Source: Rosistilla oblonga (lineage in GTDB: Bacteria; Planctomycetota; Planctomycetia; Pirellulales; Pirellulaceae). Taken from it: 64,000 nt of DNA. Below, piece after piece: positions 1 through 64,000 of the stretch. The stretch covers positions 3,162,001 through 3,226,000 of the forward strand of contig NZ_CP036292.1 of the NCBI RefSeq assembly GCF_007751715.1, in the 5' to 3' direction. Below the pieces are notes generated by a model. It searched no databases and was not told where the DNA came from. It saw only the letters and a program-made list of their open reading frames with translations. The position numbers and the translations under genes were made by a program. Within the stretch, counting starts at the first letter, position 1; every line of letters begins with the position of its first letter.

Positions 1-1
1 C

Positions 2-277
2 CGCGCGATCCTTGTCGAAGGATTGATGATCGCTTTGGTCGCGGGCGTCTTGAGCATCGGGTTCGGCATCCTCAGCGGATGGTGCGGCGCCGCTTTGGCG
101 CAGTACGTCAGCTTCTTCGGCGGGCTGCATCCACCGATGGTCATCCCCAGGCTTCCGATCGTCATCGGTGTGTTGATCGTCCAGGTGTTGGGCCTCCTGA
201 CCGCCGCCTGGCCCGCGATCACGATTCGCCGAACCCGGCCGATGACCCTGTTGCAAGCCGGTGGCGATTTCGCCTGA
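2..277 (+). CDS. FtsX-type ABC transporter permease, C-terminal part
   Basis: Only the last ~91 residues are inside the window; the frame is open to the left edge and ends with TGA. What is visible is a hydrophobic segment (VEGLMIALVAGVLSIGFGI), a loop with an FFGGLHPP stretch, a second long hydrophobic segment (LPIVIGVLIVQVLGLLTAAW) and a basic C-terminus ending TRPMTLLQAGG. The closing pattern of a membrane span, a basic patch and a 'P...LLQ.G' tail is typical of the FtsX/MacB permease domain, which couples ATP hydrolysis by a partner ATPase to work on substrates outside the inner membrane. The partner and the N-terminus lie outside the window, so the exact system cannot be named. Confidence 0.75.
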   Translation, partial: RAILVEGLMIALVAGVLSIGFGILSGWCGAALAQYVSFFGGLHPPMVIPRLPIVIGVLIVQVLGLLTAAWPAITIRRTRPMTLLQAGGDFA

Positions 278-306
278 GTTGACGTCGCGCCGTCCGGCGA
301 ATTTAC

Positions 307-340
307 CGACGGGCCGTCGCTGATGCGTGACGGCCCGTCG
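307..340. terminator. Hairpin between convergent genes
   Basis: A perfect 12-bp inverted repeat (CGACGGGCCGTC at 307-318, GACGGCCCGTCG at 329-340) with a 10-nt loop lies between the end of the FtsX permease gene and the end of the convergent flavin reductase gene. The downstream run is only moderately T-rich (ttgttgtgg), so it is a plausible bidirectional transcription stop rather than a textbook intrinsic terminator. Confidence 0.5.
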
Positions 341-394
341 AGCTGTTGTTGTGGGAAGCGGGGCGGTTCGTATCCGCAAAGCCTTCAACGGGAT

Positions 395-1150
395 CTAGAA
401 AACCGCAGCAGCGGCCTGCTCGCTGTCGTTGCGTTTAGCGACTTTGTGTTCGTCTTCGGTTTGGCCGATCTTCCAGTAGCTCGACAGATAGAGATGAGAG
501 TTCGGTAGGTCAGCTCGCTGTTTCAATAGCCGCCTCAGGTTCCGCATGCTGTTGAATTCGCAAGCGGCCCAAACCGCGGGGGTGCCTTCCAGCCATGGCA
601 ACGCTTCGACTTTCGACGGCAGGAACTCTCCGTTGGGATCGGGCTGCGGGTTGATCTCCCATCGCAGTTCCATTTTTTCGGGATGGTCTAGCGATTGGAT
701 GTCGGATTCGCTGGGCACCTCGATCACAGCGTATCCGACCGCGTCGGCAGGCAGCTTGCTCAAGTTGACGCTGATTGCGGGAAGAGCCGATAGGTCACCT
801 ACTAGCAGAAACCAATCGGCCTGATGCTGGATCAACTTCTTCGGCCCTGGTCCACCAACCAGAATACGGTCGCCTGGTTGCGCGTTGGCCGCCCATGTTA
901 AGGCGGGCCCCTTTGCGTCGTGGATGGCAAAGTCGACATCGATCTCCGTCGGACGTTGATTTCGGATCGTGTAGGTTCTCAGAATGGGACGTTTGCCCTC
1001 GGCTTGAGGAAAGATCAGTTTGATATAGGCGCTCTCCTGATCTTTCGGAAAGGATGCAAGCAAGTCGCCGCCAAGCGTGACCCGCAACATGTGTTCGGTG
1101 AGCGAAGTCGTGCGGATCACCTCGAGTTCGATTGGAGTAGGTTTAGCCAT
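395..1150 (-). CDS. Siderophore-interacting protein (FAD-binding, ViuB-like reductase)
   Basis: 251 residues. The N-terminal half matches the FAD-binding barrel of the siderophore-interacting protein (SIP) family: a 'HMLRVTLGGDL' strand, then RTYTIR, the R-x-Y-T/S flavin-binding signature, and 'GPALTWAANAQPGDRILVGGPG'. The C-terminal half is the SIP NAD(P)H-binding domain, ending in the family's SSYWKIGQTEDEH motif. Such cytoplasmic flavoproteins reduce ferric-siderophore complexes to release iron. The start at 1150 is chosen because AAGAGGAA sits about 10 nt upstream; a further in-frame start lies at 1186. The start overlaps the end of the upstream marR-type gene by 8 bp (ATGGCTAA), so the two are translationally coupled and share the operator region at 1622-1665. 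No siderophore biosynthesis or transport gene is nearby, so the substrate is unknown. Confidence 0.85.
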   Translation of the reverse strand: MAKPTPIELEVIRTTSLTEHMLRVTLGGDLLASFPKDQESAYIKLIFPQAEGKRPILRTYTIRNQRPTEIDVDFAIHDAKGPALTWAANAQPGDRILVGGPGPKKLIQHQADWFLLVGDLSALPAISVNLSKLPADAVGYAVIEVPSESDIQSLDHPEKMELRWEINPQPDPNGEFLPSKVEALPWLEGTPAVWAACEFNSMRNLRRLLKQRADLPNSHLYLSSYWKIGQTEDEHKVAKRNDSEQAAAAVF

Positions 1151-1616
1151 CGCGTTGAGTTCCTCTTTTGGAAGTGCCGCCGTCATCGGAATTCTCCATC
1201 ATCGCGGCGGCGATGCGGATGAAGGTTTTGATTTCTTTGCTACTTAGACCGTGGGTCATTTGCGCCGCCGCCTGTTTCTCCACCACTTCGAGTTTCGCAA
1301 GGATCTGTTTCCCAGCGGATGTTAGAACCAGGAAGTGGCTGCGGCGATCTTGCGGATTCGCCATCTTGTCGATGAGTGCGGCGTCGGTCAGTTCGTTGAG
1401 GAGGCGAGCGAGTTGCCCTTTGTCCTGGTTCATTCGCTGGGCAATCGAACTCGCCGTACACTCGGGAATCCGGCCGATACATTTCAGGACGCGGAGCTGG
1501 GCGATGGGAAGCGAAATTTGATGCGATTCGATGCCCGCGCGGAGCTTCCGTTTGTAGGCGTGCATTAAGCGGTGCAGGGTATCGCTGAGCGAGGATTCAG
1601 TCATGTTGGACTCCAC
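1143..1616 (-). CDS. MarR-family transcriptional regulator
   Basis: 157 residues with the MarR architecture: N-terminal dimerisation helices, a winged helix (SIAQRMNQDKGQLARLLNELTDAALI, with the wing DKMANPQDRRSHFLVLTSAGKQIL around residues 80-115), and C-terminal helices. The DxRS/H..LT wing motif is characteristic of the family. MarR proteins are dimeric repressors that usually control an adjacent gene and respond to small ligands or oxidation. Here the gene is the first of a two-gene unit with the flavin reductase, overlapping it by 8 bp. Two identical-half-site palindromes lie just upstream of its start, which strongly suggests autoregulation of the pair. The inducer cannot be read from the sequence. 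Confidence 0.9.
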   Translation of the reverse strand: MESNMTESSLSDTLHRLMHAYKRKLRAGIESHQISLPIAQLRVLKCIGRIPECTASSIAQRMNQDKGQLARLLNELTDAALIDKMANPQDRRSHFLVLTSAGKQILAKLEVVEKQAAAQMTHGLSSKEIKTFIRIAAAMMENSDDGGTSKRGTQRDG

Positions 1617-1621
1617 AGATA

Positions 1622-1665
1622 GTTGACACTGTCAACATTGTTGCATGTCGGTTGACTTTGTCAAC
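1622..1665. promoter_or_regulatory. Twin palindromic operator for the MarR regulator
   Basis: Two copies of GTTGAC-N3-GTCAAC occur at 1622-1636 (spacer act) and 1651-1665 (spacer ttt), with centres 29 bp apart. The first begins 6 bp upstream of the MarR start codon. Both are perfect 6+6 inverted repeats, the size expected of a MarR-dimer site. The position between the regulator and the divergent EF-hand esterase gene means binding could also affect that gene. Confidence 0.75.
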
Positions 1666-1820
1666 TATCTGGTTCTTGCCTGCGTGGCGGCGATCGCGGC
1701 AAAAATGGTGCGCCGTTGCAGTGACTACCGGACTGGGCGTCTTTTCGATCGCACGACAATGGAGGTGCTACAATCGGCTTTCCACCGGAACATTCGCCTT
1801 CTTTGAGTGTTGATAGGAAT

Positions 1821-3029
1821 ATGAAATACAACTTCGCCCTACTGCTTTGTTCTTCATTGATCGCGTCGGCTGGTTTCTGTCAGGAGTCAGAAAGGCCAGC
1901 GGGGGCGTCTTCCGATCGCCGGGCGGCTTTTCTGAAACGATTCCCCGAAAGCGATACCAATAAGGATGGCGTCCTGTCGGCTCGCGAATTGGCCGCCCAT
2001 CTTCAGAAGCAGCGCTCGGGACCGGAGGGAAAAGAGCGACTGAAGCAACTGTTGAAGCGATTCCCCAAGGCCGATGCGAACAAAGATGGCGAATTGAGCT
2101 GGGAGGAGGTACGCGACTACCAAGCAGCCAACGCGAAGAACCGGACGCCGCAGACGCGTCGCAATCGCGCCCCCAAGGTCGTCGCCCCGGTTCCCGATGT
2201 CGCTTATGGCGATCATCCGTTGCAGCGGTTTGATCTTTGGCCGGTCCCCGATGCCAAACAGCCGACGCCGCTGGTGATCTTCATCCATGGCGGTGGTTTT
2301 CGCGGCGGCGACAAATCGCTGATTCGCCGCGACACGATCGACAAGTTTCTCGATGCCGGTGTCGCCGTTGCCGCGATGAATTACCGGCTGTCCAATTCGG
2401 GCCCCTATCCGATCATGATGCACGACGCCGCTCGCGGCCTGCAAACAATCCGGCATCGGGCCGACCAATGGAACATCGATCCGCAGCGTGTTGTCTGTTA
2501 CGGCGGTTCGGCTGGCGCGGGAATCAGTCTCTGGCTTGCATTACACGACGACCTAGCCGCCCCCAACAGCGACGATCCCGTCGCGCGGCAATCGACGCGT
2601 ATTCTGGCTGCCGGAGCGCTGAACGGCCAACCAGCATACGACATCCACCTGTTTCGCGAGTGGTTCGGGCTCCCCGATCTTCAGCCGGGTCCTGCCCTAC
2701 CCGCCTTCGTGGGAATCGAAGACGAATCGGAATTCGACAAACCCGAGATCTGCGCGTTGATGAAAGACGCGTCGCCGATTTCGCACCTCTCCGAAGATGA
2801 CACCGCCGCGGTTTACATGTTCTACAGCCGTCCCAACGTTCCGGTCACTCTCGAGACCGAATCGTCGGTCTGGGTGCATCACGTGCGATTGGGATTGGAG
2901 CTTCAGAAAGCGATGGAGCCGCTTGGGCTGCAATGCATCGTCACCGCCCCCGACATCAAGGCCGACAATCCCTACGACTCCTTAGAAGCCTTCCTGGTCG
3001 CCAAGGCATTAGGTGCAAGCGGACTGTAG
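1821..3029 (+). CDS. Secreted EF-hand alpha/beta-hydrolase (esterase/lipase-like)
   Basis: 402 residues from the ATG at 1821, which directly begins a signal peptide (MKYNFALLLCSSLIASAGFC, a possible lipobox cysteine or SPI cleavage); an in-frame TTG at 1803 is less likely. Two EF-hand loops follow, DTNKDGVLSARE and DANKDGELSWEE (roughly residues 45-95), each with Asp/Asn/Asp-Gly-Glu calcium ligands. The rest is an alpha/beta hydrolase of the esterase/lipase type with the oxyanion motif HGGGF and nucleophile elbow GGSAGAG. The acidic residue and catalytic His could not be assigned firmly; VHH near residue 355 is a candidate. EF-hand plus carboxylesterase fusions are common in planctomycetes. 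The substrate is probably an extracellular ester or polysaccharide substituent, which is an inference. Confidence 0.85.
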   Translation: MKYNFALLLCSSLIASAGFCQESERPAGASSDRRAAFLKRFPESDTNKDGVLSARELAAHLQKQRSGPEGKERLKQLLKRFPKADANKDGELSWEEVRDYQAANAKNRTPQTRRNRAPKVVAPVPDVAYGDHPLQRFDLWPVPDAKQPTPLVIFIHGGGFRGGDKSLIRRDTIDKFLDAGVAVAAMNYRLSNSGPYPIMMHDAARGLQTIRHRADQWNIDPQRVVCYGGSAGAGISLWLALHDDLAAPNSDDPVARQSTRILAAGALNGQPAYDIHLFREWFGLPDLQPGPALPAFVGIEDESEFDKPEICALMKDASPISHLSEDDTAAVYMFYSRPNVPVTLETESSVWVHHVRLGLELQKAMEPLGLQCIVTAPDIKADNPYDSLEAFLVAKALGASGL

Positions 3030-3343
3030 GCGAAAAAGGTGAAGTCGTTGCTGAAGTTATGGTGGACCGCATGGCATATCATTGTCTCCCAGCTGTCAGG
3101 TGACGCCTGCACTTGCACTTACTACTGGTTGAGACCAGAGTAATTTGCTGTTTCATTTTGAGTTAACAGTCGGAACACGGTAGTGTCCGGTTCCCTTGCA
3201 CAACCGTGCCCGAGCTCGCCAGCTAATTCGCCTGGGATCAAACATTTGAGCTCCCCGTCGCTGAGTCGTTTCGCGTTTGTGAATTCCGCTTTGCACAATA
3301 GAATGGAATTCAAGGGGCTCGAATCCGTTTGATCGAATCATAA
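3030..3343. other. Intergenic stretch with no recognised gene
   Basis: About 310 bp between the esterase and the zeta-like kinase. Short open frames on either strand show no family features. A ten-codon frame ATG GAA TTC ... TGA (3303-3332) ends 11 bp before the kinase reading frame opens and could be a leader peptide or a remnant of the missing kinase start. Confidence 0.4.
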
Positions 3344-3928
3344 AAGCCAACCGTCTACGTCATCGCCGGACCGAATGGTGCGGGCAAGACAACGTTCGCG
3401 CAGGAATACCTGCTTAAACACGCGAACTGCGACGAGTTCGTGAACGCAGACTTGATCGCTGCGGGCTTGTCCCCTTATAAACCTGAATCGCAATCCGTCG
3501 CCGCCGGGCGATTGATGCTCGACCGAATCGATGAACTGACATCCGCCAAGCAAATCTTCGCCTTTGAGACGACGCTTGCAGGGCGGGGGCACGTCAAGCG
3601 ATTGAGGAGGATGCGGAACAAGCAGGGCTACAGAATCGTCGTGTTCTTCATCTGGTTGCCATCCGTGGAGCAAGCAGTTGCACGCGTCGCTGCCCGCGTT
3701 CGCGAGGGAGGACACGCAATTCCTGAACCGACCATCCGTCGACGATATCGGCTTGGAATCCAGAATTTCGGCCAACGGTATGCTCCTTTCGTAGATCACT
3801 GGCTGGTTTATGATGGATCGAGTCGGCCAGCGGTCATCGTGGTGGAACAAAACGATGCTACCAACACGGTATTTGATGATGACCGCTACGAATTTATTCT
3901 CCAGCGAACCCCGGAGTTGCTGCCATGA
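3344..3928 (+). CDS. Zeta-toxin-like P-loop kinase, start codon not identifiable
   Basis: The open frame begins after a TAA at 3341-3343 and encodes up to 194 residues with all hallmarks of the zeta-toxin/AAA_33 kinase family: a strand followed by the P-loop GPNGAGKTTF (Walker A), NADLIAAGLSP, a downstream ETTLAGRG motif, FIWLPSVEQAVARVAARVREGGH, and RRRY near the C-terminus. Zeta proteins phosphorylate small substrates such as UDP-N-acetylglucosamine; short chromosomal homologues are mostly uncharacterised. Oddly, no ATG, GTG or TTG lies in frame between the TAA and the P-loop; the first ATG is at 3440, which would delete Walker A. Either a rare start codon is used, or the 5' end has decayed (ATAAAAG where ATGAAG might be expected). 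The stop overlaps the next gene by ATGA. Confidence 0.7.
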   Translation, partial: KPTVYVIAGPNGAGKTTFAQEYLLKHANCDEFVNADLIAAGLSPYKPESQSVAAGRLMLDRIDELTSAKQIFAFETTLAGRGHVKRLRRMRNKQGYRIVVFFIWLPSVEQAVARVAARVREGGHAIPEPTIRRRYRLGIQNFGQRYAPFVDHWLVYDGSSRPAVIVVEQNDATNTVFDDDRYEFILQRTPELLP

Positions 3929-4125
3929 TTCGTGACAACAAGAGCGAGTTTATTAAGAAGGCTGACGCCGCGATGGAGGAAGCCGCTGAGGTCGTCTTGC
4001 AGCGTGCTCGCCAGCACAACACGCCCATCGTCGTTTGGCGTGATGGCAAGGTTGTCGAGCTGGATCCGTTTTCTCCAGAGTTCGATCGACAAAAGAGTAA
4101 CTCGCCCACAGCCAACGAGGACTAG
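3925..4125 (+). CDS. Small partner protein of the zeta-like kinase (putative antitoxin)
   Basis: 66 residues, starting inside the kinase stop codon (ATGA overlap), so co-translated with it. The sequence has an N-terminal helix (KKADAAMEEAAEVVLQRARQ) followed by a short strand-rich segment PIVVWRDGKVVELDP and a polar tail. Short downstream proteins with a '.P.V.W.DGKVV...P' segment commonly accompany chromosomal zeta-like kinases, from my memory of such loci rather than from a search. By position it could be an antitoxin or a substrate-delivery subunit; the order (toxin first) is the reverse of classical epsilon-zeta. It does not resemble the three-helix epsilon antitoxin. Confidence 0.7.
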   Translation: MIRDNKSEFIKKADAAMEEAAEVVLQRARQHNTPIVVWRDGKVVELDPFSPEFDRQKSNSPTANED

Positions 4126-4253
4126 GCGATAAAGCAATCTACTTGCGAACCGAGCTAGCGATCGCTTTATTTGCGGAAGATCTGTCGAAACTTAAACACG
4201 GCTGATCAACGCAGCGGATCAGTGCCGGTGTGACGCGCTGTGGTGGAACTATC

Positions 4254-5792
4254 CTAAATTAGATCGACGGGTTCCTTTGCAGGATCGCGGGGGCGATTGC
4301 TGGCGAGCGGGAGATGGACGGTGACCGTGGTTCCTTGATCCAGTTGTGATGCGATCTGCATCGTGCCGCCGTGGTTGGCGATGATTCCTAGAGCGATGGA
4401 TAAGCCGAGTCCGCTGCCGCCGTGTACCCGCGACCGCGCTTTGTCGGCTCGATAGAAGCGTTCTGCGACGTGAGCGAGGTCGGATTCGCTGATCCCAATT
4501 CCGTTGTCCTGCAGGATCAATTCGACCGACGAATCTACGATGGCAACGGAAAGCACCGCTTCCCCATGGGGACGGTTATAGGCGACGCTGTTCTTCAGTA
4601 GATTGAAGATGACGCGTTCGATTTGCTTTGGATCGCCCGAAACGATGGCGGGCTCAAGTTCGCTGCGAAGACTCACCTCCGCTTGATATGCCACGGGACG
4701 CATCAGGTCGATGCACCGCGCGGCGACAAGATCGACTCGTACCGACGTGCGTTCGGTCGGCTGGCTTGAAAAGTCGAGGCGAGCCAAGGTGAGCAGCGAT
4801 TCGACGAGATCGGACAGCCGTTCGCTTGCGGAGCTGCAGGTTGTCAGCGTCTTGACGTATTCTTCGGAGGTCCGCTCCCGTTTCAGTGCGAGTTCGATTT
4901 GAGACTGGATCACCGCCAAGGGCGTCCGCAATTCGTGCGACGCATCGGCGGCGAACTGCCGTTGTTGATCAAACGAACGTTCCACGCGATCGAAGGCTTC
5001 ATTGAGGATCGTCGCCAGTTGACCTAGCTCCGACTCGGTCTCCACGACGTTGATCCTCGGCGACATGTCGGCTGCGGAAAAACGAGAGGCGGCATCCGAC
5101 ATCGCCGCGATCGGACGAAGGACCGACCGCGCCAGCCACCATCCTCCGCACAGCCCCGCCGCGAGGATCAGCATTGCAAAGGCAGCGATCCGCATAGCGA
5201 GTCGATTTAGCTCGGCAATCTCTCTGCCGATGTCTCGTCCGACTAGGATCAGCGATCCCGCCGGACCAACGATTCGGACCTCGCGAAGGATCGCGTTTGG
5301 GCCGTCTCGCTCTGGCGCTTCGGGCTGCGATTGACTCGGTTTCAGCGAAAAGCCGTCCGGCAACCGCTCCGATTTCAGTTGCCGACCATCTTCCAGCCAG
5401 ATACCGAAGTAGGGGGCAGGGTGGTTGCCGCGTCGGTCCGTAAGCTCCCGAGGAAGGGAGAGCCGCAGATGGTCGTCGGCCGCAAGAAGCTCGTTGAGCG
5501 GGCGCTCTGTTTTGTCGAAGCCCCGCAGATCGAAACCGCGGAGGCTGCCGTCGAGAACGCGCGCTGCGGAGGTGAGTTCGGCATCGATTTCATTCAGCCG
5601 CGCTCGCCTTGCTTGGAGAAACCACGCCGTGCAAAGTCCCACGACGACGCTGACCAGGATCGCGGCATGCCACATCTGCAGACGCCAGGCGATCGATTGG
5701 GTCAACGAACGCCTGGGGTGTTCGCGGGCTGGCAGTTCGCGAGCGTCGACGGAGAGATCGCGGGCGAGTTTACGTTTCGATGATATAGCCAT
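4254..5792 (-). CDS. Membrane sensor histidine kinase
   Basis: 512 residues. Order: basic N-terminus, TM1 (about 42-59), a ~140-residue periplasmic sensor region, TM2 (about 200-221), HAMP linker (LRPIAAMSDAASRFSAAD), HisKA dimerisation domain with phospho-acceptor His286 in FAADASHELRTPL, and a HATPase_c domain with N box (NLLKNSVAYN), G1 box DNGIGIS, F box (ERFYRAD) and G2 box GGSGLGLS. It autophosphorylates and passes phosphate to the response regulator encoded just upstream; its start overlaps that gene's end by 23 bp. It is the last gene of the minus-strand cluster with the YHYH protein, so the signal may be linked to those secreted proteins, which is an inference. The periplasmic domain is not a recognised ligand fold. 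Confidence 0.93.
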   Translation of the reverse strand: MAISSKRKLARDLSVDARELPAREHPRRSLTQSIAWRLQMWHAAILVSVVVGLCTAWFLQARRARLNEIDAELTSAARVLDGSLRGFDLRGFDKTERPLNELLAADDHLRLSLPRELTDRRGNHPAPYFGIWLEDGRQLKSERLPDGFSLKPSQSQPEAPERDGPNAILREVRIVGPAGSLILVGRDIGREIAELNRLAMRIAAFAMLILAAGLCGGWWLARSVLRPIAAMSDAASRFSAADMSPRINVVETESELGQLATILNEAFDRVERSFDQQRQFAADASHELRTPLAVIQSQIELALKRERTSEEYVKTLTTCSSASERLSDLVESLLTLARLDFSSQPTERTSVRVDLVAARCIDLMRPVAYQAEVSLRSELEPAIVSGDPKQIERVIFNLLKNSVAYNRPHGEAVLSVAIVDSSVELILQDNGIGISESDLAHVAERFYRADKARSRVHGGSGLGLSIALGIIANHGGTMQIASQLDQGTTVTVHLPLASNRPRDPAKEPVDLI

Positions 5793-6423
5793 GTCCTCGA
5801 CGTGTGGTCACGAAGTTCTTGCCAAGCTTCTTGCGAATGTTGTAGATGTGCACGTCGACAAGGTTCGAGAGCGAGTCTTCGTTCTCATCGAAGACATGAT
5901 CGTAAACGGTGCTGCGCGACACGAGTTCACCTCGATTGAGGGCCAGTAGTTCAACGAGTGTGTATTCCCGAGCCGTTAGGTCGACGGGGCGGCCCTCTTT
6001 TTCAACCGTTCGATTGGCCGTGTTGATGACAACCGAACCGATGACGATTTCGGCCTTCGCTTGTCCGTGACTTCGCCGAATCAGAGCTCGAACGCGGGCC
6101 GATAGTTCGGAGAGCGAAAAGGGTTTACACAAATAGTCGTCGGCGCCGCGGTCGAGCCCCCGCACTCGGTCCTCCACCGTGTCGCGGGCGGTAAGGATGA
6201 GCACCGGCGTGGCGTGCGTCTTCCGCAGTTGGGCGAGCAGTTCCCAGCCGTCGATCTCCGGCAGCATCAAGTCGAGCACGATCGCATCGTAGCTCCACTG
6301 CCTCGCCTTCTGCAGACCGGTCCGTCCGTCGGCGGCTTCGTCGACGGCGTAGTGTTCTTCTCGCAGCGACGTTGCAACGGCGTCTCGCAGACCTGGCTCA
6401 TCTTCGACGACTAGGACTCGCAT
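5770..6423 (-). CDS. OmpR/PhoB-family response regulator
   Basis: 217 residues from the ATG at 6423 (a TTG immediately upstream is also in frame). Receiver domain 1-120: acidic pair E7/D8 (VVEDE), phospho-acceptor D51 (IVLDLMLPEIDGW), T78 (LTA) and K100 (KPFS). The C-terminal winged helix contains VIGSVVINTANRTVEKEGRPVDLT, LTAREYTLVELL and SNLVDVHIYNIRKKLG, ending with the RGHGY hairpin typical of OmpR-type DNA-binding domains. The gene starts 3 bp after the stop of the YHYH-protein gene and overlaps the kinase, so all three are probably one transcript. Its targets are unknown; direct regulation of its own cluster is the simplest guess. Confidence 0.94.
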   Translation of the reverse strand: MRVLVVEDEPGLRDAVATSLREEHYAVDEAADGRTGLQKARQWSYDAIVLDLMLPEIDGWELLAQLRKTHATPVLILTARDTVEDRVRGLDRGADDYLCKPFSLSELSARVRALIRRSHGQAKAEIVIGSVVINTANRTVEKEGRPVDLTAREYTLVELLALNRGELVSRSTVYDHVFDENEDSLSNLVDVHIYNIRKKLGKNFVTTRRGHGYIIET

Positions 6424-6426
6424 CAA

Positions 6427-7587
6427 TCATCCTCGGCGTGGAGGCCGACGGTCGTTGGGGCGCGGTGGCGGCGGACCTCCGCCGCGGCGATCGTCTTGGC
6501 GGGGACGTCGCTTGTAAGTTTCCGTTCGCGTGTTGCCATCGGGTTCCTTATAGATGAACTTCCATGTCTCCGAATCGACGGGCGAATAGGTGACTGTTCC
6601 GGTTTGGCCCCGCAGCCGATACGTCAACACGGATTGTTCTTTTGTCGCCTTGAAATCGGTGATCGTCGCCCCCCGCAGCGGTTGCAAAGCGGGACGTAGC
6701 GGTGAGTCGCGCGGCTGTGGTTCGATCTGATCGCCGCGAACCGTCACGACACCTCGCATCCCGCCGTTGATATAAGGATACGTCGTCGTGGCATGATAGT
6801 GATATCGCCCCTGGGGATCAAATTGGCCATTGAACTCGTCCAGCTTGCCGACGGGAGAACCATCGGCCTCTGTCAATCCGTAGATCGGAAAGCCATCCAA
6901 GGCGAAGGCGATCGGATTGCCGGGGCCCACAATTTTCTGGAGATGAACGGGAGCGACGTGATAGTGGTAGTCGTCGCCTCTGCCGCAGTGGCCGCCGAAT
7001 TCATCCAGCTCGCCCGCGAGAAAGGCATCGTCCCCGCGGTTGTTGAGTGCATTAAAGATCGGGACTCCGTTGACCGCCAACGCGATCGCACCTCGATAGA
7101 GATTGTCTTTCGCGGAGATCGGTTTATCAGCCAACTTCGGATGCAGCGGAATCTGCCAGGCGTTGTTGCCGGTGAAAGGTTGCGGCAGTGGCACTTGTTG
7201 TTGCCAAGATCGAATCCCAACCATCATGTTGTGGTCCGGCAAGCCATTGGATTCGACAAACAGGGTGTTTGCATCCCAGCGAACCTTCAGGTCGTCAAAT
7301 TTCTTAAAGTGTTGGGCAATCGCTGGCTCGTCGTTTTGGGTGCTCACCAATGTCGTCCCGATCAGAATGTATTGAGGCGATGTATTGATTTGCTCGATCG
7401 CCCGTTGAACCTCGGGCTGGGGAGCCTGGGAATGATCGCGTTGATCGGAATGGTTGGCGGAAGCGTGCGAATGCTGGTCCGTTGAATGATGGTGACTGTG
7501 GCGCTGATGCCATTCGTGCGCCGACACGGAAAGTGGCACAAGCATCGCGACCGCGAAACCGAGCGAGAATCGAAACGTCGATATCAT
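6427..7587 (-). CDS. Secreted His-rich YHYH-domain protein
   Basis: 386 residues with a signal peptide (MISTFRFSLGFAVAMLVPLSVSAHE), then a strikingly His-rich stretch (HQRHSHHHS... to about residue 55) that looks like a metal-binding arm. The central ~200 residues form a YHYH domain, named for its motif: DDYHYHVAP and GRYHYHATTTYPY are both visible, with the accompanying FGGHCGRGDDY and ALDGFPIYG elements. The C-terminus is a separate ~100-residue region (GATITDFKATKEQSVLTYRLRGQTGTVTY) ending in a Pro/Arg-rich tail. The domain's function is not established in the literature I know; the histidines make a copper- or zinc-related role plausible. Downstream two-component genes follow with almost no gap. 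Confidence 0.88.
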   Translation of the reverse strand: MISTFRFSLGFAVAMLVPLSVSAHEWHQRHSHHHSTDQHSHASANHSDQRDHSQAPQPEVQRAIEQINTSPQYILIGTTLVSTQNDEPAIAQHFKKFDDLKVRWDANTLFVESNGLPDHNMMVGIRSWQQQVPLPQPFTGNNAWQIPLHPKLADKPISAKDNLYRGAIALAVNGVPIFNALNNRGDDAFLAGELDEFGGHCGRGDDYHYHVAPVHLQKIVGPGNPIAFALDGFPIYGLTEADGSPVGKLDEFNGQFDPQGRYHYHATTTYPYINGGMRGVVTVRGDQIEPQPRDSPLRPALQPLRGATITDFKATKEQSVLTYRLRGQTGTVTYSPVDSETWKFIYKEPDGNTRTETYKRRPRQDDRRGGGPPPPRPNDRRPPRRG

Positions 7588-7622
7588 GTTGAGTTCTCTT
7601 TCTTATCGAGGGCGAGTTCAAT

Positions 7623-7677
7623 GGTTCTTTCCGCGCGGCAAGCGTTGCCGAGTTGCCGATTCACGCGCGGCGGAACC
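7623..7677. other. Nested hairpins between the secreted protein and YHYH genes
   Basis: In the 107-bp gap, GGTTC...CCGCGCG (7623-7637) can pair with CGCGCGG.GGAACC (7664-7677), and GGCAA-gcg-TTGCC (7637-7649) sits inside. No T-run follows on either strand, so it looks like an intercistronic structure that could differentially stabilise or attenuate the minus-strand transcript rather than a full terminator. Confidence 0.4.
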
Positions 7678-7694
7678 TTGTGGTTGAGATCAAA

Positions 7695-8411
7695 TCAGTT
7701 CGATTCAAGGATGGGAAACCGCTTCGGTTGGCTTCCGTCGGGAGGTGAATCGACTGTCAACCGAAAGAGAACTGTGTTATCGAGTTCTAGATTGTCGGCC
7801 CAAATGAACTTCGCCCCTTCGAAATCGTATTGGTAAAAGGGACGCTTGGGTCTTACTGTCTTTTCGTCGTAGGCTTTGGCCGCCTGCCACGAAGAGTCAT
7901 CGAAATCGATAGCGAACCAGTTCTCGGGGAGCTCTTCGTGGACGACCCGCGGATTGCGGGTGTCTCGGTCGATCGGGCCGAAAGAGACCGACTTGGCCTT
8001 CCAATGCGGTCCGGTCACCGTGCCGTCGGCCAGTTTCAGAATGAACCCGCCATCGCCGATCTGCGTGTTGTTGTATTCCATCCCCGTCTTGGCGTCGGCG
8101 TTGTCTTTTGCGATCACCGCCAGGGTCATCGGGTACTTTGGGAAGACGTCGACTGAAATCACGTTGTGCGGCATGAACCGGATCGAATCGACAGCGACCA
8201 GTTCGCCATTGATGTACAGCGAGAACCAATTGTCGGCGTAGACGTTCAATCGCAGCGTGTCTTCGATCTCCGGTTTTTCGCCTCCGCCGGGCCGAGGTGG
8301 GCGGCGACCTTCGCCACGCTGTGCCAAACTGGCCCCTGTCGTCCAAAGGACTGTCGTGGCAATGGCGACCAGCAAAAGGGCTGTCGCTGGATTTCGATAC
8401 GATTTGTTCAT
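7695..8411 (-). CDS. Secreted protein of unknown function, galactose-binding-like
   Basis: 238 residues from the ATG at 8411 (in-frame TTG at 8423 is less likely). A signal peptide (NPATALLLVAIATTVLWTTGASLAQ) is followed by a Gly/Pro/Arg linker and a beta-rich body. The elements NWFSLYINGELVAVDS, PHNVISVDVFPKYPMTLAVIAKD, GGFILKLADG and FDDSSWQAAKAYDE resemble the jelly-roll 'x.NG..v..d' pattern of galactose-binding-like folds that hold small domains on extracellular enzymes, but I cannot name a family. It lies 107 bp upstream of the YHYH gene and is probably in the same transcript as the YHYH protein, response regulator and kinase, which suggests a shared extracytoplasmic process. Confidence 0.8.
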   Translation of the reverse strand: MNKSYRNPATALLLVAIATTVLWTTGASLAQRGEGRRPPRPGGGEKPEIEDTLRLNVYADNWFSLYINGELVAVDSIRFMPHNVISVDVFPKYPMTLAVIAKDNADAKTGMEYNNTQIGDGGFILKLADGTVTGPHWKAKSVSFGPIDRDTRNPRVVHEELPENWFAIDFDDSSWQAAKAYDEKTVRPKRPFYQYDFEGAKFIWADNLELDNTVLFRLTVDSPPDGSQPKRFPILESN

Positions 8412-8583
8412 GGGATCACCCAACGCGATGAGGTTTGTTCTGGTCGAGCCTCCGTGGCATCGTTTCAGGTCATCTTAGAACGGCGTACCTGAAGTTGAGA
8501 TGAAGCGTCGCTGCAAAAATGTTTTCACGACACGCTAGCAAAACAGAGCCGTTAGCCCATTGGTCCGCCAGTTGGCGTTGCGA

Positions 8584-11004
8584 TCATTGTTCCAGCAAGA
8601 ACTTCCACATCTGCGGCGACTGTGTCCGCCAACTGACCCAGTCGCTACCGGTGGCGGTGGCTTCGGTCGCGACGTCGTGCCCGCCGTCAGCGAGGATCTT
8701 TGCGACATTCACAGCCTGGAGGCCCATGTTCCAGTTCTCCGAAGGATTGCGGAATTCATACCGGCTCCTTTGCACAAGAACCCTGCATCGCTCGTTAGGT
8801 AATTGGGCGAGTTGCTGGAACATCGGGTGCATCATTTCAAACGCGAACAGGGAATGGCAGCCCACCGCCCCGATCTGATCGCTTACCGGAAGCGTGGCCA
8901 TCAGCGCGAGCGACGCACCAAATCCGCCGCTCAGGCTCGCACGGTCCTTTCGGTCAGCGGAGGTGCGGTATTCGCGATCGATCATCGGAATCAGCTCTTT
9001 GGCAAAGAACTCGGCATAGCCCTTCGCTCCTTGCATCGGATAGAACCGCTTGTCGATGAAAACAACGACGGCCGGACGAACCGTTTTCGATTGGATCAAG
9101 CGATCGATGATCGCCACCTGGTTGCCACTTTGCATGGCGGATTTGCCATCGTGGACAAAGACGACGGGGTAGCGGTCCTTCGATTCCGAATAGTTGGGGG
9201 GCAGATAGATCGAAAGGTTGACCGTCTGGTTCAGTTCGTCGCTTTGCAATTGTGTCTCATCGATCGAGCCAGCGAGTTTGTCGCTCGGGGCATCGACGTC
9301 GGTTGATTCGTCATCGACGACGTTCCCTTTGTCGAACCAGGAAAGTTCAAGCGACGATTTGGCCTTCCGGAAGATCGGCTCCATCTCCCCCGCGACCAGA
9401 CTGCTGGTGACGTTGCGATCCGAAACCGGATCGAGCACCGGTTGGTAGTCGGCATAAAAGACGTACGAAAGCCGCGTTGCGTCGGGGATGCGGACTCCAA
9501 AATAGAACAACTTGGTTCCATCGACGCGTTGCATCACCCGTTCTTGCCGCATTCCAAACAGTTCGCTTGCCACGGCAACGTCGGTGTAGTCGCCTTGCAG
9601 GATGAAGTGGACGAAATCGCCGTCGATCAGCGGCAGCGACTTGCCTTTCAAATAGCTGTCGATGACCGCTTGTTTGTTGTCCGCTACGTCGAGGGTTTTC
9701 AAGAACGTTGCGAAACCAGGCGACACCTGCGACGCATCGGCGGCGACCGATTCGGCCCGCGTTCCAGGTTGGATATCGATCCGAGCGATCGCGCCGAGGC
9801 TGCGCAGATAGATCGAACGGCCCGCGATCGAAGGTAAGGCCCACATCAGTCCATCGGTTCCATCGTCACCCTTTTCAAAGACTTGCACCTTCGTCACTTC
9901 GTCGTAGCCATCTTCGGAAACGTCGCCGATGTGCAGCGAGCCATCGATCGTGGCAACAACTAACCTTCCGGCGACGGTCGCCAGGAAACCGTTGCTGGGC
10001 GAACGGGTTCGCCATTGTTGGTCGCCTGTCTCGGGATCGACGGCGACGAGGAAACGGGAGGAATACGAACAGAGCAGCCCGCCCGACATGACCGGCACAC
10101 AGTAGGAGTTGCGAATGTTGCGTCCCGACCAGCGCTCGGTGGCTCCGTCGGTCTGAAGGTTCAGGCTCGTGGAGCCATCTCGCATGTCATTAATAAAGAG
10201 TCCTGAACCGGGCAGCGGAACCGGAAGCACAGCCGAGGCTCCGCCGTGCGGTCGGGACCAAATGACTTTTCCTTCGGTTGGTTCGATGGCGAACAGCGTC
10301 GTGTTTCCTGCGACGAGTACTGCCGACTTCCCATCGACCTGAACCGGTACGGCGGACTGGAAGGCGACGCCATCTTTGCCCGCTTTCCATTTGACTTCGC
10401 CCGTTGCCGTGTCGAATCCCATCACCGCGGTTTCGTCGGATCCGACAGGAAGGATCAGCATGCCGGCGTGCACGATCGGCGACGCTCCAAATCCGTAGAC
10501 GTTTGAGGCCGCGGAATATTCTTTCTTCAAATCATGTTGCCAAACCACATTTCCATCTTCCAATGCATACGCCGCCAAGATGCCGTGCGGTGAAAGGTGA
10601 TAGGCGCGAACGCCATCTGCGGCAGGCGTCGCCACTGGGCCGTCGAACGATCCGTTCGCCCCGATCATGACCTTCCCGGTCGGCGTTTTCCAAAGCGTCT
10701 CCCCGGTTTCTGTAGACATCGCAAAGACGTATTCCTGGTCGGCTTCCACATCTGCCATCGCAGACACCAGCAGGCCACCCGATTTCACGACACCGGAATA
10801 GCCACTGCCGACCGGATGTTTCCAAACAACCTTCAATTGCAATGGACCGCTGGCTAGTTCCGCATCTTCGATTGCCGCCGAACCATCGTGCTGCGGCCCG
10901 CGAAGCGAAGGCCAGTCATCTGCGACGCATGCAACCGCAAGCAGCCCGCAGACAAATAGTCCAACCAGGCAGGGACGTGTTAGCTGACTTGTGTTGGTGA
11001 TCAT
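8584..11004 (-). CDS. PQQ-type beta-propeller fused to an esterase-fold domain lacking catalytic residues
   Basis: 806 residues. A signal peptide (to about residue 28) precedes WPSLRGPQHDG, the usual opening of planctomycete PQQ-like propellers; blades with 'TGETLWKT', 'ALEDGNVVWQHDL', 'TATGEVKWKA' and 'DPETGDQQWRT' run to about residue 410. Residues ~420-560 look like the E-set/CBM48-type domain that precedes enterochelin-esterase-like hydrolases (SYVFYADYQPVLDP...S.VAGEMEP). Residues ~575-806 follow the putative-esterase fold (YPVVFVHDGKSAM, IDREYRTSADRKDRA). However the elbow reads LSGGFGAS where the family has G-x-S-F-G-G, and the C-terminal G-H-D-W motif reads GSDWVSW. Both Ser nucleophile and His therefore appear lost, implying a binding or scaffold role. 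Confidence 0.85.
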   Translation of the reverse strand: MITNTSQLTRPCLVGLFVCGLLAVACVADDWPSLRGPQHDGSAAIEDAELASGPLQLKVVWKHPVGSGYSGVVKSGGLLVSAMADVEADQEYVFAMSTETGETLWKTPTGKVMIGANGSFDGPVATPAADGVRAYHLSPHGILAAYALEDGNVVWQHDLKKEYSAASNVYGFGASPIVHAGMLILPVGSDETAVMGFDTATGEVKWKAGKDGVAFQSAVPVQVDGKSAVLVAGNTTLFAIEPTEGKVIWSRPHGGASAVLPVPLPGSGLFINDMRDGSTSLNLQTDGATERWSGRNIRNSYCVPVMSGGLLCSYSSRFLVAVDPETGDQQWRTRSPSNGFLATVAGRLVVATIDGSLHIGDVSEDGYDEVTKVQVFEKGDDGTDGLMWALPSIAGRSIYLRSLGAIARIDIQPGTRAESVAADASQVSPGFATFLKTLDVADNKQAVIDSYLKGKSLPLIDGDFVHFILQGDYTDVAVASELFGMRQERVMQRVDGTKLFYFGVRIPDATRLSYVFYADYQPVLDPVSDRNVTSSLVAGEMEPIFRKAKSSLELSWFDKGNVVDDESTDVDAPSDKLAGSIDETQLQSDELNQTVNLSIYLPPNYSESKDRYPVVFVHDGKSAMQSGNQVAIIDRLIQSKTVRPAVVVFIDKRFYPMQGAKGYAEFFAKELIPMIDREYRTSADRKDRASLSGGFGASLALMATLPVSDQIGAVGCHSLFAFEMMHPMFQQLAQLPNERCRVLVQRSRYEFRNPSENWNMGLQAVNVAKILADGGHDVATEATATGSDWVSWRTQSPQMWKFLLEQ

Positions 11005-11636
11005 GAGTAGCGGCCAGTGGGTACGAAGAGAAGAACGTTCCTGCGAACAAGCCTATTGAAACCGGTTCGACACGATCGCGTGTTTTGTTGACATGTCTAT
11101 TGTTCATGTGTCAGCCGGGCAGTGTCAATCCGACGGGCATGCGTCGACGAACCTAAAGAGGCCTCATTCCGATCCGCGGTTCCGTCTCCCCGTTCTACCG
11201 CACGCGGGAGTCCCGTTGCACCACACGCTCGTTCGGAAGTGCTCCAGAGGGGGGGCTTCTCCGCCGGGATGAAAGTTTTTTTCCATCATTTTTCCGTGCG
11301 GGTAACCGCCGGTGTCGGTACCCCCAAAGTTGCGGCAGTTGGAGCGGCGATTCACGCCATCGTTACGGCAAGGCAGTGACCGCATGGGCTTCCGCCTCGC
11401 TGGCGTGCCGGCCGACGAAACGTGCCGACTGGAGATCGGTTCCCAACAAGGGGGAGTGCTCAGCCCGAGAAGCACCTCAAAGTGTGGGTGGTTTCCGTTG
11501 CAAACAATGCCAAGCAAACGCTGGTCAACTTTTGAGTCGCGTCTATGAACCTTCCGAGGGGAAGTCCGGTGAGGCTTCACGACGAGGGAAACGGGCTGAG
11601 TTGTCAGACGACCGAGGTATCGCGGAGGATTATGAG
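11005..11636. other. Intergenic region with no convincing gene
   Basis: About 630 bp between divergent genes (propeller/esterase on minus, SOUL protein on plus). It should hold both promoters. Open frames here lack conserved features and have disturbed codon composition, and I see no tRNA, riboswitch or strong hairpin. Homopolymer runs (G7 near 11248, T7 near 11277) are visible. Confidence 0.5.
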
Positions 11637-12254
11637 ATGAGAAAAGCAAAATGGATCGGTGTGACCGCACTCTTGGCGGCGTTGGTATTTGTTGGAAAAG
11701 GAAGCGCCGACTATGAAACGGCTGCTTATGGTGTTGTCGAGAAAGAGGGTGAATTCGAGATTCGCGATTACCCCGAGCTTGTCATGGCGAGCACGGCGAT
11801 GGGAGCTTCCGGCGGCAACGGAAGTTTCATGCGGTTGTTTGGTTACATAAGCGGCTCTAATCAAGCGAAACAAAAAGTTGCGATGACGACGCCTGTATTT
11901 ATGAAACCGTCTGCTGAACAAGACGCGGGTTCGATGAGTTTTGTCGTTCCGAAGCAAGTCGCCGACGAGGGAACTCCGGCACCTTCGCGGCAGGATGTGA
12001 ACATAACAAAGCGACCTGCGGGACGGTTCGCGGTGATTCGATTTTCCGGACGCATGAACGACACAATGCGAGAAGAGGCCCAACAGAAACTTCGCGATTG
12101 GGTCGAGGCGAAGGGTTTGAAAGCTGGCGAGTCGATGGAATACGCCAGCTACGATCCTCCTTTCACTCCCGCTCCCTTGCGTCGCAACGAAGTCTTTTTA
12201 CGATTGCAATCCGACGAAGTGCAGACCGAAAGGGTTCAAGTATCGTCACCGTAA
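11637..12254 (+). CDS. SOUL-family haem-binding protein, exported
   Basis: 205 residues from the ATG at 11637, preceded by GGAGG 8 nt upstream; an open frame extends further 5' but has no coding character. An N-terminal hydrophobic segment (WIGVTALLAALVFVGKGSA) is a signal peptide. The mature part opens with YETAAYGVVEKEGEFEIRDY, the SOUL-family start, then FMRLFGYISGSNQAKQKVAMTTPVFM, FVVPKQV, RPAGRFAVIRFSG and a C-terminal YDPPFTPAPLRRNEV, all diagnostic for the family (PF04832). SOUL proteins bind haem or other tetrapyrroles; bacterial members are mostly uncharacterised. There is no obvious operon partner; the next gene starts 126 bp downstream. Confidence 0.9.
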   Translation: MRKAKWIGVTALLAALVFVGKGSADYETAAYGVVEKEGEFEIRDYPELVMASTAMGASGGNGSFMRLFGYISGSNQAKQKVAMTTPVFMKPSAEQDAGSMSFVVPKQVADEGTPAPSRQDVNITKRPAGRFAVIRFSGRMNDTMREEAQQKLRDWVEAKGLKAGESMEYASYDPPFTPAPLRRNEVFLRLQSDEVQTERVQVSSP

Positions 12255-12380
12255 TCGCAGAAGAAAAGAGATGGGAAATTATCGAGAAGGCGGAAGCTCG
12301 ATGGATCTCGTAGAACACGAGCCAGATTCGGAACGGCTCGCCTTTTTGATAGACCTCCAGAAAACCAGTTGAAGCTTCGA

Positions 12381-15119
12381 ATGAACCCATCGATAGACAA
12401 TGTAAAAGACACGCAGCTGCGCGATGAGATCAGTTACCTCGGTGCGATGCTGGGTGAGATCATCCAGGATTTCGAAGGGGAGGAAGCGTTTGAGCTGGTC
12501 GAGGAGCTGCGGCGGTTGGCGTGGGAACGTCGCGAGGGGAGCGAGTCGGCGGAGCAAGAGATGCTCAGCCGGATCTCTGAGCTGGACGAGCATCAATCGG
12601 CGGTCGTGATCCGGGCGTTCAGTTTGTTCCTGGACTTGATGAACGTCGTCGAGGATCGCGCTCGGGTCCGCGTGCTGAACGAGCGTTCGGCAAAACTGTG
12701 GCCCAAACCGGTTCCCGAATCGATCGGCAGCGCTGTCGAAACGCTGCGATCGGGAGGACGCGACGCAACCGCGATGCAATCGATCGTGGACCAATTGCAT
12801 GTCGAACTGGTCTTCACCGCGCATCCGACCGAAGCGAAGCGGCGATCGCAGCGGACGCATCTATCGCTGCTGCGGACTCTGATGGCGTCGATCGATCGCG
12901 AGGCGGACCCACAGCAGAAATCGCGGTTGGAAGAACAGATGCTTCGCCAAGTCGCATTGGCGTGGCAAACCGATCTGACGCGATCGCGGCGACCGACCGT
13001 ACTGGAAGAGGTCGCTCGGGGGCTCTCCTTTAAACCCGTGCTATGGCGTGAGATCCCGCGGATCACCGAAGAGCTGAACCAATCGCTGTCGGATCAGTTC
13101 GGTCCGCAGGTCGCCGCGACGAAGCCATTGATCACTTTCGGTACTTGGATCGGTGGTGACCGCGATGGGCATCCTGGCGTCACGTCACCGGTCACCGAAT
13201 CGACCTTTGAATGGTTGCGACGCGAGGCGCTCGCCTTTCATTCGCGAACCTGCGAACAATTTTCGTACTCCTTGAGCGTTTCCGAAACGCAGCTCCCCTT
13301 GCCGCCAACGCTTCGCGCGGCGATCGACGAAGCGACGCAGCAGTATCCCGAGCTGGAAGAGCACTTGGCTTTCCTGCCCTCGACCGAACTCTGTCGACTG
13401 TGGCTCAACACGATTGGCTGGCGGTTGAAGCAGACCGAAAAGATGTCGCTGTCTAGCGGCACCGTAGTCCGCGGCGCGTATGCCAATGCAGAGGGGTTGC
13501 TCGCAGACGTCTCGCTGCTCGCCGACGCGATTGGACAGACGGTGGCGGCGAAGTATCTCAGCGAAGACCTGCGAACTTGGGTGACGCAGATCCGCACCTT
13601 CGGATTTTATCTGGCTCGGTTGGATGTTCGTCAGAATTCAAAAGTCCATCGCGAAACGCTCGACGAATTGTTGATCGCTACCGGTCTGTGTGAAGCTCCA
13701 CAAGATTTGACCGAAGCCGAACGCATGGCGCTGTTGGAGAAGACGCTCTCGCCCCAGTTGCAGTTGCCGACTGAAGAAGTCTCAGAGACCGGTCAAGAAG
13801 TGTTGGCTACGTTCGATGTCTTGCATCGCGTCTCGACTCGTTATGGTCAGACGGGGATCGGGGCCTTGATCGTCAGCATGACCTCGACGGCCAGCGACAT
13901 CCTGACGTTGTTGTGGTTGTGGCGGCACACGTCGAAGCCGTCGGTAGGTTACAAGGTCCCGCCGCTGGTACCGTTGTTCGAGACGATCAGCGACCTGCAG
14001 GCCGCTCCCGAAATCATGGAGTGTCTGCTGCGATGCGAGTCGTATCGTGAGGCGTTGTCGGCGCATCAAGATCGTCAGTGGATCATGCTCGGTTATTCGG
14101 ACAGCACCAAAGACGGCGGTTATTTGGCGGCCAGCTGGGATCTCTACAAGGCTCAACAAACGCTGGCCTCGGTCGCCAAAGAACACGATGTGCGGCTGAC
14201 CTTCTTCCACGGTCGCGGCGGCTCGCTCGGTCGCGGCGGCGGACCCGCGGCGCGCAGCATTCTGTCGCTGCCACATGGGACGTTTGATGGCACGTTGCGA
14301 TTGACCGAACAAGGGGAAGTGCTGGCCGACCGGTACGACGACCAAGCGATTGCTCATCGGCATCTGGAGCAAGTCGTCTGGTCGTCGCTGTTGGCGGCGG
14401 ATCACGCACAACGCTCGCCCGAACCGGCGTGGATCGATTGCCTGGATAGCGCCGCACGCGTCTCGTTGGCTCACTACCGCGAACTGTTAGAAGCGGACGA
14501 TTTCGTCGCCTTCTTCCGCGACACGACGCCATTGACGGAGATCGAACAACTGCCGATCGGATCGCGTCCGTCGCGCCGGAAACCTGAAGGTGGATTGTCC
14601 GATCTGCGAGCGATCCCGTGGGTCTTCTCCTGGACGCAGGCCCGCTGTCTGTTGCCGGCGTGGTACGGCGTGGGAACTGCATTGGCGAAATTGAACGCCG
14701 ATTCGCCCGACGTGGCTCGCGAGATGTATCAACAGTGGTGGTACTTCCGCGATCTTGTCGACAACGCCGAACTGGCGCTCGCTAAATCGGACATGAAGGT
14801 ATTTCAGCATTACATGCGTTTGACCGCCGGCAGCGCCGGCGAGACTTGGATCGCCGACCGGATCCAGAAGGAATATGAGACCAGTCGCCAGCAGATCCTG
14901 GCCCTGAGTGGCGGGAGCGAATTGTTGGATGGGACGCCTTGGTTGAAGGAATCGATCCGCGTTCGCAACCGGTTCATCGATCCACTGAATCTGTTGCAAG
15001 TGGAGCTGTTGCGGCGTCGTCGTCAATCGGATCCCGACGCGGCCGCGGCCGACAAACAACAGGTCTTGCTGCGATTGACCGTCAACGGGATTGCCGCAGG
15101 GTTGCGGACCAGCGGCTGA
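12381..15119 (+). CDS. ppc: Phosphoenolpyruvate carboxylase
   Basis: 912 residues, normal for the bacterial enzyme, which carboxylates PEP with bicarbonate to oxaloacetate and phosphate to replenish the TCA cycle. Catalytic motifs are intact: TAHPTEAKRRS with the essential His at 148, GTWIGGDRDGHPGVTS, LARLDVRQNS, LGYSDSTKDGGYLAAS (about 568-583) and FFHGRGGSLGRGGGPAA (about 608-624). The C-terminus ends in NGIAAGLRTSG, matching the usual allosteric-site end (xNGIAAGxRNTG with NT replaced by TS). The ATG at 12381 is preferred over an in-frame TTG at 12369; no strong Shine-Dalgarno is seen. A fragment of a TolC-family gene follows with almost no gap. Confidence 0.97.
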   Translation: MNPSIDNVKDTQLRDEISYLGAMLGEIIQDFEGEEAFELVEELRRLAWERREGSESAEQEMLSRISELDEHQSAVVIRAFSLFLDLMNVVEDRARVRVLNERSAKLWPKPVPESIGSAVETLRSGGRDATAMQSIVDQLHVELVFTAHPTEAKRRSQRTHLSLLRTLMASIDREADPQQKSRLEEQMLRQVALAWQTDLTRSRRPTVLEEVARGLSFKPVLWREIPRITEELNQSLSDQFGPQVAATKPLITFGTWIGGDRDGHPGVTSPVTESTFEWLRREALAFHSRTCEQFSYSLSVSETQLPLPPTLRAAIDEATQQYPELEEHLAFLPSTELCRLWLNTIGWRLKQTEKMSLSSGTVVRGAYANAEGLLADVSLLADAIGQTVAAKYLSEDLRTWVTQIRTFGFYLARLDVRQNSKVHRETLDELLIATGLCEAPQDLTEAERMALLEKTLSPQLQLPTEEVSETGQEVLATFDVLHRVSTRYGQTGIGALIVSMTSTASDILTLLWLWRHTSKPSVGYKVPPLVPLFETISDLQAAPEIMECLLRCESYREALSAHQDRQWIMLGYSDSTKDGGYLAASWDLYKAQQTLASVAKEHDVRLTFFHGRGGSLGRGGGPAARSILSLPHGTFDGTLRLTEQGEVLADRYDDQAIAHRHLEQVVWSSLLAADHAQRSPEPAWIDCLDSAARVSLAHYRELLEADDFVAFFRDTTPLTEIEQLPIGSRPSRRKPEGGLSDLRAIPWVFSWTQARCLLPAWYGVGTALAKLNADSPDVAREMYQQWWYFRDLVDNAELALAKSDMKVFQHYMRLTAGSAGETWIADRIQKEYETSRQQILALSGGSELLDGTPWLKESIRVRNRFIDPLNLLQVELLRRRRQSDPDAAAADKQQVLLRLTVNGIAAGLRTSG

Positions 15120-15151
15120 GGGAACTCTCGAGACCTATCGCTTTTATCGCC

Positions 15152-15385
15152 TTGGACGCCGCCTACAATCGGCTGCAACAGGCGGAAGAAGCGACTCGGT
15201 TGTCGGACTACATCGCCGACGTCGAACGCCGCAAGTTCGAACTCGGCGAGAGCGACCTGCTGGCCGTCGTGTTACGCGAACAATACGCTATCGAAGCGGC
15301 GATCTACGAGATCGATGCCAAGCTGGAATATTACATCGCCCGAGCGGATTACGACGCGGCGATGGCGATCGATTGGCCACAATAG
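15152..15385 (+). pseudogene. C-terminal fragment of a TolC-family outer membrane efflux protein
   Basis: About 77 codons from a TTG at 15152 to TAG, starting 33 bp after ppc. The sequence LQQAEEATRLSDYIADVERRKFELGESDLLAVVLREQ followed by a helical stretch ending ARADYDAAM is the final coiled-coil helix of the TolC family (the 'R.F.LG.SDLL.V..RE' signature). Everything N-terminal, including the beta-barrel strands and signal sequence, is missing, and the frame runs backward into ppc without homology. It is best read as a relic left by a deletion that joined ppc to the tail of an exporter gene. Codon use still looks coding, so the event may be recent. It could still be translated as a short peptide. 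Confidence 0.65.
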
Positions 15386-15562
15386 TCGGCCGTAAGTTTC
15401 AGCTCTCCAACTCGTCGTCGGCCGCATCCTCGATGCTTCCTTTCTAACGCGAGTTTCTGCGTTCTGCGGATCTGCAACGAACCTTCGCCGATCGAATCGG
15501 CACGTCGATTGCATGATGGTGGATGTGAACCAATCAACTCACACATCTCCCGCACGAACTCG

Positions 15563-16582
15563 ATGAATACATTTTCCAAGCTCGCTCTCTCTGCCGCCAT
15601 TGGCTATACGGGACTCAAAATCACCCGAGCTGTTGCTCGCCGCAAACGAAACTTCGCCTGGCAAAACAAACGCGTCGTCATCAGTGGAGGTTCGCGCGGG
15701 CTTGGTTTGGTGATTGCCCGACAGCTGGCCGACCAAGGTGCTCGAATCGCGATCACCGCTCGCGGTGAAGGGGATCTTGCTGCTGCGGCGGACGAGTTAC
15801 GCGATCGCGGTGCCGAGGTGATCTCGCAAACCTGTGATGTTCGCCAACCGGAACAAGTGACTCGCTTCATCGATCAAGTGGTTCAGCGTTACGGTGGCGT
15901 CGATGTCCTGATCAACGTTGCGGGGATCATCACGGTGGGCCCACTGGAAGCGATGGAGTTCGATGACTTCGCCGACTCGATGAACACAAACTGTTGGGGT
16001 GCATTGCACACGTCGAAGGCGGTGCTGCCGCACATGCGGTCCGCCGGATGGGGACGAATCGTCAACATCGCTTCGCTCGGCGGCAAGCGAGCCGTGCCAC
16101 ATATGCTCCCCTACGCCGCTAGCAAGTTTGCGTTGGTCGGACTCTCCAACGGGATGCGGGCGGAACTGAAACAAGAGAACATCTTTGTCACGACAGCCTG
16201 TCCCGGGTTGATGCGAACTGGGAGCCCACGGAACGCGAACTTCAAGGGCCAGCATCGCGACGAATACGCTTGGTTCAGTATCGGCGATTCTCTACCGGTG
16301 ATGTCGATGGACGCTGCGACGGCGGCGACGCAGATCTTGGACGCATGCCAGCAAGGACGCGGCGAAGTCTTCATCCACAGTCCGTGGAACATGACGATCG
16401 CCCTGCAGAACCTGTGCCCCGAACTGACACAAGAGATCCTCGGCATGGCCGCGACGGTCCTTCCGAAAATGGGTGGCATCGGTCGCGATTCCGCCAAGGG
16501 GCACGAGAGCCAATCGGCATGGTCACCGTCGGTACTCACCACGCTGACGCAGCGTGCGGCCGCGATGAACAACCAGTTGTAA
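15563..16582 (+). CDS. SDR-family oxidoreductase, membrane-anchored
   Basis: 339 residues from the ATG at 15563; the open frame extends to 15509 without support. A short hydrophobic N-terminus (FSKLALSAAIGYTGLKI) may anchor it or extend the fold. The Rossmann signature SGGSRGLGLVIA (TGxxxGxG-type) and TARGEG indicate NADP(H) preference; NVAG (NNAG-like), the catalytic Ser in NIASLGG and YAASK (Tyr and Lys) are present. It belongs to the short-chain dehydrogenase/reductase group, and the substrate is unknown. The following DUF2892 gene is 34 bp downstream with its own strong ribosome-binding site; the two likely form an operon. Confidence 0.92.
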   Translation: MNTFSKLALSAAIGYTGLKITRAVARRKRNFAWQNKRVVISGGSRGLGLVIARQLADQGARIAITARGEGDLAAAADELRDRGAEVISQTCDVRQPEQVTRFIDQVVQRYGGVDVLINVAGIITVGPLEAMEFDDFADSMNTNCWGALHTSKAVLPHMRSAGWGRIVNIASLGGKRAVPHMLPYAASKFALVGLSNGMRAELKQENIFVTTACPGLMRTGSPRNANFKGQHRDEYAWFSIGDSLPVMSMDAATAATQILDACQQGRGEVFIHSPWNMTIALQNLCPELTQEILGMAATVLPKMGGIGRDSAKGHESQSAWSPSVLTTLTQRAAAMNNQL

Positions 16583-16616
16583 GTTGTTTTTTCCCTCACC
16601 ACAAAGGAGTTTCCTA

Positions 16617-17075
16617 ATGTTGCCCGCCACAAATCAACGCGTCGAAAGTCATACGTGTGAAGCGATCAATCGAGAGATCGCGGAACAGACGCAATCGCGG
16701 ATCGCCCACTACTCCACCAGATCTTCACGCGAGATCTCCGAGCGGCTTCGCGAACTCGACCACGAATGGGATATCGAACGGGCGTTGGAATGCAACGCTT
16801 CGGCCCTCGCCTTCTCAGGCGTCATGCTCTCGGCGACAGTCGACAAGCGATGGTTGATCCTGCCCGGATTGGTGACCGGGTTCCTGTTCCAGCACGCGTT
16901 GCAAGGTTGGTGCCCGCCGCTGCCTATCCTGCGACGAATGGGCTTCCGCACTTCGGCTGAAATCAACGAGGAGCGTTACGCACTCAAAGCCCTCCGCGGC
17001 GATTTTGAACGCGTCAATTCGAGCGATAGCGGCCAACGCGATCCACGCGCTGCCATGGCCGCCGCGGCTCAGTGA
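16617..17075 (+). CDS. DUF2892 (YgaP-like) small membrane protein
   Basis: 152 residues, start fixed by AAAGGAG 8 nt upstream of the ATG. An N-terminal charged helical region (REISERLRELDHEWDIERALECNAS) leads into two hydrophobic stretches and the segment FLFQHALQGWCPPLPILRRMGFRT, the hallmark of the YgaP-type transmembrane/DUF2892 domain including the 'H.L.GWCP..P' motif. Then RYALKALRGDF and a polar tail. In other bacteria the domain is fused to rhodanese and forms a membrane hairpin dimer. Here it is a stand-alone protein next to an SDR enzyme; its role is unknown. Confidence 0.85.
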   Translation: MLPATNQRVESHTCEAINREIAEQTQSRIAHYSTRSSREISERLRELDHEWDIERALECNASALAFSGVMLSATVDKRWLILPGLVTGFLFQHALQGWCPPLPILRRMGFRTSAEINEERYALKALRGDFERVNSSDSGQRDPRAAMAAAAQ

Positions 17076-17160
17076 ATTGGTGTGCGGGAGAGACGTTGGC
17101 CGACAGTGCTGCGATGCGACACGGCATCGCGGCTGTGCGAGAAGTACTGCGACTAACCGG

Positions 17161-18159
17161 CTAGGGCTTCGTCGCGCGATCCATTCGCTGTTTCCAGTCT
17201 TCAAGGTACGCGCGGCGCCAGTTGCTGACAGTTTTGGCTCCGGCGCGGTTGCCCGTGGACAGGCCAGGATCGGGATTGTCGGTCCAGTACTGTTTGCCGT
17301 GATCGGTCGCTACGTACGCGCCGCCCCAGTGCGGCGCTGTCGGATCGTTGGCGTCGCCGCGAAGCAAATAGAGCAGCGAAGGCGTGTCTCCCATCTTGAT
17401 GTCCCGTTTCTTCTGGAAGAAGAGATCGCCGAGCGCGCCGTGCCCCTTCACGTTCCGCTCGACGAATTGAAGGTTGCCCCACTCTCCGTCTTGTACGCCG
17501 CCCATGTACATGCCTCGGAAAGTCGTGTCGCTCTCGATCCACCACAGGTCCTTGTGATGCTCGAATAAGTAGTCGCGAGCCGCCGGGTCCTGCACCGTAT
17601 TCCAAGATCCGATCGAATAGAGGCGTATGTGTTCTTTGATCGAAGGATCGTCGTGGATCGCCTGAGCCACGTCGGTGATGCTCCCCCAAACCAGAATCCA
17701 TAGCGGCCGTTTGTCGGCGGCATGCGCACGTTCGATGATCCATCGCGAGCCATCGGTCGGTTGGGACCAGCCTTTCCGCGGTGCCTTGTCGTGAGCCCCC
17801 TGCTTCGCGATCTTCCGCATCGCATCGGGAGCGGGATAGTCGCTCGAATGAGCTTTGAGGTGCGCGTAATCACGGGCATAAGCATCGATCACTTCGATGA
17901 TGTCTTTGGTGCGCCCCGCACCGGGCGGAGAGGCGATGATACCTTCCAGATCCAAAACGTCGGCGTAGAGGAGCAGATGGACCAGCGATTGAAAGTCGTC
18001 GGGATCGGAACCGCCAATGTCGGTCGAGACGATCAGACGCGGACGTTCCCCCTGCAGAGCGCCTCCCGGCGGGGAAGCCGCCATCGCCGTGCTGCTACCG
18101 ATGACGAAAACGAACAGAAAGGCGAGCGAGATGGACTGGCTGTGTTGGGGCGTCTTCAA
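17161..18159 (-). CDS. Secreted DUF1593 (nucleoside-hydrolase-like) protein
   Basis: 332 residues with a signal peptide (SISLAFLFVFVIGSSTAMAA). The mature domain starts RPRLIVSTDIGGSDPDDFQSLVHLLLYAD; the DxGGxDPDD cluster corresponds to the calcium-binding Asp cluster of nucleoside hydrolases. Further matches to DUF1593 are GIIASPPGAGRTKDIIEVIDAYA, PLWILVWGSITDVAQAI, RLYSIGSWNTVQDPAARDYL and the C-terminal GAYVATDH. Members occur in many planctomycetes next to sulfatases and glycosidases and are thought to act on extracellular sugars or nucleosides; the substrate is not known. The gene lies 309 bp from the sulfatase gene and is probably transcribed separately. Confidence 0.88.
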   Translation of the reverse strand: MKTPQHSQSISLAFLFVFVIGSSTAMAASPPGGALQGERPRLIVSTDIGGSDPDDFQSLVHLLLYADVLDLEGIIASPPGAGRTKDIIEVIDAYARDYAHLKAHSSDYPAPDAMRKIAKQGAHDKAPRKGWSQPTDGSRWIIERAHAADKRPLWILVWGSITDVAQAIHDDPSIKEHIRLYSIGSWNTVQDPAARDYLFEHHKDLWWIESDTTFRGMYMGGVQDGEWGNLQFVERNVKGHGALGDLFFQKKRDIKMGDTPSLLYLLRGDANDPTAPHWGGAYVATDHGKQYWTDNPDPGLSTGNRAGAKTVSNWRRAYLEDWKQRMDRATKP

Positions 18160-18468
18160 TGGAAGCTCCTAAGTATCGCAGGAATGCTGTGACCGATCAT
18201 TTGTATTGTGCTTCTTTGGCGGCGGGACCGTTCGTCGCCAACCGCTTTGTTACCGTTACGAATGCGGTGGAGTGAACGATCTTGTCGCCACGCTATCCGA
18301 CTTAACAGGGTGAATGGAGATCCAATCCAATCGGTGAGGCTGGATCCAGAGCGAAGGGAGCGATGGTTGCACTGAAACCGCGGTTTGCTTGTTCGTTGTC
18401 TTCCGAAACATTCCGTGGCGGTCACCAAATGTGTCGGAAAGCCGCGAGCGATCCGATCGGCTTGGTGA
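18160..18468. other. Intergenic gap between DUF1593 gene and sulfatase
   Basis: About 310 bp; presumably contains the promoter of the DUF1593 gene. I see no gene, hairpin or repeat that I can support. Confidence 0.45.
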
Positions 18469-19917
18469 TCACTTCTTCGCTGGAACGCGGCGGCGGACAG
18501 TCCAGTTAGGGTGCTCGACATGCGCCTCGGTCATCATCGCCTCAAGTTGTTTGACGACTTCTGGATTCGCATCGGCCACGTCGTTTGTCTCTCCGATGTC
18601 GTTGCTCAAATCGTACAACTGAGTCTTTCCGGTCATCCATGGCTTGCGGATCGCTTTCCAGTTTTTGGCACGGACCGCTTGCTTGCCGCCGCGCTCGTAA
18701 AACTCCCAATACAAGTATTCGTGTTGCTGTTGCAGTTCCGGGTGGCCGGTGAGAGTAGGAACGAAGCTGATCGAATCGGTTCCCTCGGGCGTCTGCGCAC
18801 CACTTAGCTCAGCCGCGGTTGCCATGACGTCGCCAAAATAGCCGACGTGATCCGAACTTGAACCTGGCGGTGTCGTGCCGGGCCAACGAACGATCAGCGG
18901 AACGCGAATCCCGCCTTCGGTCAGGTCGCGTTTCATTCCACGCAGCGGACCGTTGGGATCGAACCGCTCGGGATCCTGGCCTCCTTCGGCGTGCGGCCCG
19001 TTGTCGCTGGAGAAGAGGACGATGGTCTCGTCGTCGATATCCAGTTGCTTCAATAGATCGAGCAACCGCCCGACGTCGGCGTCCATTCGCGTGATCATCG
19101 CAGCCTGGCCTTTGTCGGGATTAGGCCAATCTTTGTCGGCGTAGATGCCGTAATCGGGAACCTCTTGGCCGTCGCCGATCCCTCGCGCCGCTTCGTTGTT
19201 GGCGTGTGGAATCGTCAGCGACAAATAGAGGAAAAATGGCTTGTGGTTTTCACCGGTCGAGGCGTTCGATTTGATGAAACCCAACGCCTCATCGGCGATC
19301 AGGTCGTGACTGTACGCAACTTTTTTGGTCGCCCAACCGCCCATGAAGCCTCCGTGAAGACGGCCCGTCGATTGGACGACGTTTCCCAAATCAACGCGTT
19401 CTTCGTTCCGCCAGAGGAATTCGGGATAGTAGTTGTGCGCGTGAACCTGATTGAGGTAGCCGTAGAAATAGTCGAATCCTTGTCGCCGCGGCAGCCCCGA
19501 CCGTCCACCGGGGGCGTCGTCGCCGAGTCCCCATTTGCCGCACAAACCGGTCGCGTAGCCGGCTGACTTCAGAACTTCGGCCACGGTGATGTCTTCATCT
19601 CGCAGCGACTGGATTGCCATGTCCGGGCCACCTGCATTGCCGCGGACGTGCGTGTGCCCCATGTGCTGGCCCGTCATCAACACGCTTCGCGACGGAGCAC
19701 AGACGGTGTTGCCGGCGTAGAAATTGGTGAATCGCATCCCCTCAGCCGCCATTTGGTCGAGCCGTGGCGTTTGGATCACCTGCTGTCCATAACAGCCCAG
19801 ATCGCCGTAACCGAGGTCATCGACGAGGATAAAGACGATGTTGGGCTTGGCGGCTTGCGCGATCGACGATGCCAAAAGAGCCAACGCGATGGCGACGATG
19901 CGGTAGGAGGTTCTCAT
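18469..19917 (-). CDS. Secreted sulfatase (type I, CAPSR)
   Basis: 482 residues from the ATG at 19917, which overlaps the stop of the upstream sulfatase (ATGA). A signal peptide precedes [21 protein letters not shown], the metal-binding Asp-Asp start of type I sulfatases. The catalytic motif is [12 protein letters not shown]; its Cys should be converted to formylglycine by a sulfatase-modifying enzyme. [11 protein letters not shown] supplies the second metal-binding pair. This arylsulfatase-A-like enzyme should remove sulfate esters from extracellular polysaccharides. Because it is translationally coupled to another sulfatase, the two probably act on different sulfates of the same polymer. 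The specific substrate cannot be deduced. Confidence 0.95.
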
Positions 19918-21335
19918 TGCTTGGTCTCGTAGTAGGTATTCATTTCGCTCCACCATTGCAGCAACTGCGTCTGCATTTCCGCAGTCCGCTGCTGATGGTT
20001 CGCCGCGACGTTTTCCGTCTCGCCGATATCGTTGGCGAGGTCGAACAATTTTAGTTCGCTGCCGTCGGGATTACACAGCAGTTTCCAGTCGTCCTGCCGC
20101 ATCGCCAACTGGGGGCTGATGTTTTCCGGGGTGCCCGGTTTGATGCTGCCGTGGACTCCGTATTCCCAGAAGATCGGGCGATTGCGCACGGTCGGTTTGC
20201 CCAGCAGCGCCGCCGACATGTCCAGTCCGTCCGCACGGTCCATGTCGACTCCCGCGCCGCATAGCTTGGCAATCGTCGGCAACACATCGATCGCTGCCAT
20301 CACGGTCTGATCGTTGGTCGCACCAGCAGGAATCTTTCCCGGCCAGCGGGCGATGAAAGGCATCCGGATCCCGCCTTCGTAGAGACTCCATTTGCGTCCC
20401 CGCAGCGGCCCGGTAAAGCCAGGCGGTTGATGGCCGTCTTTGTAGTATCGCGGCCAGTCGGTCGGCCCGTTGTCGCTGGTGAACAGAACCAACGTATCGT
20501 CGGCCAGTTCCAACGCGTCGATCGTTTTCAGCAACCTGCCGATCTGCCGATCGGTTTCATCGAGGACGGCAAAGAAGTCGACATCGGGCGGGTTGTCCGA
20601 AGCACCTTCCCACTTCTTGCGTTGTTCGTCCGAAGGTAAATGCCTGTCGTGGACGTCGTTCGGGAAGACGCGAAGATAGAACCGTTGGTCGCGATTTTTC
20701 GTCATGAAGTCGATTGCATGATCGACGTAGGTTTCGGTTGTTTTGTGTTTGGGGAGGTCGAGGATCTTGCCCCGTCCATGTTTCCAACTCTGCTCTTGGT
20801 TGCCCGTCTTCTGCCACAAAATCCGGTCGCCGAGGCCTTCGAAAGAGACCAACGATTCGTCAAAGCCGTACGCCTGCGGCAGCGGAGCGTCGCCGACGTC
20901 TCTTCCTCCGCCCATGTGCCATTTGCCAAAGTGAGCTGTCGCGTAGCCGGCCGACTTCAAAAGCTTGGCCAGTGTTGGCGCGGTGGGATCGAGCCAGTCG
21001 GGCATCTTCCGCTGTCGATTCGATTCTCGCGTGGCAAAATACGAATGGATGCGATACCGCTGTTGGTATTGTCCGGTTGTTAAAGCGACTCGCGACGCCG
21101 AACAGATCGGCGAATTGACGTAGAAGTTCGTCAACCGAATCCCTTCGGCGGCCAACCGATCGATGTTGGGCGTCTTCATCGCGGGATTGCCAAAACAACT
21201 CGGGTCGGCGTATCCCATGTCGTCGATGAAAACAACGACGACGTTTGGCGGACGATCATCAGCAAACGCCGCCGGGCTGCAACATACAGTAAGCAGGCAA
21301 GCGATCGCATAAGCGATCCGTTGCAATCGATTCAT
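19914..21335 (-). CDS. Secreted sulfatase (type I, CSASR)
   Basis: 473 residues with a signal peptide ([20 protein letters not shown]). Sulfatase features: [37 protein letters not shown] and [27 protein letters not shown]. The active-site motif is [12 protein letters not shown]: Cys is kept, but the usual Pro of C-x-P-S-R is Ala. C-x-A-x-R is tolerated by anaerobic-type maturases and less typical for the aerobic formylglycine-generating enzyme. It heads a two-gene unit, with the second sulfatase starting within its stop codon. The upstream 427-bp region shared with the divergent MFS gene should contain its promoter. Confidence 0.94.
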
Positions 21336-21762
21336 TCTTCGAGTTCCGTGGGGGAAGTTGTTTGAAGTGGCAGCGCGGCAAGGGCCAACCGCGCTGGCGT
21401 CCTGCCGGAACGACTGGATCGCGGGCGATCGATCATGGGCCCAGCTGGATCGTCGTCAGCGGATGCGGTTGCACCAAGGTTGTGTTCCCACGTGATGAAT
21501 CCGCATCCGGTTTCCATTCCAGCGACCAGCATAACATGAACGATTTGGCGGTGAGTGATTTGTGCCAATCTATCGACGAACGATCTGTCGATCAAACGGC
21601 TGCGGTTTGCGAAACCGATGGCGTTCGCGGAGCGGTCGATTTGCCGAACGCAAAACCGGTGCGAACTTGTTGAACGCGAGCCGGCGAGTCACGTTCGGGA
21701 TTCGCGTAGGGTATCATGCACCGCAGGCACAAATTGGCATCGCAGACAGGAGAGACACTCGC
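21336..21762. other. Divergent promoter region between sulfatase pair and sugar transporter
   Basis: About 430 bp separating the sulfatase pair (minus) from the MFS transporter (plus). No gene is supported. A shared regulatory region for polysaccharide degradation and sugar uptake is plausible from the layout alone; I could not identify an operator. Confidence 0.45.
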
Positions 21763-23100
21763 ATGAACCCACGGCTCTTTATCTGGTCACTGACGTCTGC
21801 GTTGGCAGGTTTCTTGTTTGGGTTCGATACGATTGTGATCTCGGGAGCCGAGCAGGATATCCAAACGCAGTGGCGTCTGGACGGGATGACACATGGGCTG
21901 TGCATGAGTGCGGCGCTCTGGGGGACTGTTTTGGGAGCGGTCTTTGGCGGGCTGCCGACCGAACGCTTTGGACGCCGTAAAACGTTGCTCTGGATCGGCT
22001 GCCTCTATTTCGTGTCGGCGGGCGGTTCGGCACTCGCCGGCGAACAATACACGTTCATGCTCGCCCGTTTCATCGGCGGCGTTGGTGTCGGCATTGCAAC
22101 GGTCGCATCGCCACTGTACATCGCGGAGATCTCGCCACCGGGGCTGCGTGGGCGGCTTGCCGGTATGTTTCAGTTCAACATCGTCTTTGGGATTCTAGTC
22201 GCGTTTGTCTCCAACTATTTGATCGGCAACTATGTCGACGCGGCGGTCGCTTGGCGATGGATGCTGGGTGTGGAAGCGATCCCCGCGTTAATCTACACGG
22301 TGATGTGTTTTACGATTCCCGAGAGTCCCCGTTGGTTGATCACTCACGGCGGACAGCGCGATGCGGGAAGAGAGATCTTCGCAACGGTGAATCCCGACTT
22401 ATCGGAGCAACAGTTGACGGAGCTTGTCGATTCGGTGCAAGCGGGTGGCGGCGAAGCGTCGACGAAAACGCCGTTCTTTACGGGCCGACTGCAGAAGCCG
22501 ATCACACTCGCATTCCTGATCGCCTTCTTCAACCAGCTGTCCGGAATCAATGCGATTCTCTACTTCGCGCCGCGGATCTTTGAATGGACCGGGCTGGGCG
22601 AAAGCGCCGCGTTGCTGCAGTCCGTGGGGATCGGGATCACGAACCTGATCTTCACCTATCTCGGGCTGTGGTTAATCGATCGGCTGGGACGGCGGACGCT
22701 GATGCTGATCGGGTCGTGCGGCTACATCGTCTCGCTTGGACTGTGCACGTGGGCGTTCTGGACCGAAACGTTTCAGATCGTTCCGGCTTGCATCTTCGCC
22801 TTTATCGCCGCGCACGCGATCGGTCAGGGAGCCGTGATTTGGGTCTTCATTAGCGAGATCTTCCCGAATCGCCATCGCGCCGCGGGCCAGGCTTTGGGAA
22901 GCAGCACGCATTGGTTGTTTGCGGCGCTACTGACGCTGGTCTTCCCGACGCTCGCTGCCCAACTTCCACCGGCGGCGATCTTTGGGTTCTTCGCCGGAAT
23001 GATGGTCTTGCAGCTGTTCTGGGTGAAGTTCTTCATGCCGGAAACCAAAGGCGTTCCGTTGGAAGAGATGCAGTCGAGGTTGGGGATTCGAGAGGCCTGA
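21763..23100 (+). CDS. Sugar-porter family MFS transporter
   Basis: 445 residues from the ATG at 21763 (preceded by AGGAGAG); the frame is open upstream but non-coding in character. Twelve hydrophobic segments are visible. Sugar-porter signatures are FLFGFDTIVISGAE in TM1, ERFGRRKTLL in loop 2-3, SPLYIAEISPPGLRGRL (the PLYIAEI.P...RG motif), PESPRWL in the central loop, QLSGINAILYFAPRIF in TM7, DRLGRRTLM, and PETKGVPLEEM at the C-terminus. It should import a hexose or pentose by proton symport or facilitated diffusion. Being divergent from a sulfatase pair, it may take up sugars released from sulfated glycans; this is inference. Confidence 0.95.
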   Translation: MNPRLFIWSLTSALAGFLFGFDTIVISGAEQDIQTQWRLDGMTHGLCMSAALWGTVLGAVFGGLPTERFGRRKTLLWIGCLYFVSAGGSALAGEQYTFMLARFIGGVGVGIATVASPLYIAEISPPGLRGRLAGMFQFNIVFGILVAFVSNYLIGNYVDAAVAWRWMLGVEAIPALIYTVMCFTIPESPRWLITHGGQRDAGREIFATVNPDLSEQQLTELVDSVQAGGGEASTKTPFFTGRLQKPITLAFLIAFFNQLSGINAILYFAPRIFEWTGLGESAALLQSVGIGITNLIFTYLGLWLIDRLGRRTLMLIGSCGYIVSLGLCTWAFWTETFQIVPACIFAFIAAHAIGQGAVIWVFISEIFPNRHRAAGQALGSSTHWLFAALLTLVFPTLAAQLPPAAIFGFFAGMMVLQLFWVKFFMPETKGVPLEEMQSRLGIREA

Positions 23101-23121
23101 TTCGCACAGAGCTTCGCTTGC

Positions 23122-25236
23122 TTATCCGACGTGTCGCAGTGCTTCGATGGGGTTCATCTTGGCAGCTCGCAATGCTGGATAGAGCCCAAACGTCACGCCG
23201 ACGGCGACGGAGATCCCAAACGCGATCGGGATCGACCAGGGGATGATCACCGGTTGCATCGTGAGCACAACTTCGGGCAGCGAATCCATCATCTCAGGCA
23301 TCGCTTTTTGAAGAGTCCAACGGAACAGGTCGAGGACTTTTTCGCAGGTCAGGCCGCCCAGGATCCCGGTGATCCCGCCACCGACGGACAACAGCACCGT
23401 CTCGATCAGGAACTGCCGGGTGATGTCGCGTCGCCGCGCACCGAGGGCTCGGCGGATTCCGATCTCTCGAGTTCGTTCGGTGACCGTGGCGAGCATGATA
23501 TTCATGATGCCGATGCCGCCGACGACCAGCGAGATCCCAGCCAATAGGCCCATCATCGCCATGAACATCAGCCGCGTGTTCTGGGCTTGTTCGAGCAGCT
23601 TCAGCGGGACGCCGACGGTGAAATCGGCAAACAGATGCGTGCGGCCGAGCGCTTGTTCGATCGCGTGCCCGGTGGCGACGGCGTCGCGTTGATCCTTCAA
23701 TCGCAGCGTGATTTGCGACAGCGCGCGGCTGCCGTTGTTGCCGCGCGATGTGACTTCGCCAAAGCGGATCCAATACGTTTCCAGTGGGATGTAAACGTTG
23801 TCCGAAAATTTCTGCTTGTTGCTTGTCTCTTCGACGCTGTCGAGGTCCTCGCGCGACGCGGCGACGCCAACGACGCGGAAGTAGTCGTCGATTACGTGGA
23901 TCGACTTTCCGATCGGATCTTCGTGTTTGAACAGCGTGTCGGCGACTTCTTTTGCTAAGACGCAAACGTTGGCTCCGGTCTCGATATCGCGGTCGATCAG
24001 GAATCGCCCCGAGACCAGTTCCAACCGGTAGAGGTCTTTGTAATCGGGGGTGCAGGCGTTGATCTCGCCCATCATCATCCGGTCGAGATAGCGGAATTCA
24101 CGTCCCGATCGGCGGTAGAAGGGAATCGCAAGATCGACCGACGGGATCGAAGTCTCCAGATGATGCCAGTCCTGTTCGGTGAGTCCATAATAGTAGACCC
24201 GCTTGCCCTGCAATTCGTCGGCGGGCGGGCGAGCGGTTGTCAGGATGATGTTGTTCGCGCCAAGTTCTTCGATTTGTTGGTTCGCTTTCGCCGCGATCCC
24301 TTCGCTGATCGCCAGCAACCAGATCACGCTGGCGACGCCGATGAAGATTCCCAGCACCGTCAGCATCGAACGCAGCGGATGCATCAACAGCGTTTTGAGT
24401 CCCACGCGGACGTCTCGCATCCGCATCCGCAGTTGCGACGGGCGCGTGCGATGCAGCGGCGCGTCGACGACGTCGGTCGCTTCAGCGGGCGGTGCGGGAT
24501 CGCGGAGTCGTTGGTCGAGTTCGACGACGCCATCGCGCAGCCGAACGATCCGGCGGGCGCGTTGAGCGACCTCTTCCTCGTGGGTGACCATCACGATCGT
24601 GGCCCCCTGTTGATTCAACTCCTCGAACAACTCGAGGATCTCCTCGGTCGTCGCGGTGTCCAGGTTGCCTGTCGCTTCGTCGGCGAGGATGAATTCGGGG
24701 TGATTGATCAAGCTGCGGGCGATGCCAGCTCGCTGCTGTTGTCCGCCGGAGAGTTCGGTCGGGCGGTGCTCGCAGCGTTGGCCCAGTCCCACCAGGTCGG
24801 CAAGCGCTTGGCTGCGCTCACGATCCGATGCGCTGATCCCGCCGCTGTAGGCCAGCGGGACCTCGATGTTCTCCAACACATCCAACTGAGGCAGCAGGTT
24901 GTAGGCTTGAAAGACAAACCCGATCCGTTTGGCTCGGATCGCCGACAATTCGTCGTCGCTCAGTTTCGCGACGTCACAATCGCCGATCAGGTATTGGCCT
25001 GAGGTGGGTGTGTCGAGGCCGCCGAGAAGATTTAGAAGCGTGCTTTTGCCCGATCCCGAGGGGCCCATGATAGCCACATAATCGCCGCGGGGGACCTCCA
25101 GTTGGACGCCTTTGAGGACGTGTACCGTCTCGCTGCTTAAGCGATAATCCTTGCAGAGTCCGCGGATGCTGAGCGCGATCTGCGGCGGATCGACGGGACC
25201 TTCAACAGGTGCGGTGTCGGATTGAGCGAGCAGCAT
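23122..25236 (-). CDS. MacB-like ABC transporter, fused ATPase and permease
   Basis: 704 residues. Residues 20-245 are the ATPase: Walker A GPSGSGKST (58-66), Q-loop VFQAYNLLPQ, signature LSGGQQQR (162-169) and Walker B FILADE (182-187). Residues ~275-704 are a MacB/FtsX permease: TM1 (MLTVLGIFIGVASVIWLLAISEG), a ~240-residue periplasmic MacB-PCD domain, then three C-terminal spans including GIGIMNIMLATVTERTREIGIRRALGARRRDI and the closing ALRAAKMNPIEALRHVG. It works by mechanotransmission with a periplasmic adaptor and outer-membrane TolC to expel substrates. The adaptor gene lies 25 bp upstream and a TolC-like gene further upstream, all on the minus strand, making a complete tripartite exporter. 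The cargo is unknown. Confidence 0.94.
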   Translation of the reverse strand: MLLAQSDTAPVEGPVDPPQIALSIRGLCKDYRLSSETVHVLKGVQLEVPRGDYVAIMGPSGSGKSTLLNLLGGLDTPTSGQYLIGDCDVAKLSDDELSAIRAKRIGFVFQAYNLLPQLDVLENIEVPLAYSGGISASDRERSQALADLVGLGQRCEHRPTELSGGQQQRAGIARSLINHPEFILADEATGNLDTATTEEILELFEELNQQGATIVMVTHEEEVAQRARRIVRLRDGVVELDQRLRDPAPPAEATDVVDAPLHRTRPSQLRMRMRDVRVGLKTLLMHPLRSMLTVLGIFIGVASVIWLLAISEGIAAKANQQIEELGANNIILTTARPPADELQGKRVYYYGLTEQDWHHLETSIPSVDLAIPFYRRSGREFRYLDRMMMGEINACTPDYKDLYRLELVSGRFLIDRDIETGANVCVLAKEVADTLFKHEDPIGKSIHVIDDYFRVVGVAASREDLDSVEETSNKQKFSDNVYIPLETYWIRFGEVTSRGNNGSRALSQITLRLKDQRDAVATGHAIEQALGRTHLFADFTVGVPLKLLEQAQNTRLMFMAMMGLLAGISLVVGGIGIMNIMLATVTERTREIGIRRALGARRRDITRQFLIETVLLSVGGGITGILGGLTCEKVLDLFRWTLQKAMPEMMDSLPEVVLTMQPVIIPWSIPIAFGISVAVGVTFGLYPALRAAKMNPIEALRHVG

Positions 25237-25261
25237 GGTATCTCTTCGGTAGGCGGTGGAC

Positions 25262-26713
25262 TCACGAAGTTTCGAGGCTAGGCAGATCCATCTGTTCCAT
25301 TACCTGTTCGGTTCGCACGTTGAGCACGACCTCTTCATTAGCGGACAAACCCGATTCGATGACCAGGTTGGTTTCGTTGGTCGTGCCGACGACAACCTCA
25401 CGCGTTTCCAGCGTTCCATCTTCGTTTGGCAGTGCACAGAAGTATTGCCCTTCGCGCTCGATCACCGCTTCGATTGGAACTTGCAACGCTTGATCGATCC
25501 GTTGCACAAGGATGTTGACTTCGGCTGTCATTCCCGGACGCAAGTCGCGCGGTGGATCGGTGATCTCGACCTCGACGACATATTCCTTGACGTGCGACAT
25601 GTAGACGCTGATCGCGGGCAACGGATATTCGCTGACCGTCGTCACCTTGCCGGTCAGAGAGAGGTCGGGCATCGCATCGAGCATCAGTTCGGCGGTCAGC
25701 CCGGGGCGAACGTGTCCGATCCGCGATTCGTGGACCAACGTCTTAACACGCATCTTTTTGGGATCGGGGAGATTGATGATCGTTTGCCGTTCGCGAACCG
25801 GCATCCCCTCTTCGATCATGATCTTGTTGGCACTGCGGGTCTGATTGTTCGCGTAGACAACCTGTCCGGCGACGGGAGCCCAAATGCGGCACTTCTCAAT
25901 TTGGTCTTCGATCTCTTCGAGCTGGACCTTGTCGAGTTCCCAGGTCTTGGTTCGCGATTGCAAACGCGATTCGGCGGTCCGAATTTCGGCTCGCAACTGA
26001 GTTAACATCTTCTCTTTCGTGAAGGTGTTCAAAACGGCGAGTTTCGTTTCGGCAACGCCCAGTTCGTTGCGAGCCTTTTCGACGGCAAACGTATCGGCTT
26101 CCAATTGAGCTTCGGGAATGTAACCCCGCTCGGCCAGACGCTTGCTGTAATCGAGGTACTCCTCGGCGCGGCGTTTGTTTTCTTGAGCGACAAAAACCTC
26201 GCTCTGCTGTTGAGCCAACTTCTCTTTGAACGTTCCCTCTTCGTATTCGCTCAATTCCAACTTGGTCGAATCGACTTTCGCCTGAGCTTCGATCACCGCC
26301 GATTCGCTGTTGCTGCAGACGATCTGTTGTTGGATCAATTGGGTCTGCAGCGCTGAATCGTCCAAGCGGACCAAGAAGTCACCAGCTTCGACCCATGTTC
26401 CCTCGGGAACGATCTCGATGATGTTAGTGCCGGCGGAACCCGAGCGGCGATTGACTTCGCAGCGGACCTCGATGTTGCTGGAACTTTCGACTTCGCCCCG
26501 TTCGAGCACCGTGTGCACAAACGGTTCCATGGTAGCTGTTGTTGTGAGGTAGACCGGCTTGGGAGCTTCGACAAAAAAGCCTTTCACCGAATCGACCATG
26601 CTACCGAAGAACTGGCCGACCACTCCGCAGACCAGGAACATGCCCAGGGTTGCTGCAAAGATGGTGGTACTTGCCGAACCGCGCCGCTGGCGTTTGCTGT
26701 TTTGCATTTGCAT
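25262..26713 (-). CDS. Periplasmic adaptor (HlyD/MacA-like) of the ABC exporter
   Basis: 483 residues from the ATG at 26713 (in-frame TTG at 26734 is less likely). An N-terminal membrane anchor (TTIFAATLGMFLVCGVVGQFFG) precedes a first lipoyl/barrel half (VHTVLERGEVESSSNIEVRCEV... GTWVEAGDFLVRLDDSALQTQL), a long alpha-helical hairpin (about 150-290, rich in Glu/Gln/Lys: QAKVDSTKLELSEYEE, AQQQSEVFVAQENKRRAEEYLDYSK), the second lipoyl half (CRIWAPVAGQVVYANN) and beta-barrel/MP domains (PGLTAELMLDAMPDLSLTGKV, LRPGMTAEVNILVQ). It bridges the MacB-like transporter to an outer-membrane channel. The hairpin is long compared with MacA, and the stop is 25 bp before the transporter start. Confidence 0.92.
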   Translation of the reverse strand: MQMQNSKRQRRGSASTTIFAATLGMFLVCGVVGQFFGSMVDSVKGFFVEAPKPVYLTTTATMEPFVHTVLERGEVESSSNIEVRCEVNRRSGSAGTNIIEIVPEGTWVEAGDFLVRLDDSALQTQLIQQQIVCSNSESAVIEAQAKVDSTKLELSEYEEGTFKEKLAQQQSEVFVAQENKRRAEEYLDYSKRLAERGYIPEAQLEADTFAVEKARNELGVAETKLAVLNTFTKEKMLTQLRAEIRTAESRLQSRTKTWELDKVQLEEIEDQIEKCRIWAPVAGQVVYANNQTRSANKIMIEEGMPVRERQTIINLPDPKKMRVKTLVHESRIGHVRPGLTAELMLDAMPDLSLTGKVTTVSEYPLPAISVYMSHVKEYVVEVEITDPPRDLRPGMTAEVNILVQRIDQALQVPIEAVIEREGQYFCALPNEDGTLETREVVVGTTNETNLVIESGLSANEEVVLNVRTEQVMEQMDLPSLETS

Positions 26714-27344
26714 CGGAGGGTCCACCTGCGGCAAGCAGGCGTCTCAATGGGAGGTGGGGGAGGGTGTGGGTGTCGATGGTTGGCCGCGAGCTACGCGGTC
26801 CGGGTGGGACTTCGTCTAGAAGTTCGACTTATTGTAGCACGTCTGGCGAACCCTGTCAGGGCGATTGCGGATGTGACGATTGTTAATTCTAGCCCCCTGA
26901 AATCGAATACAACGGCCTCATAAAGCCCAATTCGCCCGTCCCAGTTGCCCTAACCGCTAATACACAAAGCAAAACAAGGGGAGTGGGTGAGAGAACCCGG
27001 TGGAACGCCCCCTGAAAATGTCGCAGATTTTGGCGTACGCCCGTGCAGGACCGCTGCGATTGCACCAAACAGAGTGGGACGCGGCGATGTATGACGTCTG
27101 GCGTCATGCGGCGCAACAGCTTGCCGCCAACAGAAAGGATATGGAGCTCGAATTCAGATCCGGGGCGAGCGAACGGGCCCGGGGAACCTTCTGCTCTGCT
27201 CTGGCGATTAGCAAGCCGCGTTTGCGCGGAGCCCTTGGGCGCTCAAGCCACTGCAGGGCTTATAGAAATGACGCAACGACATCATCAACCGTGAGGCCGA
27301 TGATGTCGTCGAGACTTTTGTTGCGATGTCGGCGTTTCGGCCGA
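26714..27344. other. Intergenic gap in the exporter cluster
   Basis: About 630 bp between the TolC-like gene and the adaptor gene. Open frames here show no family similarity. A perfect 11-bp inverted repeat (27276-27286 with 27299-27309) lies downstream of the TolC-like gene; the rest presumably includes an adaptor-transporter promoter. Confidence 0.45.
27276..27309 (-). terminator. Hairpin downstream of the TolC-like gene
   Basis: ACGACATCATC (27276-27286) pairs perfectly with GATGATGTCGT (27299-27309) around a 12-nt loop, 36 bp past the stop of the minus-strand TolC-like gene. The following minus-strand run (tgcgtcattt) is only weakly T-rich, so it may be a weak terminator or an RNA 3'-end stabiliser. 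Confidence 0.45.
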
Positions 27345-28919
27345 TTATTGACCGCCAAACGAGGCACCGCGAATTCCGTCGCCGTCGGTGTAGTCTTGCG
27401 GTGCATCGAGTCCGCCGGTCAGCAGCAGGCCGTCAACCTTTGCGTTGGCTTGAGCCAACTGGCCCTTGGCTTCGATGAATCGCATCATCGAATCGTAGTA
27501 GCTGCGGCGAACGATCAAGACCTGCAAGAACTCGAGTTCGCCCGCTTTGTAGCCCTCTTCGGACAGTTCCAGACTCTTGGTCGCTTGCGGGATGATCTCT
27601 TGTTGATACTTTTGCACCGACGCCATCGTGGCGTCGTAATCTTGAGCGGTCCGGGCCAAACGCGACTTGATCGATTGTTCAACCCGTTTGACGTTCTGCA
27701 CCGCGCGGCGATAGTCGGCGTAGGCGGCGGAGATGTTCCCCGCGTTTTTGTTCCAAACCGGAATCGGGGCCGACAGTTGCACGTTGATCATTCCCGAATC
27801 GGTGCCGTTGTCGAATCCGGCTCCCAGTTGGCCGGTGACGTTTGGCGTCATCTGCACTTGCTGACGCTTCAGCAACGCAGCCTTCTCGCAGACCAAGGCG
27901 TTGGCAACCGACATCTCGGGGCTTTGCGCGACGATCGATCCGTAAGCCGTATCCCAATCGGGAGTGTGAGCCGGTGGTTCGAGTTCTGCTAACAATCGGG
28001 CTGGGGTGGATGTCGGTAGACCTGCGATCGCGGCGAGGTCCTGCCAAGCTCCGCGATAGGCAACCTCGGTCCGTTCGGCTGCCAGCGTGATTTCGCTGAG
28101 CATCGTCTGGGCCTGCAGGACTTCGATCAGCGTCCCTTCCTCTGCTTCTTGGCGTTGCGTCGCGACGTCGACACCGCGGCGCGCAACCGCTTCGAATTCA
28201 CGCGTCGCATCGAGCTGCTGTTGGGCGGCGAGAGCTTCGAAGAAGCGGATGCGAACGTCGGTTAAGACGCGGTACCGCTGTGTCTCGGTTTCCCATCGCT
28301 GTGCCGATGCGGTATGCGAAAGGACCGATCGGTTCAGTTCCAGTTTGTCGCCACGGACAAACTCCTGTTCGAGAAACAACAGATGTTGGTCGGTTTGTTC
28401 GTCGGCCAGCTGTTGCGCCGAATAGCCCATCGTTGGGTTGGGACGCACGCCGACTTGGCGGCGCAGGCCAGCCGCTTTGTTGTTTGCGGCGTAGGCCGCA
28501 GCGATCGATGGATTATTGCTGAGCGCCAACTGCTCCAGATCTGCCAGCGTGTAGGCTGGCCCGTTGTAGATCGTGTTATCCGCGGGAACGACCACCGAAT
28601 CGTTGGTTGGGAATGCCGCTTGGGGAGCGTCGACGGCTGCGGGCACCAACTGGACTGTCGCGGTTGGCTGGGCCGCAGTTGGAATCTCGGTGGCATCTGC
28701 AGCGGCGTCCGATTCGGTCGCCTGCTGCCCGAAGCGGTAGGCTACCGTTTCGATCACCGGTTTGTTTGCTACCGCTGGGCCGCCGGCAGATTCCGCAGCG
28801 ACATAACCTTCGTTTGCGGGGGCTTCGTTTTGGGCGACCCGAGGTTTGGGGCCGGTCCCGGCGCAGCCAGCCAGCGAAAGGGCCAAACAGCTCGTCAAAC
28901 AGGTTGTGAAGCGTTTCAT
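27345..28919 (-). CDS. TolC-family outer membrane efflux lipoprotein
   Basis: 524 residues. The signal peptide ends in a lipobox (LALSLAGCAG, Cys19), so the mature protein should be lipid-anchored. An unusually long low-complexity region (about 25-130, Ala/Pro/Thr/Val rich) precedes the TolC fold. The OEP repeats begin YTLADLEQLALSNNPSIAAAYAANNKAAG and QVGVRPNPTMGYSAQQ, and the second repeat is LAELEPPAHTPDWDTAYGSIVAQSPEMSVANALV. Long coiled-coil helices with periodic Ala/Gln/Glu follow, ending SLELSEEGYKAGELEFLQVLIVRRSYYDSMM. It should form the trimeric outer-membrane tunnel for the adaptor and MacB-like transporter encoded downstream. Confidence 0.92.
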   Translation of the reverse strand: MKRFTTCLTSCLALSLAGCAGTGPKPRVAQNEAPANEGYVAAESAGGPAVANKPVIETVAYRFGQQATESDAAADATEIPTAAQPTATVQLVPAAVDAPQAAFPTNDSVVVPADNTIYNGPAYTLADLEQLALSNNPSIAAAYAANNKAAGLRRQVGVRPNPTMGYSAQQLADEQTDQHLLFLEQEFVRGDKLELNRSVLSHTASAQRWETETQRYRVLTDVRIRFFEALAAQQQLDATREFEAVARRGVDVATQRQEAEEGTLIEVLQAQTMLSEITLAAERTEVAYRGAWQDLAAIAGLPTSTPARLLAELEPPAHTPDWDTAYGSIVAQSPEMSVANALVCEKAALLKRQQVQMTPNVTGQLGAGFDNGTDSGMINVQLSAPIPVWNKNAGNISAAYADYRRAVQNVKRVEQSIKSRLARTAQDYDATMASVQKYQQEIIPQATKSLELSEEGYKAGELEFLQVLIVRRSYYDSMMRFIEAKGQLAQANAKVDGLLLTGGLDAPQDYTDGDGIRGASFGGQ

Positions 28920-29231
28920 AGCATCCTTGCCAATGGTCGAGGTAGAGGGAGCGACGAAGTTGGGCCAGCTGCCTTTGCTATCCCGGATCGTTATGTTCGT
29001 CGCGAGTCTCTCGTTGAGCGTTATCGGTTTGACTGTCTCAAACCTGAGGTCCGGTGCGACCGGGAGCGGGAAACGGCTAGGGCTCGGGGCGTCGAACCCC
29101 GTCGACCGTCACAGCTTGACAACGGCACCACCGGGATGTGGGGGAGGGTCCTGCAAGAGCTTGCAGCAACTGGAGCCGCTTGCCGCATGAGAGCGGTGGT
29201 TGCGAAAGAGGAATGGGCTGGGGCGGCGCAT
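28920..29231. other. Short intergenic stretch between groEL terminator and TolC-like gene
   Basis: About 310 bp. It must contain the promoter of the exporter gene set on the minus strand. I see no gene or structured element here that I can support. Confidence 0.4.
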
Positions 29232-29263
29232 AAAAAAACCTCAGCCTATTGAGGGCTGAGGTT
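29232..29263 (-). terminator. Intrinsic terminator of groEL
   Basis: AACCTCAGCC (29237-29246) and GGCTGAGGTT (29254-29263) form a perfect 10-bp stem with a 7-nt loop. Read on the minus strand the stem is followed by seven T residues. It lies 34 bp beyond the groEL stop codon, a classical rho-independent terminator. Confidence 0.9.
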
Positions 29264-29296
29264 TCGCAAAATGAAGTTAGCGTTGCCGCGTGTTCA

Positions 29297-30919
<1,623 letters not shown>

Positions 30920-31050
30920 CTAATCGCTCCAAATAGATGGTGTTTAGGTTGTTCGTTGATAAATGGAAGAGGGATCTGCGTGGTCCGCAATGCCATTAAC
31001 TGTGTCGACGGCTTGCCGGTTGCATCCGTCCCTCGCTGCGACGCGGCAGA

Positions 31051-31371
31051 CTAGCCTTCGATGACGGCCAAAATGTCGTCTTCACGCATCAACAGGTATT
31101 CTTGGTCTTGAGTTTCGACGGTCTCGCCAGCGTAGCTGCTGAAGATCACGCGATCGCCAACTGCCACTTGAGACGCTGCTCGCGTGCCATCGTCCAACAG
31201 CTTGCCGTCGCCCAAAGCGACAACAGTTCCGCGGGCGGGCTTCTCTTGTGCCGAACCCGGCAACACGATTCCACCAGCGGTGGTCTCTTCGGATTCTTCA
31301 CGTTGCACGACCAAACGATCGCCGAGCGGTTGCAGTCCAATCTTTGTCTTCGATTTTGTTGCTGCTGCCAT
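31051..31371 (-). CDS. groS: 10-kDa co-chaperonin GroES
   Basis: 106 residues from the ATG at 31371; GGAGG lies 10 nt upstream. An in-frame GTG at 31380 directly abuts the GGAGG and is too close. Motifs: LGDRLVVQREESEETTAGGIVLPGSAQEKPARGTVVALG with the mobile-loop Gly-Gly-Ile-Val-Leu, then VGDRVIFSSYAGE and LLMREDDILAVIEG. The N-terminus has an extra basic extension (MAAATKSKTKIGLQ) relative to E. coli GroES. It caps the GroEL chamber and is the first gene of the pair. Confidence 0.97.
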   Translation of the reverse strand: MAAATKSKTKIGLQPLGDRLVVQREESEETTAGGIVLPGSAQEKPARGTVVALGDGKLLDDGTRAASQVAVGDRVIFSSYAGETVETQDQEYLLMREDDILAVIEG

Positions 31372-31777
31372 TTCCGTCACACCTCCAGAACGGTTGAGTC
31401 AAATTTCATTATCAGTCAATGGCGCGGTCCAATCTCCCCGACGGTGCGGGGTCAGACTAGACCGGTACCAGTTGGCACTCAAAATGCGTTTGCTGCCACC
31501 ATAAGCAATCGCTGTGCCAAACGCCTTTTCCGGCCGCCGGAAACCGAGCGAAGCCGAAAAAGCCCGTGTTTCGCGGGACAAGTCGAGCGACGCAAGTTTT
31601 TGTGCGATCGATCCGACACGCTTTGATGGCGGTTGCTGTCAACTTGGCAGCGTGACACAGGAGACGTTTCTTTGCGTTGCGACATGCGCGTCGCCAGTTG
31701 CTGACCAGCCGGCACCGCTGCGGCAACATCGGTCCCGCGGTGTTGCGGCCGTCTCGGCGGCTGCGTAGGCTGATCTG
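31372..31777. other. Divergent upstream region of groES and an esterase
   Basis: About 400 bp with no supported gene. It must hold the groES promoter (minus) and the esterase promoter (plus). A TTGGCACTC at 31472-31480 resembles half of the heat-shock CIRCE operator, but its partner arm (tgctgccac, 31491-31499) is poor. Confidence 0.4.
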
Positions 31778-32686
31778 ATGAACATTCATCAACTGACATC
31801 TGCCGTGCTTCTTGGCGTTCTGGCAATTGGCGCGGTCGCCGCGGCGGAGGATTCCCAGGATCGCGAGCCGGCGGAGTATTCGGTCCGCTTCGATCTGGCA
31901 TATAAGACCGAGGGCGATCAGTCGCTGTTGGCCGACGTCTACCAGCCGGCGGGCGTCGTCGACAGCTGTCCCATCGTTTTGGTGGTTCACGGCGGGGCTT
32001 GGATGAGTGGCGACAAAGCGTTGCCGGCAACCTACGCGCGAATGTTCGCCCAGCACGGGATCGCGGCGGTTTCGATCAATTATCGCCTGGCACCAGCTCA
32101 TAAGTTCCCCGCTCAATTGGACGACGTCCGCGCCGCGTTGGCGTGGGTTCACGATCACGCGGAGGAGAATCGCTGGGATTTGAAGCGGCTTGGCTTGTTC
32201 GGCTACAGTGCCGGTGCCCACCTCAGCTGCATGATCGCGATGCTGGACGACGAACCGGCGGAGACCGTTGCCAAAACGACGCAGTTGTCGGCTGACGATT
32301 TGTGCTGGGGCAAGCTGCCTCGCCCGCTGGCTGTCGTCGCCGGCGGGACCCCAGCCGATTTCCGCGATCTGCCGCTGGACAATTCGCTGTTGGCCTACTT
32401 CTTCGGCGGCACGCGACGCGAACGTCCCGAGGCTTATGAATTTGGGTCGCCCGCGGTTTTGGTGAGCGGCGGCGATCCGCCGACGCTCTTTTATCATGGC
32501 ACCCGCGACCTGTTGGTTCCGATCGCCGGTGCCGAATCGCTTTTCCAACGCCAACAGAAATTGAAGATCGACAGCGAGTTTGTCCGCGTCGAGGGGCTGG
32601 GGCATCTGTTGTCGTTCATGGACGCCGGGGCCCGGGCGAATGTGCTGAGATTTATGAAATCCCACCTGTCGCCCGCGGCCGATTGA
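31778..32686 (+). CDS. Secreted alpha/beta-hydrolase (esterase/lipase, BD-FAE-like)
   Basis: 302 residues with a signal peptide (LTSAVLLGVLAIGAVAAAE). The oxyanion-hole motif HGGAWMSGDK, the strand INYRLAPAHKFPAQLDDVRAAL, the nucleophile elbow GYSAGAHLSC (Ser), an acid candidate in HGTRDLLVP (Asp) and the catalytic His in EGLGHLLSF complete the triad order of the hormone-sensitive-lipase/feruloyl-esterase-like group. It probably deacylates a polysaccharide or a small ester outside the cytoplasm. There is no operon partner; the next gene is convergent, with only 32 bp between stop codons. Confidence 0.92.
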   Translation: MNIHQLTSAVLLGVLAIGAVAAAEDSQDREPAEYSVRFDLAYKTEGDQSLLADVYQPAGVVDSCPIVLVVHGGAWMSGDKALPATYARMFAQHGIAAVSINYRLAPAHKFPAQLDDVRAALAWVHDHAEENRWDLKRLGLFGYSAGAHLSCMIAMLDDEPAETVAKTTQLSADDLCWGKLPRPLAVVAGGTPADFRDLPLDNSLLAYFFGGTRRERPEAYEFGSPAVLVSGGDPPTLFYHGTRDLLVPIAGAESLFQRQQKLKIDSEFVRVEGLGHLLSFMDAGARANVLRFMKSHLSPAAD

Positions 32687-32718
32687 CGCTGTCGTTGCCC
32701 GCGGTTGGGCCAGGTCGC

Positions 32719-33798
32719 TTATTGGCTGGAGACCGTTTGGATCTCGCCACCGCCGCGAGTCCAGCTGGCGTGCCATGCATTGAGATCGATCGTGTCGCTG
32801 ACGTTGCGGACGCTTCCGTCGACCAGGCAAACGACGGCGACACCAGGGTGGTAGCTGCGAGCCGCTGTCATCTTCGACGAACCGACCACCATGTCGGGGA
32901 CCTCGCTGTTGGGCGTCAGGCTGCCGTTCATGACGGGGCCGCTGGGAACACTGCCCCGCAGCCAGTAGTGGTTTCGATCTCCACGCCACGACGTGATGCT
33001 CCCTTGCACTCCGCTGAGTCCGCTCGAATTGGCGAGATTCACGGTCGCGACGTCGACTGTCGACGTGTTGGCGCGGTATTGGCGGACGTCTTGGATCGGC
33101 GTTGGCGAAGCGATGTCGGTGCCGACTCCGATCGTCGTCTCGGCAAACGCGATCGTGTTGCTGGTCCCATCGATTACGTCGCGGAATTTGATCTTCGATC
33201 CGATCCAGCACAATCCGTTCGATGGCGTGCCGTTGCCCGGATGGAACGCGCCGTCCATCCCGCTCCCTTGGTTCATCGCATAACTGGTTCCCGCGACGTC
33301 GATCACCGTCCCCGAGGGTAGAGTCATCGAGTGCAGGTCGGCTCCGACATCGCTGGGACATTCAAACGTGGGGACGCGCGTCGCCGCTGCGGTTCGCAAT
33401 TCCAGGGGGAGATCTGCGATCGCCGGATGGCCCATGTAGATGTTGAAATCGATAAGGTTCTGCAGGTTCTCTTGTTCCACGTAAGCCAGCAGCTTGGCAA
33501 ACGGCGAGAAGTCGGCGGGATAGCCACCGGTATAGGACCAGCCGTTGTTCGGGAAGGCTTCGTTATAGGTCGACGCGTAGTTGTGCAACGCCAAGCCGAG
33601 CTGCTTCATATTGTTGCCGCACTGCATCCGCCGAGCGGCTTCGCGGGCCGCTTGCACGGCTGGCAGCAACAAGCCGACTAGGATGCCGATGATCGCGATC
33701 ACGACAAGCAGTTCGACCAAGGTAAAGCCAGCGGTTTTCCGCTGCTTGGCGGTGGAGAGTGTTTTGAAACGATCGTTAAAGAGGAAGCTAGTCGCCAT
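32719..33798 (-). CDS. DUF1559 protein with prepilin-type N-terminus
   Basis: 359 residues from the ATG at 33798 (a GTG directly upstream is also in frame). The N-terminus carries the prepilin signal KTAGFTLVELLVVIAIIGIL: cleavage after Gly with Phe+1 and Glu+5, then a hydrophobic helix continuing LLLPAVQAAREAARRMQCGNNMKQLGLALHNY, the DUF1559 entry motif. The rest is the large beta-rich SBP_bac_10/DUF1559 domain (FECPSDVG, SYAMNQGSGMDGAFHP, FRDVIDGTSNTIAFAE) ending HPGVAVVCLVDGSVRNVSDTI. The family is massively expanded in planctomycetes and thought to form extracellular pseudopilin-like structures; the function is not established. It is a single gene. Confidence 0.95.
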   Translation of the reverse strand: MATSFLFNDRFKTLSTAKQRKTAGFTLVELLVVIAIIGILVGLLLPAVQAAREAARRMQCGNNMKQLGLALHNYASTYNEAFPNNGWSYTGGYPADFSPFAKLLAYVEQENLQNLIDFNIYMGHPAIADLPLELRTAAATRVPTFECPSDVGADLHSMTLPSGTVIDVAGTSYAMNQGSGMDGAFHPGNGTPSNGLCWIGSKIKFRDVIDGTSNTIAFAETTIGVGTDIASPTPIQDVRQYRANTSTVDVATVNLANSSGLSGVQGSITSWRGDRNHYWLRGSVPSGPVMNGSLTPNSEVPDMVVGSSKMTAARSYHPGVAVVCLVDGSVRNVSDTIDLNAWHASWTRGGGEIQTVSSQ

Positions 33799-34520
33799 CA
33801 CAGAGGATCCTTGCAGGGATTGCTAAACGGGTAGATCGCCACCGGCTGTGAATCAACCGTGGCGAAAGAATCCGAGCGTGGCTGGCTGAGGACCGTCGTT
33901 TCCTTGGCTTGCTGCGTCGTCGCTATTCATGCTGATATTACGAATCAGTCTCAATTAGAATATTCTGTGCTGCCCAAAATGCACAAGAGGTCAACACTGC
34001 TGCGCCGCCAGATTTATGGTGCGGCTGGGGCGACTGGCGGCTGAATGCTGGCGGTGCCGCGACACTTTGACCCCGGTGCGGCGGCGGCGTTTACCCTTAC
34101 CAATCTAGCGGAGCTCTGATAGATTGCGGTATCAACCCGGGCGACGCGGCTGGAATCAGGTCGCCGAGTCCCGATTTGACAGCTATACTTCAATTTGACG
34201 CACATATGGCAATTTCGAGTCCTTAACGGATCGACTGCTGCCTTTTAAGTGCCCCTATGGTTATGATCGTGTTTAGTTGAAGATGCACGGAAGCAATCGC
34301 CCCACCCGCCAATCCAAGGCTTGCCGCAGATGGATCTCGCATCCTCCAGGCAGCCTGCCGACAGGATGTCGCCGATTGCGAGCCACCCTCCCCACCTCCG
34401 GTTGCACCGAACCTTCCAATCTAATATTCGCGAGGCGTTGCAATCTCTCGCGATGCTAACTTTGGTAATCCCTTGATCCCAAAATTGAATCACCTGCCCC
34501 GCTGCTTGGGGCGGCCAGAA
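33799..34520. other. Intergenic region with no supported gene
   Basis: About 720 bp between the divergent DUF1559 and lipoprotein genes. The lower local GC around 33930-33975 (attcatgctgatattacg, tcaattagaatattct) is compatible with promoters. No RNA gene or repeat was recognised. A 5-bp hairpin (GCCCC/GGGGC, 34496-34512) ends 8 nt before the lipoprotein ATG. Confidence 0.45.
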
Positions 34521-35639
34521 ATGTCACAATTTGCTTCGGCCGAAGCGAGCCCGCGATCGCCGTTTGCGTTGCGTTGTGCGGCGAGAACGTTTGGCCTTGT
34601 CATATTGACTCTGTTGGTTGCCGGTTGCGGCCGCAGCGATCAGATCACCAGCTACACCATTCCTACCACGGTTCCCGAATCGTTGGTCCAGCAGGATCGG
34701 ATGTTGGGCGGAATTGTGCCCGGGACCGAAAAGGTGTGGTTCTACAAATTGGTCTCCGACGTCGATTCGGTCAGCGCGATCGAAGCTCCTTTTAAAGAGT
34801 GGGTCCAGCAGCTGAAGTACGAAGACGGCACGCCGCAGTTGGACGTTCCCGAGGATTGGAAACGGATCGCACCTGGGATGATGCAACACGCCAAGTTCCA
34901 GATCCCCGCCGGGGAACGGATGATCGAGATGAGCGTGGCTGAACTCGGGCGAAACGGTGACTGGGACGAACAGGTTCTGGCGAACGTCAATCGCTGGCGC
35001 GGCCAGATGGCGTTGCCTCCAGAGACTGAAAAGTACGCCGGCGGCGAAGCGTTGCAGTTGGACGATCCACCTTCGGATGCTCAAGCGATCTGGGTCAGCA
35101 TCGACGGCGTCTTTAAGTCGGGTCCTTCGATGGGAGGCCGTCCGCCGATGGCGGGTGCTGGCGGGATGGCTCCCCCAGCGTCAGCTCCGGTTGCCGCGGC
35201 GACACCGCCGGCCGCAGCGAAATACGAATATGAACTTCCCGAAGGCTGGACCGTAGGAAGCGCTGGCGGGATGCGCTTAGCTGCCTTTAACGTCGAGACC
35301 GACGAGGGCGCGGCCGAGGTCACGATGATCGAAGCCGGCGGCGACGTCGAGGCGAACATCGGGATGTGGGTGAGCCAAGTCAATGCGGAGAGCAAGCCGG
35401 ACGATGCCGCGGCAGTGCTCGAAGCTGGCGAAGAGGTCACCGTGATGGGAATCACCGGCACCCGCTTCCGTCTGTACGGCGAAGAGGGCGGGGAGAAAGC
35501 TATCGATGTGACGATGGTCCCGCTGGAAGGCGGATCGAGCTTGTTCATCAAGATGACCGGCGCCCCGGCGGCGGTGAAAGCGGCCGATAAGCCGCTGACG
35601 GAGTTCCTGCATACAATTAAACCATCGGCCAACGGCTAA
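34521..35639 (+). CDS. Lipoprotein of unknown function
   Basis: 372 residues from the ATG at 34521. A basic N-terminus and hydrophobic segment end in the lipobox VILTLLVAGCGR, so the protein should be lipid-anchored. Two similar-sized domains follow, with a Gly/Pro/Ala linker between them (GGRPPMAGAGGMAPPASAP, about 210-235). The first (about 65-205) contains KVWFYKLVSDVDSVSAIEAPFKEWVQQL, and the second (about 238-370) YELPEGWTVGSAGGMRLAAFNVE through LEGGSSLFIKMTGAPAAVKAAD; both show '...W.....M....F.i' spacing that hints at an internal duplication. It sits 46 bp upstream of the ResB-CcsA gene and is likely co-transcribed, which makes a part in cytochrome c maturation possible. No family name could be given. 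Confidence 0.82.
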   Translation: MSQFASAEASPRSPFALRCAARTFGLVILTLLVAGCGRSDQITSYTIPTTVPESLVQQDRMLGGIVPGTEKVWFYKLVSDVDSVSAIEAPFKEWVQQLKYEDGTPQLDVPEDWKRIAPGMMQHAKFQIPAGERMIEMSVAELGRNGDWDEQVLANVNRWRGQMALPPETEKYAGGEALQLDDPPSDAQAIWVSIDGVFKSGPSMGGRPPMAGAGGMAPPASAPVAAATPPAAAKYEYELPEGWTVGSAGGMRLAAFNVETDEGAAEVTMIEAGGDVEANIGMWVSQVNAESKPDDAAAVLEAGEEVTVMGITGTRFRLYGEEGGEKAIDVTMVPLEGGSSLFIKMTGAPAAVKAADKPLTEFLHTIKPSANG

Positions 35640-35685
35640 TAAAGCCAGCCTTCCGCCGACAGCAATTCAATACAAGGGTCCTCCC

Positions 35686-38600
35686 ATGGCAACCGCAACT
35701 GCAGATCGCAACCGCGATACGGGACTGGAAATCAACGCATCGGTGATGTCGGTGCTCACGTTTTTAGGTTCGCTGAAGTGGACCGTGGCGTTGTTTGCAC
35801 TTTCGATCGTGATCATCTTGGCCGGCACGCTGGCTCAAGATGAAATGAACATGCAGCAAGTCAAAGACGCCTACTTCACCAGCTGGGTGAGCCGCGTTTA
35901 CATCGACGATTTTGTCCCCCAGCCGTTCTACTTTCACGAACATCGTATCGGGGCCAATTCGTTGATGCCCGACGGTGCCTGGTTCCCCTTCCCCGGCGGC
36001 AAACTTATCGGGTTTGCACTGCTGATCAACTTGATCGCTGCCAAGATCACGCGGTTCCATATCCGTGCGACAGGTACGCGGTTGGTCGCCGGAATCGCTG
36101 TCTGTGCCGTCGGCGTGGGCGTCCTGTTAGCGATCGTGTTTGGTGCTTCCAACGCCGAAGGATTGCAGGGGCAACCGCCTTCGTACCCGATGGTTTGGTA
36201 TGGGCTGTGCGCGATGGTCTTCCTGTCGCTGGCCGGATCGGTCGCCGGGATCGTCTCTGCGCCGCGCCGCGGTTGGAAATACGCGTTTGGAGTTCTGGCG
36301 ATCCTGTTTGGTGCCGGAGCGATCGCGATCCTGCTGGGGTTCACGATCGGCGAACCGGGGCTGCGGATCGTTTGGCAGATGGCTAAGGGCCTTGGCGTAG
36401 CCAGCATCCTGTTGGTGGGATGCCTGTTGCTGTTTGGTCAGCAAGGTGGCAATCTGTTGCTGCACTTCGGCGTCGCGCTGTTGATGATCGGCCAGTTTGC
36501 CTTTGGCGATCGCCAATTGGAACAACGATTGATTCTCTCGCAACGCGAATCGTCTAACACTTTGATTAACATGGACCAAGTCGAGCTTGCGTTCATGGAT
36601 AAATCGAAAGAAGGGGAGACGCAGGTGATTGCGATTCCCGATTCGATGCTGGCTTCGTACGAAGGAAGCGATTCGCGAATCAGCGATCCGCGTCTGCCGT
36701 TCGAGATCGAAGTCGTCGATTACATGCCCAATTCGCAAGTTACCGACGAGGGAGAGAATCCCGCCGACACGGGACTTGGTCTACGACTGGCTGTCAAAGA
36801 GGCAGCTCCGGTGGGCGGTGCCAGCGAAGGGACCAACATTGTATCGGCGTACGTCCGGTTTTATGCCAAGGGGCAGACCGAACCGCTGGGGACGTTCTTG
36901 GTGTCGCAATACCTGAACGATGCGGAAAAGCTGTTCAGCGGCGGTTCCTTCACCGACAGCTTTGATATCCTCGAAGCGAACGATAAAGAGTATGGCGTCG
37001 GTTTGCGTTACGCTCGTGTTCCCAAACCGTATTGGATCCAATTGTCAGAGGTTCGCCGCGTGAATTACAGCGGCACCGAGACGCCTCGCGATTACAGTTC
37101 CTTCATCCGAATCGTCGACCCCGAAACGGGCGAGGATCGCCAAGAGCGGATTTGGATGAACAACCCGCTGCGTTATCGTGGCGAGACGTTTTATCAATCG
37201 CAGTATTTGGAATCGCCCGGCGGATCCAAAGCGACAGTTTTGCAAGTCGTCCGCAACGAGGGCTGGTTGATTCCGTACGTCGCCTGCGGCATCGTCGGCT
37301 TGGGAATGATGGTCCACTTCATCGGAACCCTCGACCGATTTGTCGGTCGCCGCGAACGCGAAGAAAAAAAGAAACCGGCCCCCGAAAAGTCGGGCAGCCG
37401 CTGGCCGATCGTTGCCACGGTGGCGATCGTCGCGTTCTATCAGATCAGCATGTTGGTTCCACCGACAGTTTGGCAGAGCATGTCCAGTCGCGATTCGCAG
37501 GCTCGCGAGATGGACATGTACCAAGCCGGCGCGATCCCGATCATGTCGGGTGGCCGCGTGTTGCCGTTGGATCAATTTGCTCGCGACGCGATGAAACTGG
37601 TCAGCAACAAAGATTCGCTGCCCACGGCGAAGGCTCCGCAAGCGTTGGTCGATCGCGTCGGCAAGAAGCTGTCGGCGATGGAGTGGTTCTTCGAAGCGAT
37701 TGGAGACCGCGACGAGATCCTCGATTTCCCAATGATCCGGATCGACGCGACCGAGGTGCTTAGCGAAGTTGGTTTGTCCGAACGAACCGATAAACGCTAC
37801 AGCTTCCGCGAACTGCAACCTTCGTTTGGCAAGATCGAAACGATCGCCAAGGCGACCCGCGACAAGGAACCTCAATCGCTCAGCTTCAAAGAAAACGCGA
37901 TCATGCAATTGTATCGCCGCTTGAATCATTTCCTGATGGTCAAGCAGGTCTTCCGCGAACCGTTGCGAGTCGACGACTTGAGCGAGAAGGAGATCCCCGA
38001 AGGGATGTCGTTGCGAGATCTTCGCGAAGCGGTGTTGCGAGTCAACACGATGCAGGTTCGCGAAGTGTTACAAGTCGGCGGACCGGCGATCTTCCCACCG
38101 CAAGAAAACGCGGACAGCGAAATCGAAGGAACCCAGCCCGAGTGGAAGATGTACGCTCCGGCAGCGTTGGAAGCCTACGCAGCCGAACTGGACGATGCCG
38201 ATGCGGGGATTCCTGGGCTGGCAGGTTTCGACGCGATGCGAACCGCATACGAACAAGACGATCCGCAAGCGTTTAACGCGGGGCTGGAAACGATGTTGGC
38301 TTCGGTCGACGCTGCCAAACCTAGCAACATGCAGCCCTGGCGAGTCCGTTTGGAACGCTGGTTGGTCGGCACGCATTCGAGCGTCGCCGCATTCACCGTC
38401 TACGTGCTAGCGCTGCTGATCTCGCTGTATTGTTTGATGATCAAATCGCCGCGAGCGCAGCGGACTGCCTTCTATCTGATCGGTTGTTCGTTGGTCCTGC
38501 ACACCGTGATCCTCGTCGTTCGGATGATGATTACCGGTCGCGCTCCAGTGATCAATCTCTATTCGTCGGCGGTCTTCATCTCGTGGGCCGGTGTGCTGTT

Positions 38601-39291
38601 TGGAATGGGATTGGAACGGATCTACCGGCATGGCATCGGCAACGTCGTCGCTGCAATGTGTGGCGTGTTTGGGTTGTTGGTCGCGTACAGCTTAAATTCC
38701 GGCGATACGATGCCGGTGTTGCAAGCTGTCTTGGACACCCAGTTCTGGTTGTCGACGCACGTCGTCACGATCACACTCGGTTATACCGCCACCTTCTTGG
38801 CGGGCATCCTTGGAATCTTGTATCTGTGCTTCTCAAAACGCATCAGCCCCAAGCTGTTTGCTTATCGCCGCGATATCTACCGGATGATCTACGGCGTCTG
38901 CTGCTTTGGAATTCTGTTCAGCTTCATCGGCACCGTGTTGGGCGGCTTGTGGGCCGACGACAGTTGGGGCCGCTTCTGGGGCTGGGATCCGAAAGAGAAC
39001 GGCGCTCTGCTGATCGTGATCTGGTGCGCTCTGATGTTGCACGCCCGTTGGGACGGCATGGTCGGCGAGCGAGGCTTTGCCACGTTGGCTGTCGGTGGGA
39101 ATATCATCACCGCGTGGAGCTGGTTCGGAACGAATCAACTCGGTTTCGGCCTGCACTCTTACGGCGGACAGGACAGCGTCAAAATGGCGCTTGTCGCGTT
39201 TGTCGCCAGCCAGTTGCTGATCATTGGGCTTGGCGTCGGCGGATCGATGATGAAGTCGAAGAAACCGGCTGACAGTTCGTCGGCAACTTAA
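35686..39291 (+). CDS. System II cytochrome c biogenesis protein, ResB-CcsA fusion
   Basis: 1201 residues. The N-terminal ~560 residues match ResB/Ccs1: a first span (LKWTVALFALSIVIILAGTLAQ, the typical ResB start), several more hydrophobic segments to about residue 270, a large periplasmic domain, and a closing membrane span. The C-terminal ~270 residues are CcsA: about seven spans, ending with the haem-handling WWD-type motif GRFWGWDPKENGALLIVIWCALMLH (about 1095-1118). Between them is a charged ~300-residue linker (about 600-900) without obvious homology. The protein exports haem and attaches it to apocytochromes c. Fusions of ResB and CcsA exist in other phyla. It fits the cytochrome-rich PVC proteins, such as the one at 59988-62960. 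Confidence 0.93.
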   Translation: MATATADRNRDTGLEINASVMSVLTFLGSLKWTVALFALSIVIILAGTLAQDEMNMQQVKDAYFTSWVSRVYIDDFVPQPFYFHEHRIGANSLMPDGAWFPFPGGKLIGFALLINLIAAKITRFHIRATGTRLVAGIAVCAVGVGVLLAIVFGASNAEGLQGQPPSYPMVWYGLCAMVFLSLAGSVAGIVSAPRRGWKYAFGVLAILFGAGAIAILLGFTIGEPGLRIVWQMAKGLGVASILLVGCLLLFGQQGGNLLLHFGVALLMIGQFAFGDRQLEQRLILSQRESSNTLINMDQVELAFMDKSKEGETQVIAIPDSMLASYEGSDSRISDPRLPFEIEVVDYMPNSQVTDEGENPADTGLGLRLAVKEAAPVGGASEGTNIVSAYVRFYAKGQTEPLGTFLVSQYLNDAEKLFSGGSFTDSFDILEANDKEYGVGLRYARVPKPYWIQLSEVRRVNYSGTETPRDYSSFIRIVDPETGEDRQERIWMNNPLRYRGETFYQSQYLESPGGSKATVLQVVRNEGWLIPYVACGIVGLGMMVHFIGTLDRFVGRREREEKKKPAPEKSGSRWPIVATVAIVAFYQISMLVPPTVWQSMSSRDSQAREMDMYQAGAIPIMSGGRVLPLDQFARDAMKLVSNKDSLPTAKAPQALVDRVGKKLSAMEWFFEAIGDRDEILDFPMIRIDATEVLSEVGLSERTDKRYSFRELQPSFGKIETIAKATRDKEPQSLSFKENAIMQLYRRLNHFLMVKQVFREPLRVDDLSEKEIPEGMSLRDLREAVLRVNTMQVREVLQVGGPAIFPPQENADSEIEGTQPEWKMYAPAALEAYAAELDDADAGIPGLAGFDAMRTAYEQDDPQAFNAGLETMLASVDAAKPSNMQPWRVRLERWLVGTHSSVAAFTVYVLALLISLYCLMIKSPRAQRTAFYLIGCSLVLHTVILVVRMMITGRAPVINLYSSAVFISWAGVLFGMGLERIYRHGIGNVVAAMCGVFGLLVAYSLNSGDTMPVLQAVLDTQFWLSTHVVTITLGYTATFLAGILGILYLCFSKRISPKLFAYRRDIYRMIYGVCCFGILFSFIGTVLGGLWADDSWGRFWGWDPKENGALLIVIWCALMLHARWDGMVGERGFATLAVGGNIITAWSWFGTNQLGFGLHSYGGQDSVKMALVAFVASQLLIIGLGVGGSMMKSKKPADSSSAT

Positions 39292-39336
39292 GCGAGAGCG
39301 ATCGGCCCCGCCGACGGAATCGCTGATGGTTCAAAA

Positions 39337-39373
39337 AAAAGAGACCGCCGAGTTCAACTCGGCGGTCTCTTTT
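39337..39373. terminator. Bidirectional intrinsic terminator
   Basis: AAAAGAGACCGCCGAG (39337-39352) pairs perfectly with CTCGGCGGTCTCTTTT (39358-39373) around a 5-nt loop. It is flanked by A8 on the left and TTTT on the right, so it can stop transcripts from the ResB-CcsA gene (plus) and from the small gene at 39542-39850 (minus). Confidence 0.92.
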
Positions 39374-39541
39374 CGCTCGACGACGGCATATTGTTATGGG
39401 AGGGTGGTATGCCGTCGGAGTCCTTTGTACGTCGTCGTGGGAGAACGATGCTGGGTTAGCACGGTGGAAGTTCCAAGCCGCGTCGACGTACAAACATGAT
39501 GCGATCAAATGGGGGCAGAAGCAGGTCGTCGCGTGGTTTAA

Positions 39542-39850
39542 CTATTCAGCTGCGGTGGGGGCGGCGGTTCGCAGGCGAGTGCGACGCTTCTTCTTTTCCG
39601 CGCCCCATTCTTTGGTCAGCGATTCAAAGACTTCGGGCGATTCGTAACGGACGACGTTTTTGCCCTCGGGGATGGGGCCGACCAAGCCGCGGAAAACGGG
39701 CATGCCGCGGAGTCCCAGATCGGTGCTGCAATCATCGATCCCGATTTGCGAATGCATGTGCAAAATGGGATCGGCGTTGGGAAAGTCGCGGATTTGTAAA
39801 TTGCCATCGCTGGCTCGCGTTACGATTCGAAATGTGTCTTTGTGCGCCAT
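39542..39850 (-). CDS. Small conserved-looking hypothetical protein
   Basis: 102 residues with a strong ribosome-binding site (AAGGAGG 5 nt before the ATG). It has no signal peptide or membrane span. The body reads as a compact alpha/beta protein (FRIVTRASDGNLQIRDFPNADPILHMHSQIG, GLRGMPVFRGLVGPIPEGKNVVRYE, SPEVFESLTKEWGAEKKKRRTRLRT), with an HMH motif and a basic Lys/Arg C-terminus that could contact nucleic acid. I do not recognise a family. The gene is alone; the shared terminator at 39337-39373 lies downstream. Confidence 0.75.
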   Translation of the reverse strand: MAHKDTFRIVTRASDGNLQIRDFPNADPILHMHSQIGIDDCSTDLGLRGMPVFRGLVGPIPEGKNVVRYESPEVFESLTKEWGAEKKKRRTRLRTAAPTAAE

Positions 39851-40259
39851 GACGCCTCCTTAGCGGTTTCGCTGGGATGGAAGGAAGGGGTGACGACCGG
39901 CGACGCGTTTGGGAAGGTGCTAATAAAACGCGATTTCAACCGTCACTTTTTATTTATCGGTCGACGCTAGCAAATACAATGACTCGATTGCTCGGCGGCG
40001 GTATTGCAGGCAAAACCGGACTGGCATGTCGAGAGCCGCGATACCGGAACCTCCCCGTCGGAGGGGGGGCGGCGTCGAGGCGACGGCAGCGTCGACGTGC
40101 GGGTGACCGCGCTGTTGATGCCCGCAAGCGATCCGCTAGGATTACCAAAGTGCTGCGGAACCGAGCGTTTTCGGCTGGCGATTCGCACATCGCCGACGCC
40201 CGCTCAAAAACTGAAATGAACAACGTACATACTGAAATCGTGCAAAACAGGGAGGCTCT
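39851..40259. other. Divergent region upstream of the methyltransferase
   Basis: About 410 bp containing promoters of the small gene (minus) and the methyltransferase (plus). The only clear element is GGGAGG about 6 nt before the GTG start at 40260. A G7 run lies at about 40061-40068. No gene is supported. Confidence 0.45.
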
Positions 40260-42218
40260 GTGGCACTGGAATTAAACCGATTGCATCAAGGCGATTGCGT
40301 CGAGAAGCTGGCGGAGATCGAAGCGGGGACGATCGACCTCTGCTTCGCCGACCCGCCGTTTAACATCGGATACAAATACGACGTCTATGACGATCGCCAG
40401 GACGATGGCGATTATCTCGATTGGTGCCAGCAATGGATGGCGGGAGTCCACCGTGCGCTGCGCCCCGACGGGACGTTCTGGCTGGCGATCGGCGATGAAT
40501 ACGCGGCGGAGCTGAAGGTCCGCGCGACTCGCGAGCTTGGATTTGTCTGCCGCAGCTGGGTGATCTGGTACTACACCTTCGGCGTGAACTGCAAATATGG
40601 CTTCAGCCGCTCGCACACGCATCTGTTTCACTTCGTCAAAGATCCCGAAGCGTTTACGTTTAATTCGGACGATCCGGCGATCCGCGTCCCCTCGGCTCGC
40701 CAGTTGGTCTATGGCGATGGCCGCGCCAATCCGAAAGGCCGCCTGCCCGATAACACTTGGGTGCTGAGGCCTCAGGATCTGCCCGAGGGATTCCAGAGCG
40801 ATGGCGATACGTGGTACTTCCCCCGAGTCGCGGGAACCTTCAAGGAGCGCCAAGGCTTCCACGGCTGCCAGATGCCCGAACAGCTGATGGGGCGGATCGT
40901 CCGCGCCTGTTCCAATCCTGGCGATACGGTTCTCGATCCCTTTGCCGGCAGCGGGACCACGCTGGTGGTCGCGAAGAAGCTTGGGCGGCAATGGCTGGGA
41001 TCGGAATTGTCTCCCGAATATGCAGCCCGCATCGAACAACGACTGGACGAAACCGAAGTTGGCGCTCCGTTGAGTGGAGCGGAGAACCCGCTGACCAGCG
41101 TTCCCAACACCGCCAACGGCAAACGGCAGCGTGGCATCACCGCCGCCGCGCAGTCGCGCAACGGCAAAGCTGCTGTAAAACCGAAGGCAACAAAGAAGAA
41201 GCCCGCAAAAGCGAAGCCAGCGAAAAAGAAGCCGTCGAAAAAGAAGGCTGCTCAGCAGACGCCAGCGAAGAAGAAAGCCGCGGCGCCGAAGAAGGGCACG
41301 GCGAAACTGGCGAAAGCGGAATCGCCCTCGAAGAAGCGTCCCGCCAAGAAGACGTCGGCAGTGAAGAAGTCCACTGCAAAGAAGACTGCAGTGAAGAAGA
41401 CTGCAGTACCGAAGGCCGCGGTGAAGAAGGCCGCAGCGACGAAGACTGTGGTCAAGAAAGCGGTTGCGGCCAAGGTCTCGCCGGAGGCGAAGCCGGCGAC
41501 GGCGGCCGAGGCGAAGACGAAAAAGGGAGCTGTCAAAAAGAAGGCGATCGCCAAAGCGACGCCCAAGAAGGTAGCCGCTGTTTCGACGCAGTCCGAACCG
41601 CCGGCGACTAAGAAGGGGGCAAAAAAGAAAGCCTCGGCGCGGCAGACTACTGCCGCCAAAGCGACGCCGAAGAAGAAGGTTGCGAAGAAGCGGCCGGAAG
41701 CAAAATCGACGCCAAAGAAATCTGTGAAGAAGAAGGTGGAGACGAAACAGGTCGCTGCGGCGACGAAGAAATCGAAGCCGAAGAAAGCTGCCAAGTCGAC
41801 AGCTGCGAAGCAGGTTGCCGCGAAGAAGGTCGTGGTGAAAAAGGTCGCGGTGAAGAAGCGAGTCGCGAAGAAGGCGTCGGCCGCGACGCAGACCGCGGAG
41901 GCTCCGCAACCGTCAAGCGAGAGCCGACCGGTCGAGACGACAGCCGCTGCGAAGAAGGCTGCGCCCAAGAAGCGAGCTGTCAAAAAGTCGACGGCGACAA
42001 AGAAGGCGTCAAAGCCGGTGGCAGTAAAACAGACGCCAGCGGAAGTCGCGCCGACCAAAAAGCGATCGTCGAAGCGAGCTCAAAAGAAGGCTGCCGGCAA
42101 ACCGCCGGAAACCGCAACGACGGACGAGTTGAAGCCGCTGGAAACTACGCCGTCGTCAGAAGACACGCCCCAACCCGAGCCCGCTCCCGTCAAGATTCGC
42201 CAACCCGAACTCTTCTAG
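40260..42218 (+). CDS. DNA methyltransferase with histone H1-like basic tail
   Basis: 652 residues from a GTG preceded by GGGAGG. Residues 1-270 are an amino-methyltransferase of the beta arrangement: motif [11 protein letters not shown] (31-39) first, then motif [19 protein letters not shown] (about 225-242). The DPPF form points to N6-adenine or N4-cytosine methylation; no restriction enzyme is nearby, so it is probably a solitary methylase. Residues ~295-625 are a very different domain built of Lys, Ala, Pro and Thr repeats ([38 protein letters not shown]), like the C-terminal tails of histone H1 and bacterial HU/H1-like proteins. An acidic/Pro end ([15 protein letters not shown]) closes it. 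The tail should bind DNA non-specifically, which suggests a nucleoid-associated methylase; this is inference. Confidence 0.88.
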
Positions 42219-42298
42219 CATCGGGACTGTCGAGGCTGTTCCTCAGGCAGCAATATCGGATGATGTGGGACGCGGAAAATCGTTCCCCAACAACTTCA

Positions 42299-42324
42299 CC
42301 CTCCCGGCGGCAGCCCCGGGAGGG
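42299..42324 (+). promoter_or_regulatory. Hairpin sequestering the ribosome-binding site
   Basis: CCCTCCCGG (42299-42307) pairs perfectly with CCGGGAGGG (42316-42324) across an 8-nt loop. The right arm contains GGGAGGG, the Shine-Dalgarno sequence of the polysaccharide deacetylase whose GTG starts at 42327. The 9-bp GC-rich stem would hide the ribosome-binding site unless opened by a factor, upstream translation or temperature. Confidence 0.6.
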
Positions 42325-42326
42325 CG

Positions 42327-43367
42327 GTGCTGGCGATTGTGATTATGCTAGGTCTGTTGGTTGGCGAGTCGCCGGCTGATGAACGCTTTCATTTCCCTGT
42401 TGCCATTCCGCCGATGTCGCCTCCGATCGCTGACCTTTCGTTAGACCTCGACAATCTGTGGGCCTACCTGCGGACTCATGGCGACGCCCAATGGGAGACG
42501 TTTCCATCGTATCTGCCGACCGTTGTGCCTCACTTTCTGGAGATCTTCGACCGGCTGAATCTCCGAGCTACGGTCTTCGTGGTCGGGCAAGACGCTGCGT
42601 TAGAAAAGAACCATGGCCCGCTGCGACAGATCGTCGACGCGGGACATGAGATCGGCAACCATTCGTTCAACCACGAACCGTGGCTGCAACGCTACTCTCG
42701 CGAACAATTGGTCGACGAGTTCGAGCAGACCGAAGCTGCGCTGGCGAAGCTCACGGACCAGGCGATCGTCGGCTTCCGCGGGCCGGGCTTCAGCCTGTCG
42801 GCCGATGTGCTGCAGTTGCTGTGCGAGCGCGGCTATCAATTCGACGGCTCCACCTTTCCGACCTTCCTGGGCCCGATGGCGCGGGCCTACTATTTAATGA
42901 CATCCTCTTTCTCGTCGGCAGAGAAGGAGGACCGGTCGGAAATGTTCGGCTCGCTGCGCGATGGTCTGCGTCCGCTGAAACCCTACTGGTGGACAACGCC
43001 CAGCGGTCGCGTGCTGGAGCTGCCCGTCTCGACGATCCCGATCGTGCGAGCTCCGTTTCACTTCAGCTACCTCTGCTTCTTGGCTCAGGTCTCTCCGCGA
43101 TTGGCGGAACTCTATTTCCGAATCGCCCTAGCGATCTGTCGGCTAACACGGACCAGCCCGTCGCTGTTGTTACATCCGCTGGACTTCTTGGGGGGCGATG
43201 AGGTGCCGCAGATGAGCTTCTTTCCGGGAATGAAACTCACAGGGGACGTGAAGCGTGCGTTTAGCGAGCGGATGTTGGCGATCTACGCTAAGCAATTTGA
43301 AGTACTGCCAATGGGGGAACATGCCGTGCGAATCGGTACAAAGGTTACGAACTCGCGAACGTTCTGA
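42327..43367 (+). CDS. Polysaccharide deacetylase-family protein
   Basis: 346 residues from a GTG start. A short hydrophobic N-terminus (VLAIVIMLGLLVG) may be a signal or anchor. The NodB-type domain shows SLDLDNLWAYL (the catalytic Asp and metal-binding Asp region), FDRLNLRATVFVVGQDA (the T/S-FFV strand), GHEIGNHSFNHE (the H-x3-H metal pair), GFRGPGFSL (R-x-P motif) and QFDGSTFP. The DLD opening in place of TFDD resembles the subgroup containing planctomycete PuuE-like and DUF3473 deacetylases. It should remove N-acetyl groups from an amino-sugar polymer or act on lipid-linked sugars. Its ribosome-binding site lies inside a hairpin. Confidence 0.85.
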   Translation: MLAIVIMLGLLVGESPADERFHFPVAIPPMSPPIADLSLDLDNLWAYLRTHGDAQWETFPSYLPTVVPHFLEIFDRLNLRATVFVVGQDAALEKNHGPLRQIVDAGHEIGNHSFNHEPWLQRYSREQLVDEFEQTEAALAKLTDQAIVGFRGPGFSLSADVLQLLCERGYQFDGSTFPTFLGPMARAYYLMTSSFSSAEKEDRSEMFGSLRDGLRPLKPYWWTTPSGRVLELPVSTIPIVRAPFHFSYLCFLAQVSPRLAELYFRIALAICRLTRTSPSLLLHPLDFLGGDEVPQMSFFPGMKLTGDVKRAFSERMLAIYAKQFEVLPMGEHAVRIGTKVTNSRTF

Positions 43368-43479
43368 GTTTGGATGGCGTGGGGGAAGCATTCGCGTAGC
43401 TCTTTGCGTGGCGCACGATGGGGATCGGTTACAATGAATCTCTGCAAAATGCCCCATTGCAACGTCTTATCGAATCCGA

Positions 43480-44841
43480 ATGTCCCATAAAACGCATCTC
43501 TCCGACGCCAAGACTGCATTCCAAGCCTCGGCGCTTACCAGCGAATTGATCACTCCGGCCCAGCTGGCCGAAGCTGTCGCCGCCCTCCGTGCCGGTGGGC
43601 AGAAGGTCGACGACAAACTATTAGCCGCGGCGCTGGTCCGCGATGGTTTGCTGACCGGTTATCAAGCCGAGCAGTTGAAGGCGGGAAGGACGAAGCTGAA
43701 CCTTGGCCCCTACATCATCACCGACTTCATCGGCCAGGGAGGGATGGGGCAGGTATTCAAAGGTGTGCATAAGGTGATGGGGCGAGAGTGCGCTGTCAAA
43801 GTGCTGCCGCTGCAGAAGGTGACCGATGAGACGCGGAACAACTTTCTGCACGAGATCCGGATGCAAGCGGGACTCGATTGCCAGTATCTGGTCCGCGCGT
43901 TTGATGCCGGCAAAGATGGCCAGATCCATTACCTGGTCACCGAATACGTGCCGGGGACCGACCTGCGTCGGCATATCAAGAAGAATGGTGCGTTGCCGGT
44001 TTCCGAAGCCGCACTCTACATCCATCAAGCTGCGTTGGGACTCGATTACGCCCACCAACAGGGACTGGTCCATCGCGACGTGAAGCCGGGGAACATCTTG
44101 GTGACGCCGCGCGGCCGGGCGAAGGTTTCCGACGTGGGGCTGGCGGCGTGGAGCACGGCGATGTCGAGCGACCCGCGAGCGGGGAAGATCGTCGGCACCG
44201 CGGATTATCTGTCTCCCGAGCAGATCCTGACGCCCGACAACATCGGCCCGGCGAGCGATATCTACGGGCTGGGCTGCACGCTTTATTACTGTATCTGCGG
44301 CAAGGTCCCCTATCCCGGTGGCAACACGGCGTCGAAGTGCCGGCGGCATTGCGAGGATCTGCCGATGCACCCGCGGAAGTTCGCCGAGGACATCCCGGAG
44401 GAATTTGTCGACATCATCGCCGACATGATGGAAAAAGATCCCAACGATCGGATCGCTTCGGCTGCGGAAGTTGCCGCGCGGCTGGAACCTTGGCTGGAGG
44501 ATGTGCAGGCCTTGGGAGACCGCCCGATCACCCGCGGCCCATGGTTGGAACCGCCGCCGCCCGGCGTCGATCCCTACAGTGGCACAGGGATCGCGGGACA
44601 GGGTTCGGGGCAGATTTCCGCCTCCGGCGACGCTAACGATTCAACGGCAGCCAGTGTTGGCGACACGATGAACAGCGCCAGCGGGATCGTCCCGCCGCCA
44701 CCGATGCCGGGATACGAGATCGCGATCTCGAGCAAGCCGAACACCGGGATGCAAGTAGCGATTGCGCTTGCGATTGCGATCCCGTTTAGTTTGATGATCG
44801 GTGCGATCATCGGCTTTTACGTTCACGACAAATTGCAATAA
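43480..44841 (+). CDS. Membrane-anchored Ser/Thr protein kinase
   Basis: 453 residues. An N-terminal ~70-residue helical segment (the 'TPAQLAEAVAALRAGGQKVDDKLLAAALVRDGLLTGYQAEQL' type common before planctomycete kinases) precedes the Hanks-type kinase: glycine loop GQGGMGQVFKG (85-95), Lys107 in CAVKVLP, catalytic loop HRDVKPGN (D200), the metal site as DVG (218-220) instead of DFG, activation segment GTADYLSPEQ and a kinase C-lobe to about 345. A Pro/Gly/Ser linker and one C-terminal TM segment (VAIALAIAIPFSLMIGAIIGFYV) follow, with a few external residues. It probably signals at the inner membrane. DVG in place of DFG is a conservative variation. Confidence 0.93.
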   Translation: MSHKTHLSDAKTAFQASALTSELITPAQLAEAVAALRAGGQKVDDKLLAAALVRDGLLTGYQAEQLKAGRTKLNLGPYIITDFIGQGGMGQVFKGVHKVMGRECAVKVLPLQKVTDETRNNFLHEIRMQAGLDCQYLVRAFDAGKDGQIHYLVTEYVPGTDLRRHIKKNGALPVSEAALYIHQAALGLDYAHQQGLVHRDVKPGNILVTPRGRAKVSDVGLAAWSTAMSSDPRAGKIVGTADYLSPEQILTPDNIGPASDIYGLGCTLYYCICGKVPYPGGNTASKCRRHCEDLPMHPRKFAEDIPEEFVDIIADMMEKDPNDRIASAAEVAARLEPWLEDVQALGDRPITRGPWLEPPPPGVDPYSGTGIAGQGSGQISASGDANDSTAASVGDTMNSASGIVPPPPMPGYEIAISSKPNTGMQVAIALAIAIPFSLMIGAIIGFYVHDKLQ

Positions 44842-44991
44842 TAGAGACTCCGCCCGCCTGAACCGCCACAACTGGCGAGTTCGTGCTTATGATTCGTAGC
44901 TGTTGGCCAGACCGCGCTGGCGGCCCTCGCCAAACCTGCAGAATCAAAAACCTTCCTTCCCATCCAATACCTACTCAACGGAGTCTCACCC

Positions 44992-45756
44992 ATGCCATCG
45001 GTTCTTGCCATCGCCGCCCATCCAGACGACATCGAATTTGTGATGGCCGGGACGATGTTACAGCTAGCCCGCCGCGGCTGGGATCTGCATTACATGAACG
45101 TCTGCGACGGCAGCCGCGGATCGACGCGGTTGAGCGAGACCGAGTGCGCTGCGACTCGCTTGGGTGAAGCTCAACAGGCGGCCAAGGTTTTGGGAGCGAC
45201 ATTTTACGGTCCGGTCGCTCGCGACATGGAAGTGCTGTACCTGCCCGAATATTACAGCAAGATCGCCGCGGTCGTTCGGCGGTCCAAGGCGAGCATCGTG
45301 CTGACGCATTCGCCGGTCGACTACATGGAAGATCATGAAACCGTCTGCCGAATGGCGGTTACCGCGGCGTTCATGCACGCCATGCCCAACTTCGTCACCG
45401 ATCCGCCAGAAGCGACTTACGACGAACCCGTCACGGTTTATCACGCCCAGCCGCACGGCAACAAAACGCCGATGGGCGAACCGGTCGTGCCTCACTTCTA
45501 CGTCGACACCACCGACGTGATCGACCAGAAGTTCGAAGCGCTTGGGTGCCACGAGAGCCAGCGGGCTTGGTTGGATTCGAGCCAGAAGATGGACTCGTAC
45601 ACCGAGACGATGCGGACGATCGGCCGCGAGGTGGGACGCATGTCGGGCAAGTTCGAATACGCCGAGGGTTGGCGTCGTCGCGAGCACTGGGGCTTCTGCG
45701 GTCCCGACGACGATCCGCTGCGAGCGGCATTGGGCGACGTAAGCGTCGACGGCTAA
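44992..45756 (+). CDS. PIG-L (LmbE)-family deacetylase
   Basis: 254 residues. The N-terminal zinc motif AAHPDDIEF (H10, P11, D12, D13) is followed by a mid-chain LTHSPVDYMEDHE with the DxxxDH-type His and Asp, both diagnostic of PIG-L deacetylases, which remove the N-acetyl group from glucosamine-containing substrates such as GlcNAc-malate or GlcNAc-inositol. The middle region AFMHAMPNFVTDPP and C-terminal YAEGWRRREHWGFCG agree with planctomycete homologues. It is a cytoplasmic enzyme as there is no signal peptide. A bacillithiol-type role is possible, but the partners are absent here. Confidence 0.92.
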   Translation: MPSVLAIAAHPDDIEFVMAGTMLQLARRGWDLHYMNVCDGSRGSTRLSETECAATRLGEAQQAAKVLGATFYGPVARDMEVLYLPEYYSKIAAVVRRSKASIVLTHSPVDYMEDHETVCRMAVTAAFMHAMPNFVTDPPEATYDEPVTVYHAQPHGNKTPMGEPVVPHFYVDTTDVIDQKFEALGCHESQRAWLDSSQKMDSYTETMRTIGREVGRMSGKFEYAEGWRRREHWGFCGPDDDPLRAALGDVSVDG

Positions 45757-46566
45757 GCGGGCTAGTCGGCGGGGCACCGCTGGCTGTTCGCTAGCGGATT
45801 TGCTGGTAGAAGCCTGGGCAACTCTACCGGCTGGGCGAAATGTTGGGGAAGATCCCGGCGTGTCGATTCCGTCAATCGTCCTCCGGCTAAAAATTTTTTT
45901 CCCGTTAAATACAACGTCAATTTCATTCAAGCCCAATTTTGGGACATCGGATTCCCTGTGATTCCCTGTGTTTACGGAGGCTACCGCCAAGCGGTGGGCT
46001 CCGTTTTTTCTGCGCCTGACGAACGCAACGAGTGTTCCCAATCAAACGCCCTAAAGAATTAGGCCCGTTTATCACGAAACTTACTCTCGGATGGTCTGCT
46101 TCGAAACATCTCACAGTGCCAACTGGACCTGTGAGGGAGATCGAAACGGATCGTCCCGTTGGGGGGATTACTGGCCGAGGTCTATTCGTAGATCTCAAAG
46201 CGAACGATGCGAGGACTTAACCGGTTCTGGAAGCAGCGGTCGTTCAGCATCTCTTCAGCGCGTTTCACGCCCAAGCTTAGTGGAGTTCGATCGGCGGCGG
46301 GATCCTTTGGATTCAGCAATCGATCGGCGTCTTGGATCGCGTTTGCTCACCACGCCAGGTGGGCCAAGCGTCGGTTGTTTGACCCACATCCGCAACCGGC
46401 AGGTCTGACCCAGATGGATACAGCTTGCGAGGTCTCCCCACGGACCGAGCCAACGTACCGACTTCCGTTGACAGAGTTGTAGACGACTAAAGGACCAACA
46501 TACATCGGCGTCTTACCGCGAGCCGTCGATCACGGATGACTATCGAGGCGTTATGGAGAACCTGGA
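45757..46566. other. Long intergenic region with terminator and short tandem repeat
   Basis: About 810 bp without a convincing gene; short open frames lack family features. Visible elements are an AAAAATTTTTTT run (about 45889-45901), a perfect tandem duplication of ATTCCCTGTG (45951-45970), and a strong intrinsic terminator at 45974-46009. Downstream of the terminator there is at least 550 bp of unexplained sequence before the HTH gene. Confidence 0.5.
45974..46009 (+). terminator. Intrinsic terminator without an adjacent gene
   Basis: ACGGAGGCTACCGC (45974-45987) pairs with GCGGTGGGCTCCGT (45991-46004) around a 3-nt loop, with one mismatch and one G-T pair, followed by six T residues (46004-46009). 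It is 217 bp past the stop of the PIG-L gene, so it either ends a long 3' UTR or belongs to an unannotated small RNA. Confidence 0.8.
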
Positions 46567-47139
46567 ATGAAGGTTTTCACTACAGGACAGGTCGCAAAGA
46601 TCTGTAAAGTCGCACCGCGAACCGTTTCCAAATGGTTTGATTCGGGGCGTTTAAAAGGATATCGCATCCCAGGCAGTCAGGATCGCCGGATTCCGCGCGA
46701 ATACCTGATCAAGTTCCTCAAGGAACATGGTATGCCCCTGGGCGATCTTGAAGACGAGGCTATGGCCAAATGTCTGATCGTCGCACAGGACCAAGTATTA
46801 ATTGAGAACCTCAAACGCGAATTGCCACCAGAGAAGTCGTTTAAGGTAGCTGTTGCTGCCAGCGGATTCGAGGCCGGTATTCAAGCTGAGAGTTTTAGTC
46901 CCGACTGTATCATCGTCGATTTCTCGATCGGCAAGGTAGAGGCGGTGCAGATTTGCCAAAATCTGCGACGAAATATGGAGTTCGCTGAAGTGATCCTGAT
47001 CGCATTGCTGCCCGACGACGGGCAACCAATGAGCTTCGATCGTTCGGCGATCAATGAGACATTCAAGAAGCCGTTTGATGCCCGTCTGTTGGCAGAACGC
47101 CTTCAAACTTTGGTCGGAACGAAGAAAGAGCTCGTGTAG
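46567..47139 (+). CDS. HTH (excisionase/MerR-like) protein with degenerate receiver domain
   Basis: 190 residues. Residues 1-55 are an excisionase/MerR-type winged helix (FTTGQVAKICKVAPRTVSKWFDSGRLKGYRIPGSQDRRIPREYLIKFLKEH). Residues 67-185 look like a response-regulator receiver: KCLIVAQDQVLIENLKREL, a putative phospho-acceptor Asp118 (CIIVDFSIG) and a conserved Lys near 168 (TFKKPF). The usual acidic pair at the first strand reads A-Q-D, so phosphorylation may be lost. The combination of a MerR-like head and CheY-like tail is seen in planctomycetes. A DNA-binding regulator driven by protein interaction rather than phosphate is possible. The terminator at 47182-47213 follows. Confidence 0.85.
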   Translation: MKVFTTGQVAKICKVAPRTVSKWFDSGRLKGYRIPGSQDRRIPREYLIKFLKEHGMPLGDLEDEAMAKCLIVAQDQVLIENLKRELPPEKSFKVAVAASGFEAGIQAESFSPDCIIVDFSIGKVEAVQICQNLRRNMEFAEVILIALLPDDGQPMSFDRSAINETFKKPFDARLLAERLQTLVGTKKELV

Positions 47140-47181
47140 CTCCGGATCGCGGTCTGTCCAAACAGAGTGCCTCGGATAAAG

Positions 47182-47213
47182 AGCGTTGCGTGGAATACAC
47201 GCAACGCTTTTTT
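47182..47213 (+). terminator. Intrinsic terminator of the HTH-receiver gene
   Basis: AGCGTTGCGTG (47182-47192) and CACGCAACGCT (47198-47208) form a perfect 11-bp stem with a 5-nt loop, followed by T6 (47208-47213). It lies 42 bp beyond the stop codon. Confidence 0.93.
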
Positions 47214-47247
47214 CGTGCGCTGAACTAATCCGTTAGAGCGAGCGGGA

Positions 47248-47652
47248 TCATTGGGGCCCCTCGCTTTCACGAGCCAACTCACGGACGCGAATCGTAACGT
47301 CCTCACCGGCGCAATGAGCCACAACGATGAATGGCGGCGTTACGTCGATTGCTTGACGTATCACGCTCTGTGCGAGCGCTATCGTTTTTGCCGGCTGCAT
47401 GTGGCCCGGACGCAGGTACAGGATTCCGTAGACAGCTTGTCTGCGGCGAATAGCCAAAGCTCCAAAATCGGAGTCGTGCGTTACAACCACTCGCTTGTCT
47501 TCGACCGCCAGCTGCAGTAGTTCACCGTCCGGTTTTCCGCTCCAGCCTTCTTCGCGGACCGACTGCACGTCCATCTCCATCGCTCGCAGGGATTCGACCA
47601 CCCGCGAATGCAGATTTTCGTCCGCCAACAGACGGCAGTCGTTTAGCTTCAC
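47248..47652 (-). CDS. DUF5615 PIN-like protein (putative toxin)
   Basis: 134 residues from a GTG at 47652 that overlaps the stop of the upstream DUF433 gene (GTGA). The N-terminal motif LLADENLHSRVVESLR and central VVVTHDSDFGALA are the signatures of DUF5615, a PIN-like (Mut7-C) group with acidic Asp/Glu/Asp residues that could bind a metal and cut RNA. Then a C-terminal segment (TPPFIVVAHCAGEDVTIRVREL) of alternating strands. DUF5615 is usually encoded right after DUF433 and regarded as a toxin-antitoxin-like pair, though direct proof of toxicity is limited as far as I know. Confidence 0.88.
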   Translation of the reverse strand: MKLNDCRLLADENLHSRVVESLRAMEMDVQSVREEGWSGKPDGELLQLAVEDKRVVVTHDSDFGALAIRRRQAVYGILYLRPGHMQPAKTIALAQSVIRQAIDVTPPFIVVAHCAGEDVTIRVRELARESEGPQ

Positions 47653-47879
47653 GACGCGACTTTGGTCTGTATCACCAAGTTGTCGTGCAGAGCAGCGGCG
47701 GCATAGCGGAGCGCTTGCTGAACATCTTCGATCGACAGATGGTCGTATTCGGAAACGATTTCCTCCGGGCTCGCGCCGCTCGCGAGCCATTCGAGAATGA
47801 TCTCGACGCTGATCCGCGTTCCTTTGACTGTCGGTTTGCCGCTCAGAATTTCCGGATCACAGACGATTCGATCGAACAT
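47649..47879 (-). CDS. DUF433 protein (putative antitoxin)
   Basis: 76 residues from the ATG at 47879, preceded by GGAGA; the frame is open further upstream without coding signal. Sequence: MFDRIVCDPEILSGKPTVKGTRISVEIILEWLASGASPEEIVSEYDHLS..., i.e. the DUF433 motifs 'I..dP.i.gGkP.i.GTRi.v..il..la.G.s.eeI...yp.l' with a helix-turn-helix-like fold and C-terminal helix (IEDVQQALRYAAAALHD). It is the first gene of a two-gene unit coupled to DUF5615 by GTGA overlap and is expected to bind DNA and neutralise the partner, which is inferred from family context. Confidence 0.93.
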   Translation of the reverse strand: MFDRIVCDPEILSGKPTVKGTRISVEIILEWLASGASPEEIVSEYDHLSIEDVQQALRYAAAALHDNLVIQTKVAS

Positions 47880-48165
47880 ACAGTAGTCTCCGGTTTGTGT
47901 TTTGTTGTTGATGTTCGCGGGGTTACCGTGCCCACCATCGGCCGCTGGTTGTAGCTGGTTGCGCCGATGGGGCCGACGTAGCAGCAATGCCAGCCCCGTT
48001 CAGCAACAGCTGCTTATCTAATAGTATAGCGATCAAAATGCTCGACTAGCAGTTGTTAGGAATCGAGGGCCAGGGCTATTCAGTGTTGGCGTTTCGAAAG
48101 ACTTGTCCGGCACGCACTAGCCGCCGGTGCTCGGAAACAAACTTGACAAGCGGTACCTCCGCCAT
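47880..48165. other. Intergenic segment before the repeat array
   Basis: About 290 bp containing the promoter of the DUF433/DUF5615 pair. Lower-GC sequence (attgatgtt, taatagtatagcgatc) around 47905-48035 fits promoter DNA. No gene is supported. Confidence 0.4.
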
Positions 48166-48465
48166 CGTTTAACCGCGTGCCCAACGGGCCGCGCTTCCCC
48201 GCCACCCAATGAGGACGCGCGGGGCGTTGCCGCCGCGGTTAAACGAAGATTGCGGGTGTCGGCTTGTCCGCCGTCGTTTAACCGCGTGCCCAGCGGGCCG
48301 CGCTTTTCCGCCGCCCAATGAGGACGCGCGGGGCGTTGCCGCCGCGGTTAAACGAAGGTTTGGGGCGATCGGTGTTTGCGACTGTCTTTTAACCGCGTGC
48401 CCATCGGGCCGCGCTTCCCCGTCACCCATCGAGGACGCGCGGGGCGTTGCCGCCGCGGTTAAACG
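48166..48465. repeat. Array of three 80-bp palindromic repeats with unique spacers
   Basis: Three copies lie at 48166-48245, 48275-48354 and 48386-48465, separated by unique spacers of 29 bp (48246-48274) and 31 bp (48355-48385). Copies differ by about 4-5 substitutions from the first. Each begins CGTTTAACCGCG and ends CGCGGTTAAACG (perfect 12-bp inverted repeat; first G is T in copy 3). Inside, CAACG pairs with CGTTG and CCGCGC with GCGCGG, separated by symmetric 4+4 and 2+2 internal loops, leaving a 22-nt apical loop: a stem of 23 pairs. Each copy is followed by AAG. It is not a coding region and not CRISPR-like in unit length. Confidence 0.9.
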
Positions 48466-48613
48466 AAGGGAGCGGGGAAGCGAAGCTCGTGGTGTGGTTG
48501 GTTTGGTTGCTGGGCTTATCGACGCGTGGTATGGCCCCGGGTACGATGGCGAGTGCCGGAATAATCAGCCCGTGGTTTGGGCTTGGAGGCGGCGTGGAGG
48601 AGATGAAAGACCT

Positions 48614-48817
48614 ATGATCGAAGTTACCGTCAACGGCCAGGCTCAACAGATCGAAGGCCCGATGAGCGTCGCAGCGCTGTTGGAGATCGTCGAAATCCCC
48701 GGCCCCTATCTGGCCGTCGAACTCAACGAAGACGTGGTGCCGCGCGAACATCACGGTGACCAGCAAGTTGCGGCGGGAGACCGTATCGAAGTCGTCACGC
48801 TCGTCGGCGGGGGCTGA
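48614..48817 (+). CDS. thiS: Sulfur carrier protein ThiS
   Basis: 67 residues; start chosen at 48614 with GGAGGAG about 11 nt upstream (the open frame reaches back through the repeats). It has the ubiquitin-like fold pattern IEVTVNGQAQQIEGPMSVAALLEIVEIPGPYLAVELNEDVVPRE and ends in the essential Gly-Gly tail (LVGGG). ThiS is adenylated by ThiF, carries sulfur as thiocarboxylate and donates it to ThiG for the thiazole ring of thiamine. thiG lies 73 bp downstream. No TPP riboswitch was recognised upstream; the repeat array occupies much of that region. Confidence 0.92.
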   Translation: MIEVTVNGQAQQIEGPMSVAALLEIVEIPGPYLAVELNEDVVPREHHGDQQVAAGDRIEVVTLVGGG

Positions 48818-48890
48818 GCTTCCGGGCTAGCGCTTCGCTTCCGGGCAGGGCACATTTCAAAAACCGCCCGATCTCGATAGAATCGTGGCC

Positions 48891-49745
48891 ATGTCAACAG
48901 CCATTCCTAGCAACGATTCCGCGACCGATCCTCCCTTGGTCGTCGGCAAACATATGCTCGCCAGCCGCTTGATCGTCGGGACGGGACGATACGATACGAT
49001 GCCGCAGATGGCGGAATCGTTGGAAGCTTCGGGGGCCGATTGCGTCACCGTCGCGGTCCGCCGCGAACGGCTTTACGACCGAAACGGCCAGAACATCCTC
49101 GATTTCATCGATCCGGATCGCTACACGCTGCTCCCCAACACCGCCGGCTGCTACAACGCGACCGATGCGATTCGAGCGGCTCGACTGGGGCGCGAGATCC
49201 TCCGGAACCTGGGCAATGCCGGCGCCGACTGGGTCAAACTGGAAGTCCTCGGCGACAGCAAAACTCTGCTGCCCGATCCGGTCGAAACACTGAAAGCCTG
49301 CGAAGAACTGGTCAAAGAAGGCTTTAGCGTCCTCTGCTACACCAGCGACGATCCGATCATGGCGCGGCGGCTGAAACAAGTCGGTGCGGCCAGCGTAATG
49401 CCAGCGGGCAGCCCGATCGGCAGCGGCCAGGGGCTGCTGAACCCGAACAACCTGCGGATCATTCTGGAATACCTGAAGCTGGATGATCCCGATTACCCGG
49501 TGATCGTCGACGCGGGAGTCGGCACGGCAAGCGATGTCGCCGAGGCGTTTGAGCTGGGGGCCGATGGCGTTCTATTAAACACAGCGATCGCGCACGCGCG
49601 GGATCCGATTCGGATGTCCCGAGCGATGCGAGCCGCCGCCTCCGCCGGCCGCGACGCGTTTCTCGCCGGCCGGATTCCGAAGCGGCTGTACGCTCAAGCG
49701 AGCAGCCCAACCGAAGGCGTGATCAGCAGCCGCCCGTATCAATAG
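48891..49745 (+). CDS. thiG: Thiazole synthase ThiG
   Basis: 284 residues from the ATG at 48891 (an in-frame GTG at 48885 is just upstream). TIM-barrel motifs: [57 protein letters not shown], the Schiff-base Lys in [65 protein letters not shown], and a C-terminal [17 protein letters not shown]. It condenses 1-deoxyxylulose 5-phosphate, dehydroglycine and ThiS-thiocarboxylate to the thiamine thiazole. The N-terminus has a short extension of about 12 residues. It forms a pair with thiS; other thi genes are not in the window. Confidence 0.97.
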
Positions 49746-49783
49746 ACCGGGCGGGCGTTCAGCGTTTGGGTTTGGCACTCTTG

Positions 49784-49840
49784 GTAACCCGACGCGTAAG
49801 CGAGACGCCGCGTGAATTGCTCCCTTGCGCTTCGGGTTAC
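49784..49840. repeat. 57-bp imperfect palindrome, possible dispersed repeat
   Basis: GTAACCCGA (49784-49792) and TCGGGTTAC (49832-49840) are perfect complements, and both flank inner segments GCGTAAGCGAG and TTGCGC that are related to each other (consensus near 'CCCGAAGCG-AAG-GAG'). The layout matches the palindromic intergenic repeats common in Pirellulaceae genomes, from memory. It lies 39 bp after thiG and may act as a transcript 3'-end structure. Confidence 0.6.
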
Positions 49841-49971
49841 TATTTCCCGAGACGCTCAAGGTTAAAAAATGATTAGCTTTTAGCGTTGCGTCGCGGGGCG
49901 CAAACGTCGGTCGGCGGGGTGGTTATAATCGGCACCAAACCCACCCCATTTCCTCTGCCGGAGCCGCCCTC

Positions 49972-50898
49972 GTGCCGATTCACAAGATCCCTCAATCGCG
50001 TCGCCGATTTCTCCAAACGACAGTAGTTGGCGGCGGTGCTGCGCTGCTGATGTCATCGACGCAGCGGCTCGCCGCCGCGGAAGCCGATCCCACCGTGATC
50101 GCTCTGCTTTCGGATACACACATCCCCAATTCGCCCGATGTCGAGGCGCGGGGGATCAACATGACCGAAAACCTGCAGCGCGTGATCGGCGAAGTCGTCG
50201 ACCGCAAGACGCGTCCGTCCGATCTGATCATCAACGGCGACTGTGCCTATCTCAAAGGCCTGCCCGGCGACTATCAAAATCTTGTCAGCTGCCTCGCGCC
50301 GCTGGATCGGGCAGGGATCTCGCTGCATCTGACGATGGGCAACCACGACGATCGCCAACCGCTGTACGACGCGCTGTCCAATCAACGCCCTGCTGATGCT
50401 CAGGTGACGGCAAAACATGTCAGCGTGATTGAGACGCCGCACGCCAATTTCTTCCTGCTCGATTCATTGTTTCGCGTCAACGTGGTGACGGGAGAAATCG
50501 GAGCTGCCCAGATCGATTGGCTCGCTAAACAACTCGATGCTCGCGCCGACAAGCCAGCGATTGTGATGACGCACCACACGCCGCAGTTCGCCGCGCCGGC
50601 TGAGGGGAAACCGTGGTCGGGGATCTCCGACACCGCGGCACTAATGGAGGTGCTGGACAGCCGCAAGCATGTCAAAGCCTACCTGTATGGTCACTCGCAT
50701 CATTGGAATCACAGCCAACGCGGCCACTTCCAGATGATCAACCTGCCGCCGGTCGCCTACGTGTTTAACGACAAGAGTCCCAACGGCTGGGTCGAAGCGG
50801 TCCTGACACCCGGCGAGATGCGGCTGGAACTTCAAACGCTCGATCCGAAGCATCCGCTGTCTGGCGAAGTTGTCACGGTTGCGTTGAATCGCGTTTAA
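49972..50898 (+). CDS. Tat-exported metallophosphoesterase
   Basis: 308 residues from a GTG start. The N-terminus holds a twin-arginine signal (QSRRRFLQTTVVGGGAALL, ending near RLAAA), so the folded enzyme is exported. Calcineurin-type metal ligands follow: LLSDTHIP (D-x-H), IINGDCAYLKG (GD), MGNHDDR (GNHD), MTHHTPQF (H) and GHSHHWNH (GHxH), giving the full dinuclear site set. It hydrolyses phosphomonoesters or diesters outside the cytoplasm; the substrate is unknown. Homologues with twin-arginine signals are common in planctomycetes. The terminator at 50959-50991 follows. Confidence 0.94.
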   Translation: MPIHKIPQSRRRFLQTTVVGGGAALLMSSTQRLAAAEADPTVIALLSDTHIPNSPDVEARGINMTENLQRVIGEVVDRKTRPSDLIINGDCAYLKGLPGDYQNLVSCLAPLDRAGISLHLTMGNHDDRQPLYDALSNQRPADAQVTAKHVSVIETPHANFFLLDSLFRVNVVTGEIGAAQIDWLAKQLDARADKPAIVMTHHTPQFAAPAEGKPWSGISDTAALMEVLDSRKHVKAYLYGHSHHWNHSQRGHFQMINLPPVAYVFNDKSPNGWVEAVLTPGEMRLELQTLDPKHPLSGEVVTVALNRV

Positions 50899-50958
50899 CC
50901 CCTTCGTTCAAGAGCGAGCACTTGCAACGCGTCGCGTCGACACCGGCTTGCACCTACG

Positions 50959-50991
50959 AAAATAGCCCGCTTCGTGAGAAACGGGCTATTT
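50959..50991. terminator. Bidirectional terminator after metallophosphoesterase and DUF4340 genes
   Basis: AAATAGCCCG (50960-50969) pairs perfectly with CGGGCTATTT (50982-50991) around a 12-nt loop. On the minus strand the stem is followed by TTTTCG. It lies between the convergent genes ending at 50898 (plus) and 51027 (minus). Confidence 0.85.
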
Positions 50992-51026
50992 AAAGCTACA
51001 TCGATATCGGTGACTGTTCCGCGGGA

Positions 51027-52976
51027 CTAGTTACCAGGAAGACCTGGGATCCCCGGGAAACCTTGTCCGCCCGGCAGACCTGGGACGCCTGGACCAGCTC
51101 CCGCGCCCGCTGCACCTTCAGGTTCGGTCCCCTTCTTTTTGATCAATTCGTCGCGAGACAGATGGATCTTGCGGTATTCGCTTTCGGGAACAACGTAGTA
51201 CCAATCGGCAAAGCGTTCGTTCAGGCTGCGAACCTTCTTCCGCGCCTCTTCCAACTGGTCGTTGCGTTCGTCCAACTTGCGTTGGTTCGCTTTGCGGATC
51301 CCTTCCTGGGCGACTTCCAATTCCTCCTGCTTCTCTTCCGCAGTCAGTTCCGGCTTGGCAGCAGGCTTTTCTTCGGCTTCAGCAGCAGCGGCTGGCTTCG
51401 CTTCATCCGCAGGCTTCTCTTCCGCTGCGTCGGCGGCTGGCTTTTCAGCTTCGTCGTCCGAGTCGTCTTGCAGCAGCAGAGTCGGCTCGGCTTCATCCGA
51501 AGCTTCTTCGTCTTCGCTAGGTGCTTCGCAGCCTTCGGGTTCCTCTTCGCTCGCTTCGGATTCATCCGCATCGGATTCTGAATCTGCGTCGGCGTCAGCA
51601 TCCGGTTTCGCTGGCTCTTCAGCCTTCTCAGCTTCCGGTTTCGGAGCCGATTCCAACTCGTCAGCAGCTGGCTTTTCGGCTTCCTCGCTCTTCGCAGGCT
51701 CCGCCGGTTGGTCGGTCTTCGGTGGCTGGGCCGCTTCGACTTCGGGATGCAACTGCTCCCAAGTTTCAGGAACGGCTTGCAGTTCGGGCTCGGGGAACGT
51801 CGCTTCGTTCACCCGCGCGGTAACCAACAGATAGCGGTTGACGCCGGTGACGTCCTCATCGGATCCGTCTTCGGATTCTTCCGGACTGTCCATGCTCTGT
51901 TGATCGATCTCACCAAAGCGAAGCAGGTACTCGACACCGTTTTTCAGCGTCGCGATCAGCTCGCCGTTGGCAGCAAAGACTTCGCCCTTGCCATCTTCGG
52001 TCGGTTGCGGATAGAAGCCGCGAGCGATCAACGAGCGGACGGCGTCGTCGTTTTTCATGAAGCCCGCGTCGGCTTTCAGATCGCCGGAGAGTCCATCGGG
52101 CTTGCGGCGGACATCGACGATCTTGAGGTCGTCCAGGGCGCTTCGCAATTCACCCAGCTTGGTTCCGTCGAGCTCTTGATCGTCGGCGAGCGTTTGCGCA
52201 ACCGGCTTTCCCTTTTCGTAAACGTCCAATTTCTCCAGCTGCCAGGTATCGTTTTCAGCCAACAAGATGTCGGCGTCAAAGTTCGGCTGCATGCTGGCAC
52301 CTTGCAGGGTGCGAACGATCGAGTAGTCGCGAATGCCGATCTTTTCGATGTCGAACGAGCTGAGGTCCAGCAGATTGTCTTCGATCCAAGAATCGAATTT
52401 GGTCGTCAGCGGAGTGTCGTCGAATTTGACAACATAGGTGACATCCTGAGTTGGGATGCGGACAAACCGCTGATCTTCGGAGTCTTTGACCTTGCTGCCG
52501 ATGATCAGATTGACAAGGACGTCGCCGTTATCGTTCTCGAATTGGACCAGTCGTCCAACCCCTTCGTCGCCGACTTTCAGACTGGTCGCGTTGGGCTCCA
52601 AGACGCCGAACTTCTCGTGATCATCTTTGACTTCGCTGGCGACGTCCAAGATCTCGAGATTCAAAAACGCAGTCGCTGCGTCGCGGATCTGTTCGGTCGC
52701 ATCGGCGGGATAACCGTCGTGCGATGGGATCGACCACTGGTTGGTTTTCGAATCGCGAGTGACCTCGAACGAACTCAGTTGCCCAAGCTCTTCGTCGAAG
52801 CGATCGATTTTCAGCATCGAAACGTCCAACACATCGTTGAACTTTTCGAAGATCGGTTTCCCGATCAAGCCGGCGAGATCGGTCTCGGTCGAGCGAGGCC
52901 AAGCAACGATTGCCGCCAAGGCGACCACAACCGATGCGACCAACCAAAAGACGCCTGTCTTTCCACTTTCAGTCAC
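51027..52976 (-). CDS. DUF4340 protein with long acidic linker and collagen-like tail
   Basis: 649 residues; a GTG start supported by GGAG 9 nt upstream. One N-terminal membrane span (GVFWLVASVVVALAAIVAW) anchors a DUF4340 region (about 25-400: IGKPIFEKFNDVLDVSMLKIDRFDE, FLNLEILDVASEVKDDHEKFGVLEPNATSLKVGDE and VNLIIGSKVKDSEDQRFVR). From about 415 to 570 the sequence is a Glu/Ala/Lys/Pro-rich acidic linker, followed by a helical/charged segment (EEKQEELEVAQEGIRKANQRK). The end is a Gly-x-Pro run (GVPGLPGGQGFPGIPGLPGN). It is the last gene of a three-gene operon with the GldG/ABC-2 protein and the ATPase. In other bacteria DUF4340 sits with gldG-like genes; a structural partner of the membrane complex is likely. 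Confidence 0.88.
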   Translation of the reverse strand: MTESGKTGVFWLVASVVVALAAIVAWPRSTETDLAGLIGKPIFEKFNDVLDVSMLKIDRFDEELGQLSSFEVTRDSKTNQWSIPSHDGYPADATEQIRDAATAFLNLEILDVASEVKDDHEKFGVLEPNATSLKVGDEGVGRLVQFENDNGDVLVNLIIGSKVKDSEDQRFVRIPTQDVTYVVKFDDTPLTTKFDSWIEDNLLDLSSFDIEKIGIRDYSIVRTLQGASMQPNFDADILLAENDTWQLEKLDVYEKGKPVAQTLADDQELDGTKLGELRSALDDLKIVDVRRKPDGLSGDLKADAGFMKNDDAVRSLIARGFYPQPTEDGKGEVFAANGELIATLKNGVEYLLRFGEIDQQSMDSPEESEDGSDEDVTGVNRYLLVTARVNEATFPEPELQAVPETWEQLHPEVEAAQPPKTDQPAEPAKSEEAEKPAADELESAPKPEAEKAEEPAKPDADADADSESDADESEASEEEPEGCEAPSEDEEASDEAEPTLLLQDDSDDEAEKPAADAAEEKPADEAKPAAAAEAEEKPAAKPELTAEEKQEELEVAQEGIRKANQRKLDERNDQLEEARKKVRSLNERFADWYYVVPESEYRKIHLSRDELIKKKGTEPEGAAGAGAGPGVPGLPGGQGFPGIPGLPGN

Positions 52977-53026
52977 GTTTCTATTCTCCGCAAATCTGTC
53001 TTGTTATCGGTGTGTTTGAGTCGGGT

Positions 53027-55945
53027 TTATCGAAGCCGGCTTTTGGCAATGTTCTCGCGTTCGCGCAATCGACGCGACGCAAAGACGATCACGCCGATCA
53101 ACAGCGGCGGGATACAGGGGAGCGTCACCGCGGCGGCTTTGACACGATTTTGTCGCGCCCGAACCGTCAGGTCGGCTGCCCGGCGTTCCTTCTGAATCTG
53201 ACTGTCTCGCTCGCGTTCGAGCTTCTCGCGGCTGACCGTCAACATCCGCTCCAACTGTTGTTGCTTCATCATGAAACGGGTCTGAATCGCTTGGAACGCA
53301 CCGAGATCGATCTTGCCGTCCTGGTTGTTCTTCTTGGCGTCGTCCAATTCCTTTTGCAGCTTCTGCAGCTCTTCGGTATTCTTCTCTTCGATCTCGCGAA
53401 CCTTCTCTTTAAAGGCCAGATCGAACTCGGCACCCGCAGCGCTCTCTTTTTCGCGAGCTTCGTTTTCGACTTCTTCGATCCACTGCAGCGTGCTGAACCG
53501 CGGTTCGTGTTTGCGGACGTCGATGAACAGACTTTCATCAGCCAACCAATCGACAACGTTTAACACGAAGGTCACGTTCTGAACTCGCAGGTCAACTTCT
53601 GCAAACAGCTCTGGCTGAGCGCGGATCGCCAAAAACTCTTGGATCATCAGGTCGGTGTCGGCCACGTAAACCGCCTTGATAGGCCGTTCGCTCGATTCAC
53701 CACCAGCGGTTTCATCTTTGGCTGCATCGTCACCGCTGGCGTCATCGGCCGTGGAGTCTTCGGTTTTGGCTTCGGCACTAGCGGGACCTTCGATCGCCAT
53801 CGCAATCGTCTGGATTCCCTTGAAGTCACCCTGCTCGGCTCGCAAAGTATTAGGATCGCGCATCGCAGGTTGCAGTTTGGCCAACGGGATCAACCCGGTC
53901 GCCATGCCGGTTTGCACCAACGGAGTGTGCTTCAGAACACTGTCCTTCTTGGCGGTGATCGCACCGGCGTAGATGAACAGGATCTCGCGGAGTCCCGCGG
54001 TGATCGGGTTAGCCTCGGAGAGCGCGTCTTCGGCGCCCGGTGCTTCCTCTTTGGCGAACAACCATTGGTCATCCAGTCCCAACGCAGCCATCTTTGGATA
54101 CGGATTGTATTGCTGCCAGACGATGTCGGGCGAGAAGAGTGCTGTCATGCCGGGCATGCCGGGCGATTCGATCTCCAACACGTCCCACAGCTTGCGAATA
54201 TCACCCTTTGGAATCGGGCCGCCCTGCTGACCGAACATTCCGCCCGGCGACTGCTTCGGTTCGCCGGTGCCGGGGATTCCGCGGATCGTCATCGGATCCT
54301 CGAAGATCGCCATCGGGATTCCAGCTTTGACGCCTTCGACCAAGCGATCGAATTGATCGGGAGCCAGCGACGATGGCTGAACAGCGACCACGGCATCAAA
54401 CCGCTCGGGGTCCAACGGGGACGACAGGTCGACCTCATCGACTTGATATTGTTTTTCCAGTTCGACAACCAACGGGTGCTTTTCCAGTCGACGCGGCTGG
54501 CCGCCAGCCATCGAGAAGCCGCCCATCATGTTGGCGTCGGTGTTGACGATCCCCAAGCGCTTACGCGAGCTCTGCGAAACGGTTTTGATCGATCGCACCA
54601 ATTCGTATTCGACGGGAATTCCGTAGTCGAAGAAGGGAACGACAACCTTTTCCAATCCGCTGCGGAACGCTGCTCCCAGCAGGATCTCTTGGTTTTCCAT
54701 CGATCCTTGCGAGCGAACGAATCGGGCGACAGGTTCGATTCCGAAGCGCTCCGAAGCCAGTGCCGCTTCGTCGCTGAACAGCTCCAGATCTTGGTACAGA
54801 TTGACGTCGATCGTCTTGCCACGCTTGGCAGCTTCGGCGCGGAACTCTTTCAACACGCTTACCAATTCGTAACGCGTGCGAGCATATTGTTCGGGGATAT
54901 CGGTCGAGATAAACGCATCGACAACGATCGGCCGATCGGCGTCGAGGTTCTTGATCAATTCGATCGTCGCTGGTGCCAGCGAGCTGACGTTGCCTTCGGT
55001 CGTGTCGACGCGTTGATCCCAGTTGCGAATCAGCACAACAGCACCGCCGGCCAAGACCATCAACGCCAATGCGCGAGCGGCATAATGCCAGAACATCGTG
55101 TTGCCATCTTTGCTTCCCGCCCAGTGCCGACGCCCGATCAGGACCATGCACAGATAGATGCCGATCACGGCGACCAAGACAAAATAGACAGTCGATGAGA
55201 GGCTGATCACGCCGCGTCCAAAGTCGTCGAACTGGGCGCTCAGCCCCGAACCGCTGACGATCCGTTGGAACCAGCCGGCCGGGATGATCACGTCGGCCAT
55301 CGATGCGAAGGCCAGCGGGGCGTTAAACAGAGCTCCCAAAATGAAGCCGACCGTCAGGTTGCCGGTCAGGAACGACGCGACCATACCGATCGCGATCATC
55401 GTCAGACCGACGAACCAGTAACCGAGATAGGTCGTGAAAAACAGCCCGGTATCGAGATCGCCATAGCTGAGGACCGCCAGGGTGATGAAGTTCGACAGCT
55501 GCGAAAAGATCAGCGAAGCCGTGAAGATCGCCGACGCCGCGAGATACTTTCCCATCACGATGTCGAAGTCATCCGCGGGCAGCGTTAGCAGCAGTTCGTC
55601 GGTTCCCTGCCGTTTCTCCTCGGCCCAGATACTCATCGTGATCGCCGGGATGAAGAACAGCATGATCAACGGCAGATAGCGATTCAGCTGGTCCAGCGTC
55701 GCCAGGTTGTCGTTGAAGAACTCATAGGGCCAGAAGGCGGCCAGCGACGTCAGGAAGACGAAGATGCAGAGGAACACATATCCGGTTGGATTGCTGAAAT
55801 AACCGAAGAAGTTACGTCGCAAAACAGCAAATGCGGCTCGCTTGGTGCGAGCGAGGAGACTGATCAGAACAAACAGCACGCCGACGAAGATCAAGTCGAT
55901 CAGGAGCAGTTTGATCAGGGCCAATAGGAGAGTTACTAGATCCAT
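53027..55945 (-). CDS. ABC-2 permease fused to GldG-like periplasmic domain
   Basis: 972 residues. About 1-270 is an ABC-2-type (GldF-like) permease with several hydrophobic spans, including FFGYFSNPTGYVFLCIFVFLTSLAAFW and PLIMLFFIPAITMSIWAEEKRQGTDELLLTLP, the classic ABC-2 signature. Residues ~300-330 hold a further span, then a GldG/IFT52-like domain (DADRPIVVDAFISTDIPEQYARTRYELVSVLKEF... FRSGLEKVVVPFFDYGIPVEYELVRSIK). Residues ~840-930 form a long charged coiled coil, followed by a last span (VTLPCIPPLLIGVIVFA). GldF and GldG are separate in Bacteroidetes; here they are fused. With the ATPase and DUF4340 protein it likely exports something or builds envelope structure. Confidence 0.93.
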   Translation of the reverse strand: MDLVTLLLALIKLLLIDLIFVGVLFVLISLLARTKRAAFAVLRRNFFGYFSNPTGYVFLCIFVFLTSLAAFWPYEFFNDNLATLDQLNRYLPLIMLFFIPAITMSIWAEEKRQGTDELLLTLPADDFDIVMGKYLAASAIFTASLIFSQLSNFITLAVLSYGDLDTGLFFTTYLGYWFVGLTMIAIGMVASFLTGNLTVGFILGALFNAPLAFASMADVIIPAGWFQRIVSGSGLSAQFDDFGRGVISLSSTVYFVLVAVIGIYLCMVLIGRRHWAGSKDGNTMFWHYAARALALMVLAGGAVVLIRNWDQRVDTTEGNVSSLAPATIELIKNLDADRPIVVDAFISTDIPEQYARTRYELVSVLKEFRAEAAKRGKTIDVNLYQDLELFSDEAALASERFGIEPVARFVRSQGSMENQEILLGAAFRSGLEKVVVPFFDYGIPVEYELVRSIKTVSQSSRKRLGIVNTDANMMGGFSMAGGQPRRLEKHPLVVELEKQYQVDEVDLSSPLDPERFDAVVAVQPSSLAPDQFDRLVEGVKAGIPMAIFEDPMTIRGIPGTGEPKQSPGGMFGQQGGPIPKGDIRKLWDVLEIESPGMPGMTALFSPDIVWQQYNPYPKMAALGLDDQWLFAKEEAPGAEDALSEANPITAGLREILFIYAGAITAKKDSVLKHTPLVQTGMATGLIPLAKLQPAMRDPNTLRAEQGDFKGIQTIAMAIEGPASAEAKTEDSTADDASGDDAAKDETAGGESSERPIKAVYVADTDLMIQEFLAIRAQPELFAEVDLRVQNVTFVLNVVDWLADESLFIDVRKHEPRFSTLQWIEEVENEAREKESAAGAEFDLAFKEKVREIEEKNTEELQKLQKELDDAKKNNQDGKIDLGAFQAIQTRFMMKQQQLERMLTVSREKLERERDSQIQKERRAADLTVRARQNRVKAAAVTLPCIPPLLIGVIVFASRRLRERENIAKSRLR

Positions 55946-56052
55946 TCTTCTACACTATTTCAATTGCGAGAACTGGTGAGTTGATTTCAACGGCATGTTC
56001 GCGATCACCGCTTGGGAATCGCGAGCTCAGATAGAAACAGAGGTCGGCGGAA

Positions 56053-56796
56053 TCAGCTGACGCTTTCGCCGTGGGTCAGTTTATGGAACGCTTCGTCCAA
56101 CTGTCCCTTGTGTCCCAAGTCGTCGACGGTGCCGTCGAAGACCTTGCGTCCCTCGTTGATCAAAACGACGCGCGTCGCCATCGCTTCGACCTCTTGCAAA
56201 ATGTGAGTGCTCAGCAAAATCGTCTTGGTTTCGGCCAGCTTGGCCATCGTCGCGCGAACCCCACGAATCTGGTTCGGATCCAAACCGGCGGTCGGTTCGT
56301 CCAAGATCAGCACGTCGGGATCGTGTAACAGTGCCTGGGCCATACCGACGCGTTGCTTAAAACCTTTGGACAGCTTGCTTGTCGCTTTGTGCATCACGGT
56401 CGAAAGATCGCAGATCTCGACGACGCGTTCGACGTGCTGCTTGCGTTCGCGAAGCCCCATGCCGCGGGCGTCGGCAAAGAATTCCAACAAGCTGGCCGGC
56501 GTCATCTCGGGATACAGCGGGCCGTTCTCGGGCAGATACCCCAGTCGCTTGCTCCCCTCGATCCGATCCGAAAGCATGTTGTGGCCCGCGATTCGAGCCT
56601 CCCCTTCGGAAGCGGCGATGTAGCCGGTCAACATTTTCATCGTCGTGCTTTTGCCAGCCCCGTTGGGCCCCAAAAACGCAACAAGTTCCCCTTCATTGAC
56701 CGTGAAACTGATGTCCCGTGCCGCCGCAAACGGACCGTAGAACTTGCTCAGTCCCACCGCCTCGATCATCGGTCGCTTTCCGTTCGATTCACTCAT
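56053..56796 (-). CDS. ABC transporter ATP-binding protein (GldA-like)
   Basis: 247 residues from the ATG at 56796 (an in-frame TTG at 56820 is also possible; no clear Shine-Dalgarno). Walker A GPNGAGKSTT, the Q-loop in LPENGPLYPEMTPASLLEF, signature LSKGFKQRVGMAQALLHDP, Walker B VLILDEPTAGLDPNQI, D-loop/H-loop LLSTHILQEVEAMATR are all present. It powers the ABC-2/GldG fusion encoded 107 bp downstream; together with the DUF4340 gene they form one operon read from 56796 down to 51027. Gld-like systems in planctomycetes are generally not tied to gliding. Confidence 0.95.
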   Translation of the reverse strand: MSESNGKRPMIEAVGLSKFYGPFAAARDISFTVNEGELVAFLGPNGAGKSTTMKMLTGYIAASEGEARIAGHNMLSDRIEGSKRLGYLPENGPLYPEMTPASLLEFFADARGMGLRERKQHVERVVEICDLSTVMHKATSKLSKGFKQRVGMAQALLHDPDVLILDEPTAGLDPNQIRGVRATMAKLAETKTILLSTHILQEVEAMATRVVLINEGRKVFDGTVDDLGHKGQLDEAFHKLTHGESVS

Positions 56797-57398
56797 GTCT
56801 TTACTTGTCTTTATCTTCAAAGGTCAATTGTCTTCAAAGGGTTCCGCCATCATGAAACGTCGCGTCCCCATGATCGCAGCGCGTTGCTCGCCATCGATCC
56901 CGCTGCGTCGGCGCCGCTGCGAGCACGATCCAGCGCTTCCCACCGCCGGCAACAATCGATTCACCCCGCCGTTGCGTCTTCGGATCCGTTAGCTATCAAC
57001 GGATCGGTCGACTAAACACGGGGCCCGATTCGTATCAAAGAGGTGGTGGGCGGCAACGTCTCAACCAGCGTCCATAGGGAGACCGCCAAGCGTCTTCCAA
57101 AACGCTCAACCGCCCATTAGCAACCGGTTCAAGGCCGCCAATATAGCCGTAATCCCAGCCCACTCAACGGGCGTTGATTCCAGCCATCAAGCAGTTGCGA
57201 GGCCGAGCATCGTCAAACGACTTCCGTTTGACACCTTCCTACGCAGCGTGGGGCTGTGCGGTTCGAGAAAAGAACCGAAAAGAAAAGAGCCCCGACGATG
57301 CACTCGCCGAGGCTCAAAAACTGAACTTTAATCGTCTCCGCCGCGGAGTTTTGTTCCTCCGTCGCCGGCGGTTACCGTGGCGGATTGCCTAGGTTACC
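56797..57398. other. Intergenic region upstream of the Gld-like operon
   Basis: About 600 bp that must hold the operon promoter (minus) and the end of the next minus-strand gene with its terminator. No gene is supported. A hairpin GGTTC-N7-GAACC (57260-57276) and the terminator at 57287-57315 are visible. Confidence 0.45.
57287..57315 (-). terminator. Likely terminator of the toroid-like protein gene
   Basis: Read on the minus strand, GAGCCTCG pairs with CGGGGCTC with one mismatch across a loop of about 13 nt (57287-57315), followed by a TTTTCTTTTC tract. It lies 84 bp after the stop of the gene at 57399. Confidence 0.6.
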
Positions 57399-59570
57399 CT
57401 AGCGATAGGCGCGGCCGCCGGGTTGAGCGACCTGCGATGGCTGAGCCCAAGGACGGGCGTCGCCGTAGACGCGGCGGTGGTAAACCGAGAGCGCCCGCAG
57501 CACGTGCCCCTTCGGTCCCGGTTGCCATTCACGCGTGCGATAGCGGGTGAACGCATTGGTCAGGAACTGAATGCTGCGGACAAAACGTGGGTCTTGCAGT
57601 TCATCCTGGTCGGCGGTGAAGATCAACCATTCGATAATATGACCGGTCGTCTGCACCTTGCGATCGAGATCGCGATTGTCCTGCGGCCCCTCGAACCAAT
57701 TGGTGCTGAACGAACCGTCGCGATTCTGCAGCGACCAGGCGTAGTCGACAAAGTCTTTGATAAACGCGTCGGCTCGAGCCCACTGGCCTTCGATCGGCAG
57801 ACCTTCGAGCCGTCGCTGCCGCAGGGCGTAACTGAGTCCCATCAAACGGTGCGTTCCGCCGCACGCAGCGCCGACGATCGGCTGAGCCAATTCCTCGGCG
57901 AGCAGCGTTTCGAAAGTCCAAACGGTCCCGTCGGACGCTCGCCACTGGGTGTCGGTCGGCAGGTAATGCGACAGCCCGATCAACGAGAATGTCAGCTCTT
58001 GCCCGCGGCGACAATCGGCCATCTCCGCCCGAATCAGATCTTCGATCGTAAATCGCGAGCGGCCATCGGTCAGCGGATAGGTCGCTTCGACGTTCACCTG
58101 AGCCAACATTGCCAACAGTTGCGCCTGGTGGCCTTGCAAACCTGGACCTTGGCGAATGTATATGCGGCCACTTTTTGTTGTCGTGATCAGACGTTGCCCG
58201 CGGAGCGGACGATTGCTGCACAACCACGCGATCGAGTTGTGCAGATTCCTGCCCGATTGCACGTTGGCGTCGGCACCAAATGGAAGCATCATGTGGAACG
58301 TGCCCCAAGGGCTGCGTTTCGAGACGTTTTCGGGGCGGCGATGGTAATCGGTCAGCACGCGAGCAACAAAGGGTTGCAAGGTCTGGACGTCGCGAGTCAG
58401 CGTGCGGCGCTTTTCGGTCGCCGGAGTTTTGTCGCGGGATTCGACATCGCGATCTGGCGCTCGCGCGGTGCGATCGCTCGGCGAAGTCGCTTCTTCGTCC
58501 GATTCGCGTTCCTGTCGCGCTGCCGATCGACCGGGGAAGCTGCGGATCGCGGCCCGCAAACGCTCCAGCGATTCGGCATCGATGTCGCCGTCGGTCTGCT
58601 CCTCCTGCGGAACCGGCTCCAGTTCCGTCGGTTCGACCACGTCGACGATCGGTTCGTTGGAATCGGGCGACTGAACCGGCATCAACTTCTTGACTTCGCG
58701 TTTGGTGATTTCGCGAGCCCCTTCGGTACTCGAGCTGTTCGTCGAGCGTGAACTCGTCGAACGCTGTTCGGTTTCGTGCCGTGAGATTTCCCGCGTGCTG
58801 GTTCGCGTCCGTCGCGAAGTCTCATTCGTGTGAGACTCGGACGATTCGGAAAGCGTCAAGGAACTCGAAGCGGCAGATCGACTCTGATCGCGCAACGTCC
58901 CCGGCAGCGGTGCTGGAGCGGGATCGTCGACGGCCGGGCTGAGACGAATTTGCTCGGATTCAGCCGCTGCCATCGGTTGCTTCTCGAAGGCGTTGGTTTT
59001 CGATTCGACATGCGTGTCGCGGCGCAGGCTGGGCGGAGTTTGTCCGCCCGGAGCGTTCCCGAGAACGGGAGCCGGTGACTGACTTGTTGCTGCCGATTCG
59101 CTGGCGTTTTTCGAGCCGCTGATCGTTTCGCTCTCGGCGGTGCTGGAACGGCGGCCCAGGTCGGGAGTCGTCCAGGGAGTGAAGCTATTGGCTGTCGAAG
59201 TCCGCAGCGAACGGGTGCCGCGCGGAATCCAAGTCCCCATCGGCGGCGAAGTGGCTGACGGTGCCGAGGTCGCTGCCGGTGCGGTTGACTTGCTTGGCGA
59301 TGCCGCAGTCGGCGGGTCGAACCGCTGCGGAGTTTTCCGCTGGGCCGCAGGACGCCGCGACGATTCAAAGCCCGACGAATCGGCGTCGTCCGTAAGTTCC
59401 GACGTGGCTTGAACCGGCAGGAAGGTCGGATTGACGTGACTTGGCGTTAACGCCAGCGGCTGATCACCGGCGGCGACGCCCCCAAAACTCCCCCAAGTGA
59501 TCGTCGTACCGATCGCTAGCGTTTGGAGTAGCAAGGTGCGCATGCGTCGTCGTTTGCGGTTTGTCATCAT
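57399..59570 (-). CDS. Large secreted protein with disordered N-half and helical-toroid-like C-half
   Basis: 723 residues. A basic start and hydrophobic segment (RTLLLQTLAIGTTITWGSFGGVAAG) form a signal peptide. Residues ~40-390 are low-complexity (Ser/Thr/Pro/Glu/Arg rich, e.g. SSRRPAAQRKTPQRF, RTSTREISRHETEQRST), with no fold expected. Residues ~395-700 contain helix-rich segments ending in patterns such as WSLQNRDGSFSTNWFEGP and IIEWLIFTADQDELQDPRFVRSIQFLTNAF, which resemble the repeats of alpha-toroid (squalene-cyclase/prenyltransferase-like) folds. I do not recognise the family by name; an Asp-rich DxDD catalytic motif is not seen, so a binding role is as likely as an enzyme. Confidence 0.8.
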   Translation of the reverse strand: MMTNRKRRRMRTLLLQTLAIGTTITWGSFGGVAAGDQPLALTPSHVNPTFLPVQATSELTDDADSSGFESSRRPAAQRKTPQRFDPPTAASPSKSTAPAATSAPSATSPPMGTWIPRGTRSLRTSTANSFTPWTTPDLGRRSSTAESETISGSKNASESAATSQSPAPVLGNAPGGQTPPSLRRDTHVESKTNAFEKQPMAAAESEQIRLSPAVDDPAPAPLPGTLRDQSRSAASSSLTLSESSESHTNETSRRTRTSTREISRHETEQRSTSSRSTNSSSTEGAREITKREVKKLMPVQSPDSNEPIVDVVEPTELEPVPQEEQTDGDIDAESLERLRAAIRSFPGRSAARQERESDEEATSPSDRTARAPDRDVESRDKTPATEKRRTLTRDVQTLQPFVARVLTDYHRRPENVSKRSPWGTFHMMLPFGADANVQSGRNLHNSIAWLCSNRPLRGQRLITTTKSGRIYIRQGPGLQGHQAQLLAMLAQVNVEATYPLTDGRSRFTIEDLIRAEMADCRRGQELTFSLIGLSHYLPTDTQWRASDGTVWTFETLLAEELAQPIVGAACGGTHRLMGLSYALRQRRLEGLPIEGQWARADAFIKDFVDYAWSLQNRDGSFSTNWFEGPQDNRDLDRKVQTTGHIIEWLIFTADQDELQDPRFVRSIQFLTNAFTRYRTREWQPGPKGHVLRALSVYHRRVYGDARPWAQPSQVAQPGGRAYR

Positions 59571-59987
59571 GAAATCACGGCCTGCTGTGTCGTCAGAACA
59601 TCCATCGACGCGTCGACCTGAAACGGTCGTGCTGATCGATACGATGGTATTGACTATCGGAACGCCAAGAGCCCCAGTTCAGTACGTCTTGTAATTCCTT
59701 CGACAGACGTGTCGGTTAGCCAACCCTAGCGAGATGGAACCCCCGGGAGGTTGGGTCGAGCTGGGGGGATTGCACTCGCCGCGTTAAACCTTGACGGCGA
59801 TAGCATCGAGAACTTCGCGAATCTTCGCGGCTTTAAGTGAAGTCGCGACCCGCCGCGGCGCCACAAAGCGGGCCGCTCCGTAGTGCACCACCAGAGGGGA
59901 CCGGCCCCACGAACGCAGCCCCCGTTTCGCGCGCATCGACGAGATCCCTTGCCCCGGAGAGCCCGGGCCGGCTAGCCCGGCGGCAGA
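59571..59987. other. Intergenic gap between the toroid-like protein and PVC cytochrome genes
   Basis: About 420 bp. It should contain the promoter of the toroid-like gene and the 3' end of the PVC cytochrome gene. GC-rich imperfect inverted sequences are visible near 59868-59960, but none has a clear terminator form. No gene is supported. Confidence 0.4.
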
Positions 59988-62960
59988 CTAAGGGGCCGCA
60001 TGCTTCCGTTGCAGATACCCGATTAAGTCGCGGATATCGGCTTCGCTCATCGGATCCAGCAACCCGCTGGGCATGATCGAGACGGGCGATTCGGTTTGCA
60101 GATCGATGTCATCGCGGAGGATCGTGCTGCGATCGTTAACGGTTCGGATCGTGATCGATTGCTCGTCGGACGATTCGACCATCCCCGTGATCACACGGCC
60201 ATCGATCAACTGCAACACCTGCATCCGATAATCTTTGGCGACCGCCGCGCTCGGATCGACGATATTCTCTAACAGATAGTCGAGGTTGCTGCGTTGGGCT
60301 CCGGTGATGTCGGGGCCGATATCCCCGCCGCTGCCAAAGAACTTGTGGCACGTGGCGCAGTTTTTGGTAAACAGCTCGCGGCCGCGATCGGTATCGGCGG
60401 TGGCGATCAGTTCATCGGTCAGCCACTTCTTGTAGCTGGCGATCTGTTTCTGGCGATCTTCCCCCGCCGGGCGAGCTTTGCCCCACAACCGATCCAACTG
60501 GGCCGATACCTGTTCGTTGTTCAGCGAACGCAGTTGCCGTGCCGTGAACGCTGTCAGGTCGCTGGCGGCGATCTGTTTGGCTTCGATCGCTGCCATCAGT
60601 TCGCCAGCCCAATTGCTTCGCGATGCCAGCGTCTGCAAGGCGTCTTGTTGTGTCGCTGAGTCCCATTTGGGATACCCCGCGATTAGCGCGGCCGATGTGC
60701 GATCGTTGGCATAGCGAGCCAGACCGCGAATCGCCGCGCGGCGGACATTTGAATCGTCGATCAGCGTCAACAGATCGGCATCAAAATTGGCGGCGCCTCG
60801 CGCGACCAAGGCTTCGATCGCTTGTGCGCGATCATCGGTCGCAGCTCCGCCGTCGACGGCGACGCGGCGCAGCAGTTCGATCGCACCGGGATCGTTTAGC
60901 GCCAACGCGACCCGAGTCGCAAGCGATCGCACTTCGGCATTGTCGCTGGCTTGAAACGTTGCATAGGCGGCGGGCCAGTTAGGCGGCAGATCGAGCTTGC
61001 GACCGCTGAGTCCTTGCAGCGTGCCATCCAACACGTTGGCAACGACCGCGTCGTCGACAGTATCTGCCGATACGCGATCGATCAACAACGGAACGCCTCG
61101 GCTCGCCACAGCCGACGACGCAACTCGGCGGGCGACGTTGATCCGCACGCGCGGAATATCAGCTTCCACCGCCAACTGCACAAATCGCGACAGGTCATCG
61201 TCGATCAACGGCTCTGCGGCGTACCACAGCATTAGCGGCAGATTTTGGTCGCTCGAATCTTCCGCTCGCTCGCCCAAAGCTTCGACAAGTTCCCAACGCG
61301 CGGCCAGCGGCAATCGTTGCAGAGCACTGGTGATCGACAATCGAACCAGCGGTGAATCGCCCGACTTGGCGCAGTTCAGCATCGCCGCGATCGCTGCCGC
61401 CGGCGGTTCTCCCGGCTCACATAACAGCGTGATCGCCCACGACCGAATGTCTTCATCGGGATCGTCGATCAATTCGGTCAACCATTGCGGCGACGCTCCG
61501 CCGGTGACATGCAGCGCCCAGAGCGCTCGCAACCGCTTTGGCGTGGCGGTCTGCGACTGGAACATGTGATGTAAAACGCGGTGGACCTTCCGCATGTCAG
61601 CTCCGGCCGCCGCCCGCTCTTGCAACCGCCGCCGCGCATGGCGGACGTGCCAGTCGTTGTCGTGCAATTGTGCGGCGACCAGTTCATCGTCGTTGTATTG
61701 CGAAAGATCGACTTGTGGAATCTTGTCCTGCTTGTAGGTCATCCGAAAGATTCGGCCCGTCTGCCGCTGCGTGTTTCGCACGCTGTGGCACTCGCCGGTG
61801 TCGCTCCAGTCGCTGACATAGATCTCACCGGCGGCGCCATACGCCAGCGTAACTCCCATAAACCAAGGGTCTTGCGATCGCATCAGATCGGGACCGTGCG
61901 ACGCGACGTAGCCCGAACCGCTGCGTCGTGGGATGTCGTTGTTAATCCGGCGGCCATGCAGATTGTTTGTCATCAATGTGTTGCGGTACGGCGCGGGCAG
62001 GGCATCGCCGAGATAGATGATCGTGCCGCAGTGAGCGTGTCCGCCGCCGGCAGCATCCTCGTCGGCCGAACCGATCCCGCGGCGGACGTCGCTGATCCCA
62101 ACATAGTGAAGGTGGTCGGCGATCGTATCGATTCGCTGATACGCGTGCTGACTCGATTTCCGTCCCCGCCACGGTTCGTAGTGCGCCCCCTGGATCACCT
62201 GGAACAGATGCGGGTTAACGCAGTTGCAGATGAACGCGTGACCGAGATCGTTCCAATCGATCCCCCAAGGATTAGTCGTCCCGTCGGCATACGCTTCCCA
62301 ACGATGCTGCACCGGATGGTAGCGATAGACGCCGCCGTCGAATCGCTGCCGGTCGGCTTCGTCGGTTCCGGGGCGGCCGATCATCGACCAATTGGTTCGG
62401 CCATGTGTACCGTACAGCCAGCCATCGGGGCCCCAGGCGAAACCGTTTGCCAGGTTGTGGGCGTTGGCGTGATTGCCGAAACCATCGAGGATCACCTGCG
62501 GCGGACCATCGGGCTGGTCGTCTGCATCGCGATCGGGAATGAAGAGCATCGATGGTGGAGACATCACCCAGACGCCGCCGAACCCGACTTCGATCCCCGT
62601 GACGTAGTTAAGCCCCTCGAAAAAGACGCTTCGCCGATCGTGGCGTCCATCGCCATCGCTGTCCTCGAGGATCACGATCCTGTCGCTTTTGCCCTCGCCA
62701 TGCACCGGGTAGGCATAAGCTTCGGCGACCCATAATCGGTTGCGATCGTCGATGCAAAAGCCGATCGGTTGCTGCACGGCGGGTTCGCCCGCAAACAACT
62801 GGACCTTGAAATCGGGAGGGACCTGCATCGTGCTGGCCGCTTCGGTCGGCGGCAGCGGTGCGGCGGATTCCTGGGACCAACTGGAACCCACAAAGATCAA
62901 CACGCACGCTAACCAAGAGGTCGACAAAACAAGCGATTGCAAATGCGAAGGCATGGGCAT
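59988..62960 (-). CDS. PVC-type membrane-bound dehydrogenase with HEAT region and cytochrome c domain
   Basis: 990 residues from the ATG at 62960 (a second at 62954; no clear Shine-Dalgarno). A signal peptide (to about 30) precedes a six-bladed propeller dehydrogenase-like domain (FKVQLFAGEPAVQQPIGFCIDDRNRLWVAEAYAYP, VILEDSDGDGRHDRRSVFFEG, NLANGFAWGPDGWLYGTHGRT, YEPWRGRKSSQHAYQRID, EIYVSDWSDTGECH). Residues ~430-820 are helical HEAT-like repeats. Near the C-terminus NCATCHKFFGSG is a C-x2-C-H haem site of a cytochrome c domain, followed by IGPDITGAQRSNLDYLLENIVDPS and IMPSGLLDPMSEADIRDLIGYL, whose Met is the likely second haem ligand. These PVC proteins are thought to oxidise sugars or alcohols outside the cell; the substrate is not known. 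Confidence 0.95.
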   Translation of the reverse strand: MPMPSHLQSLVLSTSWLACVLIFVGSSWSQESAAPLPPTEAASTMQVPPDFKVQLFAGEPAVQQPIGFCIDDRNRLWVAEAYAYPVHGEGKSDRIVILEDSDGDGRHDRRSVFFEGLNYVTGIEVGFGGVWVMSPPSMLFIPDRDADDQPDGPPQVILDGFGNHANAHNLANGFAWGPDGWLYGTHGRTNWSMIGRPGTDEADRQRFDGGVYRYHPVQHRWEAYADGTTNPWGIDWNDLGHAFICNCVNPHLFQVIQGAHYEPWRGRKSSQHAYQRIDTIADHLHYVGISDVRRGIGSADEDAAGGGHAHCGTIIYLGDALPAPYRNTLMTNNLHGRRINNDIPRRSGSGYVASHGPDLMRSQDPWFMGVTLAYGAAGEIYVSDWSDTGECHSVRNTQRQTGRIFRMTYKQDKIPQVDLSQYNDDELVAAQLHDNDWHVRHARRRLQERAAAGADMRKVHRVLHHMFQSQTATPKRLRALWALHVTGGASPQWLTELIDDPDEDIRSWAITLLCEPGEPPAAAIAAMLNCAKSGDSPLVRLSITSALQRLPLAARWELVEALGERAEDSSDQNLPLMLWYAAEPLIDDDLSRFVQLAVEADIPRVRINVARRVASSAVASRGVPLLIDRVSADTVDDAVVANVLDGTLQGLSGRKLDLPPNWPAAYATFQASDNAEVRSLATRVALALNDPGAIELLRRVAVDGGAATDDRAQAIEALVARGAANFDADLLTLIDDSNVRRAAIRGLARYANDRTSAALIAGYPKWDSATQQDALQTLASRSNWAGELMAAIEAKQIAASDLTAFTARQLRSLNNEQVSAQLDRLWGKARPAGEDRQKQIASYKKWLTDELIATADTDRGRELFTKNCATCHKFFGSGGDIGPDITGAQRSNLDYLLENIVDPSAAVAKDYRMQVLQLIDGRVITGMVESSDEQSITIRTVNDRSTILRDDIDLQTESPVSIMPSGLLDPMSEADIRDLIGYLQRKHAAP

Positions 62961-63017
62961 TTTTGCGGGGGAGCGAAAGAGGAAGAAGTCGAAGAACCGC
63001 AAGCGCAGCCGCGGCGG

Positions 63018-63521
63018 TCAAACACCAATCGTTTCGATTCGCTGCAGGCGAGTATCAAATCCGGCCGCAAGTTCGTCGATCAAACCGCTCATTCTGCCGA
63101 TCGCATCGCGGCTGGTCGCTTCCTGTTTGGTCAAACCGTCCGCCAGTTCGGCGATCGCGGCGGAGGTTTGCAGCAATGTGTTTTCGAGCGCATCGATTTC
63201 CCCCGCCTCCCGATCGCTCCACCGCTGCGAATCGAGCAGCGGACTGTTGGCGTCGCCGCTCGATCGAATCGCCTGCAGCAGTTGATCGATCCGCGACTTC
63301 AGCCGCTCGCCCACCGCCAAGCTGCTGAGGATTCCTTGATCGACCTGGTGAGCCAAGTGACGGTCGAGCTTTTGTTTACCGCCGACAAGCGTCTCGGAAA
63401 GCCTAGCGCGGAACAATCGATCGCTCTCGCATCGATGCAGCGGTTCCTGGTAGCCGCGATTGCATGGAAGCTGCCGCTCGGCATCGCTCTCCCGATCGGC
63501 GGGTTTGGTGTCGTAATTCAT
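63018..63521 (-). CDS. Hypothetical small coiled-coil protein
   Basis: 167 residues, ending 57 bp before the PVC cytochrome gene on the same strand. The C-terminal two-thirds is strongly helical with heptad-like spacing of Leu/Ile/Ala (ERLKSRIDQLLQAI, EIDALENTLLQTSAAIAELADGL, AIGRMSGLIDELAAGFDTRLQRIE), suggesting a coiled-coil. No signal or membrane segment. The N-terminal part is basic and low in structure. No family was recognised and the ribosome-binding site is weak, so it may be shorter at the N-terminus than given. An overlapping plus-strand frame looks like its shadow. Confidence 0.5.
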   Translation of the reverse strand: MNYDTKPADRESDAERQLPCNRGYQEPLHRCESDRLFRARLSETLVGGKQKLDRHLAHQVDQGILSSLAVGERLKSRIDQLLQAIRSSGDANSPLLDSQRWSDREAGEIDALENTLLQTSAAIAELADGLTKQEATSRDAIGRMSGLIDELAAGFDTRLQRIETIGV

Positions 63522-64000
63522 ATCTCAGCGTTATGGCCATCCTGTTCCGTTGAGCCGATTGCGATGGTCCGTCATTAACCATGATGACCTCAAGATAACG
63601 TATTTTCCCGCCGCCTGTTTCGCTCGCTTCGATGGGATGCGCCGCGATCGGTCCCGATCGACAGCAACGAGAAGCGATTGTTCCGAATGTTTCGGTCGAA
63701 CAGGGAACATTCGCAACCCATAGGAAAACTTTGACAATAACAGTCAGCGTGCTAGGTTTGAATCAGCCGAAGGAAAACTCGGCATGCCGTTATTATCGGC
63801 ACCCAACAGGTTGGGAACGCTGTCGCGATCACGGGCGGAAACGAACCGGTGGCGCTGCGACGACGCGAGCAACGGCAAACCAAACACGAACCGACGCGTG
63901 GCTTCGCATCGACAACTGCAATCGATGCGAGCTTCCAGCGGATTCAGATACCAATACATTTTTTACACTTTGTTCGATCGCATCCGGAGCGAGATTCATG
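63522..64000. other. Window-end region without a supported gene
   Basis: About 480 bp. Low-GC spots (ttgacaataacag, ttttttacactttg) near 63730 and 63958 may be promoter elements. The last three bases are ATG with GGAG 8 nt upstream (cggagcgag), which may be the start of a plus-strand gene continuing beyond the window. Confidence 0.4.

Follow-up and report, generated by a model that had tools for sequence, protein, structure and literature searches.

Introduction

REPINs and BIMEs are built of two inverted monomers, each formed by a tag and a hairpin, which together can fold into one larger hairpin. As presented in the accessible sections of the published accounts (PMC3116915, PMC2817692, PMC6006769), they are extragenic and dispersed, also occur in tandem clusters, and are linked to a low-copy Y1 transposase. 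The TnpA-REP/RAYT transposases described in the available part of PMC6006769 (classes 2.1-2.8 and 3) carry a one-tyrosine HUH domain, are mostly present in one copy per genome, and are flanked by repeated hairpins. Class 3, which occurs in Planctomycetes, is characterized there by the motifs NHVH and YV..EQ and by a CnGA foot. Within the accessible parts of the published accounts, REP/RAYT pairs have either a GT[AG]G tag or no clear one. Two further kinds of repeats that lack GTAG are found in the available text of PMC3733652. The CGTC-tagged REPs form mainly inverted dimers, have CGTC 5' of the hairpin and A-T pairs at the start of the stem, and no linked transposase was found for them there. 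TIRtrons, with their TIRYT genes (section 16), are Y1 genes flanked by long terminal inverted repeats (TIRs), some of them having moderately abundant dispersed copies; copies of some of the TIRs form dimers or clusters.

Here we describe an array of three inverted-repeat units in a 64,000-nucleotide stretch of the Rosistilla oblonga chromosome (hereafter, the window). The window's genome (G000, one contig of 7.25 Mb) was compared with two sister genomes of the same genus (G001 and G002). With a probability of roughly 0.86, the array is a tandem cluster of ~80-bp non-autonomous REP-like doublets mobilised by a TnpA-REP/RAYT-like enzyme and probably orphaned in G000. Its units share with REPINs and BIMEs the inverted tag-and-hairpin monomers able to form one larger hairpin, a similar size, the extragenic and dispersed location, the tandem clusters, and the linked low-copy Y1 transposase. 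They differ in the tag, with GTTTAAC (or a TTTAGC-like form in distant members) in place of GTAG or GTGG, in the extent of conserved sequence, which covers nearly the whole 29-nt arm, in the host clade (Planctomycetota), and in that G000 has no detectable transposase. The canonical GT[AG]G tetranucleotide is absent from the foot of the hairpin. Like the CGTC-tagged REPs, the repeats are non-GTAG and form inverted dimers; unlike them, they have TTTAAC 5' of the hairpin and a stem that does not start with A-T pairs, and a transposase is linked to them in relatives. The enzymes of these relatives resemble the TnpA-REP/RAYT subclasses in having a one-tyrosine HUH domain, in occurring mostly once per genome, and in being flanked by repeated hairpins. 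The likeness to TIRtrons, compared by their text description rather than by TIR sequences, consists in Y1 genes with long inverted repeats without GTAG and in dispersed copies. No GTTTAAC-tagged REP was found by a literature search (supplements lay outside its reach), and neither the GTTTAAC tag nor the [EQ]H[TV]H motif occurs in the accessible parts of PMC3733652, PMC6006769, PMC2817692, PMC3116915, PMC6749651, and PMC5177795.

Results and Discussion

Architecture of the array

The three 80-bp units reported in the initial annotation were recovered, as were the lengths of the gaps between them (Table 1). Relative to copy 1, copy 2 has 4 substitutions and copy 3 has 5; copies 2 and 3 are 8 substitutions apart. 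The unit ends, earlier given as exact complements throughout, are so in the first two copies but not in the third, which opens with CTTTTAACCGCG (CTTTTAAC instead of CGTTTAAC). The spacers had been considered unrelated; in fact, spacers 1 and 2 are 65% alike (a value reached by 4 of 2000 shuffles), and they are 79 and 84% alike to spacers 3 and 2, respectively, of the orthologous array in G002, which has five units as compared with three in the window. Given this homology among the spacers and to those of G002, the duplicated block is a unit plus a spacer, ~110 bp in length. The separation from CRISPR, previously based on unit length, stands: the units are 80 bp long and, in addition, the spacers are homologous, so that the array shows neither short repeats nor unrelated spacers.

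Table 1. Features of the repeat array (positions in the window)
Feature	Position	Strand	Details
Unit 1, REP-like doublet	48166..48245	+	arms 48167-48195 (+) and 48216-48244 (-), 20-nt loop between them
Unit 2, REP-like doublet	48275..48354	+	arms 48276-48304 (+) and 48325-48353 (-)
Unit 3, REP-like doublet	48386..48465	+	arms 48387-48415 (+, first tag base is T) and 48436-48464 (-)
Unit 1 left-arm tag GTTTAAC	48167..48173	+	unpaired 5' of the hairpin when the arm is folded alone as DNA
Unit 1 arm hairpin CGCG-(T bulge)-GCCC-AAC-GGGC-CGCG	48174..48193	+	8 pairs, 3-nt loop
Spacer 1, 29 bp	48246..48274	.	homologous to spacer 3 of the G002 array
Spacer 2, 31 bp	48355..48385	.	homologous to spacer 2 of the G002 array

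The array is bordered by a minus-strand DUF433/DUF5615 gene pair and by thiS-thiG, which is on the plus strand. The adjoining pair (47248-47879, minus strand), whose DUF5615 member is PIN-like, is toxin-antitoxin-like, and the orthologous gap of G002 does not contain it. A 202-aa open frame (48209-48817, plus strand) crosses the repeats into thiS; the frame of the ThiS domain starts at 48614. This frame and an 86-aa frame on the opposite strand through the array are probably spurious.

Distribution of the repeats

The array is far beyond chance. A BLAST search with unit 1 yielded 118 matches in G000 and further ones in G001 and G002, which disposes of a chance local duplication, the reading that the initial annotation had reserved for a unit without copies elsewhere in the genome or in relatives. 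The left-arm pattern, with up to two mismatches allowed, occurs 138 times in G000, 24 times in G001, and 162 times in G002, whereas the reversed pattern, used as a control, gave no match in each of them. Among 40 genomes searched with the unit by BLAST (G000 included), six had a match, namely G000, G001, G002, and, weakly, three others; the plasmid and phage collections searched gave none.

Clusters of at least two arms were placed relative to genes in 47 stretches of G000, including the window. None of the 45 clusters overlaps a called gene, the calls being made by a home-made gene caller that may under-call genes in repeats; together with the number of left arms, this gives the high-copy, dispersed, and extragenic pattern of REP doublets. 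Tandem, convergent, and divergent gaps hold 23, 17, and 5 clusters, respectively, the window cluster being counted as divergent because of the DUF433/DUF5615 pair beside it. The comparison set of all other gaps of at least 100 bp (n = 234) comprises 147 tandem, 32 convergent, and 55 divergent ones. Clusters are thus enriched in convergent gaps (17/45 vs 32/234, p = 3.8e-4) and depleted in divergent gaps (p = 0.07).

The identity between arrays is 95% for the left arm and 91% for the right arm, as compared with 46% for the loop (40% after shuffling), whereas the loops within one array are 81% alike. It follows that arrays grew by local duplication and that essentially the arms alone are conserved between them. 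The spacers inside arrays are mostly 14-57 nt long, with a few of 170-265 nt.

Other repeats were also encountered. At three places within 12 kb (L063:3814-4222, 6272-6674, and 15366-15766), pairs of units enclose a ~260-bp palindromic block (GGTAGCCGGAGGTCGTCGCGC...). At L059:4325-4502, the spacer between two units contains a short tandem repeat (GCGTGAGTGATTCGATTC-like) that is itself enclosed by a larger inverted repeat. A second dispersed repeat, ~155 bp long, has a GTAG foot (GTAGTGGACGAGG...CCTCGTCCACTAC) inside the ends GTTCAACGAAG/CTTCGTTGAAC; it is located at L053:4148-4310, in a spacer (L057:4180-4349), and inside a unit (L070:4288-4454). A query carrying this repeat gave 94 matches in G001 and 85 in G002, mostly to the ~155-bp part, and in G001 the repeat flanks another weak Y1_Tnp gene (L109).

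Folding of the units

Each unit consists of two inverted 29-nt arms, and each arm consists of a GTTTAAC tag and its own 8-bp bulged hairpin. When folded as DNA, the left arm has seven unpaired tag nucleotides followed by a hairpin made up of eight pairs, one bulge, and a 3-nt loop (Table 1); the right arm takes the same form. This corrects the earlier exclusion of REP, since each half-unit is a REP-like tag with a hairpin and the 80-bp unit is their doublet. The conservation of this architecture was followed in 70 both-ended units taken from 27 G000 stretches and the window, which represent a part of the population. The tag is near-invariant among them, although selection by unit ends favours intact tags, and all 70 have opposed arms, having been chosen for possessing both ends.

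The initial annotation had proposed a single long stem for the whole unit. This stem does fold well (MFE z of -4.5, -2.6, and -2.2 on the plus strand), but the small hairpin inside each arm is better conserved. All eight arm-hairpin pairs are intact in 61 of 70 left arms and in as many right arms, whereas the long-stem reading of the same 20 positions leaves at most 15 paired in 61 of 70 units, most commonly 13; the tag, whose seven positions are paired in the long stem, is left out of this comparison. The wobble argument built on CAACG, CAGCG, and CATCG concerned a base that is not a pairing position, as it forms the middle of the 3-nt loop. This base, left-arm position 18, is distributed as A22/C2/G22/T24 over the 70 units between two nearly fixed neighbours, and it shows no covariation over these units with its supposed long-stem partner, right-arm position 10. 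Right-arm positions 15-16 occur as GC (23 units), AC (20), CA (20), CG (6), and AA (1). The first four forms (69/70) each leave one bulged base and eight possible pairs, and these variants mostly break the long stem at that point.

These data bear on the proposal that the array is a tandem structured RNA, such as a riboswitch, a small RNA, or an RNA-processing element, acting in the thiS-thiG leader. Such a role would suit the position of the array 5' of thiS/thiG and the stable long hairpins (MFE z from -2.2 to -4.5 over both strands). However, variation is tolerated at the pairing positions of the long stem and not at those of the arm hairpins: position 18 and its partner do not covary, and the right-arm variants mostly disrupt the long stem, four of the five leaving the arm hairpin possible. 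Furthermore, Rfam gives no match at gathering score in the whole window, a terminator and promoter scan found no terminator-like or sigma-70-like consensus site on the units, the loops are array-specific and nearly unrelated between arrays, and the same arms recur across dozens of unrelated gaps (17/45 convergent). We therefore regard the RNA explanation as very unlikely.

Outside the genus, the folding is less distinct. Among nine arms of other lineages folded singly, several (the GGCA, GCCA, CCGG, and AGTC types and one GTTTAGC arm) were no better than shuffles. The structural argument is therefore strongest within the own genus, and the REP-doublet monomer, a 5' tag with a short hairpin, is found in G000 and less clearly in other genera.

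Transposases associated with the repeats

In G002, a Y1-like (HUH) gene recognized through a weak PF01797 match lies inside an array, between arms. Its product (P0001, 212 residues) has the motifs QHVH and YVLENP. The best-matching families are NF047646, the REP-associated tyrosine transposase (41.9 bits, cut-off 80), and PF01797 (21.6 bits, cut-off 23). NF047646 (REP_Tyr_transpos) is the best NCBIfam match of three members of the group (E from 4e-9 to 3e-12), with scores of 41.9, 36.5, and 46.8 bits that are below the curated 80-bit cut-off, and Pfam scores lie around the cut-off. A profile search against PDB gave weak Y1 matches, 2ec2 (E 0.007) and 4er8, TnpArep (E 0.16).

Residues Y180, N184, and P185 are invariant in eight aligned rows, in agreement with the class 2 motif Y...NP, given as YV..NP in the accessible portion of PMC6006769. 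The HUH motif is mostly [EQ]H[TV]H, the residue before HxH being mostly E or Q and in a few cases N, C, or S, and the N-terminal part contains a YGFWLPND.RGSW block. In both features the group departs from the TnpA-REP/RAYT subclasses; in the available subclass table of that paper, D or N precedes HxH and [EQ]H[TV]H fits none of the entries. A literature search for the peptide WLPNDPRG found nothing.

Homologues were detected by tblastn (E <= 1e-5) in 38 of 241 genomes of the family, representing 23 of 68 genera. Strong homologues (E <= 3.2e-20) occur in 31 of the 241 genomes, 27 with one match row and 4 with two, a low copy number typical of RAYTs. In a phylum sample of 392 genomes, profile matches with E <= 1e-25 were found in 12 genomes at 19 loci. 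Nine of these loci have gene-side hairpins, identified by eye, ending with GTTTAAC, GTTTAGC, ATTTAGC, or CGTTAGC; the remaining ones, about half, have no such hairpin or none that is clear.

Linkage and shared history of repeats and transposases

An arm of the GTTTAAC type is located within 900 bp of the transposase gene at 28 of 30 fetched loci (18 genera). The two loci without an exact GTTTAAC arm are L158, which has GTTTAGC arms, and L161; the single GTTTAAC arms of L159 and L162 could be due to chance. The flanks were compared at the 25 loci with at least 200 bp on either side of the gene. The same 11-mer (GTTTAAC plus four nucleotides) is present on both sides within 700 bp at 20 of them (16 genera), the exceptions being L136, L142, L156, L161, and L163. 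As a control, six genomes provided 27 other Y1_Tnp loci, all distinct, 15 of them from the three same-genus genomes that hold the repeat; three loci have any GTTTAAC and none shares an 11-mer. A Y1 gene flanked by the same repeats, a hallmark of RAYTs, is thus found in relatives (20/25 vs 0/27) and not in G000. None of the five ordinary Y1_Tnp (PF01797) genes of G000 has an arm within 1.5 kb, the best candidate having 7 mismatches in 24 positions, and a link of the repeats to these genes was dropped for this reason. Arrays were noted ~9 kb (L057) and ~8 kb (L059) from ordinary PF01797 genes.

The flanking repeats raise the alternative that a unit represents the joined terminal inverted repeats of an IS200-like element, i.e., a TIR-type miniature element of the TIRtron kind (PMC3733652), and not a REP doublet. 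Long inverted repeats do flank the transposase gene in relatives. In the phylum sample, moreover, a tag-and-hairpin arm is not seen at about half of the distant loci, which slightly lowered our estimate for the REP doublet and raised that for this reading. On the other hand, the own-type arms are themselves a tag with a hairpin, and whole doublets lie on each side of the gene at several loci. We consider the TIR-type interpretation unlikely; as to the mechanism, there is little difference between it and the REP doublet.

Another type of site with similar ends is the integron attC, the R-box consensus of which is RYYYAAC...GTTRRRY. The GTTTAAC...GTTAAAC ends fit this consensus, and the variable loop between conserved arms is also attC-like. 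Nevertheless, no integron integrase above the 265-bit cut-off was found in G000 (four matches at two loci, 55-81 bits), and matches below the cut-off appeared in all 14 control genomes as well. Moreover, most spacers of the arrays (14-57 nt) are too short for cassette genes, and the linked enzyme is a Y1 transposase. An attC or CALIN identity was therefore rejected, its probability being negligible.

The REP-doublet reading is further consistent with the common history of arms and enzymes. When arm types were mapped on the transposase tree, eight changes were required (minimum 7; mean after shuffling 16.8; none of 200 shuffles as low). This test covered 27 transposases with eight labels assigned by eye from the nucleotides after GTTTAAC, L159 being labelled "none"; the distant or damaged L161-L163 were left out. 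One host genus, g23, holds both the GGCA and AGTC arm types, which indicates that the arm type goes with the enzyme and not with the host. In the tree, the G002 and G191 transposases are placed together (support 100/100); G191 is a genome from another genus with the same CCGCG arm.

A search of named genomes for the exact 27-nt arm gave 99 matching stretches; the 80 listed ones are all in records named as Planctomycetota, and a homologous transposase is present at 2 of these 80 loci. At L233, from a Fuerstiella MAG, four CCGCG arms lie ~90-320 bp from the transposase gene on one side only. This transposase, found via its arm alone, falls inside the predicted CCGCG clade (support 97/94). At L200, the CCGCG arm is 2.9 kb from the transposase gene and nearer arms are of another type. 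Records with the exact arm (L193-L272) carry the names Fuerstiella, Rubripirellula, Pirellula, and Candidatus Kuenenia, which suggests either transfer across orders or mislabelled MAGs.

A generic arm pattern, CGTTTAACNNN{1,3}GCCGNAGGC, was found in 66 of the 241 genomes of the family; the counts for the control were 0 or 1. At least 10 matches were found in 14 of 31 transposase-bearing genomes vs 17 of 210 others (p = 1.1e-6), in a test that ignores relatedness, includes many draft genomes, and uses counts copied by hand. Own-type arms do not fit the generic pattern, and G002 and G191 were therefore scored as misses. Since 17 of the 31 family genomes with at least 10 matches have no strong transposase match, repeat populations without a detected enzyme are common.

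Probable mobility and orphan state

At one single-unit locus of G000, the unit is absent from the orthologous place in both sisters. Of the unit and the second, ~155-bp repeat, just the latter is present there in G001 and neither in G002, the junctions being at GGGGCGTTAAACT; this was the one empty site looked at, and its junctions are complicated by the ~155-bp repeat. The place of the G002 transposase gene is occupied in G000 by one unit, which has the unusual arm of the first G002 unit, and no transposase gene; in G001, the right flank has no element and the left flank did not align. Array size also differs at orthologous loci, with three units vs five in one case and one unit vs an array in another; such changes come about by tandem duplication. 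The repeats themselves would have spread by transposition. The initial annotation had listed a mobile palindromic element among its options, and this option agrees with the dispersed extragenic copies, the unit missing in two sisters, and the transposase genes embedded in such repeats in relatives.

By analogy with the known REP/TnpA-REP system, a Y1/HUH transposase of the TnpA-REP/RAYT type would bind the arm hairpins in single-stranded DNA, cut near the GTTTAAC tag, and move doublets to new extragenic places. Arrays would then gain or lose members by duplication or recombination of a doublet with its spacer.

No cognate transposase was detected by tblastn in G000 (E <= 0.01, one genome assembly) or in G001. 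The repeats of G000 thus look orphaned, as judged by this negative search in one assembly, and the population is probably no longer transposing unless another enzyme acts on it. Their persistence might have a different cause, namely that a once mobile array is now kept by selection for a host protein that makes use of its hairpins, as a binding array for a regulator or a nucleoid protein; an action on REPs has been reported for IHF, Pol I, and gyrase (accessible part of PMC6006769). Such exaptation would account for arm hairpins that are intact in 61 of 70 units of a genome without a detectable cognate transposase, and exact left arms are more frequent in G000 (99/138) than in G001 (11/24; p = 0.017, counted by hand). 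Yet the transposase may just have been lost recently, tandem duplication raises the count of intact copies, G001, which also has no detected transposase, looks more decayed, and array size varies between sister species. We find exaptation doubtful, though less so than the TIR-type alternative.

A broader interpretation, which we offer tentatively as possible and well below even odds, would be that the units belong to a REP/transposase lineage spread throughout Planctomycetota, with its own tag (TTTAAC, or TTTAGC in distant members) and an enzyme subclass outside the published table. Its repeats and enzymes would diversify together and cross genera, and orphaned populations, such as that of G000, would be kept by selection for a host function once the transposase was gone.

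Implications

Open frames that cross such arrays, e.g., the 202-aa and 86-aa frames of the window, are probably spurious, and annotators should treat them with caution. The flank test (20/25 loci, 16 genera) and the tree concordance connect a distinct tag with a distinct transposase group. The matched variants of repeats and enzymes form a natural set for studying hairpin recognition by a Y1 enzyme. G000, in which many repeats are intact and an enzyme is not detectable, and G002, with the enzyme inside an array, provide a comparison of decay and retention.
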